A DNA stretch of 64,000 nt from a bacterium (GTDB taxonomy: Bacteria; Hinthialibacterota; Hinthialibacteria; H5-UNCL2). Position numbers and translations under genes: made by a program. This document shows, piece by piece, positions 1-64,000 of this stretch; positions within the stretch are counted from its first letter, which is position 1, and each line of letters begins with the position of its first letter. The notes under the pieces are model-generated. The model made no database searches, was not told the origin of the DNA, and worked only from the letters and a program-made list of their open reading frames with translations. The stretch is from positions 1 to 64,000 of the forward strand of contig JABTUV010000019.1 in assembly GCA_015075175.1 (NCBI GenBank), given 5' to 3'.

Positions 1-966
1 CTGGTTGAGGATGACTTCGGCGTTCTCGTTGCGCTTGAGTTCGACGACGATGCGGGTGCCGTCCATGTCGGACTCATCGCGCACGTCGTCGATGCCCTCG
101 ATGACCTTGTTGCGGACGAGGTCGGCGATCTCGACGATGAGGGCGGCCTTGTTGACCATGTAGGGGATTTCGCTGACGACGATGGAGGAGCGGTTGGCGC
201 GCTCCTTGGTCTCGACGCCGGCGACGGCGCGCACGGTGATCTTGCCGCGGCCGGTGGAGTAGGCTTCCAGGATGCCGGAGCGGCCGAGGATGACGCCTCC
301 GGTGGGAAAGTCGGGGCCTTTGATGTGGCGCATGAGGTCCTTGACGGTGGCCTCGGGGTTGTCGATGAGGGCCACGCAGCCATCGATCACTTCGGTGATG
401 TTGTGGGGCGGGATGCTGGTCGCCATGCCGACGGCGATGCCGGTCGCGCCGTTGATGAGGAGATTGGGCACGCGGGCGGGCAGGACGACGGGTTCCGTGG
501 TCTTTTCGTCATAGTTGGGAACGAAGTCGACGGTATCCTTTTCGAGGTCGGAGAGGAGCGCCTCGGCCAGGCGGGTCATGCGGCACTCGGTGTAACGCAT
601 GGCCGCCGGCGGATCGCCGTCGACGCTGCCGAAGTTGCCCTGTCCGTCCACCAGCGGGTAGCGGTAGTTGAAATCCTGGGCCATGCGCACGAGGGTGTCG
701 TAGACGGAGACTTCGCCGTGGGGATGGTAGTTGCCGGTGGTGTCGCCGACGACCTTGGCGCACTTGCGGAAGGGGCGGTTGTGGTTGAGGGAAAGGTCGT
801 TCATGGCCGCGATGATGCGGCGTTGGACGGGTTTGAGGCCGTCGCGGGCGTCCGGCAGGGCGCGGGCCACGATCACGCTCATGGCGTAATTGATGTAGGA
901 GGTTTTCATCTCGTCCTCGATGTTGATGGGACGGATGATCTCCTGGTTGTTGAGGGGGCTGGACAT
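1..966 (-). CDS. gyrA: DNA gyrase subunit A, N-terminal part (runs off left edge)
   Basis: Breakage-reunion subunit of DNA gyrase, which works with GyrB to introduce negative supercoils. The 322 visible residues begin [13 protein letters not shown] and cover the winged-helix (CAP-like) domain and part of the tower. The active-site tyrosine is Tyr125 in AAMRYTE. Typical family blocks follow ([31 protein letters not shown], quoted here only as landmarks up to [10 protein letters not shown]). The quinolone-determining stretch reads [10 protein letters not shown], so the position of E. coli Ser83 is Val86, while Asp87 is kept as Asp90. The gene follows gyrB on the same strand after a 174-bp repeat-filled gap, which favours gyrA over parC. 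The C-terminal DNA-wrapping domain that would settle this is outside the window. Confidence 0.95.
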
Positions 967-982
967 CAGCGGAGTCCTTTCA

Positions 983-1020
983 GGGAATGGGACGAATGGG
1001 ACCTATAGGACGTATAGGAC
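983..1020. repeat. Family C repeat (GGGAC/TAT units) between gyrB and gyrA
   Basis: Runs of GGGACGAAT and GGACCTATA-like units. The same family is seen at 4749-4776, 19728-19765, 38391-38498, 55538-55577 and 63070-63171. No coding role is seen here; the copy sits directly upstream of the gyrA ribosome-binding region. Confidence 0.7.
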
Positions 1021-1026
1021 ATGGTG

Positions 1027-1140
1027 CTCTGCGGCCTCTGCGTCTCTGGGCGACAAACTAAGAACATTTCTCTGCGGCCTCTGCGTCTCTGGGCGCCAAA
1101 CTAAGAACATTTCTCTGCGGCCTCTGCGTCTCTGCGCGAG
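1027..1140. repeat. 43-bp tandem repeat, about 2.6 copies
   Basis: Units starting at 1027, 1070 and 1113 share CTCTGCGGCCTCTGCGTCTC followed by a GGGCG(A/C)CAAACTAAGAAC tail. The period is exactly 43 bp and the first two units differ at one base. The array ends at the gyrB stop codon and fills the gyrB-gyrA gap. A related purine-strand version lies in the 5' part of the peroxiredoxin gene near 7136-7165. No CRISPR-type spacers are present. Confidence 0.85.
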
Positions 1141-3617
<2,477 letters not shown>

Positions 3618-4194
3618 GTTTTTTATCTCATCACTCGCTCATGGACCTGGCTGAGACGGCTTGTAACGGACGAGTTTTCTGGAAATAGGGCGGCAAGGCC
3701 GACGATGGAGGCTGAAAGAGCGCGCCTAAGGCGTCAGGTTGACTTGCCTCATTTCATGGTACCATCGCAAAAGGCTACCAGAGGGCGGAAAAAGTCAATG
3801 AAGTGGGTCGTCGCAGAAAATATTATGTTTTAAATGCGGTGCGCCCGGAGGGGCAGGAAAGGGCGTTCGGGCGGGTTTTCGGCGCGCTTAAACAGAGCAA
3901 TAAATAATAATGCAATTTACGATATTTATGACATTCGTGATTTAGGTTTAGCAGGAGTGTTTCAGGGCAGAAATGTCAATTGTGTCAGGGTTTTGGCCGT
4001 TGGTTCGGGGTAGTGCGCGGGGGCGCGTGGGGAGCGTCAGAACGTGTGACAGGATGCCCACCGCAGGCCAGTATGATACCGGCGCTACCGACATCCGCTA
4101 CCGATACTCGCGCCGGTAATGCAGGCGCTGCAACGGCTCTCCGGCGCGTTACAGCATCGTTCAGTGGCCCGTCTTTTCCTGCTAGATTGATGAC
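3618..4194. other. Intergenic stretch, no gene recognised; AT-rich island
   Basis: No convincing coding region lies between the gyrB start and the next gene. Bases about 3890-3975 are strikingly AT-rich for this sequence (TAAATAATAATGCAATTTAC and similar). An inverted repeat ACCGGCGC / GCGCCGGT lies at 4078-4085 and 4110-4117 with a 24-nt loop. The stretch lies upstream of two divergent genes (gyrB and the glycosyltransferase), so it should hold their promoters, but no consensus pair could be fixed with confidence. Confidence 0.5.
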
Positions 4195-6579
4195 ATGCCG
4201 ATGCACTCTGGTCCTCTTCTGATCTTCCTCTTAGCGCTGGGATTGCGCGTGTGGTTGGGGAGGCGCCGCCGAGTTTAATCAAGACGAGCCGCCAACGCGT
4301 TTGATCCTCTCGCTCTGGCATACCAGCGGACGCACAGCGCGTCAGCGCATTCTTCGACATGTACGGCGATTACAACGAGGGCTGTACTATCTCAATCTGC
4401 CGTTTTACGTCGTCTTGAGAACAAATCCGGCGGCAGCGGCGCTGCCGATTGCGCTGGTTGGCGCGCTGGCGTGGCGCTGTACTTCACCAGTGATCAGGCA
4501 GGTCGAGGCGCGACGGCCGTCCTCTCTGCCGCTGCTGGCCGTCGCCGTGGGCGATCATGGCCATGCGCGTCACGCTACGAGATGCTCCTGCCGCCCGCGG
4601 TGTGGTTTTAGGGATTGGGTATTTCCTGCGGGCGGTGCGGAACCGCAGTCTCGTGCTCCGGCGGGTTTCTGGCTGGAGTGCGTTTTATACGTACGCCGGT
4701 GAGGTTGTTGCGCCGTTCATGCAGGTGCTACTGGTCGCGTATCGGCGGGAGATGGGACGTATGGGACGTATGGGACACGGCGGCGAGGCGTGGCAGGCGC
4801 AGCACGCTGCACAACTGACGAATATTGTGTTGTTCGTGGGGTGCTGGCGCCGTTTTCTATTGGATGGCGTTTCGCACGCACGACCTGTTGGCGCGCGCGT
4901 CGGCGGTGGACGTGTTTGAACCCGGGCGCCCCTTTGTGTCGTCGCTGGCTGAGTTCATCGTCAATTGGGTCAGGCACTATGATCCGCGTTATCTGTTTTT
5001 CTCCGGCGGTGATGAGCCGCTGTTTACGCTGCCGGGATGGGGGATTCTCTTTGCCTGGACGGCGCCGTTTGTTCTGATCGGATTTCTCCATGTCTGTCGG
5101 CGGCGCAACGCGAGGGACGGGGTGCTTCTCTCGTGGATGTTATTTTATCCCGTCGCGGATGCGCTCACGGTGTTTGCACCGCATCCGCAGCGGGCGATTG
5201 CGGGCGTGGGGCTTTACGAAATCCTGGCGGCGCGGGGGCTGGTCTTGGCGTTCGGGTTTCTGCGGCGGCGACGGCCGCGCTGGGCGCCGGCGGCGGCGAT
5301 GCTGGTCGTTTTGGCGGCCGGCTGGCAACTCTCCGCGTGGGCGCGCGAGTACTTCGGACCGTATCGGCTGGAGTATGCGCGGCGGTGCTATTACGGGCTG
5401 GATCGCGTGTTCAAGAGTTCATATCTGGAGGGGGAAGAGACGGTGGTAGTCACGCAGCGGATTCATCGCGGGCCGATGCAGGTGTTTTATCATCGTAATC
5501 TGTGGGGACCATGGAGGGAGAGGGCGGAGGAGCGCCCCCTCACCCCGGCCCTCTCCCTGAGGGAGAGGGGGGAGGAGCGGCAGCAAGCAGCCGCACTCCA
5601 GAATACGCGGTATGCGGCGCCGACGCATGACCGGTGGGGGCGGTTTGCATTCGGCGAGCCGTTTCTGCTGGATTATCCCGGCGCAGTGTATGTGCTGCAC
5701 TCGGAGGAAAGAGGACTCTTGCCCGCGCTCGACGTGATCCGCGATCCGCGCGGGGCGGTCCTCTGGGCGATTGTCTCCGACGAGGCGCTGCACGCGCACG
5801 CGCCGTGGCTGGCCGACGGCTCGCCGGTGCTGCAACTGTTGGACGTGGAGTTGTCCCGCACGCACGCCCGTGTCGGCGAAAGCCTCGCTGTTCGCTATCG
5901 ACTGGCGCTCGTCGGCGAGTGCAGCGAGCCGCTGGCGTGGGCGACGCACTTCTTCTCGGGGGAGACGCTGTGGCCGCACAACGTCACGATGGAACTGGAG
6001 CACGTTCCCCTTGGGAAGAGTTTCGACGTGGTTGTCGAAACCGTGGTGCCGGAGTATGCCGGTCCGGGCGAGTACCGCATCTTTGCGGGGCCGTATCGGG
6101 CGGCGGACGAGGCGCGGTTGCGGGATGCTTGGGGGGCGGACTTCCACGCCGTCGGGAGGCTCACGATCGCGGCGGGAACGCCTGCCGGAGATGGAAAGTA
6201 CGCCTGGGAGCGGGAGGGACGCGCGTTGCTGGAGATGACGCCGCCGTCCTTGCCGGAGCGCAGGCTGGCGCGCGGAGAACGCTTCGTCCTGCGCAGTGAA
6301 ATCGAGTGTCCCGAGGCGCTGGACGATCCCGTCGAACTGGTCGTGAGTTTTTTCACTCACGGCGGTCAGTGGGATGAGCGCAGGTGGCTGGCGCGGGGCC
6401 GGCATGGGCGGGAGATGATCGAGATCGCCACGCGGGTACCCGGAAACGCGAGAGCCGGACCGTACTCGGTCCACGTGGGGCTGTACGATCCGGCGCGCGA
6501 GCGGATGCTCTTGTCCCGCGACGGTCTTCGTCGCCTGGAGACGGGCCGGATGCACGTGGCGGGCCGAAGGCGCGAGTGA
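4195..6579 (+). CDS. GT39-type membrane glycosyltransferase-like protein, frameshifted N-terminal half
   Basis: Probable multi-pass inner-membrane transferase of the ArnT/PMT type, which would use a polyprenyl-phosphate sugar donor. The start at 4195 gives MPMHSGPLLIFLLALGLRVW, a first membrane helix. Frames then change several times up to about 4825 (LILSLWHTSGRT, EGLYYLNLPFYVVLRTNP and YEMLLPPAVWF are recognisable pieces). From 4825 the frame is clean for 584 codons: several hydrophobic helices, then a long soluble tail of about 400 residues with repeated beta-sandwich-like segments. A family B repeat is translated inside the tail (5535-5570), and family C and E repeats lie in the frameshifted part (4749-4818). 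The exact family is uncertain; the resemblance is to the paralogue at 7564-10188. Confidence 0.55.
4749..4818. repeat. Family C and family E repeats inside the glycosyltransferase gene
   Basis: GATGGGACGTATGGGACGTA at 4749-4776 is followed at 4797-4818 by the palindromic GCGCAGCACGCTGC unit. Both families recur in intergenic positions. Their presence within the apparent coding span suggests either repeat insertion into the gene or a reading-frame break at this point. Confidence 0.7.
5535..5570. repeat. Family B hairpin repeat, translated
   Basis: CCCCCTCACCCCGGCCCTCT followed by CCCTGAGGGAGAGGGG. The CCCTCTCCC/GGGAGAGGG arms can pair. It is read in frame as PLTPALSLRERGE within the glycosyltransferase tail. 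The same nucleotide family is read as PHPNPLPEGEG in the GH115 gene at 40576 and is non-coding at 31937-31969. Repeats of this kind occur in many bacterial genomes. Confidence 0.85.
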
Positions 6580-6600
6580 GGCGGCGCTGCCCGCGGGTTA

Positions 6601-7224
6601 ATGCTTCCTGATCTCTTCCAACAATTCCTGCGCGTGCACGTCGGGCTTGACGGTCGCGTAAGCCTTGGCGACCTTGCCGTCCTTGCCGATCAGGTAGGTG
6701 ATGCGGCCGGCGACCCCGCGCTCTTCGTTGAGCGCTCCGTACTTGCGGCTGATTTCCTTGGTGGCGTCCACGATCAGGGGGAAGGGCAGCGAGTATTTCT
6801 CCGTAAATTTCTTGTGGCTGGGCTGGTCGTCAACGGAAACCCCCCAGACCACGGCGCCCAGCTTCTCGAACTCGCCGTGATTGTCGCGGAAGTTGCAGGC
6901 CTCCTTGGTGCAACCGGGCGTGTCGTCCTTGGGATAGAAGTAGAGGACGACCAGTTTGCCGCGGCAGTCGGAGAGCTTGACGGTCGAGCCGTCGGTCGTG
7001 ATGGCGGTGAAGTCGGGAGCGGGAGCGCCTTCCTTGAGCATGGGACGAACCTCCTTGGTTTGAGTACTGGACGCGGGGACGTCGGGAGCGGCGAGCGGAG
7101 CGGCAGCGGCCGAGAGCACTCCCACGAGCAGCGGCGCGCAGAGGCGCAGAGGGCGCAGAGCAAAGACGGCGGCGGCCGAGAGCGGCCACGCCCGCAGTGT
7201 CGAGACGCTGAAGATAGTTTTCAT
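6601..7224 (-). CDS. bcp: Bcp-type thiol peroxidase (peroxiredoxin), two possible starts
   Basis: Reduces hydrogen peroxide and organic peroxides through a reactive cysteine. The core begins MLKEGAPAPDF at 7041 and is 147 residues, the usual Bcp size. The peroxidatic cysteine is Cys44 (core numbering) in DDTPGCTKEAC, with Cys49 five residues on, the pattern of atypical two-cysteine Bcp. The longer frame from 7224 adds 61 residues resembling a signal sequence (MKTIFSVSTLRAWPL...), although this part includes arginines contributed by a GC-rich repeat. Both starts have good ribosome-binding sites: AAGGAGG 9 nt before 7224 and AAGGAGG 8 nt before 7041. The protein could thus be exported, cytoplasmic or both. 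It lies alone, convergent with the preceding gene. Confidence 0.9.
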
Positions 7225-7563
7225 CTCCTTGAGCCTCCTTGAGTTAGGTCTCGAAGCAAGCAGCCTATTATGGCACGTGCCGGGCGGTTTGGCAAGACCT
7301 GGTCTCAGTCGCGGTGCGTAGGCGGGATTCAGCTGTCATTTCGACCGCAGGGAGAATTCCTACCCGCCGTTACTGCGAGTCGAGTGCGAGGCAGGAGATT
7401 TCTCCCTTCGGTCGAAATGACAGTTGGGCCGCCAAGTGGAAAAAAAACGCATCTGCACCCCGTTGGTCGCGGCGTGGCGGCATGGACTCTTCGCTCCTTC
7501 GACGTGCTCAGGACTCAGGGGAGCTGCCGGTGGTACGGGAGGCGTGCTATAGTCGCGGCCATC
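7225..7563. repeat. Intergenic stretch with family A hairpin (7333-7423)
   Basis: CTGTCATTTCGACCGCAGGG begins at 7333 and its inverted partner CCCTTCGGTCGAAATGACAG ends at 7423, giving terminal arms of about 20 bp. A 3' extension (GGGCCGCCAAGTGG, then CATCTGCACCCC) runs to about 7461 and recurs as a fragment at 36119-36162. The open frame that crosses this region is taken as non-coding extension of the downstream gene. Confidence 0.8.
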
Positions 7564-10188
7564 ATGGCTTTCCCACAAGTTCGCAGTCGGTCCGTGTGGA
7601 TGGTGGTGCTGTGCCTGGCGGTGGGAGCGGCCGCGTGGTGGCAGGGGCCACGATGCGGGTTGGTGGGGCGGTATGAGACCATCGACGAGACGGGTGCGTC
7701 GAGGCTGAGGCTGGTGCGCCGGGACGCGCGCCTCAACTTCACCGATGCACCGCTGCGCTGCGTCTTTCCCGACGCGCGCGCCTACCGGGTGGTGTGGGAG
7801 GGCTGGCTGCATCTGGATGAAAACCCCGCCGGGCCGGACGGTTTTCGCTTCACGCATTGGAGGGACTTCCAGGTTAGTTGGAACGAGACGACGGTGGAGC
7901 TGGACGGAAGGCCGGCGGGGGCGGCGCGGCTGGATCCGGGCTGGCATCGCGCGCGCATCACGACTGTGAACCTCGGAGGCGGCGGACGCGACGCGCTGGT
8001 GTTCACGCGCAAGCGCGGTAGTGAATACGTGGAACCGCGGACGTGGGACCTGTGGCCGGAGGAAAAGCCTCCCAACCACGTGCTGTTGCGCAATCGGGTG
8101 CTGTTGGCGCGGGGAGGTGCAGTGCTGGCGGCAGGAGCGGCGTTGTTCGCGCTGGGGTGGTTGCTGGCGTGGCGCAGCATCCCTCGATACGGCCTTTGGC
8201 CTACTCGGGGCGAGGCGCTGCGCAACTACGGACAGCGCAGCACGTTGCGCAACTACGAGATGGCGTTTCTCATCCTGGTGGCGTTGGGAGTGCGGGGGTG
8301 GGCGCTGTGGGACAGCCGCGCCATGATCGAGTCGGACGAGGCCTCGACCGGCCTTCTGGCGCTGCATATCGCGCAAGGCGTCGATTTTCCAGCGTTTTTG
8401 GGCGGGCAGGCGTACCAGGGCAGCGCGGAGGCGTTCGTCATTGCGGGTTTGTTCAAGCTCTTCGGGGCGTCGGCGTGGACGCTGAAGATGTGGCCGCTAT
8501 TGTGCAGCGTGGGGTTTGTGGCAGCCGCGTATCTGCTGTTCGAGAGGATCGAGTCACGTGCCGGCGGGAAAGCTGCCGGCGGTACGGCGTTCCTGGCCGC
8601 ATTGTATTTGGCCGTGCCGCCGCAGTTGTTGCTGGAAATGTCGCTGAAGGCCTGGATCGGTTATGACGCCACGCTGTTTTTGGGGACGTTGGCCGCCGTT
8701 TGGGCATGGAGGATGGTAGAGCAGCCCTTTGAGTACAAAGGGGTAGCACCCGGTGGGAGGGAGATGCAGCTCCTGGGTTTGGGGGTGCTGTTGGGTTTGC
8801 TTTTCTGGATGCACTTTGTCAGCCTGTTTTTCTCGATCTTATGCCTTGTCATTCTGCTGGGGCATGAGCCGCGGCTATGGCGGCGCTTCGGCTTGTGGGC
8901 GCTCGTGTTCGGCGCGCTGGTGGGAGCGACGCCGGTCTGGATTTATAATCTAAATCACGGGTGGGAGTCGTTCGCGTTTCTCTCCGGCGGGGAGAGCGGG
9001 GGAGTTCACTCGCGGGGACTTTTCGGCAATCTTAGCTATGTTTTTCCGCGCCAGAGCCTGCCGGCGCTCCTGGGGCTGCGACCGCGCTGGCGCTACGAGG
9101 AGCCGTTTGACTTTCTGTCCGGCGTGCCTGCGCCCGTCGTGTGGGGGTTGGTGCTGGCAGCGGGAATCGGATTTGTCGGCAGGTGCGTGGAAAGACCGCC
9201 GGGACCGCGACTCACATTGGTGCTTTTCGGCGCAGGGGTCGTGGGGCTGGCGTGCGCGTCGTCGTTTGGGCCGGCGCCGCACTATCTTTTGGCGTTGTAT
9301 GTAGTCATCCCGTTCGTGTTGGCCGATGGTCTCACGATCCTGTCGCGCCGGCACGCGGCCCTGCCCGGCGCGCTGATGCTGCTTTTGATTGTTGAGAACG
9401 CTTGCGGGATCGCGGCGACGCCCTCGCTTCTGGCCTTCCAGGCGCAACATCAGATTTACACCGGCCAATTGCAGAGCCGGAGCGATGGGCCGCTCTTATC
9501 CGCGCTGGAAGAGGAGGGATTGCGCCACGTCTCGGCGGGTTATTGGACCGGCCATCGTCTCACCTTCCTGTCGCGCGAGAAGGTGATCGCCACGTATCTG
9601 TGGGATCGGCGCTATCCGGCCCATTTTGCGGCCTTGCAGCGAGCCGAGCGCGTGGGTTATCTCGTGCACTGCAATTATTTCCGCGATCCGGGATACCACA
9701 TGTTCGAGCCGCTGGTGTCGATCGTGCAGGCGGAGGCGCTGTTTTCGAGGGTGGGGTTTGCGCGGCTGGACGGCGCCGGCTATCGCGTGTTTTATCCACG
9801 AGCCGAACATGCGTCGGCGGGCAAGCCACGCTGGAAGGTGTGGGGCACGGGACGCCATGCCGAGGAGGCCGCCGACCACGATCTCTTTACGGCGTTCGTG
9901 TGCGAGGCGGGCGGCGGGTGGTTGAGCGTGGACCTGGGAGAGGCGCGGACGCTTTCCGGGCTGGTGGTGGCCGTACCGGCGGATGCCGCGCCCGTGGCCG
10001 CGAGCATCGAGGTGTGGGGCGGCGGCTCGGCGAGCGAATTGTGGCGGTTGGGGACGCTGGCTGAGGACTGGCCAGCCCACGCCCTGGCCGCGGCCTGGGA
10101 GCCGGCGTCGGTGCGCGTCCTGCGGCTCGTGGCGCATGAAGTTGCACCGGAGCAAAGCTGGCGGGTGCATGAACTGTTCCCGTATTAG
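7564..10188 (+). CDS. GT39-type membrane glycosyltransferase with PA14-like N-terminus and discoidin-like C-terminus
   Basis: About 874 residues. A first helix (VWMVVLCLAVGAAAWW) is followed by a soluble domain with GLVGRYE and YRVVWEGWLHLDENPAG, reminiscent of PA14 carbohydrate-binding folds. About ten membrane helices follow, with an acidic loop SRAMIESDEASTG at the place where PMT/ArnT enzymes carry their catalytic aspartate. The last roughly 110 residues (WLSVDLGEARTLSGLVV ... RVHELFPY) resemble an F5/8 type C (discoidin) sugar-binding domain. The start at 7564 is chosen because the frame upstream runs through a non-coding hairpin repeat; no strong ribosome-binding site is seen. A composite E/F repeat is translated in the first cytoplasmic loop. 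Role inferred: transfer of sugar from a lipid carrier to an envelope acceptor. Confidence 0.7.
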   Translation: MAFPQVRSRSVWMVVLCLAVGAAAWWQGPRCGLVGRYETIDETGASRLRLVRRDARLNFTDAPLRCVFPDARAYRVVWEGWLHLDENPAGPDGFRFTHWRDFQVSWNETTVELDGRPAGAARLDPGWHRARITTVNLGGGGRDALVFTRKRGSEYVEPRTWDLWPEEKPPNHVLLRNRVLLARGGAVLAAGAALFALGWLLAWRSIPRYGLWPTRGEALRNYGQRSTLRNYEMAFLILVALGVRGWALWDSRAMIESDEASTGLLALHIAQGVDFPAFLGGQAYQGSAEAFVIAGLFKLFGASAWTLKMWPLLCSVGFVAAAYLLFERIESRAGGKAAGGTAFLAALYLAVPPQLLLEMSLKAWIGYDATLFLGTLAAVWAWRMVEQPFEYKGVAPGGREMQLLGLGVLLGLLFWMHFVSLFFSILCLVILLGHEPRLWRRFGLWALVFGALVGATPVWIYNLNHGWESFAFLSGGESGGVHSRGLFGNLSYVFPRQSLPALLGLRPRWRYEEPFDFLSGVPAPVVWGLVLAAGIGFVGRCVERPPGPRLTLVLFGAGVVGLACASSFGPAPHYLLALYVVIPFVLADGLTILSRRHAALPGALMLLLIVENACGIAATPSLLAFQAQHQIYTGQLQSRSDGPLLSALEEEGLRHVSAGYWTGHRLTFLSREKVIATYLWDRRYPAHFAALQRAERVGYLVHCNYFRDPGYHMFEPLVSIVQAEALFSRVGFARLDGAGYRVFYPRAEHASAGKPRWKVWGTGRHAEEAADHDLFTAFVCEAGGGWLSVDLGEARTLSGLVVAVPADAAPVAASIEVWGGGSASELWRLGTLAEDWPAHALAAAWEPASVRVLRLVAHEVAPEQSWRVHELFPY
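8173..8260. repeat. Composite family F/E repeat inserted in coding sequence
   Basis: CCCTCGATACGGCCTTTGGC followed by CTACTCGGGGCGAGGCGCTGC and two AACTACG units. It is read as IPRYGLWPTRGEALRNYG. A near-identical nucleotide block at 27731-27795 is read one base out of phase in another glycosyltransferase. Confidence 0.85.
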
Positions 10189-10220
10189 GCGGGGGCCAGG
10201 GAATGCCTGGCTTGGGAAGT

Positions 10221-10256
10221 CGGGCGCAGGCGCAGCACGCTGCGCGACTACGGCGT
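10221..10256. repeat. Family E palindrome (intergenic)
   Basis: GCGCAGGCGCAGCACGCTGC followed by GCGACTACGGCG. The core GCGCAGC-AC-GCTGCGC is nearly a perfect palindrome. It lies between the glycosyltransferase stop and the promoter of the giant TPR gene. Confidence 0.75.
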
Positions 10257-10318
10257 CTCGATGCCAGGTAAAGCGTGGCCGACGTATTGAGTCGGAACCT
10301 GCGCATCAGGCGCGGAAC

Positions 10319-10347
10319 TTGTGGGGAATGCGAGATTTAGGTATAAT
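10319..10347 (+). promoter_or_regulatory. Sigma-70-type promoter for the giant TPR gene
   Basis: TTGTGG (10319-10324), a 17-bp spacer, then a perfect TATAAT (10342-10347). The expected transcript start is near 10354, about 38 bases before the ATG at 10392. Confidence 0.7.
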
Positions 10348-10391
10348 TTGGATACCCTAGCCCACCATCGCCGGTTGAACGACAGGGGAAC

Positions 10392-13300
10392 ATGAGCAAG
10401 TACACAAACGCCTGCCTCGAGTCTCTGGCGGCACGCCTGGACGTCGAGGAGGTTCTCGCGGATATCAACTACCGGCTGGACACGATCCAGCGTAGCCCCG
10501 ACCGGATCAAGTGCTATTGCCCCGTCCACCAGGAATCGATTTTGCGCAGCCTCACCATTGACGTGGGGCGGAAGCGGTTCAATGGCGGCATATCTTTGTG
10601 TCCGCCAGCCGGAGCGGGAGCCTGCTGCGGCTGTGGGCGCTGGCGAAAAGAAAGAAGAGTGGAGGCGGCGGAATACTGGGCGCGAAGCATCAGGTCAAGC
10701 TGGAAGCGGACCCGGAATGGAAGGCGGCGGCTGGGGAGGCGGTGGTGGAAGCGCCGCCGGAAGAGAAGCCCGCGCCCAAGGAAAAGCCGAAGAAGGTGGT
10801 CCCCCCCGAGGCGGCGGTCGCGCGCGGTCCTGCCGAGCCGCCCAAGCGCGGGGGGAAGCTGGTCATCCGCAAGCGCCGGCTGGAACCCGAGCCGGCGGCG
10901 GCCGTGTCCGCGGCGGAAGCCGACGCGCTGGTGCAAGCGCAAGCGGCCATCGCCGCCGGACGACTCGCCGACGCCGCGCGCATCCTCTCCGTGCACCTGG
11001 CGGCTCATCCCGAGGACCTGGAGGCGGTGCTTCTCTCGGCCAACCTGCTGGTGCAACAGAAGGATCGGCAGGGCGCGGCGGATCTTTTGGCTCGCACGCT
11101 TAGGGAGCGCCGGGACAGCCTGTCGGGGCGGGACCTGTTGACACTGTCGTGGCGGCTGCATGAGCTGGAGCCGGAGAGCGCGGCGGCGATCGACGTGATG
11201 GCGGAAATCTACGAGTCGCGCGGGCAACAGGGCGAGGCGCTGGAGAAGTGGTACCAGTCGGCGGACATCTGGCATCGGCGCGGGGACCGCGGGGCCTCGA
11301 TGGCGCGGCTGGAGCGGATTCTCAGCCTGCGACCGGATGAGAGCAAGGCGCTGGAGGCGCTGGCCAAGCTCCACATATTGGAGAAGCAGCCGGAAGCGGC
11401 GGTCGAGACGCTCTTGCGGCTGGCGCGGGTGTATCTGGACAAGGACATGTTGGGCGCGGCGGGAGAGGCCTGCCAGCGGGCGCTGAAGCTCTTCCCCGAG
11501 TCCGTGCCCGTCCTGCTTCTCTCCTCCGAAATCCATGCGCGGCGGGGACTGGAGGCCGAATCGACACAGGCGCTCTTGTCCGCGGCGGCGGTTCACGAGG
11601 CGGCGGGCGAACCGCTGGCGGCGGTGCAACTCCTCTTTTCGAGCCTGGAGAAGCATCCCGAGCGGAGCGGGCTGCGCGAGCGGCTGGCCGACCTCCTGGC
11701 GGGCATGGGACGGCGCGACGCGGCGGCGGCGGAGTATGCGCTCCTGGCCGAGCACTGGAGCGAGCGCGACCTGTTGGGCAAGGCGGTGGAGGCGATCCGG
11801 CGGGCGGCGGAGCTGCATCCGGAGAACGCGGCGCTGCGCGAGCGATGGCTGGGGTTGCTCTTGGAGAAGGGCGACCACGCCGCGGCTGCGGAACTCCTGG
11901 AGCGATGGGCGGCGGAGGCGGAGGAGGCAGGCGACTTCGAGACGGCGCTGGCCTGCCTGGAGCGGCTCCTGGCGCTGGCGCCGGCGGGCGGGGCGCTGCG
12001 ATGCAGGCTGATCGAGTTGTGGGTCGCGGCGGGGCAGGCGCCCTTGGGTTATGAGCGGCTGCGCAGCTTCCTTGAGGATGCGGAGGCGCGCGGGGACGCG
12101 GCCGAGCGGGAGGCGCTTTTGGCTCTGCAAGCCAAACACTGGCCCGACCGGGGCATGGTGGAGGCGCCGGAGTCGGTCCTGGCGGCACCGGCGGCGCCCG
12201 TGGAATCGGCGGTAGAGCGGGCGGCGGGGCGGCTGGCGCGGTACCGAGACGAGAACGAGCGGGAGCGGGCCGCCGCCGAGCTACCCGAGTTACTGGCCGC
12301 GGTAGTGGAGGCGGGCGAAGTCGAGCGCGCCGTGGCGTTGTACTCGGAAACGCGCGCCTGGGCCGCCCTGCCGGCGCACGTCGCGCTTGAGTTCGCCGAG
12401 ATGCTGGCGCGTGCGGGTCGCGGCGACGCGGCGGCGGACGTGCTTGTGTCGGCGGCGGAGGAGGCGCGAGGGGCGGGCGAGCGGAGCGCGGCGGAGGCCG
12501 CGTATCGGCGGGCCGTGGAGCTGGACGGGAACAATCCGCGCGTGTGGCAGGCACGGCTGGCGTTTCTGCGGGAAGACGCTTCGGCGCGCGAGGAGGCGCG
12601 CGCCGCGGCGCTGGCGCTGGCGGAGGTGTACGTGCGCCGCGACCAGGCGGCGCGCGCGCTGCGCCTTTTGGACGAGGTCTATCGGGAGGATCCGCTCGCC
12701 TTCGAGGTGCTCGTGCGGCGCATCGAGCTGGAGGTGGAGGAGGGCCATCCCGACCGGGCCGCAGCCTTGTGCCTGGAGGCGGCCGCGCAGGCGCCGGTTG
12801 AAACGGCGCTCTCCCTGCTCCTGCGCGCGACCGACTTGTCGCCGCAGGACCCGGAGACCTGGCAGGCGCTGTATCGCCATCACGCCGCGGCGGGCCGAGT
12901 CGCGGACGCCTTGTCGGCGCTGGGGACGCTGCTGGACCTATTGGAGCGCAAGGGTCTCGTCGGCAAGTGCCTGGCGCTCTTGGAGGAGGCGCGCGGGGCG
13001 CTTTGCAGCGGCGGGCCGGAGGCGGACGAAGCGGAGATGACGCTGCTTTTGCGGCTGGCGCGGCTTTACGAGGCCAAGGGGGACTGGCGGGCGGCGGCGC
13101 GCGAGTATCTGCGCCTGGCGGAGTTGTCCGAGCGGCGCGAGGGCATCGAACCGGCGTTGGGCTGGGTGCGCAAGGGTTTGGAGCGCGATCCCGACTTCCT
13201 GCGTCTGCGCCTGGTGGAAGCGCGGCTGTTGTCGCGCATGATTCCGCCCGGCGACGCCGCGCGCCGTCTGGCGGGCCTGGCGGCGACGCTCTCGGGTCGA

Positions 13301-16300
13301 ACCGCGCGCGACGCTTCCGCCGACGCCCTCCTGGACGAGGTATTGGCGGAGCTGTTGACGCTGTCGCCGGAGCACGTAGAAGGGTTGCTGCTACTGGCGC
13401 GGCGGCAATTGGAACGCGAGCAGCCGGACGAGGCGCGGCGCTGTTATCTTCGCGCCTGCGAAGCGGCGGAGCAGACCGAGCAGTGGGAGGCGGCGCTGAC
13501 GGCGGCGGAGGCGGTGCGGCGGCTGGACCCGCAGGACCCGGAGATCCTCCTGCGGTTGGCCACGCTTTATCAGCGACGGGGGGAGCCGGCGCGGGCGGTG
13601 GTGTGTCGGACGCAGCGCCTGGAGGCCATGCTGGCGGCATGGCGCGAGAGGCCGGCTGCCCGACGGCGCAGCGCCGTGCTGTCGGAAGCCGAGGCGATTC
13701 TGGCGCTGGAGCCTGGCTCGGAAGCGGCCCGCCGCGCGCGCATCGCCGTGTTCGAGAAGGACGGCGAAACCGAGGCGCTGCGCGGCGAGTGGTACGCGCT
13801 GTTGGAAATCCAATCTGCCTCCGGCCAGCATCTGCCCCAGCTGGAAACCTATCGCCAACTCTTGTCGCTGGAGCCGGACAACGTGGCGTTGCGGCATCGC
13901 TTCGCGGTGCACTTGGAGGGGCTGGGGCGGCTGGCGGAAGCCGTGGAAGAATACCTGGAGTTGGCCGAGCGGCTGGCCGAGAGCCAGCCGATGGCGGCGG
14001 AGGCGCACTGGCGGCGGGCGCTGCAACTGGAGCCGGGTTGCGAGCGGGCGCGGCAGGCGCTGACCGCCCGCGAGCCTGAGGCTGCCGCCGCCGATCCGCT
14101 CAGCGAAGCGGATGCGGCCCTGGCCGCGGGCGACGCGCGCGCGGCGGAGGCGGTTTACCGCCAACTGGTTCTGGAGCGACCGCGCGAGGTTGCCGTGCGC
14201 GAGCGTTTGGTGCGGCTTTATGTCTCGCTGGGAGACTCTGCGCGGGCCATCGCCGAGATCGAGGAGCTGTGCCGCCTGTACGAAGAAGAGGGGCGGCTGT
14301 TGGAGACGGTCGAGCTCTTGCGGCAGGCGGTGGAACTGGAGCCGGGCCGCTGGCAGCTGCACAGCGCCTTGGGGGACCGCTACCAGCGGTTCGGCAATTT
14401 CGCTTCGGCGGAAGCGGCGTATCGGGAGGCGTTGCGGTTGTTGCCCGCCGGGCGCGAGGCGGAACGGCGTGAACTCCACCGGCAACTGGTGGCGGTCACG
14501 CCGGGCAATCTGGAGAGCCTATCGACGCTGGAGCGCTGCCTTTCAGAGGGGGCACTGTCGGCGGGCGAGAGGCTGGAGGCGGACGGGGTGCGGCTGGATA
14601 TTTTGCGGCTGTTGTCGCTGGAGCCGCCCAGCCGGCGCGTGCTCGCGGAGGCGGAGCAGGTGGTGGGGCGGTTGACCTCCGAAGGGGAGGCGGCGCGCGA
14701 GGCGCACGCGCTGTTGGCCGGCATCGCCATGCGGGTCTCGCCCGCCCACGCCGGATCCCATCGCGTCTATCTGGCGGTGCAAGACTATCTTTCTGACCGT
14801 GAGAGCGACGCGCTGGAGGAGGCCGCCGCCGCCTTGGCGCTGCCGCAGCTGGAGAGCGTGGATTTGGCGATTCTCTGCGAGCTATTGCTGCGCCTGGGAG
14901 CGGAGGCCGAGCATCTGGGGGCCGCGCGGCGGCTGGCCGATCGCCTGCTTTCGACCGGGCGCATCGAGGAGGGATTGGCGCAGTGGCGTCTCCTGGTGGA
15001 GCGCCATCCGAGGGACCTGGGGCTGCGGGCGGACTGGATCGCGGCGCTGGAGAACGCGGGCGCGCGGGCCGAGGCGCAGGCGGAAAAGCTGGCGCTGTCC
15101 GCGCTCCATCTGGACCTGGGCGAACGCGTCGAGGCCATCCGTTGGTGCCGGGCGGCGCTGTCTCTGCCGGCGGAGGAGTTCAATCGAATCTGGGAGGAGG
15201 GCGCGGAGGAAGGTCTCGCGGTCAAGAGTCCGTTTTTGCCGGAGGACGTGCCGGTACTGCTGCGGCTGGCGGAGATTCATCGGGCGGGGGGACGGGCGCG
15301 CGAGGAGGCGCGCGTGTGGAAGCTCTTGTCGGCGCATTGCGCGGATCTGGGCCAGTCGCAGGAGGCGATCGCTTACGCGCGGCGGGTGTTGGCGTTGGCG
15401 CCGGACGATACGGCGGCGCACGCACAACTGGCGGCGCTTTATGAAGCCACGGGCGACGCGGCGGGCGCGCTGGCGGCGCGGGTGGAGTTGGCGCGGGTGT
15501 TTCTGGCCAAGGAGGCGCCCGAACGCGCGCTGGCGACCTATCGCGCGGCCCTCGAGCGCAACCCGGACGCGCTGGAGGTGCGCGAGGAATTGGCCTCGGT
15601 GCTCGCGGACCTGGGGCGCGCCGAGGAGAGCACGCGGGAATTGCTCCTGGTGGTGGACCATCTGTGCGCGCAGGGGCGGGGAGAGGAGGCGCTGGCGCGG
15701 CTGGAGCGGTTCGTCGAGAAGGACCCGGGCAGTCCGGCGTTGCGGGAGGCGCGCGCCCGCCAGCTGTTGGCGCTGGGCCGCGAGGTCGAGGCGGTGGGTG
15801 AATATGTGGCCCTGGGCGACGTGTATCGACGACTGGAGTTGACGCGCAAGGCGCAGGAGAGTTACGAGCGCGCGTTGGTTTCGACGGCAGCGAGCCGGCC
15901 CTGGTGCGATTGGCGGGGGTGCTGGTGGATCGCGGGCGGGACCGGGAGGCGGGCGAGCAGTGGTTGCGGCTGGCGCGGTTGCGCTTGCGCGGGCAGGACG
16001 GGGCGGGGGCGGTTGAGGCGTTGTCCGCCGCGCTTTCCGCCGTGCCCGAGCATCCCGCCGCGACCGATCTCCTGATCACTACGCTGGAGGCGGAGCGGGC
16101 GGCGGGCCGCGAGATCGCCCCGGCAGAGTTGTCCGCCGCCTATCTGTCGCGCGCGCGCCGCGAGTTTTCGATGCGGGCGTACCGCGAAGCGCTGGAGTGG
16201 GCGCGCAAGGCGGTTGCGGTCGAGCCGGGGAATTCCGCCGCTTCCCAGTTGCAGGAGGAGATTGTCCGCGTGCTGTCGCGCGAACTGCCCGAGGAGCATT

Positions 16301-19300
16301 TGGAAGTGCGGCAGGAGACGCTCCTGTCGCTGCTTTCCGAGGGCGACACGGCGGGCGCGCTGGCGGTGCTGGAGCGGTTGATCCTGGACTATCCCGACCG
16401 CGTGGACCTGGCGCGGCAACTGGCCGAGCTGTATCGGGAAGCGGGACGGAGCGCGGAGGCGACCGCGCTGCTCGTGCAGCAGGGCCGTCGGCGGCTGGAT
16501 CGCGGCGAAGCGGGCGTGGCGGTGGAACTTCTGCGCGAGGCCTACCACCACAGTCCGGAGAACGCGGCGGTGGGGGAAGTGCTGTTGGAGGCGCTGCTTT
16601 CACAGGGCGAACGGGAGGCGGCGCGGGCGCTGGTGGTGGAGCTGGGGCGGCGGGCGGCGGAGGCGCTGCCGCGGCGAGCCGGCGGCGCCGCCTATCAGGC
16701 CGCCGCGCGCTGGTTCCGCCGCGGCGTCGAGCTGTGGCCCGAATGGGAAGCCGGCTACGAGGCCCTGATCGAGTTGGCCGACAAGGCCAACCGACCCGCC
16801 GACGCGGTGGGATGGCTGGAGGAGCTGCTGGCGTTTCTGGAGAAGCATCGTCGCCACGAGGAGGCGCTGCGGGTGGGGGCGCGGTTGCTCTCCAAGCTGC
16901 CCGAGCCGGACGCGCGCGAGTTGTCCGCGCATCTCGGGCGCGCGCAGGAAAAGGCGCGCCGGCGCATCGGCGCCGAGATGGCGCAGGCCGACCGGCTGGT
17001 GCGGCTGGGGCGGCCGGAGGAGGCCGCCGAACTGCTGATGCTGGCCGCGCACCGGGCGGCCAAGTGCGAGTTGTCCGCCGAGGCGACCCAGCTTTACGCG
17101 CGGGTGATCGAATTGTCCGCGCAGGAGCGGCTGCTCTTTGCCGCGCTGGAGGGGCAGGCCAAGTTGCACGCGGCGGCGGGCCACAAGGAGACGGCTGCGC
17201 AGGTGCTGTGGAGCATGGCGCCGCTGTATGAGCGCGCCGGTGATCTGCGCGCGGTGGGCTGGACCTGCCGGCGCGTCGGGAGCCTGGCGCCCGAGCATCG
17301 CCCGCGCGCGAGCGGCGTTTGCGCTCCTGTCGGGCGCCGGCGGCGCGGAACGCGAGGAGCGCCTTGCCTGCGGCCTCTTTCTGGCCCAGCTCTATCGCAA
17401 GAGCGATCTCTTCGGCAAGGCGGAGGAAGTCTACCGGCAACTGCTGGAGGAATTCCCCGGCGACGACGAGCATCCCGCGCCGGCGTTCGCGCCGCTGGTT
17501 TCGCTGTACCGCGACAAGGGCGAGGAGGATCGACTCTGCCAGTTGTGTCTCTCGCTGGCGGAGAAGAGCGGCGGTCGCGGCCATTTCCGCCGGCAGATCG
17601 AGTATCTGCGGCAGATGCTGAAGCTGCGCGAGGACGATGTGGAGGCGCGGCGGCGGCTGCCCGGCGCGTATTATGCCGCGGGCGACTTCGAGCATGCGCT
17701 GGCCGAGCGCGTCAACCTGGCCATTCTTTACCTGCGGCAGAACCAGCCGGTGCAGGCGCTGGAGACGATCCGCGACATCCTGCGGCAGGACCCGGAGCAC
17801 TCGGTGATACTGGAGCTCCTGGACGTGCTGGTGGAAGAAGAGGCGCTGCGCGGGGCGGTGCTGGACGCGGTGAAGGGGCAGATACGGGAGTTCATGCAGG
17901 AGTCTCCCGAGCGGGCGCGGGCGCTGCTCCTGTCGGCGGGCAAGTGGGCGGGATTGGACCGGTCGCTGGCGCCGCTCCTGGCGGCGGCGTGGGCGGCTGT
18001 GGGCGACCGCGAGGAGGCGGTGCGGTGGGGGCTTGCCTGGGCCGAGTCGGTCGCGGGCGAGAAGGGGGACGCCTCCGCGCTGGGGCCGCTGCGGCAGGTG
18101 CTGGCCTGGGACCCCAAGAATCCCGAGGTGGCGGATCGCATCCAGCGGGTGGAAGGGGCGCTCACCGTACAGCGCGCCGAGGCGCGCCACATGTCGCTGT
18201 GGCAGTCTTCGCTGTTGCTTTTTGCGGAGGAGCGATGGTCGGAGGCGGCGGCGGGCTTCTCCGAGCTTCTTTCCCTGTCGCCGGACGATGCCGAGGTGAA
18301 GTTGCGGCTGGCGCAGGCGCTGTCGCGGCTGGGGCGGGCGGGATCGGAGGCCGATCGGGAGCGGGCGGCGGGGCTGTTTCTGGAGCTGGCCGAGCATGAA
18401 GACCGGCGGGGCGCGGCGGCGCGGGCCGAGGAACATCTGGACAGCGCGGTGGCGCTTCTGCCCGACAGCCTGTCGGTGCGGAACGCGCAGCTGGAGTTCC
18501 TGTCGCGGCGGGGCGAGGCGGCGGCCCTCACGCGCGCCCACGCCGAATTGGCCGCCCTATACCTGCAGGCGGGCGACGAGGAACGGGCGCTCTCCGCCTA
18601 TCGTGCCGCTTTGGCGCTGGCGCCGGAGCGCGTGGACCTCTTGGCGGCGACCGCCGATCTCCTGGCGCGCCGGAATCAGTTCTCGGAGGCGCGCGATCTT
18701 TTCCTGCAACTGGCCGAGCGCGAACTGGCGGGCCATCGCATCATGGCGGCGATTTCGGCCTACCAGCGGGCGCTTTCGTTCCGGCCGGACGATGCCGAGG
18801 TGTTGGACCGGCTGGCGGAGGCGTACGTGGCCAAGGGCGAGTTGTCGTCGGCGCTGGCGCAACGGCGGCGGCGGATCGCGCTCTTGCGGGAGCAGGGCCG
18901 CCGCGAGGAGATGCTGGCGGAGTACGCGCGGCTGGCGCAACTGGACGAAGAGAACGCGCAACTCCTGGTCGAGTGGGCGGAGGCGCTGCGCGAGGCGGAC
19001 CGGCCGGGGGAGGCGGTGGAGAAGTTGCGCGGCGCGGCGGAGAAATACCGCGGGCGGGAACTGCTGGGCAAGGCGGCGGAAATCTATCGGGGCCTCTTTG
19101 AAGAGAATTCGCGCGAGCTCGAGGCGGGTTTGCTGCTGGCGCGCTGCCATGCCGACATGGGCCAGGCCGAGGCGGCGGCGGGGGTGCTCGTGGAGGTAGC
19201 GCGGCGGGCGCTGGCGGTGGGAGAGGCGGCGCGCGCCGAGGAATCGCTGCGCAAGGCGCTGGAGGCTCATCCCCGCAGCCGTGCCGCGCGCCGCGCCCTG

Positions 19301-19615
19301 GCCGATTTCTTCGCCGGCCGCGGCCAGCAAACCGACGCGATTCTCTGGCTCATGCAGCTGGCGGCGCTGCATCGGGAGAGCGGTTCCCCCGACCGCGCCG
19401 CCGAGGTCTACGCCGAGGTGCTCGAGCACGATCCCGACCATGAGCCGGCCTGCCGGCAGCTGTTGCGCTGCCTGGAGGAGACCGGCGAGGAGAAGCGCAG
19501 ATTGGCGACGCTGGAGCGGCTGGCGGGAATTCACGAGCGACGCGGTGCAACTGAAACGGCCTTGGAGGAGTATCTGGCGCTGGTGGATCATTTTCTGGCG
19601 GCGGCGGAGGGCTGA
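10392..19615 (+). CDS. Giant TPR protein with CHC2-like zinc motif at its N-terminus
   Basis: Encodes about 3,070 residues once three frame changes (about 10,590, 15,880 and 17,295) are bridged. The N-terminus (MSKYTNACLESLAARLDVEE) contains IKCYCPVHQESILRSL, a C-x2-H pattern like the CHC2 zinc finger of DnaG primase. The downstream cysteine pair is blurred by the first frame break, after which SRSGSLLRLWALAK resumes. The rest is an almost unbroken chain of 34-residue-type helical repeats rich in Ala, Glu, Leu and Arg (for example ALYEATGDAAGALAARVELA). No signal peptide or membrane helix is seen, so a cytoplasmic scaffold is inferred. A consensus promoter lies just upstream. The partner and process are unknown; a second TPR gene with the same style follows 0.9 kb downstream. 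Confidence 0.75.
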
Positions 19616-19622
19616 CAATGTT

Positions 19623-19688
19623 TCTTACTCTTACTCTTAATCTTACTCTTAATCTTAATCTTGCTCTTGCTCTTACTCTTAATCTTAT
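19623..19688. repeat. Family D hexamer array, pyrimidine orientation
   Basis: About eleven units of CTTACT, CTTAAT and CTTGCT starting five bases after the giant TPR stop codon. It is the inverse complement of the AAGATT/AAGAGC array at 20279-20420, so the two arrays bracket the four-helix-bundle gene in inverted orientation. Confidence 0.9.
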
Positions 19689-19727
19689 TGACGACGGCAA
19701 AAGCAGTGGAACATCGCGCGGAAGAGC

Positions 19728-19765
19728 GATAGGACCTATGGGACCCATGGGACGTATGGGACGCA
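19728..19765. repeat. Family C repeat
   Basis: AGGACCTATGGGACCCATGG followed by GACGTATGGGACG. It lies between the pyrimidine hexamer array and the four-helix-bundle gene. Confidence 0.75.
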
Positions 19766-19888
19766 CGCCGCGGGATTCCATTGTTTGTGCAGCGATCAAT
19801 AATCTTGCTCCCAATCTCTTCCTCAACCGCAACCGTGCTACATTCGCGCCTTCAAGTCAGAGCGGAATTCTCCATAGGTACCCATGCT

Positions 19889-20257
19889 ATGCAATTTGAC
19901 CACGAGAAGCTGAACGTTTACAGGGCGAGCCTGGATTTCAACCGCCGGATCGGCGAAATGGTCGGAACCTTGCGCGACTGCAATCGCCACGTACGCGACC
20001 AACTGGCGCGAGCGGCGCTGTCGATCTCGCTCAATATCGCGGAGGGAAACGGCAGAAGATTGCAGGGAGAGCGCAGGCGGTTCTTTGAGATTGCGCGTGG
20101 ATCGGCGCTGGAGTGCGCAGCGGCGCTGGACGTGCTCGCCGTGTCGGGCGTGTGTCGGACGGAGGATGTTGATCCGTGCAAGGCCTTGCTTGTCGAGATC
20201 GTCTCGATGCTGACGAAGATGGCCGGTCCCGTGCACCGCGCGGGACGGGAGGAGTGA
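19889..20257 (+). CDS. Four-helix-bundle protein of the 23S rRNA intervening-sequence family
   Basis: 122 residues beginning MQFDHEKLNVYRASLDF. The pattern FDHEKLNVY...F, QLARAALSISLNIAEGNGR and FFEIARGSALECAAALDV matches the small four-helix-bundle family (TIGR02436 type) first described as proteins encoded in intervening sequences of bacterial 23S rRNA and related to the Avd accessory protein of diversity-generating retroelements. Members are basic and form ring-like oligomers; their role outside retroelements is not settled. The next upstream ATG (19884) is in another frame, so 19889 is the start. Here the gene is not in rRNA. It sits between two giant TPR genes and is flanked by hexamer arrays in inverted orientation (19623-19688 and 20279-20420), which suggests an independently acquired cassette. 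Confidence 0.9.
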   Translation: MQFDHEKLNVYRASLDFNRRIGEMVGTLRDCNRHVRDQLARAALSISLNIAEGNGRRLQGERRRFFEIARGSALECAAALDVLAVSGVCRTEDVDPCKALLVEIVSMLTKMAGPVHRAGREE

Positions 20258-20278
20258 GGACGCTTGAGGGCAGGGGAG

Positions 20279-20420
20279 AGATTAGGAGTAGGAGTAGGAG
20301 TAAGAGCAAGATTAAGAGCAAGATTAAGAGCAAGAGCAAGAGCAAGAGCAAGAGCAAGAGCAAGATTAAGAGTAAGAGTAAGAGTAAGAGTAAGATTAAG
20401 ATTAAGATTAGGATCAAGAT
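20279..20420. repeat. Family D hexamer array, purine orientation
   Basis: About 23 units, mostly AAGAGC, AAGATT and AAGAGT, beginning 22 bases after the four-helix-bundle stop. Two of the three forward frames stay open (for example KIKSKSK), the third stops where TAA falls in GATTAA. The array is bounded downstream by the second TPR gene. Confidence 0.95.
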
Positions 20421-20494
20421 GGGCGCGTGCGAGGAGATTCACGCACCATGGGAGTCTTGAACCAACCAATGGGACCGGCCAGTAACAGCCCCGC

Positions 20495-23400
20495 ATGGTG
20501 GAAGCGTTGCGGCCCTGAGCGAGCCGAGGCGCTGGCGCCGGGGCGGCCCGACATTACCGAGAGACTTGCGCGGGCGCACGAGCTTCTGGGGCGGCACGAC
20601 TCGGCGACGCAGTACCGGCTGCTGTCGGCGCGGCAGTGGGAGGAACATGGAGAGGCCGAGGCGGCGGAGCGGACGTATCGCGCGGTTTTGGAGCGGGAAC
20701 CGGCGCACGCAGTGGCAGGGCAGTGCCTCATGGATCTCCTGCTGGACTCGGGTCGGGAGGCGGAAGCGGGAGAGTTGATCCTGGCGTGCGCGGAACGGCT
20801 GGCGGATCGCGGTGAAGTGGCGCGGGCGATCGAGGTTGTCCGACGGGGCCTGGAGCGGGTTCCGGAGGCTGCGCTGGAACGGCGGCTGGCGGAGCTTGGA
20901 GGAGCGGGCGCGGGCGCTGACGCCGCCCAAGCGCCCCTGAAACTGGCGCGGGCAGGCGGGCGCCGGGCGGAGGATGGATGCGATAACCTTACTGGCGCGC
21001 GCGCGCGCTGGCGCCGGAGGCCAACGAGACGACTACCGAGCCGGCTGAGTTGCTGGCGGAGGAAGGTCAGCTGGCGGAGGCGCGCCGCCTCTATGTTTCT
21101 CTGGCCGACGGCGCGGAACACCGCCTGGCCTGGGACGAGGCTTTGGGCTGGCTGGCGCGGGCGGAGGCGCTGGGCGAGCCGCCGCCACTGCTCTTGTCGC
21201 GGCTGGCGGAGGCGGCCCGCGCGCCGACCGACCTGAGGAGGCGCGACGCGCGCTGGCCCGCCTGGCGGATGTTTACGAGTCGCTCTCAACACGCGGCAGA
21301 TGGCGGAGACGCTGCGGCGGCTATTGGAACTGTCTCCCGACGACGTAGCGGGCGCGCGTCTGGCGGAAGCCTTCCACGCCATGGTACACCCCGGCCAGGC
21401 GGAGCAGCAACTGCTGTAGGCGGCGCTGCAGGAAGCGCAGACGGGGGCGACCGAACGCGCACTTGTACTCTTGCGCCAGGCGTACCAGTGGGCGCCGGAG
21501 GACGCGGGGGTGGTCGAGGCGTTAGTAGACGCCCTGGAGGCGGCGGGCAAGCGCGAGGAGGCGGCGGAGGTTTGCCTGGAGCGGGCGAGAGGCATGCATC
21601 TGCCGCGCCAGGCGTCGCAGATCGAAGAGCTGTGCGGGCGCGCGCTGGAGTTGGCGCCCGAGTGTGCCGCGGCGCGCGAGCGGCGGGTGGAGGCGCTGGC
21701 GGCGCTGGGTCGGCGCGAGGAGGCCGCCGAGTCGGCCCTGGGTCTGGCGCACTTGCGCGAGCGCGAAGGCGCCCTGCCGCAGGCGGAGAGCTGGGTGCAA
21801 CGCGCCCGCCAGTTGGTCCCCGAGCACCCCGCCGCGCGTGAATTGCTCTTCAACCTCCTGGAACAGTCCGGCGATGCCGAGCGCTTGCAGCGGCAAGTCC
21901 TGGAGGAGGTGGGCGATCTCACCGCGCTGGGGCGGCGCCTGGAGGCGCTGCAACTGCTGGCGTGGGGGGCCGGGAAGTTTCCCGACTCGGAAGCGATCCT
22001 GCGGCGACGGCTGGAGTTGGCGGAGCAAAGCGAGGATGCCGCCCTGGTGGGCGCGACGCTGGCCGGGTTGGCGCAGTTATACGCGAGGCGGCCCGCTTCG
22101 CCCGAGGCGCTGTCGGTGTTTGCGCAGCGCGCGCGGCTGATGCCCGAGGACCGCCCCGCGGCAGAGCAGTGGCTGGTCTGCGCGGAGGCTCTGAACGCCG
22201 CTTCCGCGATCCAGGAGGCCCGCCAGCACCTGGTCGGGGTGTTGCGGCGGGCCGGGGACCGGCAGGCGCTGCTGGCGCAACTGGAGCGCTTGATCGCGGC
22301 GCGTCCCGACGATCTCACACTCCTGGAGGAGCGCTTGGCGGTCGCCGGAGCGGAGGCGCCGGTGGAGATGCAGACGGCTTGGCGGCGCGAGTTGGCGGAG
22401 GCCGCGTTTCGCGCGGGACTGTACGGCAAGGCGATGGAGGTCTACGGCCGGATGGCCGAAGCGGAGCCGCTGGCGGTGGTGTGGCACGAGCAGCGGGCGC
22501 TGTGCGCGTTGAAGCTGGGCAGTCCGGCGGACGCGGTAGCGGCGTATCGCGCGGGGGCGGCGAAGTTGTGGGAGGAGGGCCGTGCGGCGGAAGCGTACGG
22601 CCTACTGGCGCGAGCCATCGCGTTGGCGCCGGCGCAGCCGGCCTTGCGCGCCGAGGAGGTCGAGCTGCTCTTGGCGCTGGATGAGCCGGGCCGGGCGGCG
22701 GCGAGCCTGCGCGAGCTGTCGGCGCTCTTGGCGCGCGAGGGATCGTTGGAGAAGGCCGTGGCGGCCTTGGCGCGGGCCGTCAAACTGCTTCCCGACGAGC
22801 CGGCCCTGCGCGTGGAATTGATCGACCTTTATCGCCGCGCGGGCATGACGGAAGCGGCGGGCGAGGCGGCGCGCGCCCACGCGCGGAGCTGTTACGAAGC
22901 GGGACGGCTGGAGGAGGCGCTGGAGATGCTGGAGCGTGCCGTGGCGGTCGACGAACACCACCGGCCGACGCTGCTTCTGCGCATTGAGTGGCTGGTGGAA
23001 GCGGGCCGGAAGGAGGAGGCGGCTCGCGCCGCGCTCGAGCTGTCCCAGCGCGAGCGCCAGCAAGGCCAACTGGCCGAGGCGCGCGAGACGCTCGCTCGCG
23101 CGGCAGCCCGGATCACGGCTCACTGGAACGGCGTGGCGCCAGATGGAGCCGACACGCCGAAGTATCGCCGGCGTTCGGGGCTTTGGAGCGGATCGAGATG
23201 GCGAATCGGTTGCTGGCGCAAGGCTGGACCGAGGCCGCCGTACCGACTTCGAGGAGATGCTGTCGCAGCCGGACAACCTGGAGGTGCGGGCCGGGCTGGC
23301 GGCGGCCTACCGAGCTTGCGGACGGCTGGCGGAGGCGGCGGAGCTATGCTGTCGCTGGCGCGCGTGACGCGGAGCGGGCAGCCCTGCCGGCGGCGATGCG

Positions 23401-25234
23401 GCAGTTGGAGGAGGTCCTGGCATTTCTGCCCAATCATCAGCCGGCGCTGGAGCAGTTGTGCGCGCTGGCGGAACGCACGCATCCACGCAAGGCGCTGGAG
23501 TATCTGGTGCGATTGGCGGAAGCGCGCGCGGCCGCGGGGCAGTGGAGCGCGGCGGCGGAGACCTATCGGCGCGCGCTGGCCGAACACCTGGACCATCTCC
23601 CGCCTGGCAGGGGCTGGCGGAGGCGTTCCTGGCGGACGGCCGGGCCGAGGAGGCCGTGCGCGCACATCTGGAGGCCGCCCGCCACCGCGAAGCGCACTTC
23701 AATGGCGGGCAGGCGATGGAGCATTGCCGCAAGGCGCCGGCCATCCGGCCTGATTGCGTGGAAGCGGAAGAGCGGCTGGTCGCGCTCTACGGGCAGCTGG
23801 GCGGGCCGACGAGGTCGAGGCGCACCTGTTGCGTGCGTCGGTTTCTGGAGCGGAGGGGGACGGCTCGCGGGCGGCCCGGCTTGAAGAGCATCCCCGGCGC
23901 GCCGGAGGCTCGCCGGTGCGCGCGCGGCTGTTGGTTTCTATCAGGGCTGGGTCGCAGGGAGGACTGGTCGAGCAGCATCTGGTGTTGGCGCGGCTGTACG
24001 CGCAGCGCGGGGACGAGGCGTCGGCGGAGGGGCAGTACGCGGCGGTGTTGACGCTGGAGGAGGGGAACGTGGCGGCGCACGAGGCGTTGGCGGCGGCCGG
24101 CCTGGCGGCGGGCGGCGGCGAGGCCGCCGACCACTTCACCGCCCTCGCCGAGCGCTTCCGCCGCGAGGGCATCAGGGACGCGCGCTCGACTACTATCGCC
24201 GCGCGCTCGAGTGTATTCCCGACGATCCGGCCTTGCGTGAAGCGGTGGCGGCGGCATACGTGGAGGAAGGCTCGCCCGCCAAGGCGGTCAACGAGTTCAT
24301 CCTGGTGGGCGACGTGCACTTCCGCAACCGCGCCTACGAGGAGGCGCTGGCGGTGTATCGGCGGGCGCTCGAGCTGGGGCCGGACAATCTGCGCACGCTG
24401 GGCAAGCTGGTCTCGGCCTACGAAGCGGCGGGAGAGGTGGAAGCGGCGGCGGAAGTGCTGTTTGACATGGCGGACATCTACGCTCGGCGGAGCCTGACGT
24501 GGAAGTCGCGGGAGGCGGCGACTCGGGCGCTGCGGCTGGCGCCGGGCGAGGCGGTGTTGCGGCGTTACCTGGAGCGCAGCGCGGTGGCGGGTGAGCTGGC
24601 ATCCGCGGTCGCCGCGGTGGAAGAACTGATGCCGTTTTTCCCGCGCCGGTTTCAAGGGCGGGCGCGCGAGCTGTTGGCGGAAGGCGGGCGGGGCGGGCGC
24701 GCGCCGACGGAGGCGCGCCCGCAGGCGGCGTCGTCCTTTGGACAGCCGGCCTGGCAGGCGTTTCGTGATCCGTCGCCGGCCGCGGGTGCACCGGCGCCTC
24801 CCCATGGCCACGGTCGCGCGCCCGAGCCTCCGGCCCCGAGCGAGTCGGGGGCCGATCCGCGCCGGACGTTGGTCGAGGCGCTGCATCTCTTCTCGCGCCG
24901 CCGCTACAGTCGCGCCCTGGCCAAACTGGACGAGGTCGCCGGCCTGCCGCGTGCCGGCCTCTCGCAGAACGACCTGGCCGATCTCTTCTCCGCCAAGGGG
25001 CAGTGCCTGATTGAACTGGGGTATCCCCGGGACGCCATCGAGCCGTTCGAGTCCGGCCTGTCGCTGTCGGGTCTGGACGCGGAGCGCGAGATGTCGCTGC
25101 AATACGGGCTGGCGCGGGCATTGGAGGAGAGCGGGGACCGTGAAAGGGCGATGGATCTTTACAAGTGGGTATACTTGAAGGACGCGTCCTATCGCGACGT
25201 GAAGATCCGGCTCTTGTGGTCGAAGAAGAAGTAG
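20495..25234 (+). CDS. Second giant TPR protein, multiply frameshifted
   Basis: About 1,580 residues of TPR-type helical repeats spread over changing frames, with breaks near 20,520, 20,940-21,050, 21,250-21,470, 23,160-23,460, 23,600-23,800 and 23,900-24,230. Clean stretches include 21471-23120 and 24233-25234. The C-terminus (ALAKLDEVAGLPRAGLSQND ... YKWVYLKDASYRDVKIRLLW) has the usual closing pattern of TPR chains with a Pro/Ala-rich hinge before it (about 24,700-24,850). The start is uncertain: ATGGTGGAAGCG at 20495 leads directly into repeat sequence (EALAPGRPDITERLARAHEL) with no ribosome-binding site or signal peptide. This could mean that the N-terminus was lost, or that this was once continuous with the preceding TPR gene. 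It ends seven bases from the convergent membrane-protein gene. Confidence 0.65.
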
Positions 25235-25240
25235 GCGGGA

Positions 25241-26035
25241 TCAGTCGCCGCGCAGGCGCGGCGCCAGGACGGGGCCGGCGGGGCGTGGGCGCGGGGGCGG
25301 CGCCTTTTCCCCCTCTCCCACGTCCAGGTAGAAAAGCCCCATGGCGAAAGCCCACAACGCGAACAGCGGCACGTAGGCGACCGCTCCGTAGAGTCGCAAC
25401 TCCGGGTCATTGGCGAAGGCCCGCGCGCCCGCCGTCATGGTCGCCCCCGCCGCCCACGGCAGGAGGCTGAACCACCACAGCCAGCGGGGGTATCTGGGGT
25501 CCCGCAGGCACAACAGGTTCAGAAGCAGACCCGCGATCCACAGGAACGTGTTGCCCACCAGCACCAGGTGCTGGCCCATGCTCTCGGGCATGGAAATCCA
25601 ATAGTAATGCTGCTGCACCAACGTGGCCTGCGCCTGCCGGTGCAGGAGGAGCAGTTCTTCCGCCATCGCCGGCATCTTCATGATCCCGACCAGCGCGCAC
25701 ACCCACACCGCGATGATGCCGAACCCTCCCACGACCAACACGGAGGAGCCCAGCGGCCCCACACCGGGTCGGATGCGGTTGGTCACGAGGGAGAAGAAGA
25801 TGAGTTGCAGGGTCGTCGCGGCCAGCACCAGGAACCAACCCAGGCGCCAGTAGAAGCGGTGTTCGTGGACGTAGGTGATGGAGTATTGGGTGGTTTCACC
25901 TACCAGGGTGTAGCCGGGGGAAATCCAGGAGAGGACGCCGATGCCGGCCAGGAGGGAGAAGATGGCGCACAGGTAGGCGATGAAGCGATCCCAGGGCGAG
26001 CGTTCGTAGCCGAAGTAGCCGATCCAGGGTTTCAT
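25241..26035 (-). CDS. Six-helix membrane protein of unknown function
   Basis: 264 residues starting MKPWIGYFGYERSPWDRF. About six hydrophobic segments are visible, including FIAYLCAIFSLLAGIGVL, LGWFLVLAATTLQLIFFSLV, VVGGFGIIAVWVCALVG and HLVLVGNTFLWIAGLLLN. A conserved-looking loop (HEHRFYWRLGW) precedes the second helix. No motif ties it to a known transporter or enzyme. The open frame continues far upstream of 26035 but there covers the YkvA and GntR genes antisense, so the methionine before the first helix is taken as the start. It is divergent from the YkvA gene with only 51 bases between them. Confidence 0.7.
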   Translation of the reverse strand: MKPWIGYFGYERSPWDRFIAYLCAIFSLLAGIGVLSWISPGYTLVGETTQYSITYVHEHRFYWRLGWFLVLAATTLQLIFFSLVTNRIRPGVGPLGSSVLVVGGFGIIAVWVCALVGIMKMPAMAEELLLLHRQAQATLVQQHYYWISMPESMGQHLVLVGNTFLWIAGLLLNLLCLRDPRYPRWLWWFSLLPWAAGATMTAGARAFANDPELRLYGAVAYVPLFALWAFAMGLFYLDVGEGEKAPPPRPRPAGPVLAPRLRGD

Positions 26036-26086
26036 GGATATAAGATACGCGGCGGGGGCAGGAGAATTCAAGGTAGGAAGCGGTTC

Positions 26087-26374
26087 ATGCGAGAGAGCCT
26101 GCGGGAGATTGGGAGAGGACTTAGGGGGCGGTTGCGCTTCTATCGCGTGATCTACAAGGACCCGCGCACGCCGCGGCGCGCGCGGTTTTTTTTCTGGCTG
26201 GCTTTCGGGTACCTGGCCCTGCCGCTTGATCTGATTCCGGATTTCATCCCCGTGCTCGGGCACCTGGACGACGTGGTGGTCGTGCCGCTGCTGCTGCGGC
26301 TGGCGTTGCGGGCGGTTCCGGACGAGGTTTACGCGGCTCATGCGGGGCTTCTGAGGGAAGAGAGCGCACCTTGA
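26087..26374 (+). CDS. YkvA-family (DUF1232) membrane protein
   Basis: 95 residues. The core ARFFFWLAFGYLALPLDLIP followed by DFIPVLGHLDDVVVV is the signature of the YkvA/DUF1232 family: a membrane hairpin with the P-x-D-x-IPD pattern. The N-terminus is basic and likely cytoplasmic. Family function is not established; a role in envelope or ion homeostasis has been proposed for some members. The start at 26087 is the first methionine after the divergent gene and is preceded by AAGGTAGGAAG. It is followed 156 bases later by a GntR regulator with its own promoter, so it is probably a single-gene unit. Confidence 0.85.
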   Translation: MRESLREIGRGLRGRLRFYRVIYKDPRTPRRARFFFWLAFGYLALPLDLIPDFIPVLGHLDDVVVVPLLLRLALRAVPDEVYAAHAGLLREESAP

Positions 26375-26492
26375 GGGAGTCCGTGCACGCGGCACACCCT
26401 TTTGAGTACCAAAGGGCGGCGCCCCATGCGTCGGCAGGATACCGACGAGACCAGCGACCGGAGGTCGCCGCGACGAGGGCTGGAATGCTCCC

Positions 26493-26520
26493 TTGACGGT
26501 CGAGGGGGCGCGGTTACACT
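26493..26520 (+). promoter_or_regulatory. Promoter of the GntR gene, near-leaderless
   Basis: TTGACG (26493-26498), a 16-bp spacer and TACACT (26515-26520). Transcription would begin about 26527, only a few bases before the ATG at 26531, and no ribosome-binding site is seen between them. Confidence 0.5.
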
Positions 26521-26530
26521 GGTTTTTGCC

Positions 26531-27271
26531 ATGCGCACCGTCAATCCCCACAGCGCGGAGAAGCTGCACGCGCAGCTGGCGCGCCTTCTGCGCGAGGAGA
26601 TCGCTGCGGGACGCTACGCGCCGGGGACCAATATTCCCACGGAAAACGAGTTGTGCGCGTCGCACGCCGTCAGCAAGGCGGTAGTACGGCAGGCGGTGGG
26701 TATGCTGGTCGCCGAGGGATTGGTGGAGCGGCGGGCGGGGCGAGGTACGCGGGTGCTGTCGACCGGGCCGGCGGCGGGCGTGCGGATGACGCTGGCCTTG
26801 GGCGATCCGCGCCTGGCGGCGTCGCATCCGGTGGAGGTGCACGTGGAGAGCAAGAAGATGGTGCGCGTGCCGGCCGCGCTGCGCGACTTTTTTCCCCGTT
26901 CGGACGCGCTGCGGCTGTTTGAACTGGTACGCCTCTTTACGCTGGACGGAAAACCCGCCGCGCTGGAGACCAGCCACGTGGCGGAGACGCACTGCCCCGG
27001 CCTGGCGGTTCTGAACCTGCGGGGACGGGGCATTCCCGAGGTGCTGGAGGGCCATTACGGACTGCGGCTGGCGCGGGGGACGCTGCGGTTCGCCCTGGGC
27101 GCGGCGGAAGCCGAGGAGGCGCGGCTGCTCTGTCTGCCGCCGGCGGCGGGCGTGCTGGTCGCCGTGCAACGCCTCTGCCTTGCCGACGACGCGCCGGTCG
27201 CGCACGTGCGCGTGGTGTCGGCGGAGGGCGCGCCGGCATTGACTTTCGAGTTGCGCCGCGCCGCGCCGTGA
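26531..27271 (+). CDS. GntR/HutC-family regulator with UTRA domain
   Basis: 246 residues. Residues 5-75 form the winged helix-turn-helix (LLREEIAAGRYAPGTNIPTE then SKAVVRQAVGMLVAEGLVER), ending in the usual RAGRGTRV wing. Residues about 90-245 fit the UTRA ligand-binding fold, which in this subfamily usually senses a sugar phosphate, amino acid or similar small molecule. The start at 26531 is the methionine closest to the DNA-binding domain; a longer frame exists but includes the promoter. Its stop codon overlaps the GTG start of the downstream glycosyltransferase (GTGA), so the two are translationally coupled and the regulator may control that gene. The effector is unknown. Confidence 0.88.
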   Translation: MRTVNPHSAEKLHAQLARLLREEIAAGRYAPGTNIPTENELCASHAVSKAVVRQAVGMLVAEGLVERRAGRGTRVLSTGPAAGVRMTLALGDPRLAASHPVEVHVESKKMVRVPAALRDFFPRSDALRLFELVRLFTLDGKPAALETSHVAETHCPGLAVLNLRGRGIPEVLEGHYGLRLARGTLRFALGAAEAEEARLLCLPPAAGVLVAVQRLCLADDAPVAHVRVVSAEGAPALTFELRRAAP

Positions 27272-28869
27272 GACTCCCCCGCGACGTTGCTGCCTGGTCG
27301 CTGGTCGCGCTGGCCCTGACGGCGGTAACCCTCCTGCGCTTCGGCAACCTGGGCGCGCGCAGCCCGTGGTTGGACGAGATCATGGCCGCCATCGCCTCGG
27401 GCCTGGGCGCGGCCACGAGCCTGGACTACGCGCGCGGCGACGTGACGCCGCCGCTGCACTATCTCCTCATGGTTCCCTTCGCGCGCAGCGCCTGGCCGGA
27501 GTTCTGGCTGCGCGTGCCCGCCGCGCTGTCGGGGGTGGTGGGCATCGTCGCGCTGTATGCCTGGCAGGCGCGACGCGGACGGCCTCGCGCCGGCGCCTGG
27601 GCGGCGTTCTGCTTCGCCCTCTCTCCCTTCGCCCTCTTTCACGCGCAGGACGCGCGCATGTACTCGCACATGATGCTTTTTTCCATGCTGGCGATGATGT
27701 TCCTGGATGAAATGCTGGACGGCGCTGCCGGGGAGGCGCAGCACCCCTCGATACGGCCTGCGGCCTACTCGGGGCCAGGCGCTGCGCAACTACGGCGGGG
27801 GCTGCTTTTGACGCTGGCACTGACGCTGGGGTTGTACAACAGCTACTTTGCCGCGTTTTTGTGGACTTCGCTGGCGCTGTACCTGGCCTGGCGCGTCGGC
27901 ACGGAAAGGGAATCCTCGGGGCGGGGGCGCGCGTTGCCGGCGATACTGGCGATGCTGGTCCCCGTGGCGCTGCTCTTGCCGTGGCTCGTGGGGTTGCCGG
28001 AGAACGGCAAGCTGGGATTTCACTTCTCAGGACTGCAAGTACGCCATGCGGGAGAGGTGGCGTGGAGCCTCGCGCGCGAGTTCGGCGGGGGCGAGATGGG
28101 AGTGGTCTTCTGGCCGCTGGTCGGTTACGGCCTGGGGCGGGCCGAGCGGCGGGCGCGGATGCTGGGCGCGATGCTCTTCATCGTGCCGGCGGCGTTTCTT
28201 TTGGTTTACGATCCGCGCGGGCACTTTTTCGCCGCGCGCTACCTGGCGTATCTCTTTCCCTTCGCGGTCGTGGCGGCGGGATGGGCGCTGGCGGAGCTGG
28301 AGGCGCGGTTGGTTGCGCGCGCCGGTTGGCGTCCCGCCGCCGCGACGGCGGCTTTGGCGGCCGCTCTTGCCTTGTCGGCGGCGCCCGCCCTGTGGCGATA
28401 CGAGCGGGGCGAGAAGGAGAACTGGCGACAGGCCGCAGCAATTCTCGCCCAGCGCATGAAACCGGGCGACGTGCTCCTGACGGGAGTGCACGACGCGCGC
28501 ATCGCCATCGATTACTATCTGGCGCGGGGCGGGGCCAGTCCGCTGACCGAGCCGATCCTGAGATTGGCCCAGGCGCAGCCGCCGGAGGTCTTTCCCCTGC
28601 GCGGCGGCGTAGGCCTGAATCGCCAGATCGTCCTCAATCCCAATTTGCGCGAGACCTGGCAACTGGAGGAGCTGGAGGCGCTGGCGGCCGCCAGCCGCAA
28701 ACCGGGCGACGTCTGGTGGGTATCCGCCCATCCGGAAGCCTACGCGCGCGACTTCCACGTGCATCTGGCGCGCCGCTGGGAGCGCGTCGCGGTTCTGCCG
28801 GCGCTGGAAAGATGGGGGGAAATCCGCGTGTATCGCATGAAGCGGGAACCCCGAGCGAGTATCGATTAA
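27268..28869 (+). CDS. GT39-type membrane glycosyltransferase
   Basis: 533 residues, multi-pass. The first lumenal loop has GARSPWLDEIMAA, matching the catalytic Asp-Glu of PMT/ArnT-like glycosyltransferases, and QDARMYSHMML follows later as in related bacterial enzymes. At least nine hydrophobic segments precede a soluble C-terminal part that includes PGDVLLTGVHDARIAIDYYL. Initiation is at GTG 27268, overlapping the GntR stop. A repeat (27731-27795) is translated in a cytoplasmic loop as QHPSIRPAAYSGPGAAQLR. The stop codon TAA at 28867-28869 is the first hexamer of the family D array that follows. Inferred role: moving sugars from a polyprenyl carrier to an envelope glycan, lipid or protein. 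Confidence 0.8.
   Translation: MRLPRDVAAWSLVALALTAVTLLRFGNLGARSPWLDEIMAAIASGLGAATSLDYARGDVTPPLHYLLMVPFARSAWPEFWLRVPAALSGVVGIVALYAWQARRGRPRAGAWAAFCFALSPFALFHAQDARMYSHMMLFSMLAMMFLDEMLDGAAGEAQHPSIRPAAYSGPGAAQLRRGLLLTLALTLGLYNSYFAAFLWTSLALYLAWRVGTERESSGRGRALPAILAMLVPVALLLPWLVGLPENGKLGFHFSGLQVRHAGEVAWSLAREFGGGEMGVVFWPLVGYGLGRAERRARMLGAMLFIVPAAFLLVYDPRGHFFAARYLAYLFPFAVVAAGWALAELEARLVARAGWRPAAATAALAAALALSAAPALWRYERGEKENWRQAAAILAQRMKPGDVLLTGVHDARIAIDYYLARGGASPLTEPILRLAQAQPPEVFPLRGGVGLNRQIVLNPNLRETWQLEELEALAAASRKPGDVWWVSAHPEAYARDFHVHLARRWERVAVLPALERWGEIRVYRMKREPRASID
27731..27795. repeat. Composite family F/E repeat, translated
   Basis: GCGCAGCACCCCTCGATACG, GCCTGCGGCCTACTCGGGGC and CAGGCGCTGCGCAACTACGG in succession. 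It nearly matches 8173-8235 base for base, but is read in a different frame. Confidence 0.88.
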
Positions 28870-29000
28870 GATTAAGATTAAGATTAAGAGCAAGAGCAAG
28901 AGCAAGATTAAGAGCAAGAGCAAGAGCAGGAGCAAGAGCAAGATTAAGAGCAAGAGCAAGATTAAGATTAAGATTAAGATTAAGATTAGGATTGAGATTG
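28864..29000. repeat. Family D hexamer array between convergent genes
   Basis: About 22 units of AAGATT and AAGAGC. The plus-strand glycosyltransferase ends on a TAA inside its first unit and the minus-strand pgeF ends on a TAA in its last, degenerate unit, so both neighbours take their stop codons from the array. Confidence 0.95.
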
Positions 29001-29759
29001 GGGTTTTGAGTCGGCGGAAACCTGCGTGGTCCCCGACTCGCCCCTCCATAGCAGCGCGAACATGCGACCCGAGCGGTCGCCGTCGCGGCGGTAGGACTGC
29101 AGGTCGGGTTCTTCGTAGGTGCAGAGGGGCGAGACCTCGATGTTCTCCTCGGGGAGGCCACAGGCAAGAAGCGAATCTCGATTGAGTCGGGCGATGTCCA
29201 GTCTTTCTCCGGGGAGAATGGACTGTTCGACCGGCAGGTGCGAAAGGCGCCTTCGCACCTCGGCCAACACAGCCGGGCCGACCTGATAGTTGCGGGCGGA
29301 GATGGAGGGGCCGATCCAGGCGACCAGGTTTTCGGGACGGCAGCCGTAGCGCGCTTTCATTTGTTGCAGGGCGTGGGCGGCGGCGTCGGCGACAGTTCCG
29401 CGCCAGCCGCAATGCACGAGCGCCATCACCTCGACGACGGGATCGACCAGGTAGACGGGCGCGCAGTCGGCGACCAGCACGGCCAGGACGAGATCGCGCC
29501 GGTCGGTGAGGAGGCCGTCGGCTTCGGGCCGTTCGGCCAGCTCGGCGGGAGAAGTTTGGGCTGCCAAGACGCGCACGGTGGCGCCGTGGACCTGCCGGTT
29601 GCGCACGAGTGTGCGGTTGGACAATCCGAGCGAAGTCAGCAGTTCGGGGGGCGGCGGCCACTTGCGGTCGCCGGCCGCGCCTTCGCACACCGAGGCCAGC
29701 ACGGCCGCATACGTGGCGGGCCAGGCGGGGGAGGCGGGACGTTCGAGCCGGAATCGCAC
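28986..29759 (-). CDS. pgeF: PgeF/YfiH-type peptidoglycan editing enzyme (former laccase-domain protein)
   Basis: 257 residues of the YfiH/DUF152 family. Some members hydrolyse wrongly incorporated amino acids from peptidoglycan precursors; others act on purine nucleosides. The zinc-binding set is present: His58 in RQVHGATV, Cys99 in VADCAPVY and His116 in VHCGWRGT. The GPSISARNYQVG segment is also typical. The start at 29759 lies four bases after the lepB stop, so it is the last gene of a hemW-lepB-pgeF operon. The final residues SKPQSQS and the stop codon come from the edge of the hexamer array, so the original C-terminus may have been altered by array growth. Confidence 0.88.
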   Translation of the reverse strand: MRFRLERPASPAWPATYAAVLASVCEGAAGDRKWPPPPELLTSLGLSNRTLVRNRQVHGATVRVLAAQTSPAELAERPEADGLLTDRRDLVLAVLVADCAPVYLVDPVVEVMALVHCGWRGTVADAAAHALQQMKARYGCRPENLVAWIGPSISARNYQVGPAVLAEVRRRLSHLPVEQSILPGERLDIARLNRDSLLACGLPEENIEVSPLCTYEEPDLQSYRRDGDRSGRMFALLWRGESGTTQVSADSKPQSQS

Positions 29760-29763
29760 CCCG

Positions 29764-30474
29764 TCAATCCTGTTCGTGCGTGCGGGGGGGCGGTCGATCG
29801 AATGCCCGGATGCCGGGACGTTGCACGTGCGGGCGGTCGGGACTGACGCGATCCACGATCAGCCCGATGCGCGACAATGGCCAGAAGCGGAAGACCGCCT
29901 TGCCGACCACGTTCTTCTCGGGCACGCCGCCCCACTTGCGGCTGTCCAGGCTGACTCTGGAGTGGTCCCCGAACACGTAATACATGCCCTCGGGGACCCT
30001 CTCGCGCGTGAAGAACTTCCCGTCCACCTCGTTAGTGTACGTGTTGACGTGAAAGAAGGGCACGCGATCCAGCGGCCTGTCGTTGACGAAAATCCGTCCC
30101 TCGCGCACCTCGACCACGTCGCCCGGCTTGCCGACCAGCCGCTTGATGTAGTAGCGCTTGTCGGGGTCGCTCTGCAGCAGCACGTCGGGGACCTGGAAGA
30201 CCACGATGTCGCCGTAATCGGGCGGCTCGAACCAGTAATAGAACTTGGAGACGAGGATGCGGTCGCCGACGAGGAGGGTGTCCTCCATGGAGCCGGAGGG
30301 GATTTCATAGGCCTGCACGACGAAGGCCTGGAGGAGAATAAAGACCACGAGCGCGGTGATGAAGGATTCGAGGGTTTCATAGACGCGGGCGCGGCGGCGG
30401 GCGTGCTGGGCCAGCCGGCGTCCCAGCGGGAAGAGGGAAATCTTCTCGGCCATCCAGAGGAGCGGATACTTCAT
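29764..30474 (-). CDS. lepB: Signal peptidase I
   Basis: Removes signal peptides from exported proteins on the outer face of the inner membrane. 236 residues with one N-terminal anchor (ITALVVFILLQAFVV). The catalytic serine is Ser62 in IPSGSMEDTLLVGD and the general base is Lys111 in RYYIKRLVGKPGD. The later boxes GMYYVFGDHSRVSLDSRKWG and VGKAVFRFWP are intact. The last 25 residues (SPDRPHVQRPGIRAFDRPPP and on) are an unusual basic, proline-rich tail. It lies 21 bases downstream of hemW and 4 bases upstream of pgeF on the same strand, so one transcript is likely. Confidence 0.95.
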   Translation of the reverse strand: MKYPLLWMAEKISLFPLGRRLAQHARRRARVYETLESFITALVVFILLQAFVVQAYEIPSGSMEDTLLVGDRILVSKFYYWFEPPDYGDIVVFQVPDVLLQSDPDKRYYIKRLVGKPGDVVEVREGRIFVNDRPLDRVPFFHVNTYTNEVDGKFFTRERVPEGMYYVFGDHSRVSLDSRKWGGVPEKNVVGKAVFRFWPLSRIGLIVDRVSPDRPHVQRPGIRAFDRPPPRTHEQD

Positions 30475-30495
30475 GCCATCCTCCCGGGCCGCGCC

Positions 30496-31635
30496 TCACA
30501 CGAGGGCGGCCAGAATCTCGTCGGCCAGAAGTCGGCCGCGGCTGGTCAGGGTAACGCGGACGCCTTCTTGGCGCAAGAGGCCCGTTTGCAGATAACGCCC
30601 AAACGGCGCGGGCGGCGGAGGATTTTCGGGGGCGACTTGCCTGTCCCACTGCGACAGATCAAGGCCCTCGGCGAGGCGCAAGCCGAGCATGAACCACTCG
30701 GCGGTGCGCGTGGTGGGCGAGAGGATTTCTTCATCCAGGCGCGCCGGCGGGGAAGAGCAGCGCAGATAGTCCTCCAGGCGGGGGGTATTATGGAAGCGGC
30801 GGCCGGCGAGGTGGGAATGGGCGCCGAGGCCCAGGCCCAGATACTCGCCGCGGCGCCAGTAATTGAGATTGTGCGCGCATTCCCGGCCGGCCATCGCCCA
30901 ATTGGAGATTTCGTAGTGCGCGTAGCCCGCCTCCTCCAGCATGAGCTCGGCCCGTTCGTACTGCTCGGCCTGGCGGTCGGGGTCGGGGGCGGGCTGACGG
31001 CCCTGCCGGATCGCGGCGGCGTAGGGCGTGCCTCTTTCGACCGTCAGGCCATAGAGCGAGAGGTGCTGGGGCGAGAGCTGCAGCACTTCCGACAATGTGC
31101 GTTGCCAAGCGGCGGGGTCTTCGTAAGGCCAGCCGTAAATGAGGTCGAGGGAGAGGTTGTCGATGCCTTCCTGTCGGGCGAGGGCGACGGCTTGGTGGAC
31201 GCGGCCCTTGGTATGGATGCGGCCGAGGCCGACGAGCGTTTCGGGGTCCATGGACTGTACGCCGAGGCTGAGGCGGTTGGCGCCGACCTGGCGCATGGCG
31301 GCCAGGCCGACGCGCGAGAGGCTCTCGGGGTTGGCCTCGAAGGTCCACTCGACGCCGGGGGGGACGGTGAAGGCGGCGCGCAGGGCGTGGCCGATTTGCC
31401 GGATGTCGGCGGGCGAAAGCAGGCTGGGGGTTCCGCCGCCGAAGAAGACGCTGGTGATGGGGCGGTCGGCCTCGGCGGCGCGCGTGACGATTTCGGCGCA
31501 GAGAGCATCGACGTAACGTCGGCGCACCTCCGGCGCGCCGACAGCGGTGACGAAATCGCAGTAGTGGCAGCGCATTTCGCAGAAGGGGAAATGCAGGTAG
31601 AGGCCGAGGGGAGCGGTTGTGCTGCAATGCGTCAT
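30496..31635 (-). CDS. hemW: HemW-type radical SAM protein (heme chaperone, HemN-like)
   Basis: 379 residues. The radical SAM cluster motif is Cys19-x3-Cys23-x2-Cys26 in FCEMRCHYCDF, lacking the extra cysteine of true HemN coproporphyrinogen dehydrogenase. Further family marks are FFGGGTPSLLS, NPESLSRVGLAAMRQVGANR-type text, SLGVQSMD and the ECAHNLNYW box seen in HemW. HemW proteins bind heme and are thought to deliver it to respiratory enzymes. The C-terminal HemN_C domain ends TSRGRLLADEILAALV. It is the first gene of the hemW-lepB-pgeF cluster; the intergenic block upstream is dense with repeats and no clear promoter was found. Confidence 0.92.
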   Translation of the reverse strand: MTHCSTTAPLGLYLHFPFCEMRCHYCDFVTAVGAPEVRRRYVDALCAEIVTRAAEADRPITSVFFGGGTPSLLSPADIRQIGHALRAAFTVPPGVEWTFEANPESLSRVGLAAMRQVGANRLSLGVQSMDPETLVGLGRIHTKGRVHQAVALARQEGIDNLSLDLIYGWPYEDPAAWQRTLSEVLQLSPQHLSLYGLTVERGTPYAAAIRQGRQPAPDPDRQAEQYERAELMLEEAGYAHYEISNWAMAGRECAHNLNYWRRGEYLGLGLGAHSHLAGRRFHNTPRLEDYLRCSSPPARLDEEILSPTTRTAEWFMLGLRLAEGLDLSQWDRQVAPENPPPPAPFGRYLQTGLLRQEGVRVTLTSRGRLLADEILAALV

Positions 31636-31970
31636 TTTTCCAAGTGCGCCGCCCAGGGACGGCCGGTCACAAGGTTTTGCCTTACCCGTAAAGGATAAGA
31701 ACCGAGGCAGCTTCGACGGCGGCCTGGGCGCGTGCAGATCGTCCTCTCGATACGCGGCGCGAAGTTACATCTTGCACATCAAGCGGGCGATCCAGCGCGC
31801 CGCTACTCGAGGACTCGGTTTTTCTTTCTCTCGCAACTCTGTCTGGGCGCATTTCAGGACAGGCACCAATTTTCCCGCAACATTTCCGGTCAGGGGCAAG
31901 ACAGGCGTGGAGAATTGGTGACTGTCCCGGGCGCCTCCCCTCACCCAGCCCTCTCCCAGGGGGAGAGGGT
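31636..31970. repeat. Repeat-dense intergenic block: family F, REP-like hairpin, family B
   Basis: No gene is seen. Family F copy at about 31741-31845 (GTCCTCTCGATACGCGGCGC to GCCGCTACTCGAGGACTCGG and a T-rich tail). An imperfect inverted repeat GGACAGGCACCAATTTTCC (31857-31875) / GGAGAATTGGTGACTGTCC (31909-31927), which resembles REP hairpins. Family B hairpin at 31937-31969, touching the lepA stop codon. Confidence 0.8.
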
Positions 31971-33764
<1,794 letters not shown>

Positions 33765-34123
33765 GTTTTCTCACGCATCCCGCGCGGGTACTGAGGGCGG
33801 CGGTTCCGGCGCCAGCCGTCAACGCTAGCATAACCGGGGTTGCGTGCAAGCACCATCGGAAAGCGCGTGTTCGGGTGCAGCCGTAGAGAATCACGGCTGC
33901 AGACTGCGCGGAGCTGGTCCAGGTGGTCGCCACAGTTTGGGTGGAATTGCGCTGTCATTTGGCCCGCAGCGCCCTGTCAATTCGCCCCAAGGGAGAAATC
34001 CTGCCCGCCGTTGACGCGAGTCGAGTGCGAGGCAGAAGATTTCTCCCTTCGGTCGAAATGACAGCTACGCCGCCAAGTGTAGAAAACCCCACATGCCCCC
34101 GGCGCGTCCCGCGCGGAAGTTCG
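33765..34123. repeat. Intergenic stretch with family A hairpin (33952-34064)
   Basis: No gene is seen. CTGTCATTTGGCCCGCAGCG starts the element, a second half-site (CTGTCAATTCGCCCCAAGGG) follows at once, and the right arm CCCTTCGGTCGAAATGACAG ends at 34064. The inner text GCGAGTCGAGTGCGAGGCAG matches the copy at 7333-7423. Two left half-sites against one right arm suggest a nested or partly duplicated insertion. Confidence 0.8.
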
Positions 34124-35146
34124 TCACGCGGCGGCGCGCGACAGGAGGTTGACGAGCGACAGCAGCCACTCCAGGAACACGATGGCGGCGCGCAGGGCGA
34201 CGAAGAGCAGGATGGGGGAGAAGTCCAGGATGCCGATGCGCGCCCAGGGCGCCAGGCGATGCGCGAAGAGAAGCGGCGGCCCGCCGACGGCGAAGAGCAG
34301 CCGGAACGGCAGGTTGTTCGGATTGGGGGAGAACCAGGAGAGGATCACGAGCAGGATGGCGGCGACCATGAGCACGTGCAGGATGATCCAGGCGGGTACG
34401 AGCACGAAAGAGGCCAGGAGGGCGGTGGCATGGACGGCCGCCGCCGGGGCCGCGGGCGCGATCCAGGCCATCTGCTCTTTGAAGTCATTGCCGAGGGCGT
34501 TCCAGGCGGGCCAGGCGAGGAGGCGTCCCAGCAGCGACGCGGTCGCCGCCGCCAACCCGCAGTAGAGATTGAAGGTCAGGAGCGCCGTAATGAGTACCGG
34601 CCAGTTGCTCTTGAGGCGGAATCGCGCCGCCGTGCGCCGGAAGAAGGGGACGGTGGACTCGTCCAACACTTGCAGGGCCAGGGGCCGCCAAAAGCCGCCC
34701 GCCTGCTGCCAGGAGAAGGCCAGGAAGAGGAGAGCGGAGCCCAGGTAGGCGGCGTGCAGGCAGAGGTTCTCGGTACCCGTTGAGAGGAAGAAGATGGAGA
34801 GCACCCATGATTGGGGGAGGAGGGTGGAGTCCGGCTCGGGTCTCCCCAGCCAGGCGACGATGACGGCGGCTTGGGCGAAGGGCTTGAGGGCCACGATCAA
34901 CAAAGCTGCAACCAGGGGGACGCGGTCCTTGACTCCGTACCAAGAGGCGGGCAGGAGGCTGCGCAGGGGCCGGCAGAGGATTTCGGTGTAATTGAAGAGC
35001 GCCGTCGTCCATACCCCGTAGCCGTAGAGGTAATAGCCGCGCATGGCGTAGCGCAAGAGAAAGAGGAGAACGACCGCGTACACGAACACGTCGATGAAGC
35101 GGAGGAGGATGGCCGGTCCGGCGTCCCTGGGCAGGAAGGGGAGCAT
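34124..35146 (-). CDS. YggT-family membrane protein with two YGGT domains
   Basis: 340 residues with seven to eight hydrophobic segments. The N-terminal part (FIDVFVYAVVLLFLLRYAMR ... NYTEILCRPLRSLLP) and the C-terminal part (RLAPWARIGILDFSPILLFV) both carry YGGT-type features: a membrane hairpin, a proline-rich turn and the DFSPI motif. Single-domain YggT proteins are about 100-190 residues, so this is a long double-domain form. The gene begins three bases after proC; proC-yggT adjacency is widespread. YggT proteins have been linked to osmotic tolerance and division-site septum positioning in different bacteria, but a molecular activity is not fixed. Confidence 0.8.
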   Translation of the reverse strand: MLPFLPRDAGPAILLRFIDVFVYAVVLLFLLRYAMRGYYLYGYGVWTTALFNYTEILCRPLRSLLPASWYGVKDRVPLVAALLIVALKPFAQAAVIVAWLGRPEPDSTLLPQSWVLSIFFLSTGTENLCLHAAYLGSALLFLAFSWQQAGGFWRPLALQVLDESTVPFFRRTAARFRLKSNWPVLITALLTFNLYCGLAAATASLLGRLLAWPAWNALGNDFKEQMAWIAPAAPAAAVHATALLASFVLVPAWIILHVLMVAAILLVILSWFSPNPNNLPFRLLFAVGGPPLLFAHRLAPWARIGILDFSPILLFVALRAAIVFLEWLLSLVNLLSRAAA

Positions 35147-35149
35147 GGG

Positions 35150-35965
35150 TCAGCGATGCTCGTCGCCGAGTTCGGCGGAGCGTCGGGCGGCGGCCTCGAC
35201 GGCCTGGCGGAAGATGCCGAAGATGTTGCTGTCCTCGAAGACTCCGATGCCGCGCAGGGTGGTGCCGCCCGGGGAGCAGACGCGCCGGCGCAGGACCGCC
35301 GGCTCGTCGCCCAGTTTGCGGATCAGGCAGCTGGCGCCGTAGAAGGTCTCGACGACGAGGGTGCGCGCCACGTCGGCGGAGAGTCCCTGGGCCAGGGCGG
35401 CTTCCATCAGCGCCTCCATGAGCAGGAAGACGTAGCCGGGGCCGCTGCCGGAGACTGCGGTGACGGCGTCCAGGAGTCCCTCCTCGACTTCGACGACCGC
35501 CCCGACGGTGGAAAGGATCTTGCGGGCGGCGGCCACGTCTTCGGCGGTGGTATGGGGGCCGACGCCGATGGCGGTGACGGCGCATCGGACCTGAAGGGCC
35601 AGGTTGGGCATCACGCGCACCACGCGGCGATGGCCGCCGAGTCGCTCGCGGATGGAGTCGGAGGGCCGTCCGGCGACGATCGAAATCACCAGCTGGTCCT
35701 GGGAGAGGTGGGGTGCGCAGAGGTCCAGGGCCTCGGTCACGTTCTGGGGTTTGACCGCCAAGAAGACGACGGGGATGCCGCGGATGGCGGGGCCGATGTC
35801 CTCCTCCAGGGCGATGCCGAACTGGCGTCCGATGTGCTCGCGGCGGGCGGGATTGATTTCGACGGCGAGAATTTCCTCGGGGCGATAGAGGCCGTCGGAC
35901 AACATGCCGCCCAGGAAGGCCTCGGTGGCGTTGCCGGCGCCGATGAAGACGATTTGCTTAGACAT
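35150..35965 (-). CDS. proC: Pyrroline-5-carboxylate reductase
   Basis: Last step of proline synthesis: NAD(P)H-dependent reduction of pyrroline-5-carboxylate. 271 residues. The Rossmann start KQIVFIGAGNATEAFLGGML, the FLAVKPQNV box and the C-terminal signature (AVTAVSGSGPGYVFLLMEAL and VCSPGGTTLRGIGVFEDSN) are all intact. The usual GNM of the first loop is GNA here. It forms a two-gene unit with the YggT-type gene that begins three bases downstream. The start at 35965 fits the family N-terminus. Confidence 0.97.
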   Translation of the reverse strand: MSKQIVFIGAGNATEAFLGGMLSDGLYRPEEILAVEINPARREHIGRQFGIALEEDIGPAIRGIPVVFLAVKPQNVTEALDLCAPHLSQDQLVISIVAGRPSDSIRERLGGHRRVVRVMPNLALQVRCAVTAIGVGPHTTAEDVAAARKILSTVGAVVEVEEGLLDAVTAVSGSGPGYVFLLMEALMEAALAQGLSADVARTLVVETFYGASCLIRKLGDEPAVLRRRVCSPGGTTLRGIGVFEDSNIFGIFRQAVEAAARRSAELGDEHR

Positions 35966-36118
35966 GAGTTGGCTCCGCGGTTGCGAACTTGATCAGCCGG
36001 AATGGTAACACAGATGGGTGCTCCGGCAAGTCTTCCGAACCGGGCCGGCGCCGCCTTAAAGGCTTATGGCCGCAAATCGCGCGCAAGTCCTCCAGAAGGT
36101 CGTCGCGGATGCGGGGGG

Positions 36119-36162
36119 TCTGGGCCGCCAAGGGGAAGCAACTCCATCTGCACCCAGCGGGG
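36119..36162. repeat. Fragment of the family A 3' extension
   Basis: GGGCCGCCAAGGGGAAGCAA then CATCTGCACCCAG. It matches the sequence that follows the hairpin at 7424-7461 (GGGCCGCCAAGTGG ... CATCTGCACCCC), but here the hairpin itself is missing. Confidence 0.55.
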
Positions 36163-36175
36163 CGGCGACGGCGGT

Positions 36176-36952
36176 TCACCCCCGGCCCATCAGTCCCCGC
36201 GCGGCGCGGGCGGGATGCTCCTGGCGGACCAGCAACTCACCGACCAGGACCCCGTGGGCGCCGGCGCGCGCCATGCGCATCACGTCCTCGGGGGTCTCGA
36301 TCCCGCTCTCGGCCACGAGCAGGGTGCCCCGCGGCGCCTGGCGCGCCAGAGTCTCGAAGGTTCCCAGATCGACGTTGAAGGTGGAGAGGTCGCGGTTGTT
36401 GATGCCGATGATCTCGGCGTGGCCGGCGACGGCGGCGGACAGTTCTTCTTCGTTGTGGACTTCCACGAGCGCGGCGATGCCGACGCGGCGCGCCTCGTCC
36501 ATGAACTCGGGCAGGCGGTCCTTCAGCAGGGCCACGATGAAGAGAAGCATGTCTGCGCCTAGAATCTTCGACTCGGCGACCTGATGCAAGTCGAAGATGA
36601 AGTCCTTGCGCAGGAGCGGGACTTCGACGGCGCGGCGCACGGCGGAGAGGTGCTGCCGGTCGCCGTGGAAGTGGTTGGACTCGGTAATCACGCTGATGAT
36701 GCCGGCGCCCGCGGCCACGTAGTCGAGGGCGAGGGCGACGGGATCGAAATCGGCCCGCAGGGGGCCCCGGCTGGGCGAGGCCTTCTTGATCTCGGCGATC
36801 AGGGTGAGGCCGGGCCGGGCCAGGACGCGGGCGGGATCGCGCAGGATGGGATGGCGCCGGGCCAGCGTGCGGATGCCCTCCAGCGTGTACGCCTTCTTGA
36901 GGCGATCGACTTCGAGTTGTTTGTCGGCGACGATCTGTTCCAGGATGGTCAT
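36176..36952 (-). CDS. trpC: Indole-3-glycerol phosphate synthase
   Basis: Fourth step of tryptophan synthesis: ring closure and decarboxylation of CdRP to indole-3-glycerol phosphate. 258 residues of a single-domain TIM barrel. Landmarks: ILEQIVADKQLEVDRLK at the N-terminus, LIAEIKKASPSRG (catalytic lysine region), YVAAGAGIISVITE, VPLLRKDFIFD (catalytic Lys), IIGINNRDLSTFNVDL and LVAESGIETPEDV. The start at 36952 overlaps the trpD stop (ATGA), so translation is coupled. No other trp genes are near, so the pathway must be split between loci. Confidence 0.97.
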   Translation of the reverse strand: MTILEQIVADKQLEVDRLKKAYTLEGIRTLARRHPILRDPARVLARPGLTLIAEIKKASPSRGPLRADFDPVALALDYVAAGAGIISVITESNHFHGDRQHLSAVRRAVEVPLLRKDFIFDLHQVAESKILGADMLLFIVALLKDRLPEFMDEARRVGIAALVEVHNEEELSAAVAGHAEIIGINNRDLSTFNVDLGTFETLARQAPRGTLLVAESGIETPEDVMRMARAGAHGVLVGELLVRQEHPARAARGLMGRG

Positions 36953-37965
36953 AGCCGGTTGGAGACCTCGATCCACTTTTGCAGGGCGGCGCGGGCGTTT
37001 CCACTGGCCAGGGACTGGCGGGCGCGCGCCAATCCGTCCGACAGGTCGCTGGCCACGTCCGCGACGACGAGGGCGGCCGCGGCGTTGAGCGCGACCACGT
37101 CGGTCTGCGGACCGGGTTGGTTGTCCAGCACGCGTCGGGCGATGGCCAGGCTTTGCTCGCGGCCCGACGAGACCAACTGCTCCGGCCGGCAGCGGGGAAG
37201 GCCCAGTTCGGTCGGGTCGATCTTCATGCGCGAGGCGGCTTTTCCATCGGAAAGCGAGGCCATGGTCGTCGTGGCGAGCGTGATTTCATCGGTGTGGTCG
37301 TCGCCGTGGACAACCATGACCTTCTCGGACTCCAGGAGTTGCAGGACGTCGGTGAGGAGCTGGACCAGATGGGGGGCGCAGACGCCCAGCAGTTGGCGGC
37401 GGGCGCCGGCGGGGTTGGTGAGCGGCCCGAGGATGTTGAAGACCGTGCGCACGCCCAGTTCCTTGCGGGGTCCCATGGCGTTTTTCATGGCGGAGTGCAT
37501 GAGCGGGGCGAACATGAAGCCGATGCCGACCTCGTCGATGCAGGGGCCGACTTTGTCGGCGGGCAGGTCGATTTTGACGCCGAGGGCCTCCAGGAGGTCG
37601 GCGCTGCCGAACTTGCCGGAGGCGGCGCGGTTGCCGTGCTTGGCGACGGCGGCGCCCGCGCCGACGGCCACGATGGCGGCCAGGGTGGAGATGTTGAACG
37701 TGCCCGAGCCGTCGCCGCCGGTTCCACAGGTGTCGATCAGGTTGGGGCGGGAGGAGCGGACGGGGGCGGCGTGGGCGCGCATGGAGGCGGCCATGCCCGC
37801 GATCTCCTCGGCGGTCTCGCCCTTGCAGCGCAGGGCCACCAGGAAGCCGGCGATCTGGGTGGGGGGGACGCGCCCCTCCATGACCTCGTCCATGGCGGCG
37901 CGCGCCTCCGGTCGCGTCAACGACCGGCGCTGGCAGAGCTGGTCCAAGAGAGTCGTGAAGTTCAC
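36949..37965 (-). CDS. trpD: Anthranilate phosphoribosyltransferase
   Basis: Second step of tryptophan synthesis: transfer of phosphoribose from PRPP to anthranilate. 338 residues starting with GTG at 37965 (VNFTTLLDQLCQRRSLTRPE). This start overlaps the upstream stop as GTGA and gives the family's usual length; a longer frame exists but would overlap the preceding gene by 100 bases. Active-site text is intact: IDTCGTGGDGSGTFNIST, KHGNRAASGKFGSADLLEAL and RTVFNILGPLTNPA. It lies in a three-gene overlapping chain: small membrane protein, trpD, trpC. Confidence 0.96.
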   Translation of the reverse strand: MNFTTLLDQLCQRRSLTRPEARAAMDEVMEGRVPPTQIAGFLVALRCKGETAEEIAGMAASMRAHAAPVRSSRPNLIDTCGTGGDGSGTFNISTLAAIVAVGAGAAVAKHGNRAASGKFGSADLLEALGVKIDLPADKVGPCIDEVGIGFMFAPLMHSAMKNAMGPRKELGVRTVFNILGPLTNPAGARRQLLGVCAPHLVQLLTDVLQLLESEKVMVVHGDDHTDEITLATTTMASLSDGKAASRMKIDPTELGLPRCRPEQLVSSGREQSLAIARRVLDNQPGPQTDVVALNAAAALVVADVASDLSDGLARARQSLASGNARAALQKWIEVSNRL

Positions 37966-38270
37966 TGTTGCGACCGGCCGGCCGTCGGACGGCGCGTCTC
38001 CTTCCACAAGCGGCGAGTCAGGCGGCCGTAGGCGGCCAGGAAGAAGCCGGCGCAGAAGATCGCCCACAGGACCGGTTCGACCGGCGCCTGCACCAGGAAG
38101 GCCAGCCCTACGAAGATCATGGCCACCCCCAAGAGTTGGAGATGGCGCTTGAAGAAGATCATGGCGTTAGCGACCACGCAGGCCAGGATGGCCAGCGCAA
38201 CAAGCGACTGGAGCGGAGTGAACACCAGGTGCTGGGAGAAGGCCTCCCAGCGGGCCGCCATGTCGTGCAT
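37962..38270 (-). CDS. Small three-helix membrane protein upstream of trpD
   Basis: 102 residues beginning MHDMAARWEAFSQHLVFTPL. Three hydrophobic segments are visible (LVALAILACVVANAMIFF, LLGVAMIFVGLAFLVQ and PVLWAIFCAGFFLAAYGRL) before a basic tail. No family is recognised. Its stop codon overlaps the trpD start, so it is co-translated with trpD and trpC. Whether it is functionally tied to tryptophan metabolism or is simply the operon's leading gene cannot be told from sequence. Family C repeats lie upstream, where the promoter should be. Confidence 0.7.
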   Translation of the reverse strand: MHDMAARWEAFSQHLVFTPLQSLVALAILACVVANAMIFFKRHLQLLGVAMIFVGLAFLVQAPVEPVLWAIFCAGFFLAAYGRLTRRLWKETRRPTAGRSQQ

Positions 38271-38390
38271 CAGAAGCGACTCCGTTTGGGACGAGTTCAG
38301 CCCGTCGGCGTGCGCCGGCGACTTTCCCGGAGCATAGCATGGACGGGGCAGGCTGCCAATGGAGCGTTGGCGCTCACGAGTGCGGCGCAG

Positions 38391-38498
38391 ACAATAGACC
38401 TATAGGACCTTGGCGGACAATAGGACGGCCGGCCTTCTCCGCCTTCGCGCGGCGACGGTCCTATCGGTCCCATAGATCCCATCGGTTCTATGGTCCCC
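38391..38498. repeat. Family C repeat in inverted arrangement
   Basis: GACCTATAGGACC-type units at the left and GGTCCTATCGGTCCCATAG followed by ATCCCATCGGTTCTATGGTC at the right face each other around a GC-rich centre, so the block could fold into a long hairpin. Confidence 0.7.
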
Positions 38499-38519
38499 CG
38501 GCGACCCGGTCGCGCAACG

Positions 38520-39266
38520 CCTTCAGCTTGGTCAACACTTCTCGCATCCCCTCGGCGGGATCGACCGGCGTGGCGGAGGATGGATTTTCCTGCGGTGGAA
38601 GATTCCATCATGGCCAGGAGGCGCGCAGTTGCATGTCGCTGATCTGGGTCGCCAGGCCGGTTTTGCCGGAGCGGGTTGGCCGCCGCCCTTGGTGCGAGCG
38701 TGGTCCAGAACTGTTCATGGTGTCTTCAGCGACCATGCCGGCGTCCAATGCGGCCACGAAGCGGCGCGAGGCGGCGGCAAGCGTTGCCTTTCCTCCTCGG
38801 ACAAGCGCGATTGTCCCAGCGGGCTGCGAGCGCCCGGGCTGGCGTCGGTCACGTTCCAGTGGGCGACGTCGTCGTATTGCAGCGCCGCCAGCATGAGCGC
38901 GGCGATCTTGGCGACATCTTGAGGTCGGCCAGCGAGCCGACGATGTCATCGACTCCCACCGCGCGCTTTCCAAGCGTCCAGGAGGTCGCCGGCGACGACC
39001 TTGGCCTCGGCGACCTCATCCGCGGGCAGGGGGAGCGCATCGACGGCCTGGGTGATGAGGGGTCGGACGACCGAGGTGGTCAGCTTGCGCCAGTAGACGC
39101 TGATGAGGATGGCGGCCACGACCACGAGAATGAGCAGGACGATGAAGGCGATGAGGCAGCCCCTGGCGCAGCCGCCGCCGCGAGGCGCCGGCGGGGCGGA
39201 TGCCCGCTCCGGTGTGATGAGTTCCCCCGTGGCGATGTCGCGTCGGCCCTCGGGCAAGCTGCTCAT
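38520..39266 (-). CDS. Single-helix membrane protein, frameshifted C-terminal half
   Basis: The N-terminal part is clean: MSSLPEGRRDIATGELITPE, a proline-rich stretch, CARGCLIAFIVLLILVVVAA as a strong membrane helix, then RPLITQAVDALPLPADEVAE and VVAGDLLDAWK. Beyond about 39,000 the frame changes (VGVDDIVGSLADL and AALMLAALQYDDVAHWNVT-like pieces, then RRFVAALDAGMVAEDTMNS in other frames) down to roughly 38,520. The whole would be about 245 residues: a short cytoplasmic arm, one membrane helix and an alpha-helical outer domain. No family is recognised. The end coordinate is approximate because the last frame cannot be followed to a sure stop codon. Confidence 0.5.
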
Positions 39267-39372
39267 GGCGGATGCTCCTGAATGTCTTATCGGGAACGTC
39301 GCCACGTTAGGCAAGCCCGGGGCGTGATGCAAGGGCTTGTTTCGCCAGAGGACGGTGGCGCGCAGGGACGAT

Positions 39373-39494
39373 GCTGTCATCTCGACCCAAGGGAGAACGT
39401 AATTGTCATTTCGACCGTAGGGAGAAATCTCTCCCCGCGTCTTCTCCTCCCCCGACGTTCGGCGCAGGGTTTCTCCCTTTGGTCGAAATGACAG
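39373..39494. repeat. Family A hairpin with an extra left half-site
   Basis: An isolated half-site CTGTCATCTCGACCCAAGGG begins at 39373. The main copy runs from TGTCATTTCGACCGTAGGGA (39404) to CCCTTTGGTCGAAATGACAG ending at 39494. It lies between the membrane-protein gene and the lipoprotein gene, both on the minus strand. Confidence 0.8.
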
Positions 39495-39509
39495 CGGTGG
39501 TCGGGGGTG

Positions 39510-39992
39510 CTACTGGATGCGGATCGAGGCCATCGACGCGCGGAACGCCGACTCGTACTTGGGGAAGTCCGCCTCCGAAGCGACAAAGGAGACTTCGATC
39601 AGCTTGTCCCCTTTATGGATGTACGCCTTCATGGCCCGCACGCCGGTGTCAGGATAGGCGAGGACGGCCTCGACGGCGGGGCGCCCGCTGATGGTCGTGG
39701 AAGTCTTGGCGATGATCTGGGAGTTCTGGGCCCTGGCGAGGGTATCGACCCGCTGGTTGAAGTCCAAGCCCTGGAGGGGCTCGGCGATCACGACGCCGGT
39801 GTAATCGCCCTTGCTGCACATGGCGGGAGCGTCTTGGCTGACGCTCCAGCCGGCGGGCGCGGACATGGACAGTCCTACCTCGGCCAGTTCCATCCTGGCG
39901 CCGGATCCTCCGCCGGTACGGCAGGCGATGAGGGCCAGCGGCAGGAGCAGCACGGCCATCCGCCGCGCGAGTTTGGTGGCGTTGAGCGGCAT
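39510..39992 (-). CDS. Putative lipoprotein, DUF1795/PsbP-like
   Basis: 160 residues. The N-terminus KLARRMAVLLLPLALIAC is a lipoprotein signal with lipobox LIAC at residues 18-21, cleaved before the cysteine. The mature part (VGLSMSAPAGWSVSQDAPAM ... AKTSTTISGRPAVEAVLAYP ... VSFVASEADFPKYESAFRAS) has the pattern of small PsbP/DUF1795-like domains, in which a short beta sheet with an amphipathic helix closes on FxxxSMxSIRI. The start at 39992 is chosen for the signal; an upstream methionine would bury it. Membrane-anchored on the periplasmic side. No partner gene is evident. Confidence 0.75.
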   Translation of the reverse strand: MPLNATKLARRMAVLLLPLALIACRTGGGSGARMELAEVGLSMSAPAGWSVSQDAPAMCSKGDYTGVVIAEPLQGLDFNQRVDTLARAQNSQIIAKTSTTISGRPAVEAVLAYPDTGVRAMKAYIHKGDKLIEVSFVASEADFPKYESAFRASMASIRIQ

Positions 39993-40177
39993 TATTGCGT
40001 CTCCTCCGTGTTTCCAACGAATCGACGTATGGCGCCCGTCCATCAAGGACGAGTCGTGGACTTGTCGAGCAGGTTGTCGAGTCCTATGGCGCCAGATCAA
40101 TGTCCCTCAACTACCTGGTTCGGTCAAGCCTGAAGAGCCCGGAGGGCGGGCTGCCGGCGCAACGTTTTCATGCTCGC

Positions 40178-40206
40178 TTGACAGGCGCGTCGGCCCCTAC
40201 CATTAT
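40178..40206 (+). promoter_or_regulatory. Promoter of the GH115 gene
   Basis: Consensus TTGACA (40178-40183), a 17-bp spacer and CATTAT (40201-40206). This leaves a leader of about 60 bases containing AAGGAG (40263-40268) before the ATG at 40276. Confidence 0.55.
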
Positions 40207-40275
40207 GGTATAGGCCAATCTGCAAATGAGCGGGCCTCGCGCGGATACGGATTTTTTTGCTCAAGGAGCACTACC

Positions 40276-42372
40276 ATGTCCAGACTCTTTGCGACCGTTC
40301 TCACCTCGTTATGGATGTTCTCCGCCGTCGCCCAGGAGTGGAGCGGGCCGGTGCGAGGCAGCTGGGTGCAAACCGGCGCGCCGCAGCGCGGCGACGTCAC
40401 GCTGGTGGGAGAGCGGGGCGCGTGCGAGATCGTGGTGGCGCCCGAGGCGCATTCGGCCATCCTGCGGGCGGCGACGTGCCTGGCCCGCGACCTCTTTCGC
40501 ATCACCGGGCAATGGCCGAGTATTGCGACCTCGGCGAGCGAGGGGAAGGTGCATGTGCGGCTGGTGAGCGTGGCGCCCCCTCACCCAAACCCTCTCCCTG
40601 AGGGAGAGGGCTTTAAGACTCCTCTCCCTGAGGGAGTGGGCTTCAAAACTTCTCTCCCGGAGGGAGTGGGCTTTGAGAAGCTGGCGGGGCAGTGGGAGGC
40701 GTATCGCATTCTGACGGACGACGATGACGTCTGGCTGGTGGGTTCCAATTTCCGGGGCACGGCGTTTGCGGCGTACGCGCTGTGCGAGCGGTTGGGGGTC
40801 GATCCGCTTTATCATTGGACCGGATACGAGCCGCAACGGCGCAAGACGCTGGTTTTGAAGAAAACGGACTATGAGAGTCCGCCGCCCAGCTTCAAGTATC
40901 GCGGGCTTTTTCACGACGACGAGGACATCCTGCCGCGGCCCTATGACGCCAACGGCTATCCCATGCAGACGGGCACGGTTCCCCTGGTCTGGTACGAGCG
41001 GTTTTTCGAGACGGCGCTGCGGCTGCGCATGAACCAGGTGGCGCCTTACGTGCGGGTGCAGCGGCCCTTTGAAGTGCAGAAGACGGCGTCCGATTGGGGG
41101 CTGTTTTACACTTCGCACCACTATGACACGCTGCTGTCCAACCCGTGGGGTTATCAGCGTTTCGGGCTGGGAAAAGCCCGCAACGCGGGAGAGACCTGGG
41201 ACTGGTTCAGCAATCGCGAGGGCCTATTGTCCTTCTGGCGCGGGGGAGTCTTGGAGAATCGCGGGCTGGACTGCATCTGGCCGGTGGGCATGAGGGGCAC
41301 GCAGGACACGAGTTATCGCTTTCCCGCGGGCATGAGCGCGGAGGAGCGGGGCAGGGTGTTCCGCGAGGTGATCGACGCGCAGGTCGGCATGACGAAGGAC
41401 CTGCTGCCCAAAGACAAGACGCCCGTTTTTCACTTCACGCTATACGGGGAAATGCTGCGCAACTACCAGCAGGGGAACTTCGACTTCCCCGCGGATGTGA
41501 TACTTGTCTGGGACGACAACGGCGACGGGGTGATGCGGGCGCTGCCGGAGGCGCCGGGCAAGTGGAAACACGGCGTCTATTATCATCTGGCGTTTCTGGG
41601 CGGAACGACCAAGCAGACGCACCATACGGTCACGCCCATGCGCATCGAGGAGGAATTCAGGAAGATCGTGTCGGCGGGCGCGACCGAGTACATGCTGGTG
41701 AACGTGTCCGAGCTGCGCGAGTTCGTGATGGAGGCGCGCATGATCGCGGAAATCTGTTGGGACGCGACGGCGGCCTTTGCGCAACCGGATGCGGCAGGGC
41801 GCTACGTGGATTGGTTCTGCCGCGAGTACTACGGCGCGGGCGCGGCGGACGCGGTCGAGGCTTATCAGCGCTATTATCGCATCCTGGATACGCACGACAA
41901 AATCTGGTACGGCAACAGCAAGGTGGTGGGTGCGGTCGGCTCGCTGCAGAAGAAGTTCCGCGGCGAGTCGTTCGTTCCCGCGCAGGCGGCGACGCTGCCC
42001 ACGCTGCGGACGCGCCTCTCGATGTACGAGGAGGCGCTGCCCGTGGTGGGACGTGCGGCGGATCGCATGGGCAACGCGGAGCGGCAGTTCTTTTTTGAGA
42101 ACTGCGCGTTGGGGCTGCTGATTGACTATCGGCCCACGGTTGCGGCCATCGCGCTGGTGGAAGCGATGAGCGAGCCGGACCTGGAGAAGGCATGGGGGAT
42201 GTGCGTGGCGGCGCGGGCGCCGTTGGAGCAGCTGGAGCTGGACCTATTGTGGGCGGAGCGGCCGCCGTTTGCGGGCTGGTACGCGCCGACCTGGATTCGC
42301 CCGCGCGGCAGCGTGCGCAACGTACACGAGGGTTACGAACAGCTGCGGGCGCTGCTGACGAGCCGCCCGTAG
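40276..42372 (+). CDS. Secreted GH115-type glycoside hydrolase (alpha-glucuronidase-like)
   Basis: 698 residues. GH115 enzymes remove 4-O-methyl-glucuronic acid from xylan. Family landmarks: SFKYRGLFHDDEDILPRPYD, VILVWDDNGDGVMRALPEAP, HGVYYHLAFLGGTTKQTHHT and GATEYMLVNVSELREFVMEA. A signal peptide is present (MSRLFATVLTSLWMFSAVAQ), so the enzyme is exported. AAGGAG lies 7 bases before the start. Residues about 101-135 are encoded by a family B repeat (PHPNPLPEGEG and two further ten-residue units) inserted between the N-terminal domain and the catalytic barrel. The protein is at the short end for the family. The stop TAG lies within a family E repeat. It precedes the GH20 operon and probably serves the same glycan-degradation locus. 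Confidence 0.82.
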   Translation: MSRLFATVLTSLWMFSAVAQEWSGPVRGSWVQTGAPQRGDVTLVGERGACEIVVAPEAHSAILRAATCLARDLFRITGQWPSIATSASEGKVHVRLVSVAPPHPNPLPEGEGFKTPLPEGVGFKTSLPEGVGFEKLAGQWEAYRILTDDDDVWLVGSNFRGTAFAAYALCERLGVDPLYHWTGYEPQRRKTLVLKKTDYESPPPSFKYRGLFHDDEDILPRPYDANGYPMQTGTVPLVWYERFFETALRLRMNQVAPYVRVQRPFEVQKTASDWGLFYTSHHYDTLLSNPWGYQRFGLGKARNAGETWDWFSNREGLLSFWRGGVLENRGLDCIWPVGMRGTQDTSYRFPAGMSAEERGRVFREVIDAQVGMTKDLLPKDKTPVFHFTLYGEMLRNYQQGNFDFPADVILVWDDNGDGVMRALPEAPGKWKHGVYYHLAFLGGTTKQTHHTVTPMRIEEEFRKIVSAGATEYMLVNVSELREFVMEARMIAEICWDATAAFAQPDAAGRYVDWFCREYYGAGAADAVEAYQRYYRILDTHDKIWYGNSKVVGAVGSLQKKFRGESFVPAQAATLPTLRTRLSMYEEALPVVGRAADRMGNAERQFFFENCALGLLIDYRPTVAAIALVEAMSEPDLEKAWGMCVAARAPLEQLELDLLWAERPPFAGWYAPTWIRPRGSVRNVHEGYEQLRALLTSRP
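40591..40680. repeat. Three in-frame 30-bp units derived from a family B hairpin
   Basis: Units at 40591, 40621 and 40651 each begin with a (C/T)CTCTCCC(T/G)G-type left arm followed by AGGGAG(A/T)GGG. The period of exactly 30 bp equals ten codons and gives PLPEGEGFKT, PLPEGVGFKT and SLPEGVGFEK. A canonical family B left part (CCCCCTCACCCAAAC) lies just upstream at 40576-40590. Confidence 0.95.
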
Positions 42373-42391
42373 TTGCGCCGCGTGCTGCGCT
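42370..42391. repeat. Family E repeat, reverse orientation
   Basis: GTAGTTGCGCCGCGTGCTGC. It overlaps the GH115 stop codon (TAG) and lies between the GH115 and GH20 genes. The remaining spacer also holds TATATA (42472-42477), a weak -10 candidate without a clear -35. Confidence 0.65.
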
Positions 42392-42515
42392 CTTCCGGGT
42401 GATTGCGCAGCGTGTGCGGCGCAGCGCCGGCATTCCTGCCGGCATGAGCCTTTTCATCGGCCCCCGGTAGCTATATAAGTCGGAGGGGACCGCCATTGCG
42501 TCGGGAGGAGCTCCC

Positions 42516-44562
42516 ATGCGCCGGTTGATCGCTGTCGCCGCGTGTTTCGCACTCATCTTCACGATGCGGGGGAACGCCGCCATGCCGCCCGAGGCTTTTC
42601 AGATGCTTCCCAGGCCCAAGGAGGTCGTATTGACGGGCGGAGCCGGGCTGTCATACGGCGGGTTGCGGGGGCTCGTGCTGGTGGACTGTCGGCGGCCGGT
42701 CCTGCCGCCGCTGTTGGACTTTTTGCCGCTGCTTGAGGAGAGCGGACGGGGGGTGCTCACCCTGCGGCTGGCCGCGGACGCCGAGCTGCCCGCTTCGACG
42801 GAGGGATACGCGCTCACCGTCCGCGAGGGACGCGCGGAGATCGCCTCGCGCGGACAGGCGGGACTCTTCTACGGCTGCCGGACGCTGGCGCAACTGTTGG
42901 AGGACGCGCGCGACACAGGTACGGCGATTCCCGCGCTGGCCATCCGGGACTGGCCGATGCTGGAGTACCGCGCCGTCCACATCGACACCAAACATCATCT
43001 CGATACGCTCCGATATAACTATGATTTGATCGACCGGCTGGCGGCGATCAAGATCAACGCGATCATCTGGGAGTTCGAGGACAAGCTGGCTACCGGCTGC
43101 GTCCGCTGGTAGCTGCGCCGCAGCACATCACGCTCGAGGAGATGGCGGCCTGACCGCGTATGCGCGCGAGCGGCACATCGATCTGTCCCCGCTGGTGCAG
43201 GGTCTTGGGCACGCCACCTTCATCCTCAAGCACGAGGCTTACAAGCATCTGCGCGAGAAGCCGGAGGACCGCTGGGCCTTTTGTCCCAGCCTGGATGAAA
43301 CCTATGAGGTGCAGTTTGATCTCTATCGTGACGCCATCACAGCGACGCCGGGTGGGCGGTACCTGCACGTGGGAGGCGACGAAGTTTCCGTGGGTACGTG
43401 CCCGCGCTGCCAGCCGATCGCCGACCGTGAGGGCAAGCTGGCGCTGAATCTCTTGTGGCTCAAGCGGGTATGCGCGTTCGCGCGCGAGCACGGGCGCATC
43501 CCCATCTTCTGGGACGACATGATTTTCAACCATGCGGGCGTGTATGGGACGATGCACGGCGAGCGGGCGGGCCAGGACGTGGCGGGCATCTGGGAAAAGG
43601 GGCTGCCCGTGTTGGAGCGACTGCTGCCGCGGTTTCCGAAGGACTGCGTGTACATGCGTTGGAACTACGGGCCGGCGCGCGAGGAGGGCAACCGGCGCGC
43701 GCTGGACTGGTACAACCAGCATGGGCTTGCGGTGATGATCGCGACGGCGGCGCAGTGCACGTCGCCGCTCATGCCGGAGGAGGCGCGGCCGGCGGCGATC
43801 GAGAGCTTCACCGGGCTGGCGGCGGAGCGCGGCATAACGGGCATGCTGTGCACGGCCTGGGACGACTGCTCACCCCACATGGAGACCTACTGGCGAGGGC
43901 TTTGCGCGGCGGCGGAGTACGGTTGGTCGCCGGCCGGTCGCAGTCTTTCCGAGTTTGAAGTTGCATATCTCGCGCGCACGTTCGGGCCGGAAGCGAAGTC
44001 GGCGACGGACCTCTACCGGGACCTCTGGGAGAGCGTGCGATTCTGGAATCGCGCGCTGGTACTGGACGGCGACCGCGAGCGCTATCGCAACCTGATCGAC
44101 CTGCCGGACGCAAGCGATCCGGGCGCGTGGAGCGAGAGACATCGGGATCGCATTGCGATTGCGCGCGCGGAAATCGAGCGTGCGCGGACGCGCGGTGAAC
44201 GTGTCGCCGAGCTTCTGAAGGAGTCGCGGCGGGGGCGGTTTCAACTTGAAATCCTGGGCGCGATCAATCGCTTTCAGGCGGGGCCGTCGCGGCTGCTGGT
44301 GGCGCTGGCGGCGGCGGACGCCAGCGAGTCGGTCGCGCGCAAGCGCGGATTGGAGGAGGTGCGCGCGGCGCTGGCGGAGCACGCGGACGCCTGGGGCGAA
44401 CTAAGATCAAGCTATGGCAGGTCGCGCATTTTGGACTATCCCGGATACGTGCCGGATCATTACTTTCATTTCGCCAGCAAGCGGCACGACATCTCATTCA
44501 TGATCACGGTCGAGGAGGCGCTGCATCCCAAGGTGGAGGCGTGGCTGTCGGAGTCGTCATGA
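42516..44562 (+). CDS. Secreted GH20 beta-N-acetylhexosaminidase-like enzyme, frameshifted once
   Basis: About 680 residues. Signal peptide MRRLIAVAACFALIFTMRG. Residues about 25-135 form the GH20b domain (EGYALTVREGRAEIASRGQA then GLFYGCRTLAQLL), followed by the barrel (YRAVHIDTKHHLDTLRYNYD). The catalytic pair is in YLHVGGDEVSVGTCPRC, matching the HxGGDE motif with Asp and Glu. A break near 43,100-43,190 separates the two halves; LTAYARERHIDLSPLVQGLG continues in the second frame. GH20 enzymes remove terminal GlcNAc or GalNAc from glycans. GGGAGGAG precedes the start. Its stop overlaps the next gene's ATG, so it heads a three-gene coupled operon. The barrel is followed by an unusually long helical tail. 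Confidence 0.85.
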
Positions 44563-45848
44563 GTTGCGCGCGAGGGGACGGAGGCGGACGTAGCGGCGAC
44601 CTCGCGTCGCCGGTGTCGGGGACGTTTCGTCTCCGAGTCGCCTGGGCGAGGATGGTGCTCCTCTGCGCCATGGTCGCGTTCTGCGGATGCAGCGCGCACT
44701 ATCGGGGCACGCCGATAGCGGACGCGCAGGACCGGCGGGAACTGGTGCGGGTAGCGCCGGGCGCGGTCGGAATCGAGAAGGCGAAACTGGAGCGCGTTGA
44801 CGACATCGTCGCGGAGGTGGTCGCCGCGGGCAGGACCGCCGGAGCGGTCGTCGTGATCGGCAAGGGACATTCCGTTCTATATCGCAGGGCCTACGGAGAC
44901 CTGCAGGTCGCCCCGCGGCGGCGGGGCATGCGGCGGGACGCGGTGTTTGATCTGGCGAGCATCAGCAAGCCGGTTTCGACCGCGGCAGGCGTGATGCTGC
45001 TTTATGATGAAGGTAAGGTGGACATCGACGGGCGCGCGTCGCGTTATCTGAGTGAATTTGATACGCCCGACAAGCGCGGAATCACGGTGCGACAGCTTCT
45101 GACGCACACGTCGGGTTTGCCGGCGGGTATACACATTCCGACGCTGGAGAGGCGGGCGGGTCCGGGACCGAACGCGCAGGCGTACTATGAGGCCATCGCG
45201 CGCTGCCCGCTGTCGGCGACTCCGGGGACGCGGTTCATTTACAGCGACGTGAACTACGCGGCGCTGGCGCACTTGGTCGCGGTGGTTGCGGGGCAAAGGA
45301 TGGATGAGTACCTGCGGGAGCGGCTGTATCGCCCGTTGGGGATGAAGTCGACGGGATACTACCTGGGGCGCAACGCGTTGTCGCGCACGGCGCCGAACAA
45401 GCCGGCGGGGGCGGGGCGCATCGGCCTAGTGCACGATCCGACGGCGCGGTACATTCAGGACGGGGCGGCCGCGGGCGGCAACGCCGGGCTTTTTTCCAGC
45501 GCGGACGATCTGGCGCGTTTCGCCCGCATGTTGCTCAATGGCGGGACGTGGGACGGGCATCGTCTGTTGTCGGAACGCGCCGTGGAGTTGATGACGACGC
45601 GACAGACCCGGGTGGCGCCGCGCAGCCTGGGTTGGCACGTGTTTTCCAGCACCGGTGAAGCCGGGTCGGCGACGGCGATTTCGCACACGGGTTGGACGGG
45701 AACCTACATGTACGTGAACTTTCAGCACGAGGTGTTCGTCATCTATCTGACCAACCGCACCCACTTGCGGGACGAGCCTGACGCGACGGGGCGGCGGGTG
45801 AACGAGGTGATGGCCGTGATAGCCGACGCGCTGGGGTTTGAATACTGA
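44559..45848 (+). CDS. Beta-lactamase-fold serine hydrolase (class C/EstB-like)
   Basis: 429 residues. The nucleophile motif is Ser134-Ile-Ser-Lys137 in DLASISKPVS, the second motif is Tyr228-Ser-Asp in FIYSDVNYAAL, and the KTG-like box is HTGWTG. These place it in the class C/esterase/D-aminopeptidase clan; an esterase or carboxypeptidase is as likely as a lactamase. The N-terminus has a basic arm and then WARMVLLCAMVAFCGC with a lipobox-like FCGC at residues 41-44, so it is probably a lipoprotein. The start at 44559 overlaps the GH20 stop (ATGA); an in-frame methionine 18 bases earlier is less likely. The context suggests removal of ester or amide substituents from a glycan or glycopeptide. 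Confidence 0.85.
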   Translation: MSCARGDGGGRSGDLASPVSGTFRLRVAWARMVLLCAMVAFCGCSAHYRGTPIADAQDRRELVRVAPGAVGIEKAKLERVDDIVAEVVAAGRTAGAVVVIGKGHSVLYRRAYGDLQVAPRRRGMRRDAVFDLASISKPVSTAAGVMLLYDEGKVDIDGRASRYLSEFDTPDKRGITVRQLLTHTSGLPAGIHIPTLERRAGPGPNAQAYYEAIARCPLSATPGTRFIYSDVNYAALAHLVAVVAGQRMDEYLRERLYRPLGMKSTGYYLGRNALSRTAPNKPAGAGRIGLVHDPTARYIQDGAAAGGNAGLFSSADDLARFARMLLNGGTWDGHRLLSERAVELMTTRQTRVAPRSLGWHVFSSTGEAGSATAISHTGWTGTYMYVNFQHEVFVIYLTNRTHLRDEPDATGRRVNEVMAVIADALGFEY

Positions 45849-47911
45849 TGGTGCGGTTTTCTGCAACTATGATGCGCGGGCGGATCGCCGTCGGTCGGCA
45901 TTTGTGGTTTTCAGCGTCGGTGGTGTTGCTTTTGAGCGGCGTGGCGCGGGCGGAGCCGTCGCTGGAGGAGCTGCTGGGGGCGTGCGAATTCCTGGACGTC
46001 GGGGACGTGCCGGAAGGCGTGGTTCACGCGCCGGAGTCGGCGGTGTACGTGGCGCTGCCGGTCGACGGGGGTGATGACAACCATCCGGGCACGTCGTTGG
46101 ACCGACCTTTCGCGACGCTGGACCGCGCCCTCGAGTACGCTGAGGCGCATTCGGAAACGGCGCTGTCCATCTACCTGCGGCGCGGCGTACACACATATAA
46201 ATCGAAGCTTCCGGAGCAAGTGATTTCGCGCGGTAATCTGACGATTGCGTCGCTGCCCGGCGAGTTCGCCACGGTGCGTGCACCCTATTGGCCCGGGAGA
46301 CCGGGGAGCGAGAGGGAGGCCACGGCGTTCGTCGCAGATGGGTCGCTGGAGAAGCTGGCGTTTGAGTCGCTGGTGCTTCTGGGTTGGCGGACGTGTTTCG
46401 AGTTGCGGGCGGGCGGCGGGAAGATGGCGGACGTGGTCGTCCGCAACGTGTTGGCGACGGACTTCGCGCCGACGGTGGAGGGGGCGTCGTCGTCGTTCTT
46501 GCGCGGCGCTGCAGGTGGTGAAGCCGGCAGTGAGGGCGTCTTGGCGAAATTGGCGCTGGTGAATGTTAGCGTGATGGGGGCGAGCTGCGGGGTGGAGCTC
46601 GGTAGCGCCGCGGGCGGGTCGGTGCGGGGGGTGCGATTGTCGCACTTCAATTACATGGGCGGCGGCGCGGCGCTCGGGGCGGCCGGGGAGAGCGGGGTGC
46701 GGCTGTGGAATTGCGAGAGGGTGCTGTTGGACCATTGCCGGATCGTGAGCGCGGGCGGCGGCGGGATGGTTTTGGACGGCTCGAACGTCGCGATCGTGAA
46801 CAGTTACGTTGAGCGGGCGGGCGGCGCGGCGGTGGAACTCATGCGCGACGGGGAATTGATCAACAGCATACTATACGCCCACCCGGCGGCGCGGCTGGCG
46901 CCGCTGGTGGTGCACGCAGGACCTTTGCGCTGTGTGCATAGTGCGATTGTGGAGGGCCCGACGTCTTACCTTGCGGCGTTCAACTATGATGGCAGCGGTT
47001 CGGGTCGTTGCGAGATGGTGAACTCGGTTTTCGCGCGCGGCGGATCGTTTTACGCGGGGACGGACGGGCTGGTGGCGTTGTCGAACCGTTTTGCTGAAAT
47101 CACGCCGGGCGCGCCGCTGGTTGCGGGGCAGGCGCTTGCGGCGGACGCGACCGCGCTGAATCAACGGGCCAATTGTTCCGGGAACGCGGTCTCGACGCTG
47201 CAATTCGCATCACCGGAGACGGGGGACTGGCGGAGCAGGGCGGAGAGCGACTGGGTGGATGCGGGAGCGACGGCCGGGGTGCTGCTGCCGTCGTTCGATT
47301 ACTACGGGCGGGCGCGGGCGCAGGGGAATGGACCGGACATCGGGCCGGCGGAGCGGGTCGTGGCGACTCCGACGCCCACACCGACGCCGACGGTGGCGCC
47401 CACGGTGACGGTGACGCCGACGCCCACCTATCGTGTGATAGCGGCGATGGAGGCGCGGGCTTTATTTGACGCGGGGGCGGACGTGCTTTTCGTGGACGTG
47501 CGCGAGGACTTCGAGTATCGCGGCGGTCACGTGCCGGGAGCGTTGAATTTACCCTGGAACACGAATGTCCTGCAGAACAATCATGCGACGTTGCCGGAGA
47601 AGATGAAGATCATTTACGACCAGCGCGGCTCACGCGGCGCGGCGGCGTCACAGTTTCTCGTCAATCAGGGGCACGGCGGGGTGTACAATCTTGCGGGCGG
47701 ACTGGAGGCGTGGCTGGCGCTGCCCGCGCCGGTGCGACCACCGGCGGACTACTCGCACGACGACGTGGTGGACGCGGCGGATCTCGTGCTGCTTCTGCGC
47801 GTGCGGCCGGACGCGCTGTTGGACCTCAACGAGGACTTCGCGTTCGACTATCGCGACGTGTTTTTGTTCGCGCTGTCGTGGGGGCGTGTATACCGTCCGA
47901 TCGTGGAGTAG
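45848..47911 (+). CDS. Secreted beta-helix protein with inactive rhodanese and dockerin-like C-terminus
   Basis: 687 residues. Signal peptide ending SGVARAEPS. Residues about 60-500 are a right-handed parallel beta-helix typical of polysaccharide-binding or lyase proteins (for example GVRLWNCERVLLDHCRIVSA). A Thr-Pro linker follows (VATPTPTPTPTVAPTVTV, about 506-528), then a rhodanese fold (DVLFVDVREDFEYRGGHVPG ALNLPW) at about 529-625. Its catalytic loop reads IIYDQRGSRG: the cysteine is Asp591, so sulfur transfer is not expected. The last 55 residues (HDDVVDAADLVLLLR and LDLNEDFAFDYRDVFLFALS) look like a dockerin type I or EF-hand pair. The start overlaps the previous stop (TGATG). Known families are combined here in an unusual order. 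Confidence 0.82.
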   Translation: MVRFSATMMRGRIAVGRHLWFSASVVLLLSGVARAEPSLEELLGACEFLDVGDVPEGVVHAPESAVYVALPVDGGDDNHPGTSLDRPFATLDRALEYAEAHSETALSIYLRRGVHTYKSKLPEQVISRGNLTIASLPGEFATVRAPYWPGRPGSEREATAFVADGSLEKLAFESLVLLGWRTCFELRAGGGKMADVVVRNVLATDFAPTVEGASSSFLRGAAGGEAGSEGVLAKLALVNVSVMGASCGVELGSAAGGSVRGVRLSHFNYMGGGAALGAAGESGVRLWNCERVLLDHCRIVSAGGGGMVLDGSNVAIVNSYVERAGGAAVELMRDGELINSILYAHPAARLAPLVVHAGPLRCVHSAIVEGPTSYLAAFNYDGSGSGRCEMVNSVFARGGSFYAGTDGLVALSNRFAEITPGAPLVAGQALAADATALNQRANCSGNAVSTLQFASPETGDWRSRAESDWVDAGATAGVLLPSFDYYGRARAQGNGPDIGPAERVVATPTPTPTPTVAPTVTVTPTPTYRVIAAMEARALFDAGADVLFVDVREDFEYRGGHVPGALNLPWNTNVLQNNHATLPEKMKIIYDQRGSRGAAASQFLVNQGHGGVYNLAGGLEAWLALPAPVRPPADYSHDDVVDAADLVLLLRVRPDALLDLNEDFAFDYRDVFLFALSWGRVYRPIVE

Positions 47912-47926
47912 GCAAGGCGGCGGCGC

Positions 47927-48949
47927 TCAGGCGTAGAGGTGCGCGACGTAGTCGGCGTAGCCGTTATAGAGGAGCGTGTCCCGGTTTTCGCCGGTTCCGA
48001 GCATTCGCTCCTTCTTCTGGGACCAGCGCGGATGGGGGACGTCAGGCTCGACGTTGGAATGCCAGCTGTACTCCCTGGGGTTGACGTCGTTCCAGAAAGT
48101 CGGTGGCCGCTCGGCGGTGAACTCGATTCCGACCAGGGATTTGATGGACTTGAGGCCGTATTTCCAGGGAAGGACGAGGCGCAGGGGTGCGCCGCATTGG
48201 GCCGGCAGCGGCTTGCCGTAAATGCCGGCGGCCAGAATGGCCAGCTCGTTCATGGCCTCGGGAAGTGTGATGGCCTCATAGTAGGGAAACGGATAATTCT
48301 CGTATTTTTCAAAACCGGGCGCCTCCTCGGGGCGCATGAAGGTGACCAAGCGAAGGAAGGCGGCCTCGTTTTTGACTCCCACGTGATCCAGAAGCGCCTT
48401 GATGGGAAAGCCGGTCCAGGGAACGGCCATGGCCCAGGCCTCCACGCAGCGGAAGCGGTAGAGCCGCTCCTCCAGCGGCATCTTGGCGATCAAGTCGTAG
48501 GCGTCGTAAACGCCGGGGCGTTCGCAGAGACCGGCGATCTCGATCTCCCAGGGATGGGTGCGAAACTTACCCACCAATTTGTGGACCTCGCTCTTGCTGG
48601 TGGAAAACTCATAGAAGTTGTTGTAGGTCGTCGCTTGCTTTTCATGGGTCAAGTCGCGGTCGAGAGCGTAGGCGGTGTTGGGAGAGGCGGGAAATAACTT
48701 CGCATAGGTGGGAGGAAAGGGGAGGAGGGCTTCCGGCGTGGCGGCACGGGGCGGTTGGGTGGGGATGGAGCGGTCGGCGGGTTGAGGTGGGGCGGACGGG
48801 GCGAAGGGGCGGTCGCAGGCGGGCAGGAGGGCGCCGAGGCCGAGAAAGCCCATCTGCTTGAGGAAGCGCCGCCGGTCGTGATAGACGGACTCGGGCGTGG
48901 CCTGGCTCTCCGGGATGGCCCAGCCGGGGACGGTTTTGACGTGGGGCAT
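47927..48949 (-). CDS. msrP: Methionine-sulfoxide reductase catalytic subunit MsrP (YedY-like molybdoenzyme)
   Basis: 340 residues. Periplasmic molybdopterin enzyme that repairs oxidised methionine in envelope proteins. A Tat signal is visible (RRRFLKQMGFLGLGALLPAC). Family landmarks: ATTYNNFYEFSTSK, WEIEIAGLCERPG, the molybdenum ligand Cys168 in RFRCVEAWAMAVPWTG, and PAQCGAPLRLVLPWKYGLKS with KSIVGI-like ending. The length is normal. The heme-containing membrane partner MsrQ is not adjacent, so electrons may come from elsewhere. The N-terminus before the twin arginine (MPHVKTVPGWAIPESQ) is long but usual for this group. A TatA gene lies 8 kb away. It is convergent with the beta-helix gene. 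Confidence 0.95.
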   Translation of the reverse strand: MPHVKTVPGWAIPESQATPESVYHDRRRFLKQMGFLGLGALLPACDRPFAPSAPPQPADRSIPTQPPRAATPEALLPFPPTYAKLFPASPNTAYALDRDLTHEKQATTYNNFYEFSTSKSEVHKLVGKFRTHPWEIEIAGLCERPGVYDAYDLIAKMPLEERLYRFRCVEAWAMAVPWTGFPIKALLDHVGVKNEAAFLRLVTFMRPEEAPGFEKYENYPFPYYEAITLPEAMNELAILAAGIYGKPLPAQCGAPLRLVLPWKYGLKSIKSLVGIEFTAERPPTFWNDVNPREYSWHSNVEPDVPHPRWSQKKERMLGTGENRDTLLYNGYADYVAHLYA

Positions 48950-49288
48950 GGCGCGGCTCCAGGTCCGAGGGTGGAGAAGACTAACACGAGCGGAGGGGGC
49001 GCGGCAAGCGAAGTCAGGGCAAGGGAAGTCGCGGTATGGTGGAGATGACCGTGTTTTACAGTCGGCGGCGTAGGGGGCATGTGGGTGGCATAGCTACAGT
49101 TTCGACCGAAGGAGAAATCCTACCCGCTACCGTGGCTCGAGTACGCGGGAGAAGATTTCTCCTTCGGTCGAAATGACAGTCCTGGCGGCGGGTGGAGGCG
49201 ATCCGATCCTTGCCTGGAGTGCGAGGCGGCTTGGGCGGAGCGGGGAGAAGCGTGGGCATGGGAAGCCGCCATGTGGTTGGAAAAGTGC
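48950..49288. repeat. Intergenic stretch with family A hairpin (49094-49179)
   Basis: No gene is seen. The left arm ACAGTTTCGACCGAAGGAGA and right arm TCTCCTTCGGTCGAAATGAC are one of the best preserved pairs in the window, and the inner CTCGAGTACGCGGGAGAAG differs from other copies. It separates msrP from the divergent arsR promoter. Confidence 0.8.
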
Positions 49289-49317
49289 TTGACAGGGCGC
49301 GCGAAGATTATTATATT
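49289..49317 (+). promoter_or_regulatory. Strong promoter of arsR-arsM
   Basis: Perfect TTGACA (49289-49294), a 17-bp spacer and TATATT (49312-49317). This is the closest match to consensus in the window. Confidence 0.8.
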
Positions 49318-49334
49318 TCGCCACGTAACGAAAT
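49315..49334. promoter_or_regulatory. Candidate ArsR operator
   Basis: Inverted repeat ATTTCG-N8-CGAAAT overlapping the last bases of the -10 element and the expected transcript start. A dimeric ArsR bound here would block RNA polymerase, the usual autoregulation of this family. Confidence 0.5.
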
Positions 49335-49354
49335 GAGGAGGGCCGCAGGAGGTA

Positions 49355-49703
49355 GTGGAGGTGGCCAAGGCGCTGGGGACGAGACGCGGCTGCGGCTGCT
49401 GCGCGTTGGGGAGAGAGTTGTGCGTGTGCCGCTCTTCGTGCTGGTGGAATTGGCGCCTTCCACCGTCTCCGCCACCTGGCGATTCTGCGGGCGGCGCGGC
49501 TGGTGGAGATGCGCAAGAGGCCGGTGGGTGTACTACCGGCTGGCGGGGCGGGAGGCGCCGGAGCCGGCGCGGTCGGCGCTGGCGTGGCTGCGGGGCGTCT
49601 GGGCGATGATCCCATCCTCGCCCGGACCGCCCGCCTGGCCCGCATTCTGAAGATGACGCCGGAGGAGCCTGTGCGAGCAGGGATGCTGGTGCTGAGGGCG
49701 TAG
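49355..49703 (+). CDS. ArsR-family metalloregulator, frameshifted
   Basis: Small winged-helix repressor. Recognisable text in shifting frames: VEVAKALG, then [10 protein letters not shown], [24 protein letters not shown], and [20 protein letters not shown] at the end of the wing, followed by RILKMTPEE. Combined length is about 115 residues, normal for ArsR. AGGAGG at 49347-49352 favours GTG at 49361; GTG at 49355 is the alternative. The strong promoter and inverted repeat upstream, together with the ArsM-type methyltransferase downstream, suggest an arsenite- or SAM/SAH-responsive switch. Metal-binding cysteines cannot be placed with confidence because of the indels. Confidence 0.72.
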
Positions 49704-49725
49704 GCGCAGCACGCTGCGCAAGCAC
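49701..49725. repeat. Family E palindrome between arsR and arsM
   Basis: TAGGCGCAGCACGCTGCGCA followed by AGCACGG. The GCGCAG/CTGCGC arms could form a compact hairpin in the arsR-arsM transcript. Confidence 0.75.
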
Positions 49726-49771
49726 GGCCGCGCGGCGAGGTTGCGCGGGGGCGAGTGAGAGAAAGGAGAAG

Positions 49772-50613
49772 ATGATGGTGCAATTTCGAGCCAAGGATCC
49801 CGATGCCGTGCGCGAGACGGTGCGGGAAGGATACGCTGAAGGTGGCTGGGGCGGGGTGGATGCTGCGGGCCGGTCTCGTCGTGCTGCGGGCCGTCCCAGG
49901 CGGTTCGCTGTCGCGCGAGATCAGCTACAGCGAAGCGAGCCTGCAACGCTGCCGGAAGGGGCGGACATGGGGTTGTCGTGCGGCAATCCCACGGCGCTGG
50001 CGTCACTGTCGCCGGGCGAAGTGGTGCTGGATTTGGGGAGCGGCGGGGTCTGGACGTGTTCATCGCGGCGCAGAAGGTGGGGCCTACGGGGCGGGCCATC
50101 GGCGTGGACATGACGCCGGAGATGCTGGGCAAGGCGCGCGCGAACATCGCGGCGTTCACGAAGCGCACGGGCCTGTCCAACGTCGAGTCCGGCTGGGCGA
50201 GATCGAGCATCTTCCGGTCGCGGACGGGAGCGTGGACGTGGTGATCTCGAACTGCGTGATCAACCTGTCGCCGGACAAGGCGCAGGTGTGGCGGGAGATT
50301 GCGCGCGTGCTGCGGCCGGGCGGGCGGGTAGCCGTGTCGGATCTGGCACTGCTGCGCCCCCTGCCGGAGGCGATCCGGGAGATGGTGGAGGCGCTGGTAG
50401 GATGCGTTGGGGGCGCGGTGCTGGTTTCCGAGACGGAGGAGATGGCGCGCGCGGCGGGCCTCGTGGAGGTTGTGTTGACTTCCAATCCCGTTACGTCGAT
50501 GCCATGACGCAGTGGAACGATCCATTGTATCGGAGCATCATCGCGCACCTGCCCGCGGGGACGAAGGCCAGCGATTATATCACCAGCCTGTCGGTGTCGG
50601 CGCGGAGGGGTGA
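49772..50613 (+). CDS. arsM: ArsM-type arsenite SAM methyltransferase, frameshifted
   Basis: About 280 residues once frames are joined. [20 protein letters not shown] opens the gene after AAAGGAG. A cysteine-rich stretch, readable in another frame as [15 protein letters not shown], matches the N-terminal double-cysteine region of ArsM. The SAM site is in [11 protein letters not shown]-like text, then [40 protein letters not shown] (the conserved late cysteine) and [20 protein letters not shown]. The tail [20 protein letters not shown] with [16 protein letters not shown] ends near 50613. The enzyme methylates trivalent arsenic to volatile or excretable forms. The end is approximate because the final frame is shifted. 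Confidence 0.78.
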
Positions 50614-50681
50614 GGGCCGGGTCGCCGCGGCGGCCGGGGGTCGTGCCGGGCGGCCGTGCGCCTACTTTGCCGGCAACCGCC

Positions 50682-50710
50682 TTGACCCCGCTGCGCTTCC
50701 GGCCTATATT
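50682..50710 (+). promoter_or_regulatory. Promoter of the XPB helicase gene
   Basis: TTGACC (50682-50687), a 17-bp spacer and TATATT (50705-50710). Transcription would start near 50717, about 48 bases before the inferred start codon. Confidence 0.7.
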
Positions 50711-50764
50711 GACAGACTACTCTGGCCTCGGTCTCCGCGCCGGGGCTACGCGGAGGTTGGGTAC

Positions 50765-52468
50765 ATCGCCAGCCAGCGTCCCCTGATCGTTCAGAGCGAC
50801 AGCACCCTCCTCTTAGAGGTGGATCATCCGGATTTCGAGGAAATCCGCGACCGGCTCAACTCGTTCGCGGAGCTGATCAAAAGCCCGGAGTACGTCCATA
50901 CCTATCGCATCACCCCGCTCTCGCTCTGGAACGCCGCCAGCAGCGGCGTCGCCGCCGAGACGATTCTGGACACGCTCACGCGCTACAGCCGCTACCAGGT
51001 CCCCGACAACATCCGCTTCGAGATCGTAGAGACGGTCAACCGGTACGGGCGCGTGGTCCTGGACAAGCGCGACGGCGAGTTGCTGCTGTCGGCGGACGAT
51101 CCCCTGATCACGCAGGAGATCGAGCAGCACAAGCCGCTGCGCGAGGCGATCCTGGGCCGACGCGACGAGCGCACGCTGCTGGTCAAGCCGCTGGAGCGCG
51201 GCAACATCAAGCTGGCGCTCTTGCGCCTGGGCTACCCGGTCAAGGACCGCGCCGGCTACGTGGACGGCGAGAGGCTGGAAATCGGCCTGCGCGACCGCAC
51301 GCTTCTGGGCCAACCCTTCGGCCTGCGCGGGTACCAGTTGGAGGCGCTGTCCGCCTTCTATCGCGAAGGCTCCGCCGAGTCGGGCAGCGGGGTGCTGGTG
51401 CTGCCCTGCGGGGCGGGAAAGACCATCATCGGCATCGCGGCGATGGCCCGGCTCTCCTGCCATACCCTGGTTTTGGCGACCAACATCGTGGCTCTGCGCC
51501 AGTGGCGCGACGAGATTCTGGACAAGACCACTCTCACGGACGAGCATCTGGCCGAGTACAGCGGCGAGAAGAAGTCGCTGGCCCCCATCACCCTGGCGAC
51601 CTACCAGATTCTCACCTATCGCCGGCACAAGGAGGACGACTTCCCGCATTTTTCTCTTTTCAACGCGCGCAACTGGGGACTCATCATCTACGACGAGGTG
51701 CATCTTCTGCCGGCGCCGGTGTTTCGCGTCACCGCCGAGGTGCAGGCGCGGCGGCGTCTGGGCCTGACCGCCACGCTGGTGCGCGAGGACGGCAAGGAGG
51801 CCGAGGTCTTCTCCCTCATCGGCCCCAAGCGCTACGACGTGCCCTGGAAGCAACTGGAGAAGCAAGGCTGGATCGCCCCGGTCACCTGCTACGAAATCCG
51901 CCTTCCCATGGACTCCTCGCTGCGCGTGGACTACGCTTCCGCCAGCTTCCGCAACAAGTATCGGGTGGCCGCGGAGAATCCCAGGAAGCTGGAGGTGGTG
52001 GACCGGCTGGTCGCCCGCCATGAAGGCGACCAGACGCTCATCATCGGCATGTATCTGTCGCAGCTGTCGCAGATCGCGCGGCGGCTGCGCGCGCCGCTGA
52101 TTACGGGCAGCACGCCCAACCTCGAGCGCGAGGAGCTCTATCATCGCTTTCGCATCGGCGAGGTCAAGACGCTGGTGGTCAGCAAGGTCGCCAACTTCGC
52201 CATCGACCTGCCCGACGCCAACGTGGCCATCCAGGTCTCGGGCACGTTCGGCAGTCGGCAGGAGGAGGCGCAGAGGCTGGGCCGCATCCTGCGTCCTAAG
52301 CCGGGCGGCGAGTCGGCGACCTTCTATTCCCTCGTCACCCGCGAGAGCCGCGATCAGGAATTTTCGGCCAAGCGGCAGCTCTTCCTGACCGAGCAGGGCT
52401 ACCGCTACGTGATCGGCGATGAGGGGCTTCTTGAGTCGATTCTGGCGCGGAAAGCGGCAGTCGATTGA
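50765..52468 (+). CDS. XPB/Rad25-like superfamily 2 DNA helicase
   Basis: 568 residues. 3'-5' DNA helicase related to eukaryotic XPB and the mycobacterial homologue. The N-terminal domain (PLIVQSDSTLLLEVDHPDFE ... VHTYRITPLSLWNAASSGVA) is the XPB damage-recognition-like region. Helicase motifs: I VLPCGAGKTIIG, II IIYDEVHLLP, III GLTATLVREDG (with the RED element), VI QEEAQRLGRILRPKPG. Aligning by eye to known XPB proteins places the start just before PLIVQSD. The codon there is ATC at 50765, with GGAGG 8 bases upstream, so either a base error replaced ATG or a rare start is used. A promoter precedes it. The partner gene downstream shares the N-terminal domain. Confidence 0.93.
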   Translation: MASQRPLIVQSDSTLLLEVDHPDFEEIRDRLNSFAELIKSPEYVHTYRITPLSLWNAASSGVAAETILDTLTRYSRYQVPDNIRFEIVETVNRYGRVVLDKRDGELLLSADDPLITQEIEQHKPLREAILGRRDERTLLVKPLERGNIKLALLRLGYPVKDRAGYVDGERLEIGLRDRTLLGQPFGLRGYQLEALSAFYREGSAESGSGVLVLPCGAGKTIIGIAAMARLSCHTLVLATNIVALRQWRDEILDKTTLTDEHLAEYSGEKKSLAPITLATYQILTYRRHKEDDFPHFSLFNARNWGLIIYDEVHLLPAPVFRVTAEVQARRRLGLTATLVREDGKEAEVFSLIGPKRYDVPWKQLEKQGWIAPVTCYEIRLPMDSSLRVDYASASFRNKYRVAAENPRKLEVVDRLVARHEGDQTLIIGMYLSQLSQIARRLRAPLITGSTPNLEREELYHRFRIGEVKTLVVSKVANFAIDLPDANVAIQVSGTFGSRQEEAQRLGRILRPKPGGESATFYSLVTRESRDQEFSAKRQLFLTEQGYRYVIGDEGLLESILARKAAVD

Positions 52469-52612
52469 CGATTACGATTTGTAATCGTACTCGTAATCTT
52501 GCTCGTACTCGATTGCGAGCAAGATTAAGATTACGAGCAAGATCAAGATCAAGATCAAGATCAAGATTAAGATTAAGATTAAGATTAAGATTAAGATTAA
52601 GAGTAAGATGGA
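52469..52612. repeat. Family D array with an adjoining hairpin
   Basis: Starts with the hairpin ACGATTAC-GATTT-GTAATCGT (52468-52488), then mixed GTACTCG/AATCTTGCTC units, then a run of AAGATC and AAGATT hexamers to 52612. It lies between the XPB helicase and its partner, ten bases before the partner's GTG. Confidence 0.9.
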
Positions 52613-52621
52613 GGGGGGGTT

Positions 52622-54178
52622 GTGAGCGACTCGCTCCTGCACTGTCTTTCGCAATTGTCCATGGAGCAGAACCGCCGGATTGCGCTGCGCATCGGGTTGT
52701 GGCCCAAGACCAACAGTAAGCAAACGTTGATGCGGGAGGTTTACGGGCGGCTCCTGGATCCACAGTATCTCGGCGAGGCGCTGGAGGGGCTGGACGACGA
52801 CGAACGCCTGGCTCTCGAGCATCTGGTGCGGCGGGTGCGTCGCCATCCGGAGAACGGAGGCGAGGCGCCGCGACTCCTGTTCGGACTATTCGGCACGCGC
52901 ACCGGCCGGGCCGTACACGTTCTGTCCACGCTGGCGGAGAAGGGATTCCTCTTTCCGCGGGGCGAGGGGGAGGAAATCCCGTCGTTATTGCCGGGGGAGT
53001 TGGTGGAGCGGCTCGCACCGCTGATAGGAGCGGCCGGGGGGCCGTGGGGTGCGCCGCGGCGGGAGCCGCCGGCGCGGGTCTTTGCGGGTCAGAGCCGGTT
53101 GGCGCACGACGTGATCAGCGTTCTGGCCTATGCGCGCAAGAACCGAGTGCGCATGACGCAGGGCGGCGAGGTGTTCAGTCGGGTGCGCGAGCGGTTGGCG
53201 GCGTTGTGCATCGCCCGCCGCGAGGCGTTCCCGCCGGGCCTGGCTGAGGCTCTCGCCCCCCAGCGGCGCGACGTCGAGTCCATCCTGGCCTTTGCGGCCG
53301 GGGAGGGTTACATCGAGGAGGAACAGCAGCGTATCCTGGTCGCCGAGGCGGCGCTGGCCCGCCTTCGGACCCTCTCGCTGCTGGACCTCTGCCGGGAATT
53401 CCTTCGTTCGCTGGAACGCGGTTGGCTGTTTCACTACTCCATGCACCAGCGGCTGCTGGAGATGCTGCGGGAGGCGGAGCCGGCGCGCTGGTACGACCTG
53501 GACGCGTTGCTGGACGAAGTGGCGGGGAAGGCGCGCACTCCCGACCGCGCCGCGCGGCGCTCCTCGCTCTTTGCGTTGCTGGGCCTATTGCACGACCTGT
53601 CCGTGCTCGACTTCGGGTGCGACGCGGCCGGCGCCGACTGGGCGCTGCGCGTCTCCCCCGCCGGCTGGGCCATGCTCTGCGATGAACCTTTCCCTCCCGC
53701 CGAAAGGCTCGTTCGCGAAGTTCACGCCTTGCCGGACTTCACCGTGCTGGCGCCGCTGGAGGTCGAGGCCGACGAACGCTGGCAGCTGGAGAGTTTCGCC
53801 GATCTCGTCTCCGCGGACACCATTTTCACCTATCGGATTTCGCGCCAGTCGATTTACCGCGCGCTGCAGGACGGCGTCGAGGTGGAATCGATCCTGGCGT
53901 TCTTCGTGCAGCACGGCGAGCGGCGGCTGCCGCAGAACGTCGAGTACTCGGTGCGCGAGTGGGCCGCATCGTTCGGGCGCATCCATTTCGCCGACGTGCT
54001 GCTCCTGCGGTGCGACAGCGAGGAGCTGGCCGCCGAGGTCGCCGCCAGCCCTGACATCCGGCGGTTCATCGAGGGCCAGATCACTCCCCGGGACTTGCTG
54101 GTCTCCCGAGGCGGCTATGAGGAGATCGTCAAGTACTTGGAGAAGATGGGCCATTTGCCGAAGACGTTGCGGAAATGA
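52622..54178 (+). CDS. XPB-partner protein with helicase-associated (Helicase_C_3-type) domain
   Basis: 518 residues, no helicase motifs. The C-terminal third (PDFTVLAPLEVEADERWQLE, SADTIFTYRISRQSIYRALQ, DGVEVESILAFFVQHGERRL) resembles the N-terminal domain of the XPB helicase encoded just upstream, which places it in the helicase-associated family (PF13625 type). An XPB gene beside such a protein is also known from mycobacteria and other bacteria. The N-terminal part is helical with winged-helix-like segments (LARLRTLSLLDLCREFLRSL). Translation starts at GTG 52622 after GGAGGGGGG. Inferred role: a non-catalytic partner that guides or regulates XPB in DNA repair or unwinding. The two genes are separated only by a hexamer array and are probably co-transcribed. 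Confidence 0.8.
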   Translation: MSDSLLHCLSQLSMEQNRRIALRIGLWPKTNSKQTLMREVYGRLLDPQYLGEALEGLDDDERLALEHLVRRVRRHPENGGEAPRLLFGLFGTRTGRAVHVLSTLAEKGFLFPRGEGEEIPSLLPGELVERLAPLIGAAGGPWGAPRREPPARVFAGQSRLAHDVISVLAYARKNRVRMTQGGEVFSRVRERLAALCIARREAFPPGLAEALAPQRRDVESILAFAAGEGYIEEEQQRILVAEAALARLRTLSLLDLCREFLRSLERGWLFHYSMHQRLLEMLREAEPARWYDLDALLDEVAGKARTPDRAARRSSLFALLGLLHDLSVLDFGCDAAGADWALRVSPAGWAMLCDEPFPPAERLVREVHALPDFTVLAPLEVEADERWQLESFADLVSADTIFTYRISRQSIYRALQDGVEVESILAFFVQHGERRLPQNVEYSVREWAASFGRIHFADVLLLRCDSEELAAEVAASPDIRRFIEGQITPRDLLVSRGGYEEIVKYLEKMGHLPKTLRK

Positions 54179-54230
54179 TAGTATTATCGTCATTACTTCC
54201 ACGGCCACCATCACGTAGGCGCCTGCCGCG

Positions 54231-54349
54231 CTAGTGCCGTTTCAAGAAAAGTTGCAGCGCCCCGGTCGTCCTCTCGATACGCGGAGTACCGCTGCTGCCG
54301 GACTCGGTTTCTCCTTTCCCGCAACTACTTTTTGAGAGACGGCACTAGA
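54231..54349. repeat. Large imperfect hairpin enclosing a family F element
   Basis: The left arm GCTAGTGCCGTTTCAAGAAA plus AGTTGC pairs with the right arm GCAACTACTTTTTGAGAGAC plus GGCACTAG. Inside lie GTCCTCTCGATACGCGGAGT and GGACTCGGTTTCTCCTTTCC, a shortened family F copy. No gene is seen in 54179-54547. Confidence 0.75.
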
Positions 54350-54459
54350 GGGCGCACCTGCGCCCCCCCGCGGTCGGCGCAAATCAAGGCCCGGGGAGGA
54401 TGTCCTTTTCGCATCGTGGGGACATTCTTGCCGAGCCTGGGCGCGCCGTGGATGTCGCA

Positions 54460-54487
54460 TTGACACTCCTCGTCGCCTTTGTAGAGT
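54460..54487 (+). promoter_or_regulatory. Possible promoter of the epimerase gene
   Basis: TTGACA (54460-54465), a 16-bp spacer and TAGAGT (54482-54487), about 60 bases before the ATG at 54548. Confidence 0.45.
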
Positions 54488-54547
54488 GCCTTGCTGACGT
54501 GGGGCGGCAAGCGGCCGCACTGTGGAGGGAATCGAGGCGGACTCTTC

Positions 54548-55490
54548 ATGCGCGTGCTGATTACGGGTTCCAGCGGCGATCGGCGCCAACCTGGCGCTGG
54601 CGCGCTGTCGCAAGGTCACGCCGTGCTGGGCATCGACCGTCGGCCCAATCCCTGGACCGATCAGGTTCCGACCCAGCTGCTCGACCTCGCCGCGCCCTGC
54701 CTGGAGCCGCTGCATGAAATCCTCGCCGAGCATCGCTGCGACGTGGTCGCATCTGGCCGCGCACGCCAAAGTCTATCAACTGGTGATTCATCCGGAACGT
54801 TCGCTGGAAAACGTGCTGATGCTGTTTCACGTTCTGGAGGCGGCGCGCCGGGCCGACGTGCCGCTGATTTTCGGCAGCTCGCGCGAGGTTTACGGCGACA
54901 TCCACCGCCACTACACCGACGAGTCCTGCGCCGACTTCGTGATCGCGGAAAGCCCGTACTCCGCCAGCAAGATTTCCGGCGAGGCCTTCATCTACTCCTA
55001 CGCGCAGTGTTACGGCCTGCCCTACCTGGTGTTTCGCTTTTCCAACGTTTACGGTCGCTTCGACAACGATCTGGAACGCATGGAGCGCGTGATCCCGCTC
55101 TTCATCGACCGCCTGGGGAAGCATCAGCCCATCACCATCTACGGAAAGGAGAAGGTGCTGGATTTCACCTACATCGACGATTGCGTGGCGGGGATCGTGG
55201 CGGGCATCCACAAGCTGGTGGGACGGGAGGTGGTGGGCGAGACGGTCAACCTGGCCTACGGGCGGGGCAACAGCCTGGAGTACCTGGCGCAGCTGATCGC
55301 CCAGACGCTGTGCGTGCGCGCGGAAATCAACTTCCTGCCGAGCCAGAGGGGCGAGGTGACGCGCTACGTGGCCGACATCGGCAAGGCCCGCAAGCTGCTG
55401 GGTTATGATCCCCAAGTACCGCTGGAGGAGGGTATTCCCCGCGCCATCGCCTGGGCGCGCGAGTTCGCCGCCCAGGCCGCCGCGCCGTAG
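54548..55490 (+). CDS. NAD-dependent nucleotide-sugar epimerase/dehydratase, frameshifted N-terminus
   Basis: About 312 residues of the extended short-chain dehydrogenase family. MRVLITGSSG is the Rossmann start, after which the frame shifts twice before HAKVYQLVIHPERSLENVLM. The catalytic set is Ser in LIFGSSREVYGD and Tyr-x3-Lys in SPYSASKISGEAF. Later blocks FRFSNVYGRFDNDLERMERV, FTYIDDCVAGIVAGIHKLVG and NLAYGRGNSLEYLAQLI fit UDP-sugar 4-epimerases and decarboxylases. The substrate cannot be named. It is followed after 90 bases by a GT9 glycosyltransferase, so both probably make a surface polysaccharide or lipopolysaccharide core. Confidence 0.82.
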
Positions 55491-55537
55491 CGCCGTTGCG
55501 CCGCCTTCGACCATGCACCACCGCAGGATTACGCTCT

Positions 55538-55577
55538 GGGTCCCCTACGTCCCCTACGTCCCGATCAGGTCCCATGG
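55538..55577. repeat. Family C repeat between epimerase and GT9 genes
   Basis: GGGTCCCCTACGTCCCCTAC followed by GTCCCGATCAGGTCCCATGG, the complementary-strand form of the family. It abuts the GT9 start and occupies the place of its ribosome-binding site. Confidence 0.7.
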
Positions 55578-55580
55578 CCC

Positions 55581-56616
55581 ATGCACTGTCTGCTCGTGCG
55601 TCTGTCCGCGTTAGGCGACCTGGTCCACGCGCTGCCGGTCTATGCGGCGCTGCGCGCCCGTTATCCCGAGGACCGCGTCGGGTGGCTGGTGAAGACCAGT
55701 ACGCCGCTCTCTTGACCATGCTGCTGGGCCTGTCGCGCATCCATGGCGCTGAGAGGCAGGTGGAAAGGGAGGGCTTCCTTCCGAGGCGCGCTTGCGGCGC
55801 GAACTGGCGGAGGCTGATTACGAGGCCGCGCTGGACTTTGCAGGTCTTACCAAGAGCGCCCTGTGGCCGGCTTTGGCGGGCATTCCACTGGGTCGGCTCT
55901 ATGACGCTGACGGCCGCGAACTAGCGCGACTGTTTTATAATCGCAAAGTCAAACTGACCTCGACCTGCCGGCACGTGGTCGAGCGCAACCTCGCCCTTGC
56001 CCGAGCGTTGGATGCACGCGAGACGCCTGGTAGAGTCGCCTTCCAGGTTGCCGACGAAGTCAAAGGCTCGGTCGATGGGTGGTGGGAGGCGCTGGGGTTG
56101 TCGGGTCGGCGGGTCGTCGTCGTCAGCGCGGGCGCGGGCTGGGAGAGCAAGCGCTGGCCGCCGGAATCGTTTGGACGGCTGGCGCGGCTACTGTCGGAAC
56201 GGCTGCAGATGGTCCCCCTGGTGGTGTGGGGGCCGGGTGAAGAGGAACTGGCCGAGGCCGTGGTCGCCGCCTCAGAGGGTGTCGGCCGCCGTGCGCCGGC
56301 GACCAGTATCCCCGCCATGCTGGAGACGCTGTCGCGCGCCTGCCTGTTGGTCGGCGGCGATACCGGCCCTACGCATCTGGCGGCCTACTTGGGCGTGCCT
56401 ACCATCGCCCCCTACGGCGCGTCCGACCCCATACGCAACGGTCCGTGGGGCGCGGCCAGCCTGGTCCTGACCCGCGATCTGCCGTGCCGACCCTGCTGGA
56501 AGACCGTCTGTCCCCTGGTGCATCGCAAGTGCCTGAACGAGCTTTCGCCGGAGGCGGAAATCGATGCCATGATCGGCTGGTGGGAACGCCTTGACGAAAC
56601 CCGGCAAAGGCACTAA
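55581..56616 (+). CDS. GT9 heptosyltransferase-like glycosyltransferase, frameshifted N-terminus
   Basis: About 345 residues. GT9 enzymes add heptose or related sugars from ADP-sugar donors to the lipopolysaccharide core. MHCLLVRLSALGDLVHALPV is the family N-terminus; the frame shifts around 55,700-55,790 and continues with RRELAEADYEAALDFAGLTK. The donor-binding C-terminal domain is clean: VVVSAGAGWESKRWPPESFG, RACLLVGGDTGPTHLAAYLG, TIAPYGASDPIRNGPWG and a Cys-rich LPCRPCWKTVCPLVHRKCLN. Its presence supports an outer membrane with lipopolysaccharide. It pairs with the epimerase upstream. Confidence 0.83.
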
Positions 56617-56630
56617 ATTCAGCAAGATAG

Positions 56631-56717
56631 CTGTCATTTCGACCGCGGGGAGAAATGCTTGGCCGGTTGCGACGCCGGCGTCTGCGGCAGGATTTCTCCC
56701 CGCGGTCGAAATGACAG
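56631..56717. repeat. Family A hairpin upstream of tatA
   Basis: The left arm CTGTCATTTCGACCGCGGGG and right arm CCCCGCGGTCGAAATGACAG are perfect inverted repeats of 20 bp around a 47-bp loop. The shared 4-base change (CGCGGGG in place of CGAAGGG) on both arms shows paired compensatory change. Confidence 0.92.
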
Positions 56718-56751
56718 CGGGGTTCGAGTCAGAGAATCGAAAGGCGCGCCC

Positions 56752-57009
56752 ATGGTGAGTCATACCGCAGCATTCCTGCCCGGAGGTTCGGAGTGGATCG
56801 TCCTGCTGCTGATCGCGGCGCTTCTCTTCGGCGCGCGCCGGTTGCCCGAGTTGGGGAAAAACCTGGGCGCGGGCATGAGGGAGTTCAAGCGCTCCATCAC
56901 CGGCGAGAGCGAGGAAAAGCGCGCCGAACTGCCCGACCGCTCCGCCACTGCCTCGGTGGAAACCAACAAGCCCAACGAGGCGGCTTCCGAAAAGCGGTCC
57001 ACTGAGTAA
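56752..57009 (+). CDS. tatA: TatA/TatE-type twin-arginine translocase subunit
   Basis: 85 residues. Pore-forming subunit of the Tat export system. One membrane helix (EWIVLLLIAALLFGARRLPE) is followed by the amphipathic helix (LGKNLGAGMREFKRSI) with the FGxxRLPELGKNLG signature. The acidic, Ser/Thr-rich tail is typical. The start at 56752 gives a short N-terminus before the helix; a longer frame would include repeat sequence. tatB and tatC are not nearby. MsrP at 47927 is a likely Tat substrate. The stop codon overlaps a possible ATG of the next frame (TAATG). Confidence 0.93.
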   Translation: MVSHTAAFLPGGSEWIVLLLIAALLFGARRLPELGKNLGAGMREFKRSITGESEEKRAELPDRSATASVETNKPNEAASEKRSTE

Positions 57010-57036
57010 TGTTCGGGGATTCTGAGGCAACGAGCA

Positions 57037-57055
57037 CGATTACGAACGGTAATCG
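57037..57055. other. Small hairpin before a TTG start
   Basis: CGATTAC-GAACG-GTAATCG, seven paired bases with a 5-nt loop, immediately before the GGGAGG ribosome-binding site of the next gene. The same stem with another loop lies at 52469-52487. Confidence 0.6.
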
Positions 57056-57068
57056 GGAGGGAATCGCA

Positions 57069-58283
57069 TTGAAGAAAATTGTCTTGCTGGTCGTGCTCGT
57101 ACCGTTGATGGGCGTCACCGGCGTTCCGGCGCAGACGCGCAATCCGCTGGAGGCCAGCCAGAAGCTGTGGTACGAGAAGATCATGAACATGGGCGGCGGC
57201 GTCGGCGCCGCGTCCGTCGAGGCCGAGTTGCCGGGCCTGGACCTGCCCGATTTCCCGGAGGGTCCCAAGACCTGGGACGGCCAGCCGCAGGTCGTCGAGG
57301 AGGCGGTTTTCGATCCGCCCGCGCCCTACTTCGAGACCGCCCAGTATTATCGCATCCTGACGCCGATTTCCTTCACCGCGACCAAGGGCGAGGACTACAG
57401 CAAGCCCACCGGCGACGGGAACGCGGCCCTGGATTACTGGCGGCTCTTTTCCGGCGCGCCTACGCGCGCCAGCTACGACCTGTTCGTCACCGCCACGCGC
57501 AAGCGCAACTGCGAATTCTTCGCTCCCGGCCTGCTCGTGGATCCTTTCGGGTACGAGAACTCCAACCTCCAATTCTGGGCCATCTTCCGGTTCCTGGACG
57601 CGCAATGGCGGGCCTCGGGCGAGCGCGTGCGCGCTGGCGGCACCCGCGTCAAGATGGACTTCTGCCACCAGATGCTGACCTTCGCCGACCACATCGACAG
57701 CCAGCAAATGAACATCCACTGGGCCTGGATCGCCTTCTACGTGCGGCGGCTGGCGACCAGCGGCTTGACCCAGTATTACCGGGACAAGGGCGACGCCGCC
57801 ATGGCTCAGAAGTACCAGCGCTACGGCGCCGCATCGCTCACCTATTATCGCACCCTGCGCCGCCGCTACGAGGAACTCTCGCGCAGCTTTGTGGAGGGCG
57901 ACGTCGACCAGTTCTCCGCCTACGTGAAGAACGGCCCCAACCGCGAGATCGTCAAGGAGCTTCTGCTTCTGTCCGGCGTGATGTTGCGCGTGGCCGAGGA
58001 CTTGTCGACCGCCGAGGAAATCCAGCAGATGGGGCACATGGTCGGCTGGCCCAGCGTGAAGGTGATGCGCTACACCAAGATCCGTCCCCGGCACTTCGAG
58101 GCGATGCACGCGACGCTCACCGAGCTGGCCGATCCCAAGAACCCGGCGGTCGACGAGTCGGTGCGGAAGTGCGCGCAGTGGGCGCTCTCGGCGGAGCAGG
58201 ACAGCCTGGTCAGCAAGCTGCGCGCCCGCAACGAGGTGTTCCTGTGGCAGAATCGCCTGGACCCCAACGAAACCGGCCTGTAA
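57069..58283 (+). CDS. Secreted alpha-helical protein of unknown function
   Basis: About 404 residues starting at TTG 57069 (LKKIVLLVVLVPLMGVTGVP), which gives a clean signal peptide ending near AQTRN and is preceded by GGGAGG at 8 bases. An in-frame ATG at 57009 overlapping the tatA stop would add 20 non-signal residues. The mature protein is rich in aromatic residues and helices: PYFETAQYYRILTPISFTAT, LDYWRLFSGAPTRASYDLFV, FLDAQWRASGERVRAGG and DFCHQMLTFADHIDSQQMNI. No catalytic signature or known family is recognised. The pattern suggests a periplasmic or outer-membrane-associated helical domain. It is followed by a terminator and then by a HEAT-repeat protein. Confidence 0.75.
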   Translation: MKKIVLLVVLVPLMGVTGVPAQTRNPLEASQKLWYEKIMNMGGGVGAASVEAELPGLDLPDFPEGPKTWDGQPQVVEEAVFDPPAPYFETAQYYRILTPISFTATKGEDYSKPTGDGNAALDYWRLFSGAPTRASYDLFVTATRKRNCEFFAPGLLVDPFGYENSNLQFWAIFRFLDAQWRASGERVRAGGTRVKMDFCHQMLTFADHIDSQQMNIHWAWIAFYVRRLATSGLTQYYRDKGDAAMAQKYQRYGAASLTYYRTLRRRYEELSRSFVEGDVDQFSAYVKNGPNREIVKELLLLSGVMLRVAEDLSTAEEIQQMGHMVGWPSVKVMRYTKIRPRHFEAMHATLTELADPKNPAVDESVRKCAQWALSAEQDSLVSKLRARNEVFLWQNRLDPNETGL

Positions 58284-58341
58284 TCTCTTCCGAGCGGGAT
58301 CCAGGCTGGACATCCGCGCGGCCGGTGGCTAACGTGTAAGT

Positions 58342-58370
58342 CCGGCGCCTGCCGCGCCGGGTTTATTTAG
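58342..58370 (+). terminator. Rho-independent-type terminator
   Basis: Stem CCGGCGC / GCGCCGG with loop CTGCC, followed by GTTTATTTAG. It lies 58 bases after the stop of the secreted-protein gene. Confidence 0.5.
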
Positions 58371-58389
58371 CCATCACGAGGTCGCCGCC

Positions 58390-60409
58390 GTGAGAATCCC
58401 GCTTCATCTCATCCCGATAATCCATTCCTGGCTCATCCTGTCGCCGACGGCTCCGGCCGCGCCGTCGCTGGAGGAAGCCTGGGCGGCGCTGCCCGGCTAC
58501 ACTTACGGAGCGGATCGCGCCCCTCTGGTGGTATTGGAGACCCACGTCTGGGAGACGGCGGCCAAGGGCGATTCGGCGCAGCGCCTGCAGCTGGGGCGGC
58601 GGCTGGCGGACGTCCTGGCCGGAGCGGCGACGACGCCGGACGCGCGGCGCTTCGCCTGCCAGCAACTGGCGATCGTGGGCGGAGCGGGGGAAGTTCCCGC
58701 GCTGGCGAAGTGGATCGACGACGCCCGTATGGGCGATGCAGCCATCCTGGCGCTGGCGCGGATACCGGCGCCCGAGGCTGGGGCGGCGTTACGGGGCGCG
58801 CTGGCGACGAGCTCGGGCAGCGTCCGCACGAGCGTCATCGCCGCGCTGGGGCAGCGCCGCGAGGTGGACGCCGTGCCCGCCCTGCGGCAACTGGCTGCGG
58901 GGGCGGACCGAGCCGTGGGCGATGCCGCGGCGGCGGCGCTGGCCCTCATCGGGGGCAAGCCGGCGGCGACGGCTCTCACGGAGCTGTTGTCGCAGGCGGA
59001 GGCGCCGCGTCCAGCCCTGATCGACGCCTGTCTCGGCGTCGCCGACGGCCTCGCCGCAGCCGGCGAGCAGGAGGCTGCGGTCGCCTTGTATCGACGCCTG
59101 TACGCCGAGCCGATGCCGTCGCTGGCGCGCGCGGCGGCGTTGCGCGGGCTGGCCGCCTGCGAAGGCGCCGAGCTGCGCACCCAGCTGTGGCAGGCCCTTG
59201 CCGGACCGGATGTGGAAGCGGCCCGCGTCGCCGCCGAGTGCCTGCCGCAACTGCCGGCGGAGCCGGACGGCGCCGCTCTGCAGCAGCGCCTCTTGTCCGC
59301 GCCGCTGGCTCTGCAGGTGATTCTCCTTGCCGGCCTGGGGCGTAGCACGGCGCACGGATGCCGCCCGCGGCGTTGGCTGCGGCGAAAGAGAGCCATCCGA
59401 TGTTCAGGCTGCAGCCTTGTCCGCTTTGGGCAACTGGCGATGCGGCGTCCGTGCTGACGCGCTGGCTGCGGCGCTGATGCGACTGCGCCCGCGATCCGCG
59501 AGGCGGCTGCGAGCGCTGGCCGCCTTGTCCGCTCCGGGAGTTGATGCCGCCCTGGCGGAGATCACCGCCCCACCCGCGCGCCGCGCCCGCCCTGGGTTCT
59601 CCTGGGACAGCGATTGGCGGTGGAAGTTCCGTTCCGGACTGCTTGCTGGCCGGCGGCGACCTGAGTCGTCGGTGCGCGGCCGCCCTCGGCAGCCTGGGCG
59701 CGCTGCTTTCGCCCGACCGCGCCGGCGACCTTCTGGCGCTGCTTTCCAAGGTGGAAGGCGAGGCGGAGCGCGACGCGCTGCGCGAGGCGCTGGTTGCCGT
59801 CCTTCGCGGCGACAACGATGTGGAAGGCCGCGTGGCGCCCTTGATCGCGGCGTATCCGAGCGTTCCCAAACCGGCGAAGATTACGCTCTTGTCCGCCTTG
59901 AGTCGATTGGGTGGTGGGAGGGCATTCGATTTCGTCGACAAGGAGCGGAGTGCGGCGGATGCGGAGTTGTCCGACGCCGCGGTGCGGGCGCTGGCCGACT
60001 GGCCGGAGGAGCGCGCGCTGGAGACGTTGCTTTCGATCGCGCGGACCAGTTCCCAGCGGACCCAGCAGGTATTGGCGCTGCGCGGATACATTCGCCTGCT
60101 GAATCAAAGTGAGGAACCGGCCGCGTCACTCTTGCCGCGTTATCGGGCGGCGCTGGAGGCGGCGGGGCGGGACGAGGAACGCGCGCGCGGTGCCGCCGGA
60201 GGGCGCGCTTCCGAACCCGCCGCGCTCGAGCCTGGTCAAGCCCCGTCTTTCGCCCACGCTGAGTAGCGACGCGGGCATGGCGGCGCTGGCCATCGTCGCG
60301 GAGATGAAGGCCGCTGACCAGCGGGCGGCGCGCACGGGCCGACATCGCCGAAGCGGACAACGCTAACCTGGTGGCGCAGCGCGCGCGCCCTGCGCCGCCG
60401 CCTGAGTAA
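58390..60409 (+). CDS. Exported HEAT-repeat protein, frameshifted after residue 320
   Basis: About 670 residues. A signal-like N-terminus (MRIPLHLIPIIHSWLILSPT) precedes repeated helical pairs of HEAT/PBS-lyase type, such as AAGADRAVGDAAAAALALIG and VAAECLPQLPAEPDGAAL. The frame is clean to about 59,345; then pieces in other frames continue the same pattern (VQAAALSALGNWR-like, LLAGGDLSRRCAAALGSLGA, DFVDKERSAADAELSDAAVR, RYRAALEAAGRDEERA) to a final ADNANLVAQRARPAPPPE ending at 60409. Such proteins usually act as scaffolds. The gene ends next to a duplicated, inverted repeat block, where its 3' end may have been disturbed. The exact C-terminus is therefore uncertain. Confidence 0.68.
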
Positions 60410-60450
60410 CGCAGGACCGTCGCCGATGGCGCGCGGCCGCTTAAAACTGG

Positions 60451-60575
60451 CGCGTGTCCCGGCCCAAAAGTCACCTGACAGCATCCAGCCGGGATTGAGG
60501 ACGTGGAGGAGCAGCCTCGTCCAGGAGCTCCTGCAGGACGAGATGGTCGGGGAAACGGCGGAAGCCGCGGCGGAC
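60451..60575. repeat. Degenerate direct duplicate of the 3' end of the histidine-rich TPR gene
   Basis: About 125 bp matching 60885-61025: CGCGTGTCCC, then AGTCACCTGACAGCATCCA, ATTGAGGACGTGGAGGAGC, TCCAGGAGCTCCTGCAGGAC and GTCGGGGAAACG. Copy differences include several single-base indels. It corresponds to the last roughly 40 codons of the minus-strand gene plus its stop and flank. Confidence 0.88.
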
Positions 60576-60589
60576 CGCCGCCAAGCCGC

Positions 60590-60812
60590 CGTGGCCTCTC
60601 GATACGGCCCCGAAACGACCGCTCGCCCCTCACGAAAGAACTGCGGCGGGGCCTACTCGAGGACACGGCTTGCATTTGCGTGTTTCGCTCGGAAAAACGG
60701 CGCGTCCCTGGAATGCCTCGAAAAAAGAAGAACCGAGTCCTCGAGTAGCGGCCCGACGAGCTGTATGCAATGATGCGAGATGTTACTTCGAGCCGCATAT
60801 CGAGAGGACGGC
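60590..60812. repeat. Inverted pair of family F elements
   Basis: Left copy 60590-60671 (CCTCTCGATACGGCC ... GGCCTACTCGAGGACACGGC); right copy 60730-60812 in reverse (GAACCGAGTCCTCGAGTAGC ... GCCGCATATCGAGAGGACGG), with about 58 bp between. The right copy shares the extended text GATGTTACTTCGAGC with the copy at 31741. No gene is seen in 60410-60906. Confidence 0.85.
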
Positions 60813-60906
60813 TTACATGCGTGCAAGCCGCTCTCGAAGCTGCGTTGGATTTCACTCTCTATGGGTGAGGCGAAACCTCATCGGCGCGTGTCCCCGGTCT
60901 GCAAAG

Positions 60907-62256
60907 TCACCTGACAGCATCCAAGCCGGGATTGGAGGACGTGGAGAGGAGCAGCTCGTCCAGGAGCTCCTGCAGGACGGGATCGTCGGGGAAACGAGCC
61001 AGCCCGAGGCGGGCCGTCGCCAGGGCCTCGTCGGGGCGACCTTCCCGGGCGTCCAGCGTGGTCAGCAGGCGCAGGCTGTCCAGCCAGGCGGTCTTCCAGC
61101 GTTCCGCCTCGAAGCGGTTGGCGTAACTCTGGGCGGCCAGCCCCGCCTCCGCGGAACGCGCCGCCTCCTCCAACGTCCGCCGCGCGGTCGCTGAGTCACG
61201 CCGGCCGAAAAGATGGGCGCGGGCCAACAGCATCAACAGTTCCGGGTTGCCGGGATTCTTCTCCAGCCCCTCCTCTATGAACGCAATGGCCTCATCCACC
61301 CGGCCGTAGTCGCGGCGCAGGGCGGCCGCGCCCAGCTTCCAGCCCTCGATGAAATGGGGATCGATGGCGACGCCGATCCGGTACCACGGCAGCGTCGAGA
61401 GCGCCCCCGTCGCGTCCGGGTGCGCGTGATCCGTACTGTAAGGCTGAATCTCCCGCTCCAGGTCGCCGAAAACCCCCCGCCAATCCCTCTCCTTGTGCAG
61501 GACCAGGGTATCGCCGTGCGTGCACTCGAGTTCCTCGTGCACGCCGTGTTCGGCGTGATGCTCGTGATCGTGCTCGGGCGCCTGCTCGGGTTGCACCGCC
61601 GAGACGATGGAGAAAGCGTTCTCCGGCACGTCGGACGCCGTCCGCGTCTCCATGGCCGCCAGCCGCGCCCGGTCCTCGTCGTGAAGCAGCGCAAACGGCA
61701 TCGCCTCCATCCCCCGATGGGTATGCGGCCAGAGGCCCAGCCGGTGGGTGTGCACGAGCGAACCGTGGGCGTGCTCTACGCTCAAGAGCCACTCGCCCTC
61801 GTCGTGCCAGTGGGGGATGTCCGGATCGGTGCGATGCGAGTGCGAGAGATGCTGCTCGGGATGCTCGTGAAAGTGCTCCGCCTCCAGGTTGTGCATGTGC
61901 TTGCGCGCGCCGTAGGCGTGAATATGCGTGTAGAGTCCCTGGTAGTGGGAATGGACCTTCCAGTGCTCGGCCTCGGGCCGGGCCATGTCGGCGGGGCGGA
62001 GGCTCTGGACCAGCTCGGCCTCCTCGGAGTGCGGGTGGGACGGCGCGGAATCCTCGCCGGACTGGTAGTAGACGCCGCGATGGCGGATTTTTTCGACTTG
62101 CAGGAGCGTGACGGCGGCCAGAGTGGCGCGCAGCTCGCCGCCCAAGACGTCCCACACGTCGAGGGGTTCGTCGCCCACCCGCGGCGGCTGGATGGCCTGG
62201 GAAAGCCCGGAAAGGCGGGGAGCGAGCGCCGCCAGGAGCACGAGCGAGGCGACCAT
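60907..62256 (-). CDS. Membrane-anchored histidine-rich TPR protein of an ABC cassette
   Basis: 449 residues. An N-terminal anchor (MVASLVLLAALAPRLSG) is followed by a segment (residues 74-254) with 32 histidines, arranged mostly as His-x-His pairs (HSH, HIH, HMH, HFHEH, HWH, HAH, HTH, HDHEHH). The C-terminal part contains TPR-type repeats (ALRRDYGRVDEAIAFIEEGL, EKNPGNPELLMLLARAHLFG, GRPDEALATARLGLARFPDD). The start at 62256 is the methionine before the anchor, 30 bases after the permease stop; the frame extends further but would overlap the permease. Being last in an ATPase-permease-TPR chain, it may act outside the membrane as a metal-binding partner of the transporter. The metal and substrate are not known, and no family was recognised for the His-rich part. 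Confidence 0.8.
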   Translation of the reverse strand: MVASLVLLAALAPRLSGLSQAIQPPRVGDEPLDVWDVLGGELRATLAAVTLLQVEKIRHRGVYYQSGEDSAPSHPHSEEAELVQSLRPADMARPEAEHWKVHSHYQGLYTHIHAYGARKHMHNLEAEHFHEHPEQHLSHSHRTDPDIPHWHDEGEWLLSVEHAHGSLVHTHRLGLWPHTHRGMEAMPFALLHDEDRARLAAMETRTASDVPENAFSIVSAVQPEQAPEHDHEHHAEHGVHEELECTHGDTLVLHKERDWRGVFGDLEREIQPYSTDHAHPDATGALSTLPWYRIGVAIDPHFIEGWKLGAAALRRDYGRVDEAIAFIEEGLEKNPGNPELLMLLARAHLFGRRDSATARRTLEEAARSAEAGLAAQSYANRFEAERWKTAWLDSLRLLTTLDAREGRPDEALATARLGLARFPDDPVLQELLDELLLSTSSNPGLDAVR

Positions 62257-62285
62257 GACGACCAGCGGCGCGCGAATTGCGGGGC

Positions 62286-63043
62286 CTACAGCATCCGCCG
62301 CTGTAACAGCAATCCCGCCGCCCCCAAGAGCTGCGCGATGTAGCCCAGCGCGTACAGCGTCAGATACACGAGGACCCAAGCCGCCACCGGCTCCCAGCCG
62401 TGCACGACCTTGCCGTTCAGATTGAAGAGGTCCAGATGCGGCAGGGTGAAATAGAGCGCCTCCGCCAGCCGCAGTTGCAGTCCCGACAGCTTGTCGTGCA
62501 CCAGCGAGAGCGCGGTCGAGAAAGTGCTGGCGCCGATGGCCAGAAGCAGCGACAGGCAGACGTTGGCGGCGTGGGTCAGGAGCAGCGAGAGAAAGAGCGT
62601 CATGGCCACGAGCAGCGCCAGGGAGAGAAAGCGCAGATAGAAGTTCTGCGCGACGATCCAACCCGGCATGGTCCCGGCCCGCCAGGCCACGATCAGAAAG
62701 ATGGCGTAGAGCACGACCAGCGAGAAGAGACACATCAGGTTGACGCCCACAAACTTGCCCAGGAGAAACTCCCAGCGCGAGAGCGGCTTGGCCAGCAGCG
62801 GATAGAGCGTGCGGTTGGAAATCTCCGCCGGCATCTGGCGCGCGGCGGCGGTGACGGCGATCAGGATGGCCGACCAGGTAATCACGAACAGGGCGATCTG
62901 CGACACGAAGGCGGAGAACCCGGCAATCCGAAGACGCGGACCATGGCCGCTCCGCCTATGATCCCCGCGGAGAGGATCGCCAGGACGTGAAGTCCCTGCG
63001 CCGGAAGGACCTGCAGTGCACCGCAGGCGATGACGCGCTTCAT
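62286..63043 (-). CDS. ABC-2 type permease (NosY-like), one frameshift near the N-terminus
   Basis: About 250 residues with six membrane helices. The clean frame from 62906 (SQIALFVITWSAILIAVTAA) contains the EISNRTLYPLLAKPLSRWEF LLGKF signature loop of this permease group, in which an amphipathic coupling helix meets the ATPase. The N-terminus MKRVIACGALQVLPAQGLHV LAILSAGIIGG starts at 63043 in another frame and joins near 62,925. Permeases of this kind work with a single ATPase; NosY exports material needed for the copper site of nitrous oxide reductase, but many relatives have other substrates. It lies between the ATPase and the histidine-rich TPR gene. Confidence 0.82.
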
Positions 63044-63069
63044 GGCAGGCGGGGCCTCGGCGCGAGCAG

Positions 63070-63171
63070 AATGGGACCTATGAGACGAATGAGACGAATG
63101 GGACGGAACCGCGACAGGCGACGTGGGAATCCCAGAGGTCGCAGGGGTCCCATGGGTCGTATGCGTCTCAT
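63070..63171. repeat. Family C inverted repeat between ABC ATPase and permease
   Basis: AATGGGACCTATGAGACGAA and TGAGACGAATGGGACG face GGGGTCCCATGGGTCGTATG and CGTCTCAT. The two halves are complementary enough to form a long hairpin within the presumed operon transcript. Confidence 0.75.
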
Positions 63172-63184
63172 CGCGCGTGCGGCG

Positions 63185-63958
63185 CTAGTCATGGCGCCCT
63201 CCGCCCTCCCCGCGGGAGGGGCCGTCGCCGGTCGTCACTTCGACGAAGAAATCCTCCAGGCTGCGCCCCTCGCGCTGGGCGCGCACCTTCTCCAGCGACT
63301 CCTCCAAAAGCACGCGCCCGTGGTTGATGATGATGATGCGGTCGCAGAGCAGCTCGACTTCGGAGAGTTCGTGCGAGGAGAAGAAGATGGTGCGGCCGGC
63401 GGCGCGCAGGCGCGAGAGAATCGCGCGCAGGTCGCGCCGCCCGACGGGGTCCAAGCCGCTGGAGAGTTCGTCGAAGATCATAAGATCGGGATCGCCCAAA
63501 ATCGACTGGGCGATGCCCACGCGCTGCTGCATGCCCTTGCTGTAGTGCTTGAGCCGCACGTCCTCCTTGCCGGAGAGTCCCACCAGGGCCAGCGTCTCGT
63601 CCACTTTCTTTTTCAGCTCGCGCTCGGGCAGGTCCATCAGGCGGCCGTACATCAGGAGCGTCTCGCGCGCGGAGAGAAAGGGATAGTAGAGCGCGACCTC
63701 GGGCAGGTAGCCAAGGCGGCGCTTGGACGGCCGGCTGCCCGCCGGATGGCCGAGCACCTCGATGCGGCCGCTTTTGGGGAAGATGAAGCCGAGAAGCGAC
63801 TTGATGGTGGTGCTCTTGCCCGCGCCGTTGGGGCCGAGAAAGCCGACGACTTCGCCCGGTTCCACACAGAGCGAGATGCCCGCGACCGCCCGATGCGGCG
63901 GGCGGAAGGGTCCCTTGGGATACTCGACGACCAGGTTTTCGACCCGGATGGCGCTCAT
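63185..63958 (-). CDS. ABC transporter ATP-binding protein
   Basis: 257 residues. Walker A GPNGAGKST (42-50), signature YSKGMQQR (139-146), Walker B DLMIFDE with catalytic Glu164 and the H-loop in FFSSHELSEVELLCD. The signature and the SSGLDPVGRRDLR D-loop text are typical of the NosF/CcmA group that pairs with ABC-2 permeases. It is the first gene of a minus-strand set with the permease (142 bases downstream) and the histidine-rich TPR protein. The start at 63958 (MSAIRVENLVVEYPKG) is standard. The last 42 bases of the window should hold its promoter, but too little is visible to call one. Confidence 0.95.
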   Translation of the reverse strand: MSAIRVENLVVEYPKGPFRPPHRAVAGISLCVEPGEVVGFLGPNGAGKSTTIKSLLGFIFPKSGRIEVLGHPAGSRPSKRRLGYLPEVALYYPFLSARETLLMYGRLMDLPERELKKKVDETLALVGLSGKEDVRLKHYSKGMQQRVGIAQSILGDPDLMIFDELSSGLDPVGRRDLRAILSRLRAAGRTIFFSSHELSEVELLCDRIIIINHGRVLLEESLEKVRAQREGRSLEDFFVEVTTGDGPSRGEGGGRHD

Positions 63959-64000
63959 GCGGTCCGTCGCATTGAAGTTTGGAGGGGCGCCGGATGCCCG

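Follow-up and report, generated by a model that had tools for sequence, protein, structure and literature searches.

A conserved ABC-2 transporter cassette with a putative metal-binding TPR partner in Hinthialibacterota, Sumerlaeota and Armatimonadota

Three consecutive genes on a Hinthialibacterota contig, encoding an ABC ATPase, an ABC-2 permease and a histidine-rich, membrane-anchored TPR protein, represent a real and conserved ABC-2 plus TPR cassette that has no name. They lie in the window (the whole 64,000-nt stretch of DNA analysed here), which comes from a 4.98-Mb draft genome that is 84% complete. The explanation favoured here, with a probability of roughly 55%, is an uncharacterised ABC-2 system whose TPR partner binds metal, probably outside the cytoplasm, and carries a variable histidine loop as an accessory element. 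In such a system, the ATPase would drive one or two small permeases, on which the membrane-anchored TPR protein would dock as a dedicated partner. This partner would bind a transition metal, zinc being the likeliest, through a putative functional site made up of H59, the HxH of a spacer (residues 277/279) and the motif DFRGxxGDxER, while the variable loop beside the site may collect or buffer metal where it is rich in histidine.

All three genes are encoded on the minus strand in the order ATPase, permease (stop at 62286) and TPR gene (Table 1). The locus contains an ABC ATPase with an adjacent ABC-2 permease, as expected of an ABC-2 type transporter, and both PF00005 and PF12679 score above their cut-offs, the permease frame being broken. 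The best NCBIfam models for the ATPase are DrrA and GldA, both below cut-off. A preliminary description of this DNA had correctly placed the TPR gene last in the chain and had overlooked the break in the permease: two different frames are needed to match a homologue, one at window positions 63016-62918 for its residues 13-45 and one at 62927-62289 for the rest. This frameshift, located within 62900-63050, could equally reflect a sequence error in the draft genome or decay. Some hundreds of bases beyond the 3' end of the TPR gene, positions 60471-60583 hold a degenerate partial copy (86%) of that end, possibly an assembly artefact or a small duplication. The region between the ATPase and permease genes (63060-63173; query 2148-2267) is similar to short segments found at several further sites of the genome and contains three imperfect direct repeats of 14 nt, of the type GAGACGAATGGGAC, perhaps marking a dispersed repeat family.

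Table 1. Features of the cassette, in window coordinates
Feature	Position	Strand	Support
ABC ATPase, DrrA/GldA/NosF type, 257 aa	63185..63958	(-)	PF00005, E 4e-27
ABC-2 permease (ABC2_membrane_2), frame broken near N-terminus	62286..63043	(-)	PF12679, 29.5 bits (cut-off 27.2)
Membrane-anchored His-rich TPR protein, 449 aa	60907..62256	(-)	ATG at 62256
Short hydrophobic helix predicted at the N-terminus (residues 2-16), presumably an anchor or signal	62209..62253	(-)	Structure model, sequence
H59, conserved His at end of first soluble helix	62080..62082	(-)	His in 33/33 and 87/92
Variable loop rich in His (residues 74-254; 32 His), disorder predicted	61495..62037	(-)	
Motif DWRGVFGDLER (residues 258-268)	61453..61485	(-)	D, R, G, G, E and R invariant in family alignment A3
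Spacer H277-x-H279, conserved HxH position	61420..61428	(-)	Family: His 85/92, HxH 63/92
C-terminal TPR solenoid (residues 283-440)	60937..61410	(-)	pLDDT mostly > 90; best Foldseek matches are TPR proteins

The TPR protein of the window contains 37 histidines, 32 of which fall within residues 74-254 and form 13 overlapping HxH motifs in 11 clusters, with one further HxH at 277/279. A recount reproduced exactly the 32 histidines, the 11 clusters and the 277/279 pair given in the preliminary description, and its layout of an anchor followed by C-terminal TPRs agrees with the predicted hydrophobic helix and with a TPR_14 match (E 5e-10). At a background of 3% histidine, the probability of at least 32 histidines in 181 residues is approximately 1e-15, which excludes a chance origin of the run. 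Tandem expansion at the DNA level was also considered and rejected, Tandem Repeats Finder having returned no array that would account for the run and just one weak 18-bp row of 2.3 copies. In the AlphaFold model, the TPR part is confident and the histidine loop is unstructured or disordered; for a compact homologue, the prediction has the variable loop connecting two short strands directly after the conserved histidine.

Foldseek searches retrieved generic TPR proteins and nothing more specific, and the N-terminal region of the window protein had no match in Pfam, NCBIfam or PDB. Across 33 family members, Pfam and NCBIfam scans returned essentially TPR models alone, and a PDB profile search of the family produced matches, all to generic TPR proteins, from profile position 138 onward only; the N-terminal region of the family therefore has no name in these three resources. 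The protein probably resides outside the cytoplasm, judging from the hydrophobic helix at its N-terminus and from the fact that many homologues have a basic N-terminus. No relevant publication emerged from a literature search on a TPR/ABC/His-rich system.

A scan of genome contigs with a single protein recovered no relative, whereas an alignment-based scan did recover relatives. Another search with the single protein yielded relatives that matched mainly along the C-terminal half, and their full open reading frames share an N-terminal region with H59 (mostly YxHxGV), the motif DFRGxxGDxER, a spacer bearing His or HxH, and TPR repeats. The window locus belongs to this family, its permease gene directly preceding the gene for a TPR protein that carries the H59 region and the motif. 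Family members are present in 5 of 14 Hinthialibacterota genomes, 35 of 40 Sumerlaeota genomes and 60 of 251 sampled Armatimonadota (short forms included), as well as in 4 of 5 genomes of one small phylum, 2 of 3 of another and a single Hydrogenedentota MAG. A broad draw of 290 genomes yielded just 11 genomes with a match at E 1e-30, and no relative was found in viral contigs. In the Hydrogenedentota MAG (L079, 5962-8559), the family protein runs in-frame into a lengthy region resembling ankyrin repeats on inspection by eye. A contig titled Methanoregulaceae archaeon (L085) carries a cassette very similar to that of Fimbriimonadaceae locus L086 and is probably misbinned. Several short Armatimonadota relatives (L212, L213, L215 and L216) have a much shorter spacer devoid of histidine, such as DWTKDTDIL.

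In all 34 named loci from the alignment scan, a permease gene lies immediately upstream of the TPR gene, and a same-strand ATPase gene was found no more than 2.6 kb upstream in 73 of 83 testable cassettes, that is, those with enough flank among 98 loci. Several loci with no ATPase nearby retain the adjacent permease, L207 being the one apparent exception among those inspected. Five Armatimonadota loci (L074, L076, L080, L084 and L087) carry a co-directional gene for a protein of ~770 aa on the 3' side of the cassette.

The H59 position is occupied by histidine in 87 of 92 family members, and the spacer contains histidine in 85 and HxH in 63; two members labelled Actinomycetota and some short Armatimonadota forms have no histidine in the spacer. 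The long run, in contrast, is peculiar to the window genome, no relative having a run of such length. Relatives from the same phylum (L062, L063 and L064) have loops of 23-33 residues with 0 or 1 histidine; Candidatus Hinthialibacteria OLB16 (L063) possesses the whole cassette with zero histidines in the loop, and no strong histidine cluster was seen in its TPR protein or directly downstream. The preliminary description held that homologues keeping the cassette without the histidines would refute its reading; relatives such as OLB16 are homologues of this kind, so that the reading is formally refuted as regards the run, which is not a defining feature of the system. It is likelier that the metal site consists of H59 and the spacer HxH rather than of the long run, the latter being accessory.

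It could also be supposed that the long run is a functionless oddity of one lineage in a decaying cassette, an improbable explanation that would accommodate the broken permease frame, the degenerate copy of the TPR gene tail and the restriction of such a run to this genome. However, the TPR frame is open across 449 codons with its conserved motifs intact, and the indels in the permease are confined to a short stretch where sequence error in the draft would serve equally well.

Dense histidine clusters are a recurrent property of the family. At least 8 histidines per 30 residues were found in 22 of 92 family proteins versus 1 of 239 length-matched neighbouring ORFs (p 1e-12), and at least 6 per 30 in 28 of 92 versus 9 of 239 (p 1e-10), the controls being mechanical ORFs rather than curated genes. 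The TPR protein of 64 of the 92 members lacks a strong cluster. The His-rich state changed at least 18 times on a quick family tree built from core columns, many inner branches of which are weakly supported, indicating that it has been gained or lost repeatedly. Histidine-rich sequences occur elsewhere in some cassettes, including C-terminal tails (HDHDH) in L085, L086 and L093, and the His-rich tail of a small membrane protein encoded downstream in L062, L064 and L069, whose own TPR loops are poor in histidine.

These observations bear on a different interpretation, in which the cassette serves general ABC-2 export or envelope assembly, the TPR protein recruits proteins, the conserved histidines have a structural role and the His-rich loops, as acidic and disordered linkers subject to drift, have no role with metals. 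This interpretation is possible, if doubtful. The ATPase is nearest to the DrrA/GldA group, TPR domains are typically protein-binding, the loop has no fixed length and is disordered, glutamate (12%) and aspartate (8%) are abundant in the variable loops as well, and most genes neighbouring the cassettes are unrelated. However, the histidine fraction of the variable loops exceeds that of the TPR core approximately fourfold (0.092 versus 0.021), the recurrence of dense clusters in separate lineages is poorly explained by drift alone, and His-rich tails are present on other proteins of the same cassettes.

Genomic context offers additional indications for a metal-binding partner. ArsP_2 and ZIP genes lie 3' of the cassette in L024 and MerC in L197 and L199, which belong to the same genus, while L209 has an ArsR regulator next to the cassette and L193 a CGGC protein. 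Cassettes with a ZIP, heavy-metal exporter, MerC or ArsR gene beside them are few and partly from one genus, and these neighbours are suggestive of a metal context. The preliminary description had recommended looking upstream for Zur, Fur or CueR-type sites; within 250 bp upstream, neither a classical Zur/Fur match nor an excess of palindromes over shuffled sequences was detected, and the classical consensus may not suit these phyla. Proteins of the ZnuA type (PF01297) are present elsewhere in 14 of 14 Hinthialibacterota and 37 of 40 Sumerlaeota genomes searched, those of the window genome (C34 and C47) lying away from the cassette; because both occur in the same genomes, the cassette does not replace ZnuA, and its role as a ZnuABC substitute was ruled out. 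Overall, the interpretation in the preliminary description is supported in part: at the level of the family, a metal-binding role for the TPR partner gains from the conserved histidine positions, the repeated appearance of His-rich segments and the metal genes next to some cassettes, while the long run is not what defines the system.

More tentatively, and at a little under even odds, the cassette may represent an undescribed class of transition-metal ABC system that pairs an ABC-2 transporter with a TPR solenoid as its metal-binding partner and that is almost universal among Sumerlaeota and common in a part of the Armatimonadota. If so, metal ABC transport would acquire a new partner fold, neither Venus fly-trap nor ferredoxin-like, and a function would be assigned to a cassette carried by almost all of the Sumerlaeota genomes searched and by roughly one in four of the sampled Armatimonadota, two phyla with few cultured members. 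H59 and the spacer HxH provide precise, testable positions that are independent of the eye-catching run.

Among known systems, NosDFY, which acts with NosL in the maturation of nitrous oxide reductase, combines an ATPase of the NosF type and an ABC-2 permease of the NosY type with a repeat protein outside the cytoplasm. The window cassette has the same component classes, including a PF12679 permease and a repeat-rich partner, and a comparable role in serving one extracytoplasmic metalloenzyme, rather than general metal supply, can be envisaged. Such a role is decidedly unlikely, as there is no enzyme gene that stays with the cassette from locus to locus and no NosD, NosL or NosZ was recognised by eye among the adjoining ORFs; in L009, these encode a sensor kinase and other proteins, with no NosD among them. 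NosD is a beta-helix protein, whereas the partner described here is an alpha-helical TPR protein with histidines. DrrAB and GldA-GldF resemble the cassette in their type of ATPase and permease, all matches being below curated cut-offs, and to our knowledge neither system has a TPR partner gene.

The closest parallels to the proposed metal-binding partner are ZrgA and PA4063. ZrgA of Vibrio cholerae is a periplasmic zinc protein linked to ABC genes, with a His-rich loop that is variable and non-essential (PMC9820375), and PA4063 of Pseudomonas aeruginosa, from the PA4063-PA4066 cluster, is likewise an ABC-linked periplasmic zinc protein equipped with a His-rich loop (PMC8561739). Both ZrgABCDE and PA4063-PA4066 share with the window cassette an ABC ATPase, a permease and a non-classical partner with a His-rich loop (PMC9820375, PMC8561739). 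They differ in that ZrgB is MacB-like and ZrgA and PA4063 adopt a ferredoxin-like fold, as opposed to an ABC-2 permease and a TPR partner; the ZrgA domain PF10986 is absent from the window protein, for which Pfam scans yield TPR families only. ZnuABC also employs an extracytoplasmic partner, ZnuA, in which a loop rich in histidine lies next to the metal site (PMC8561739), but the fold of ZnuA (PF01297) is a Venus fly-trap and the window protein lacks PF01297. By analogy with ZrgA and ZnuA, the 32-histidine loop of the window may be an extreme version of such an accessory element, and the TPR protein would be a metal-binding partner of an ABC-2 cassette, with zinc as the likeliest metal.
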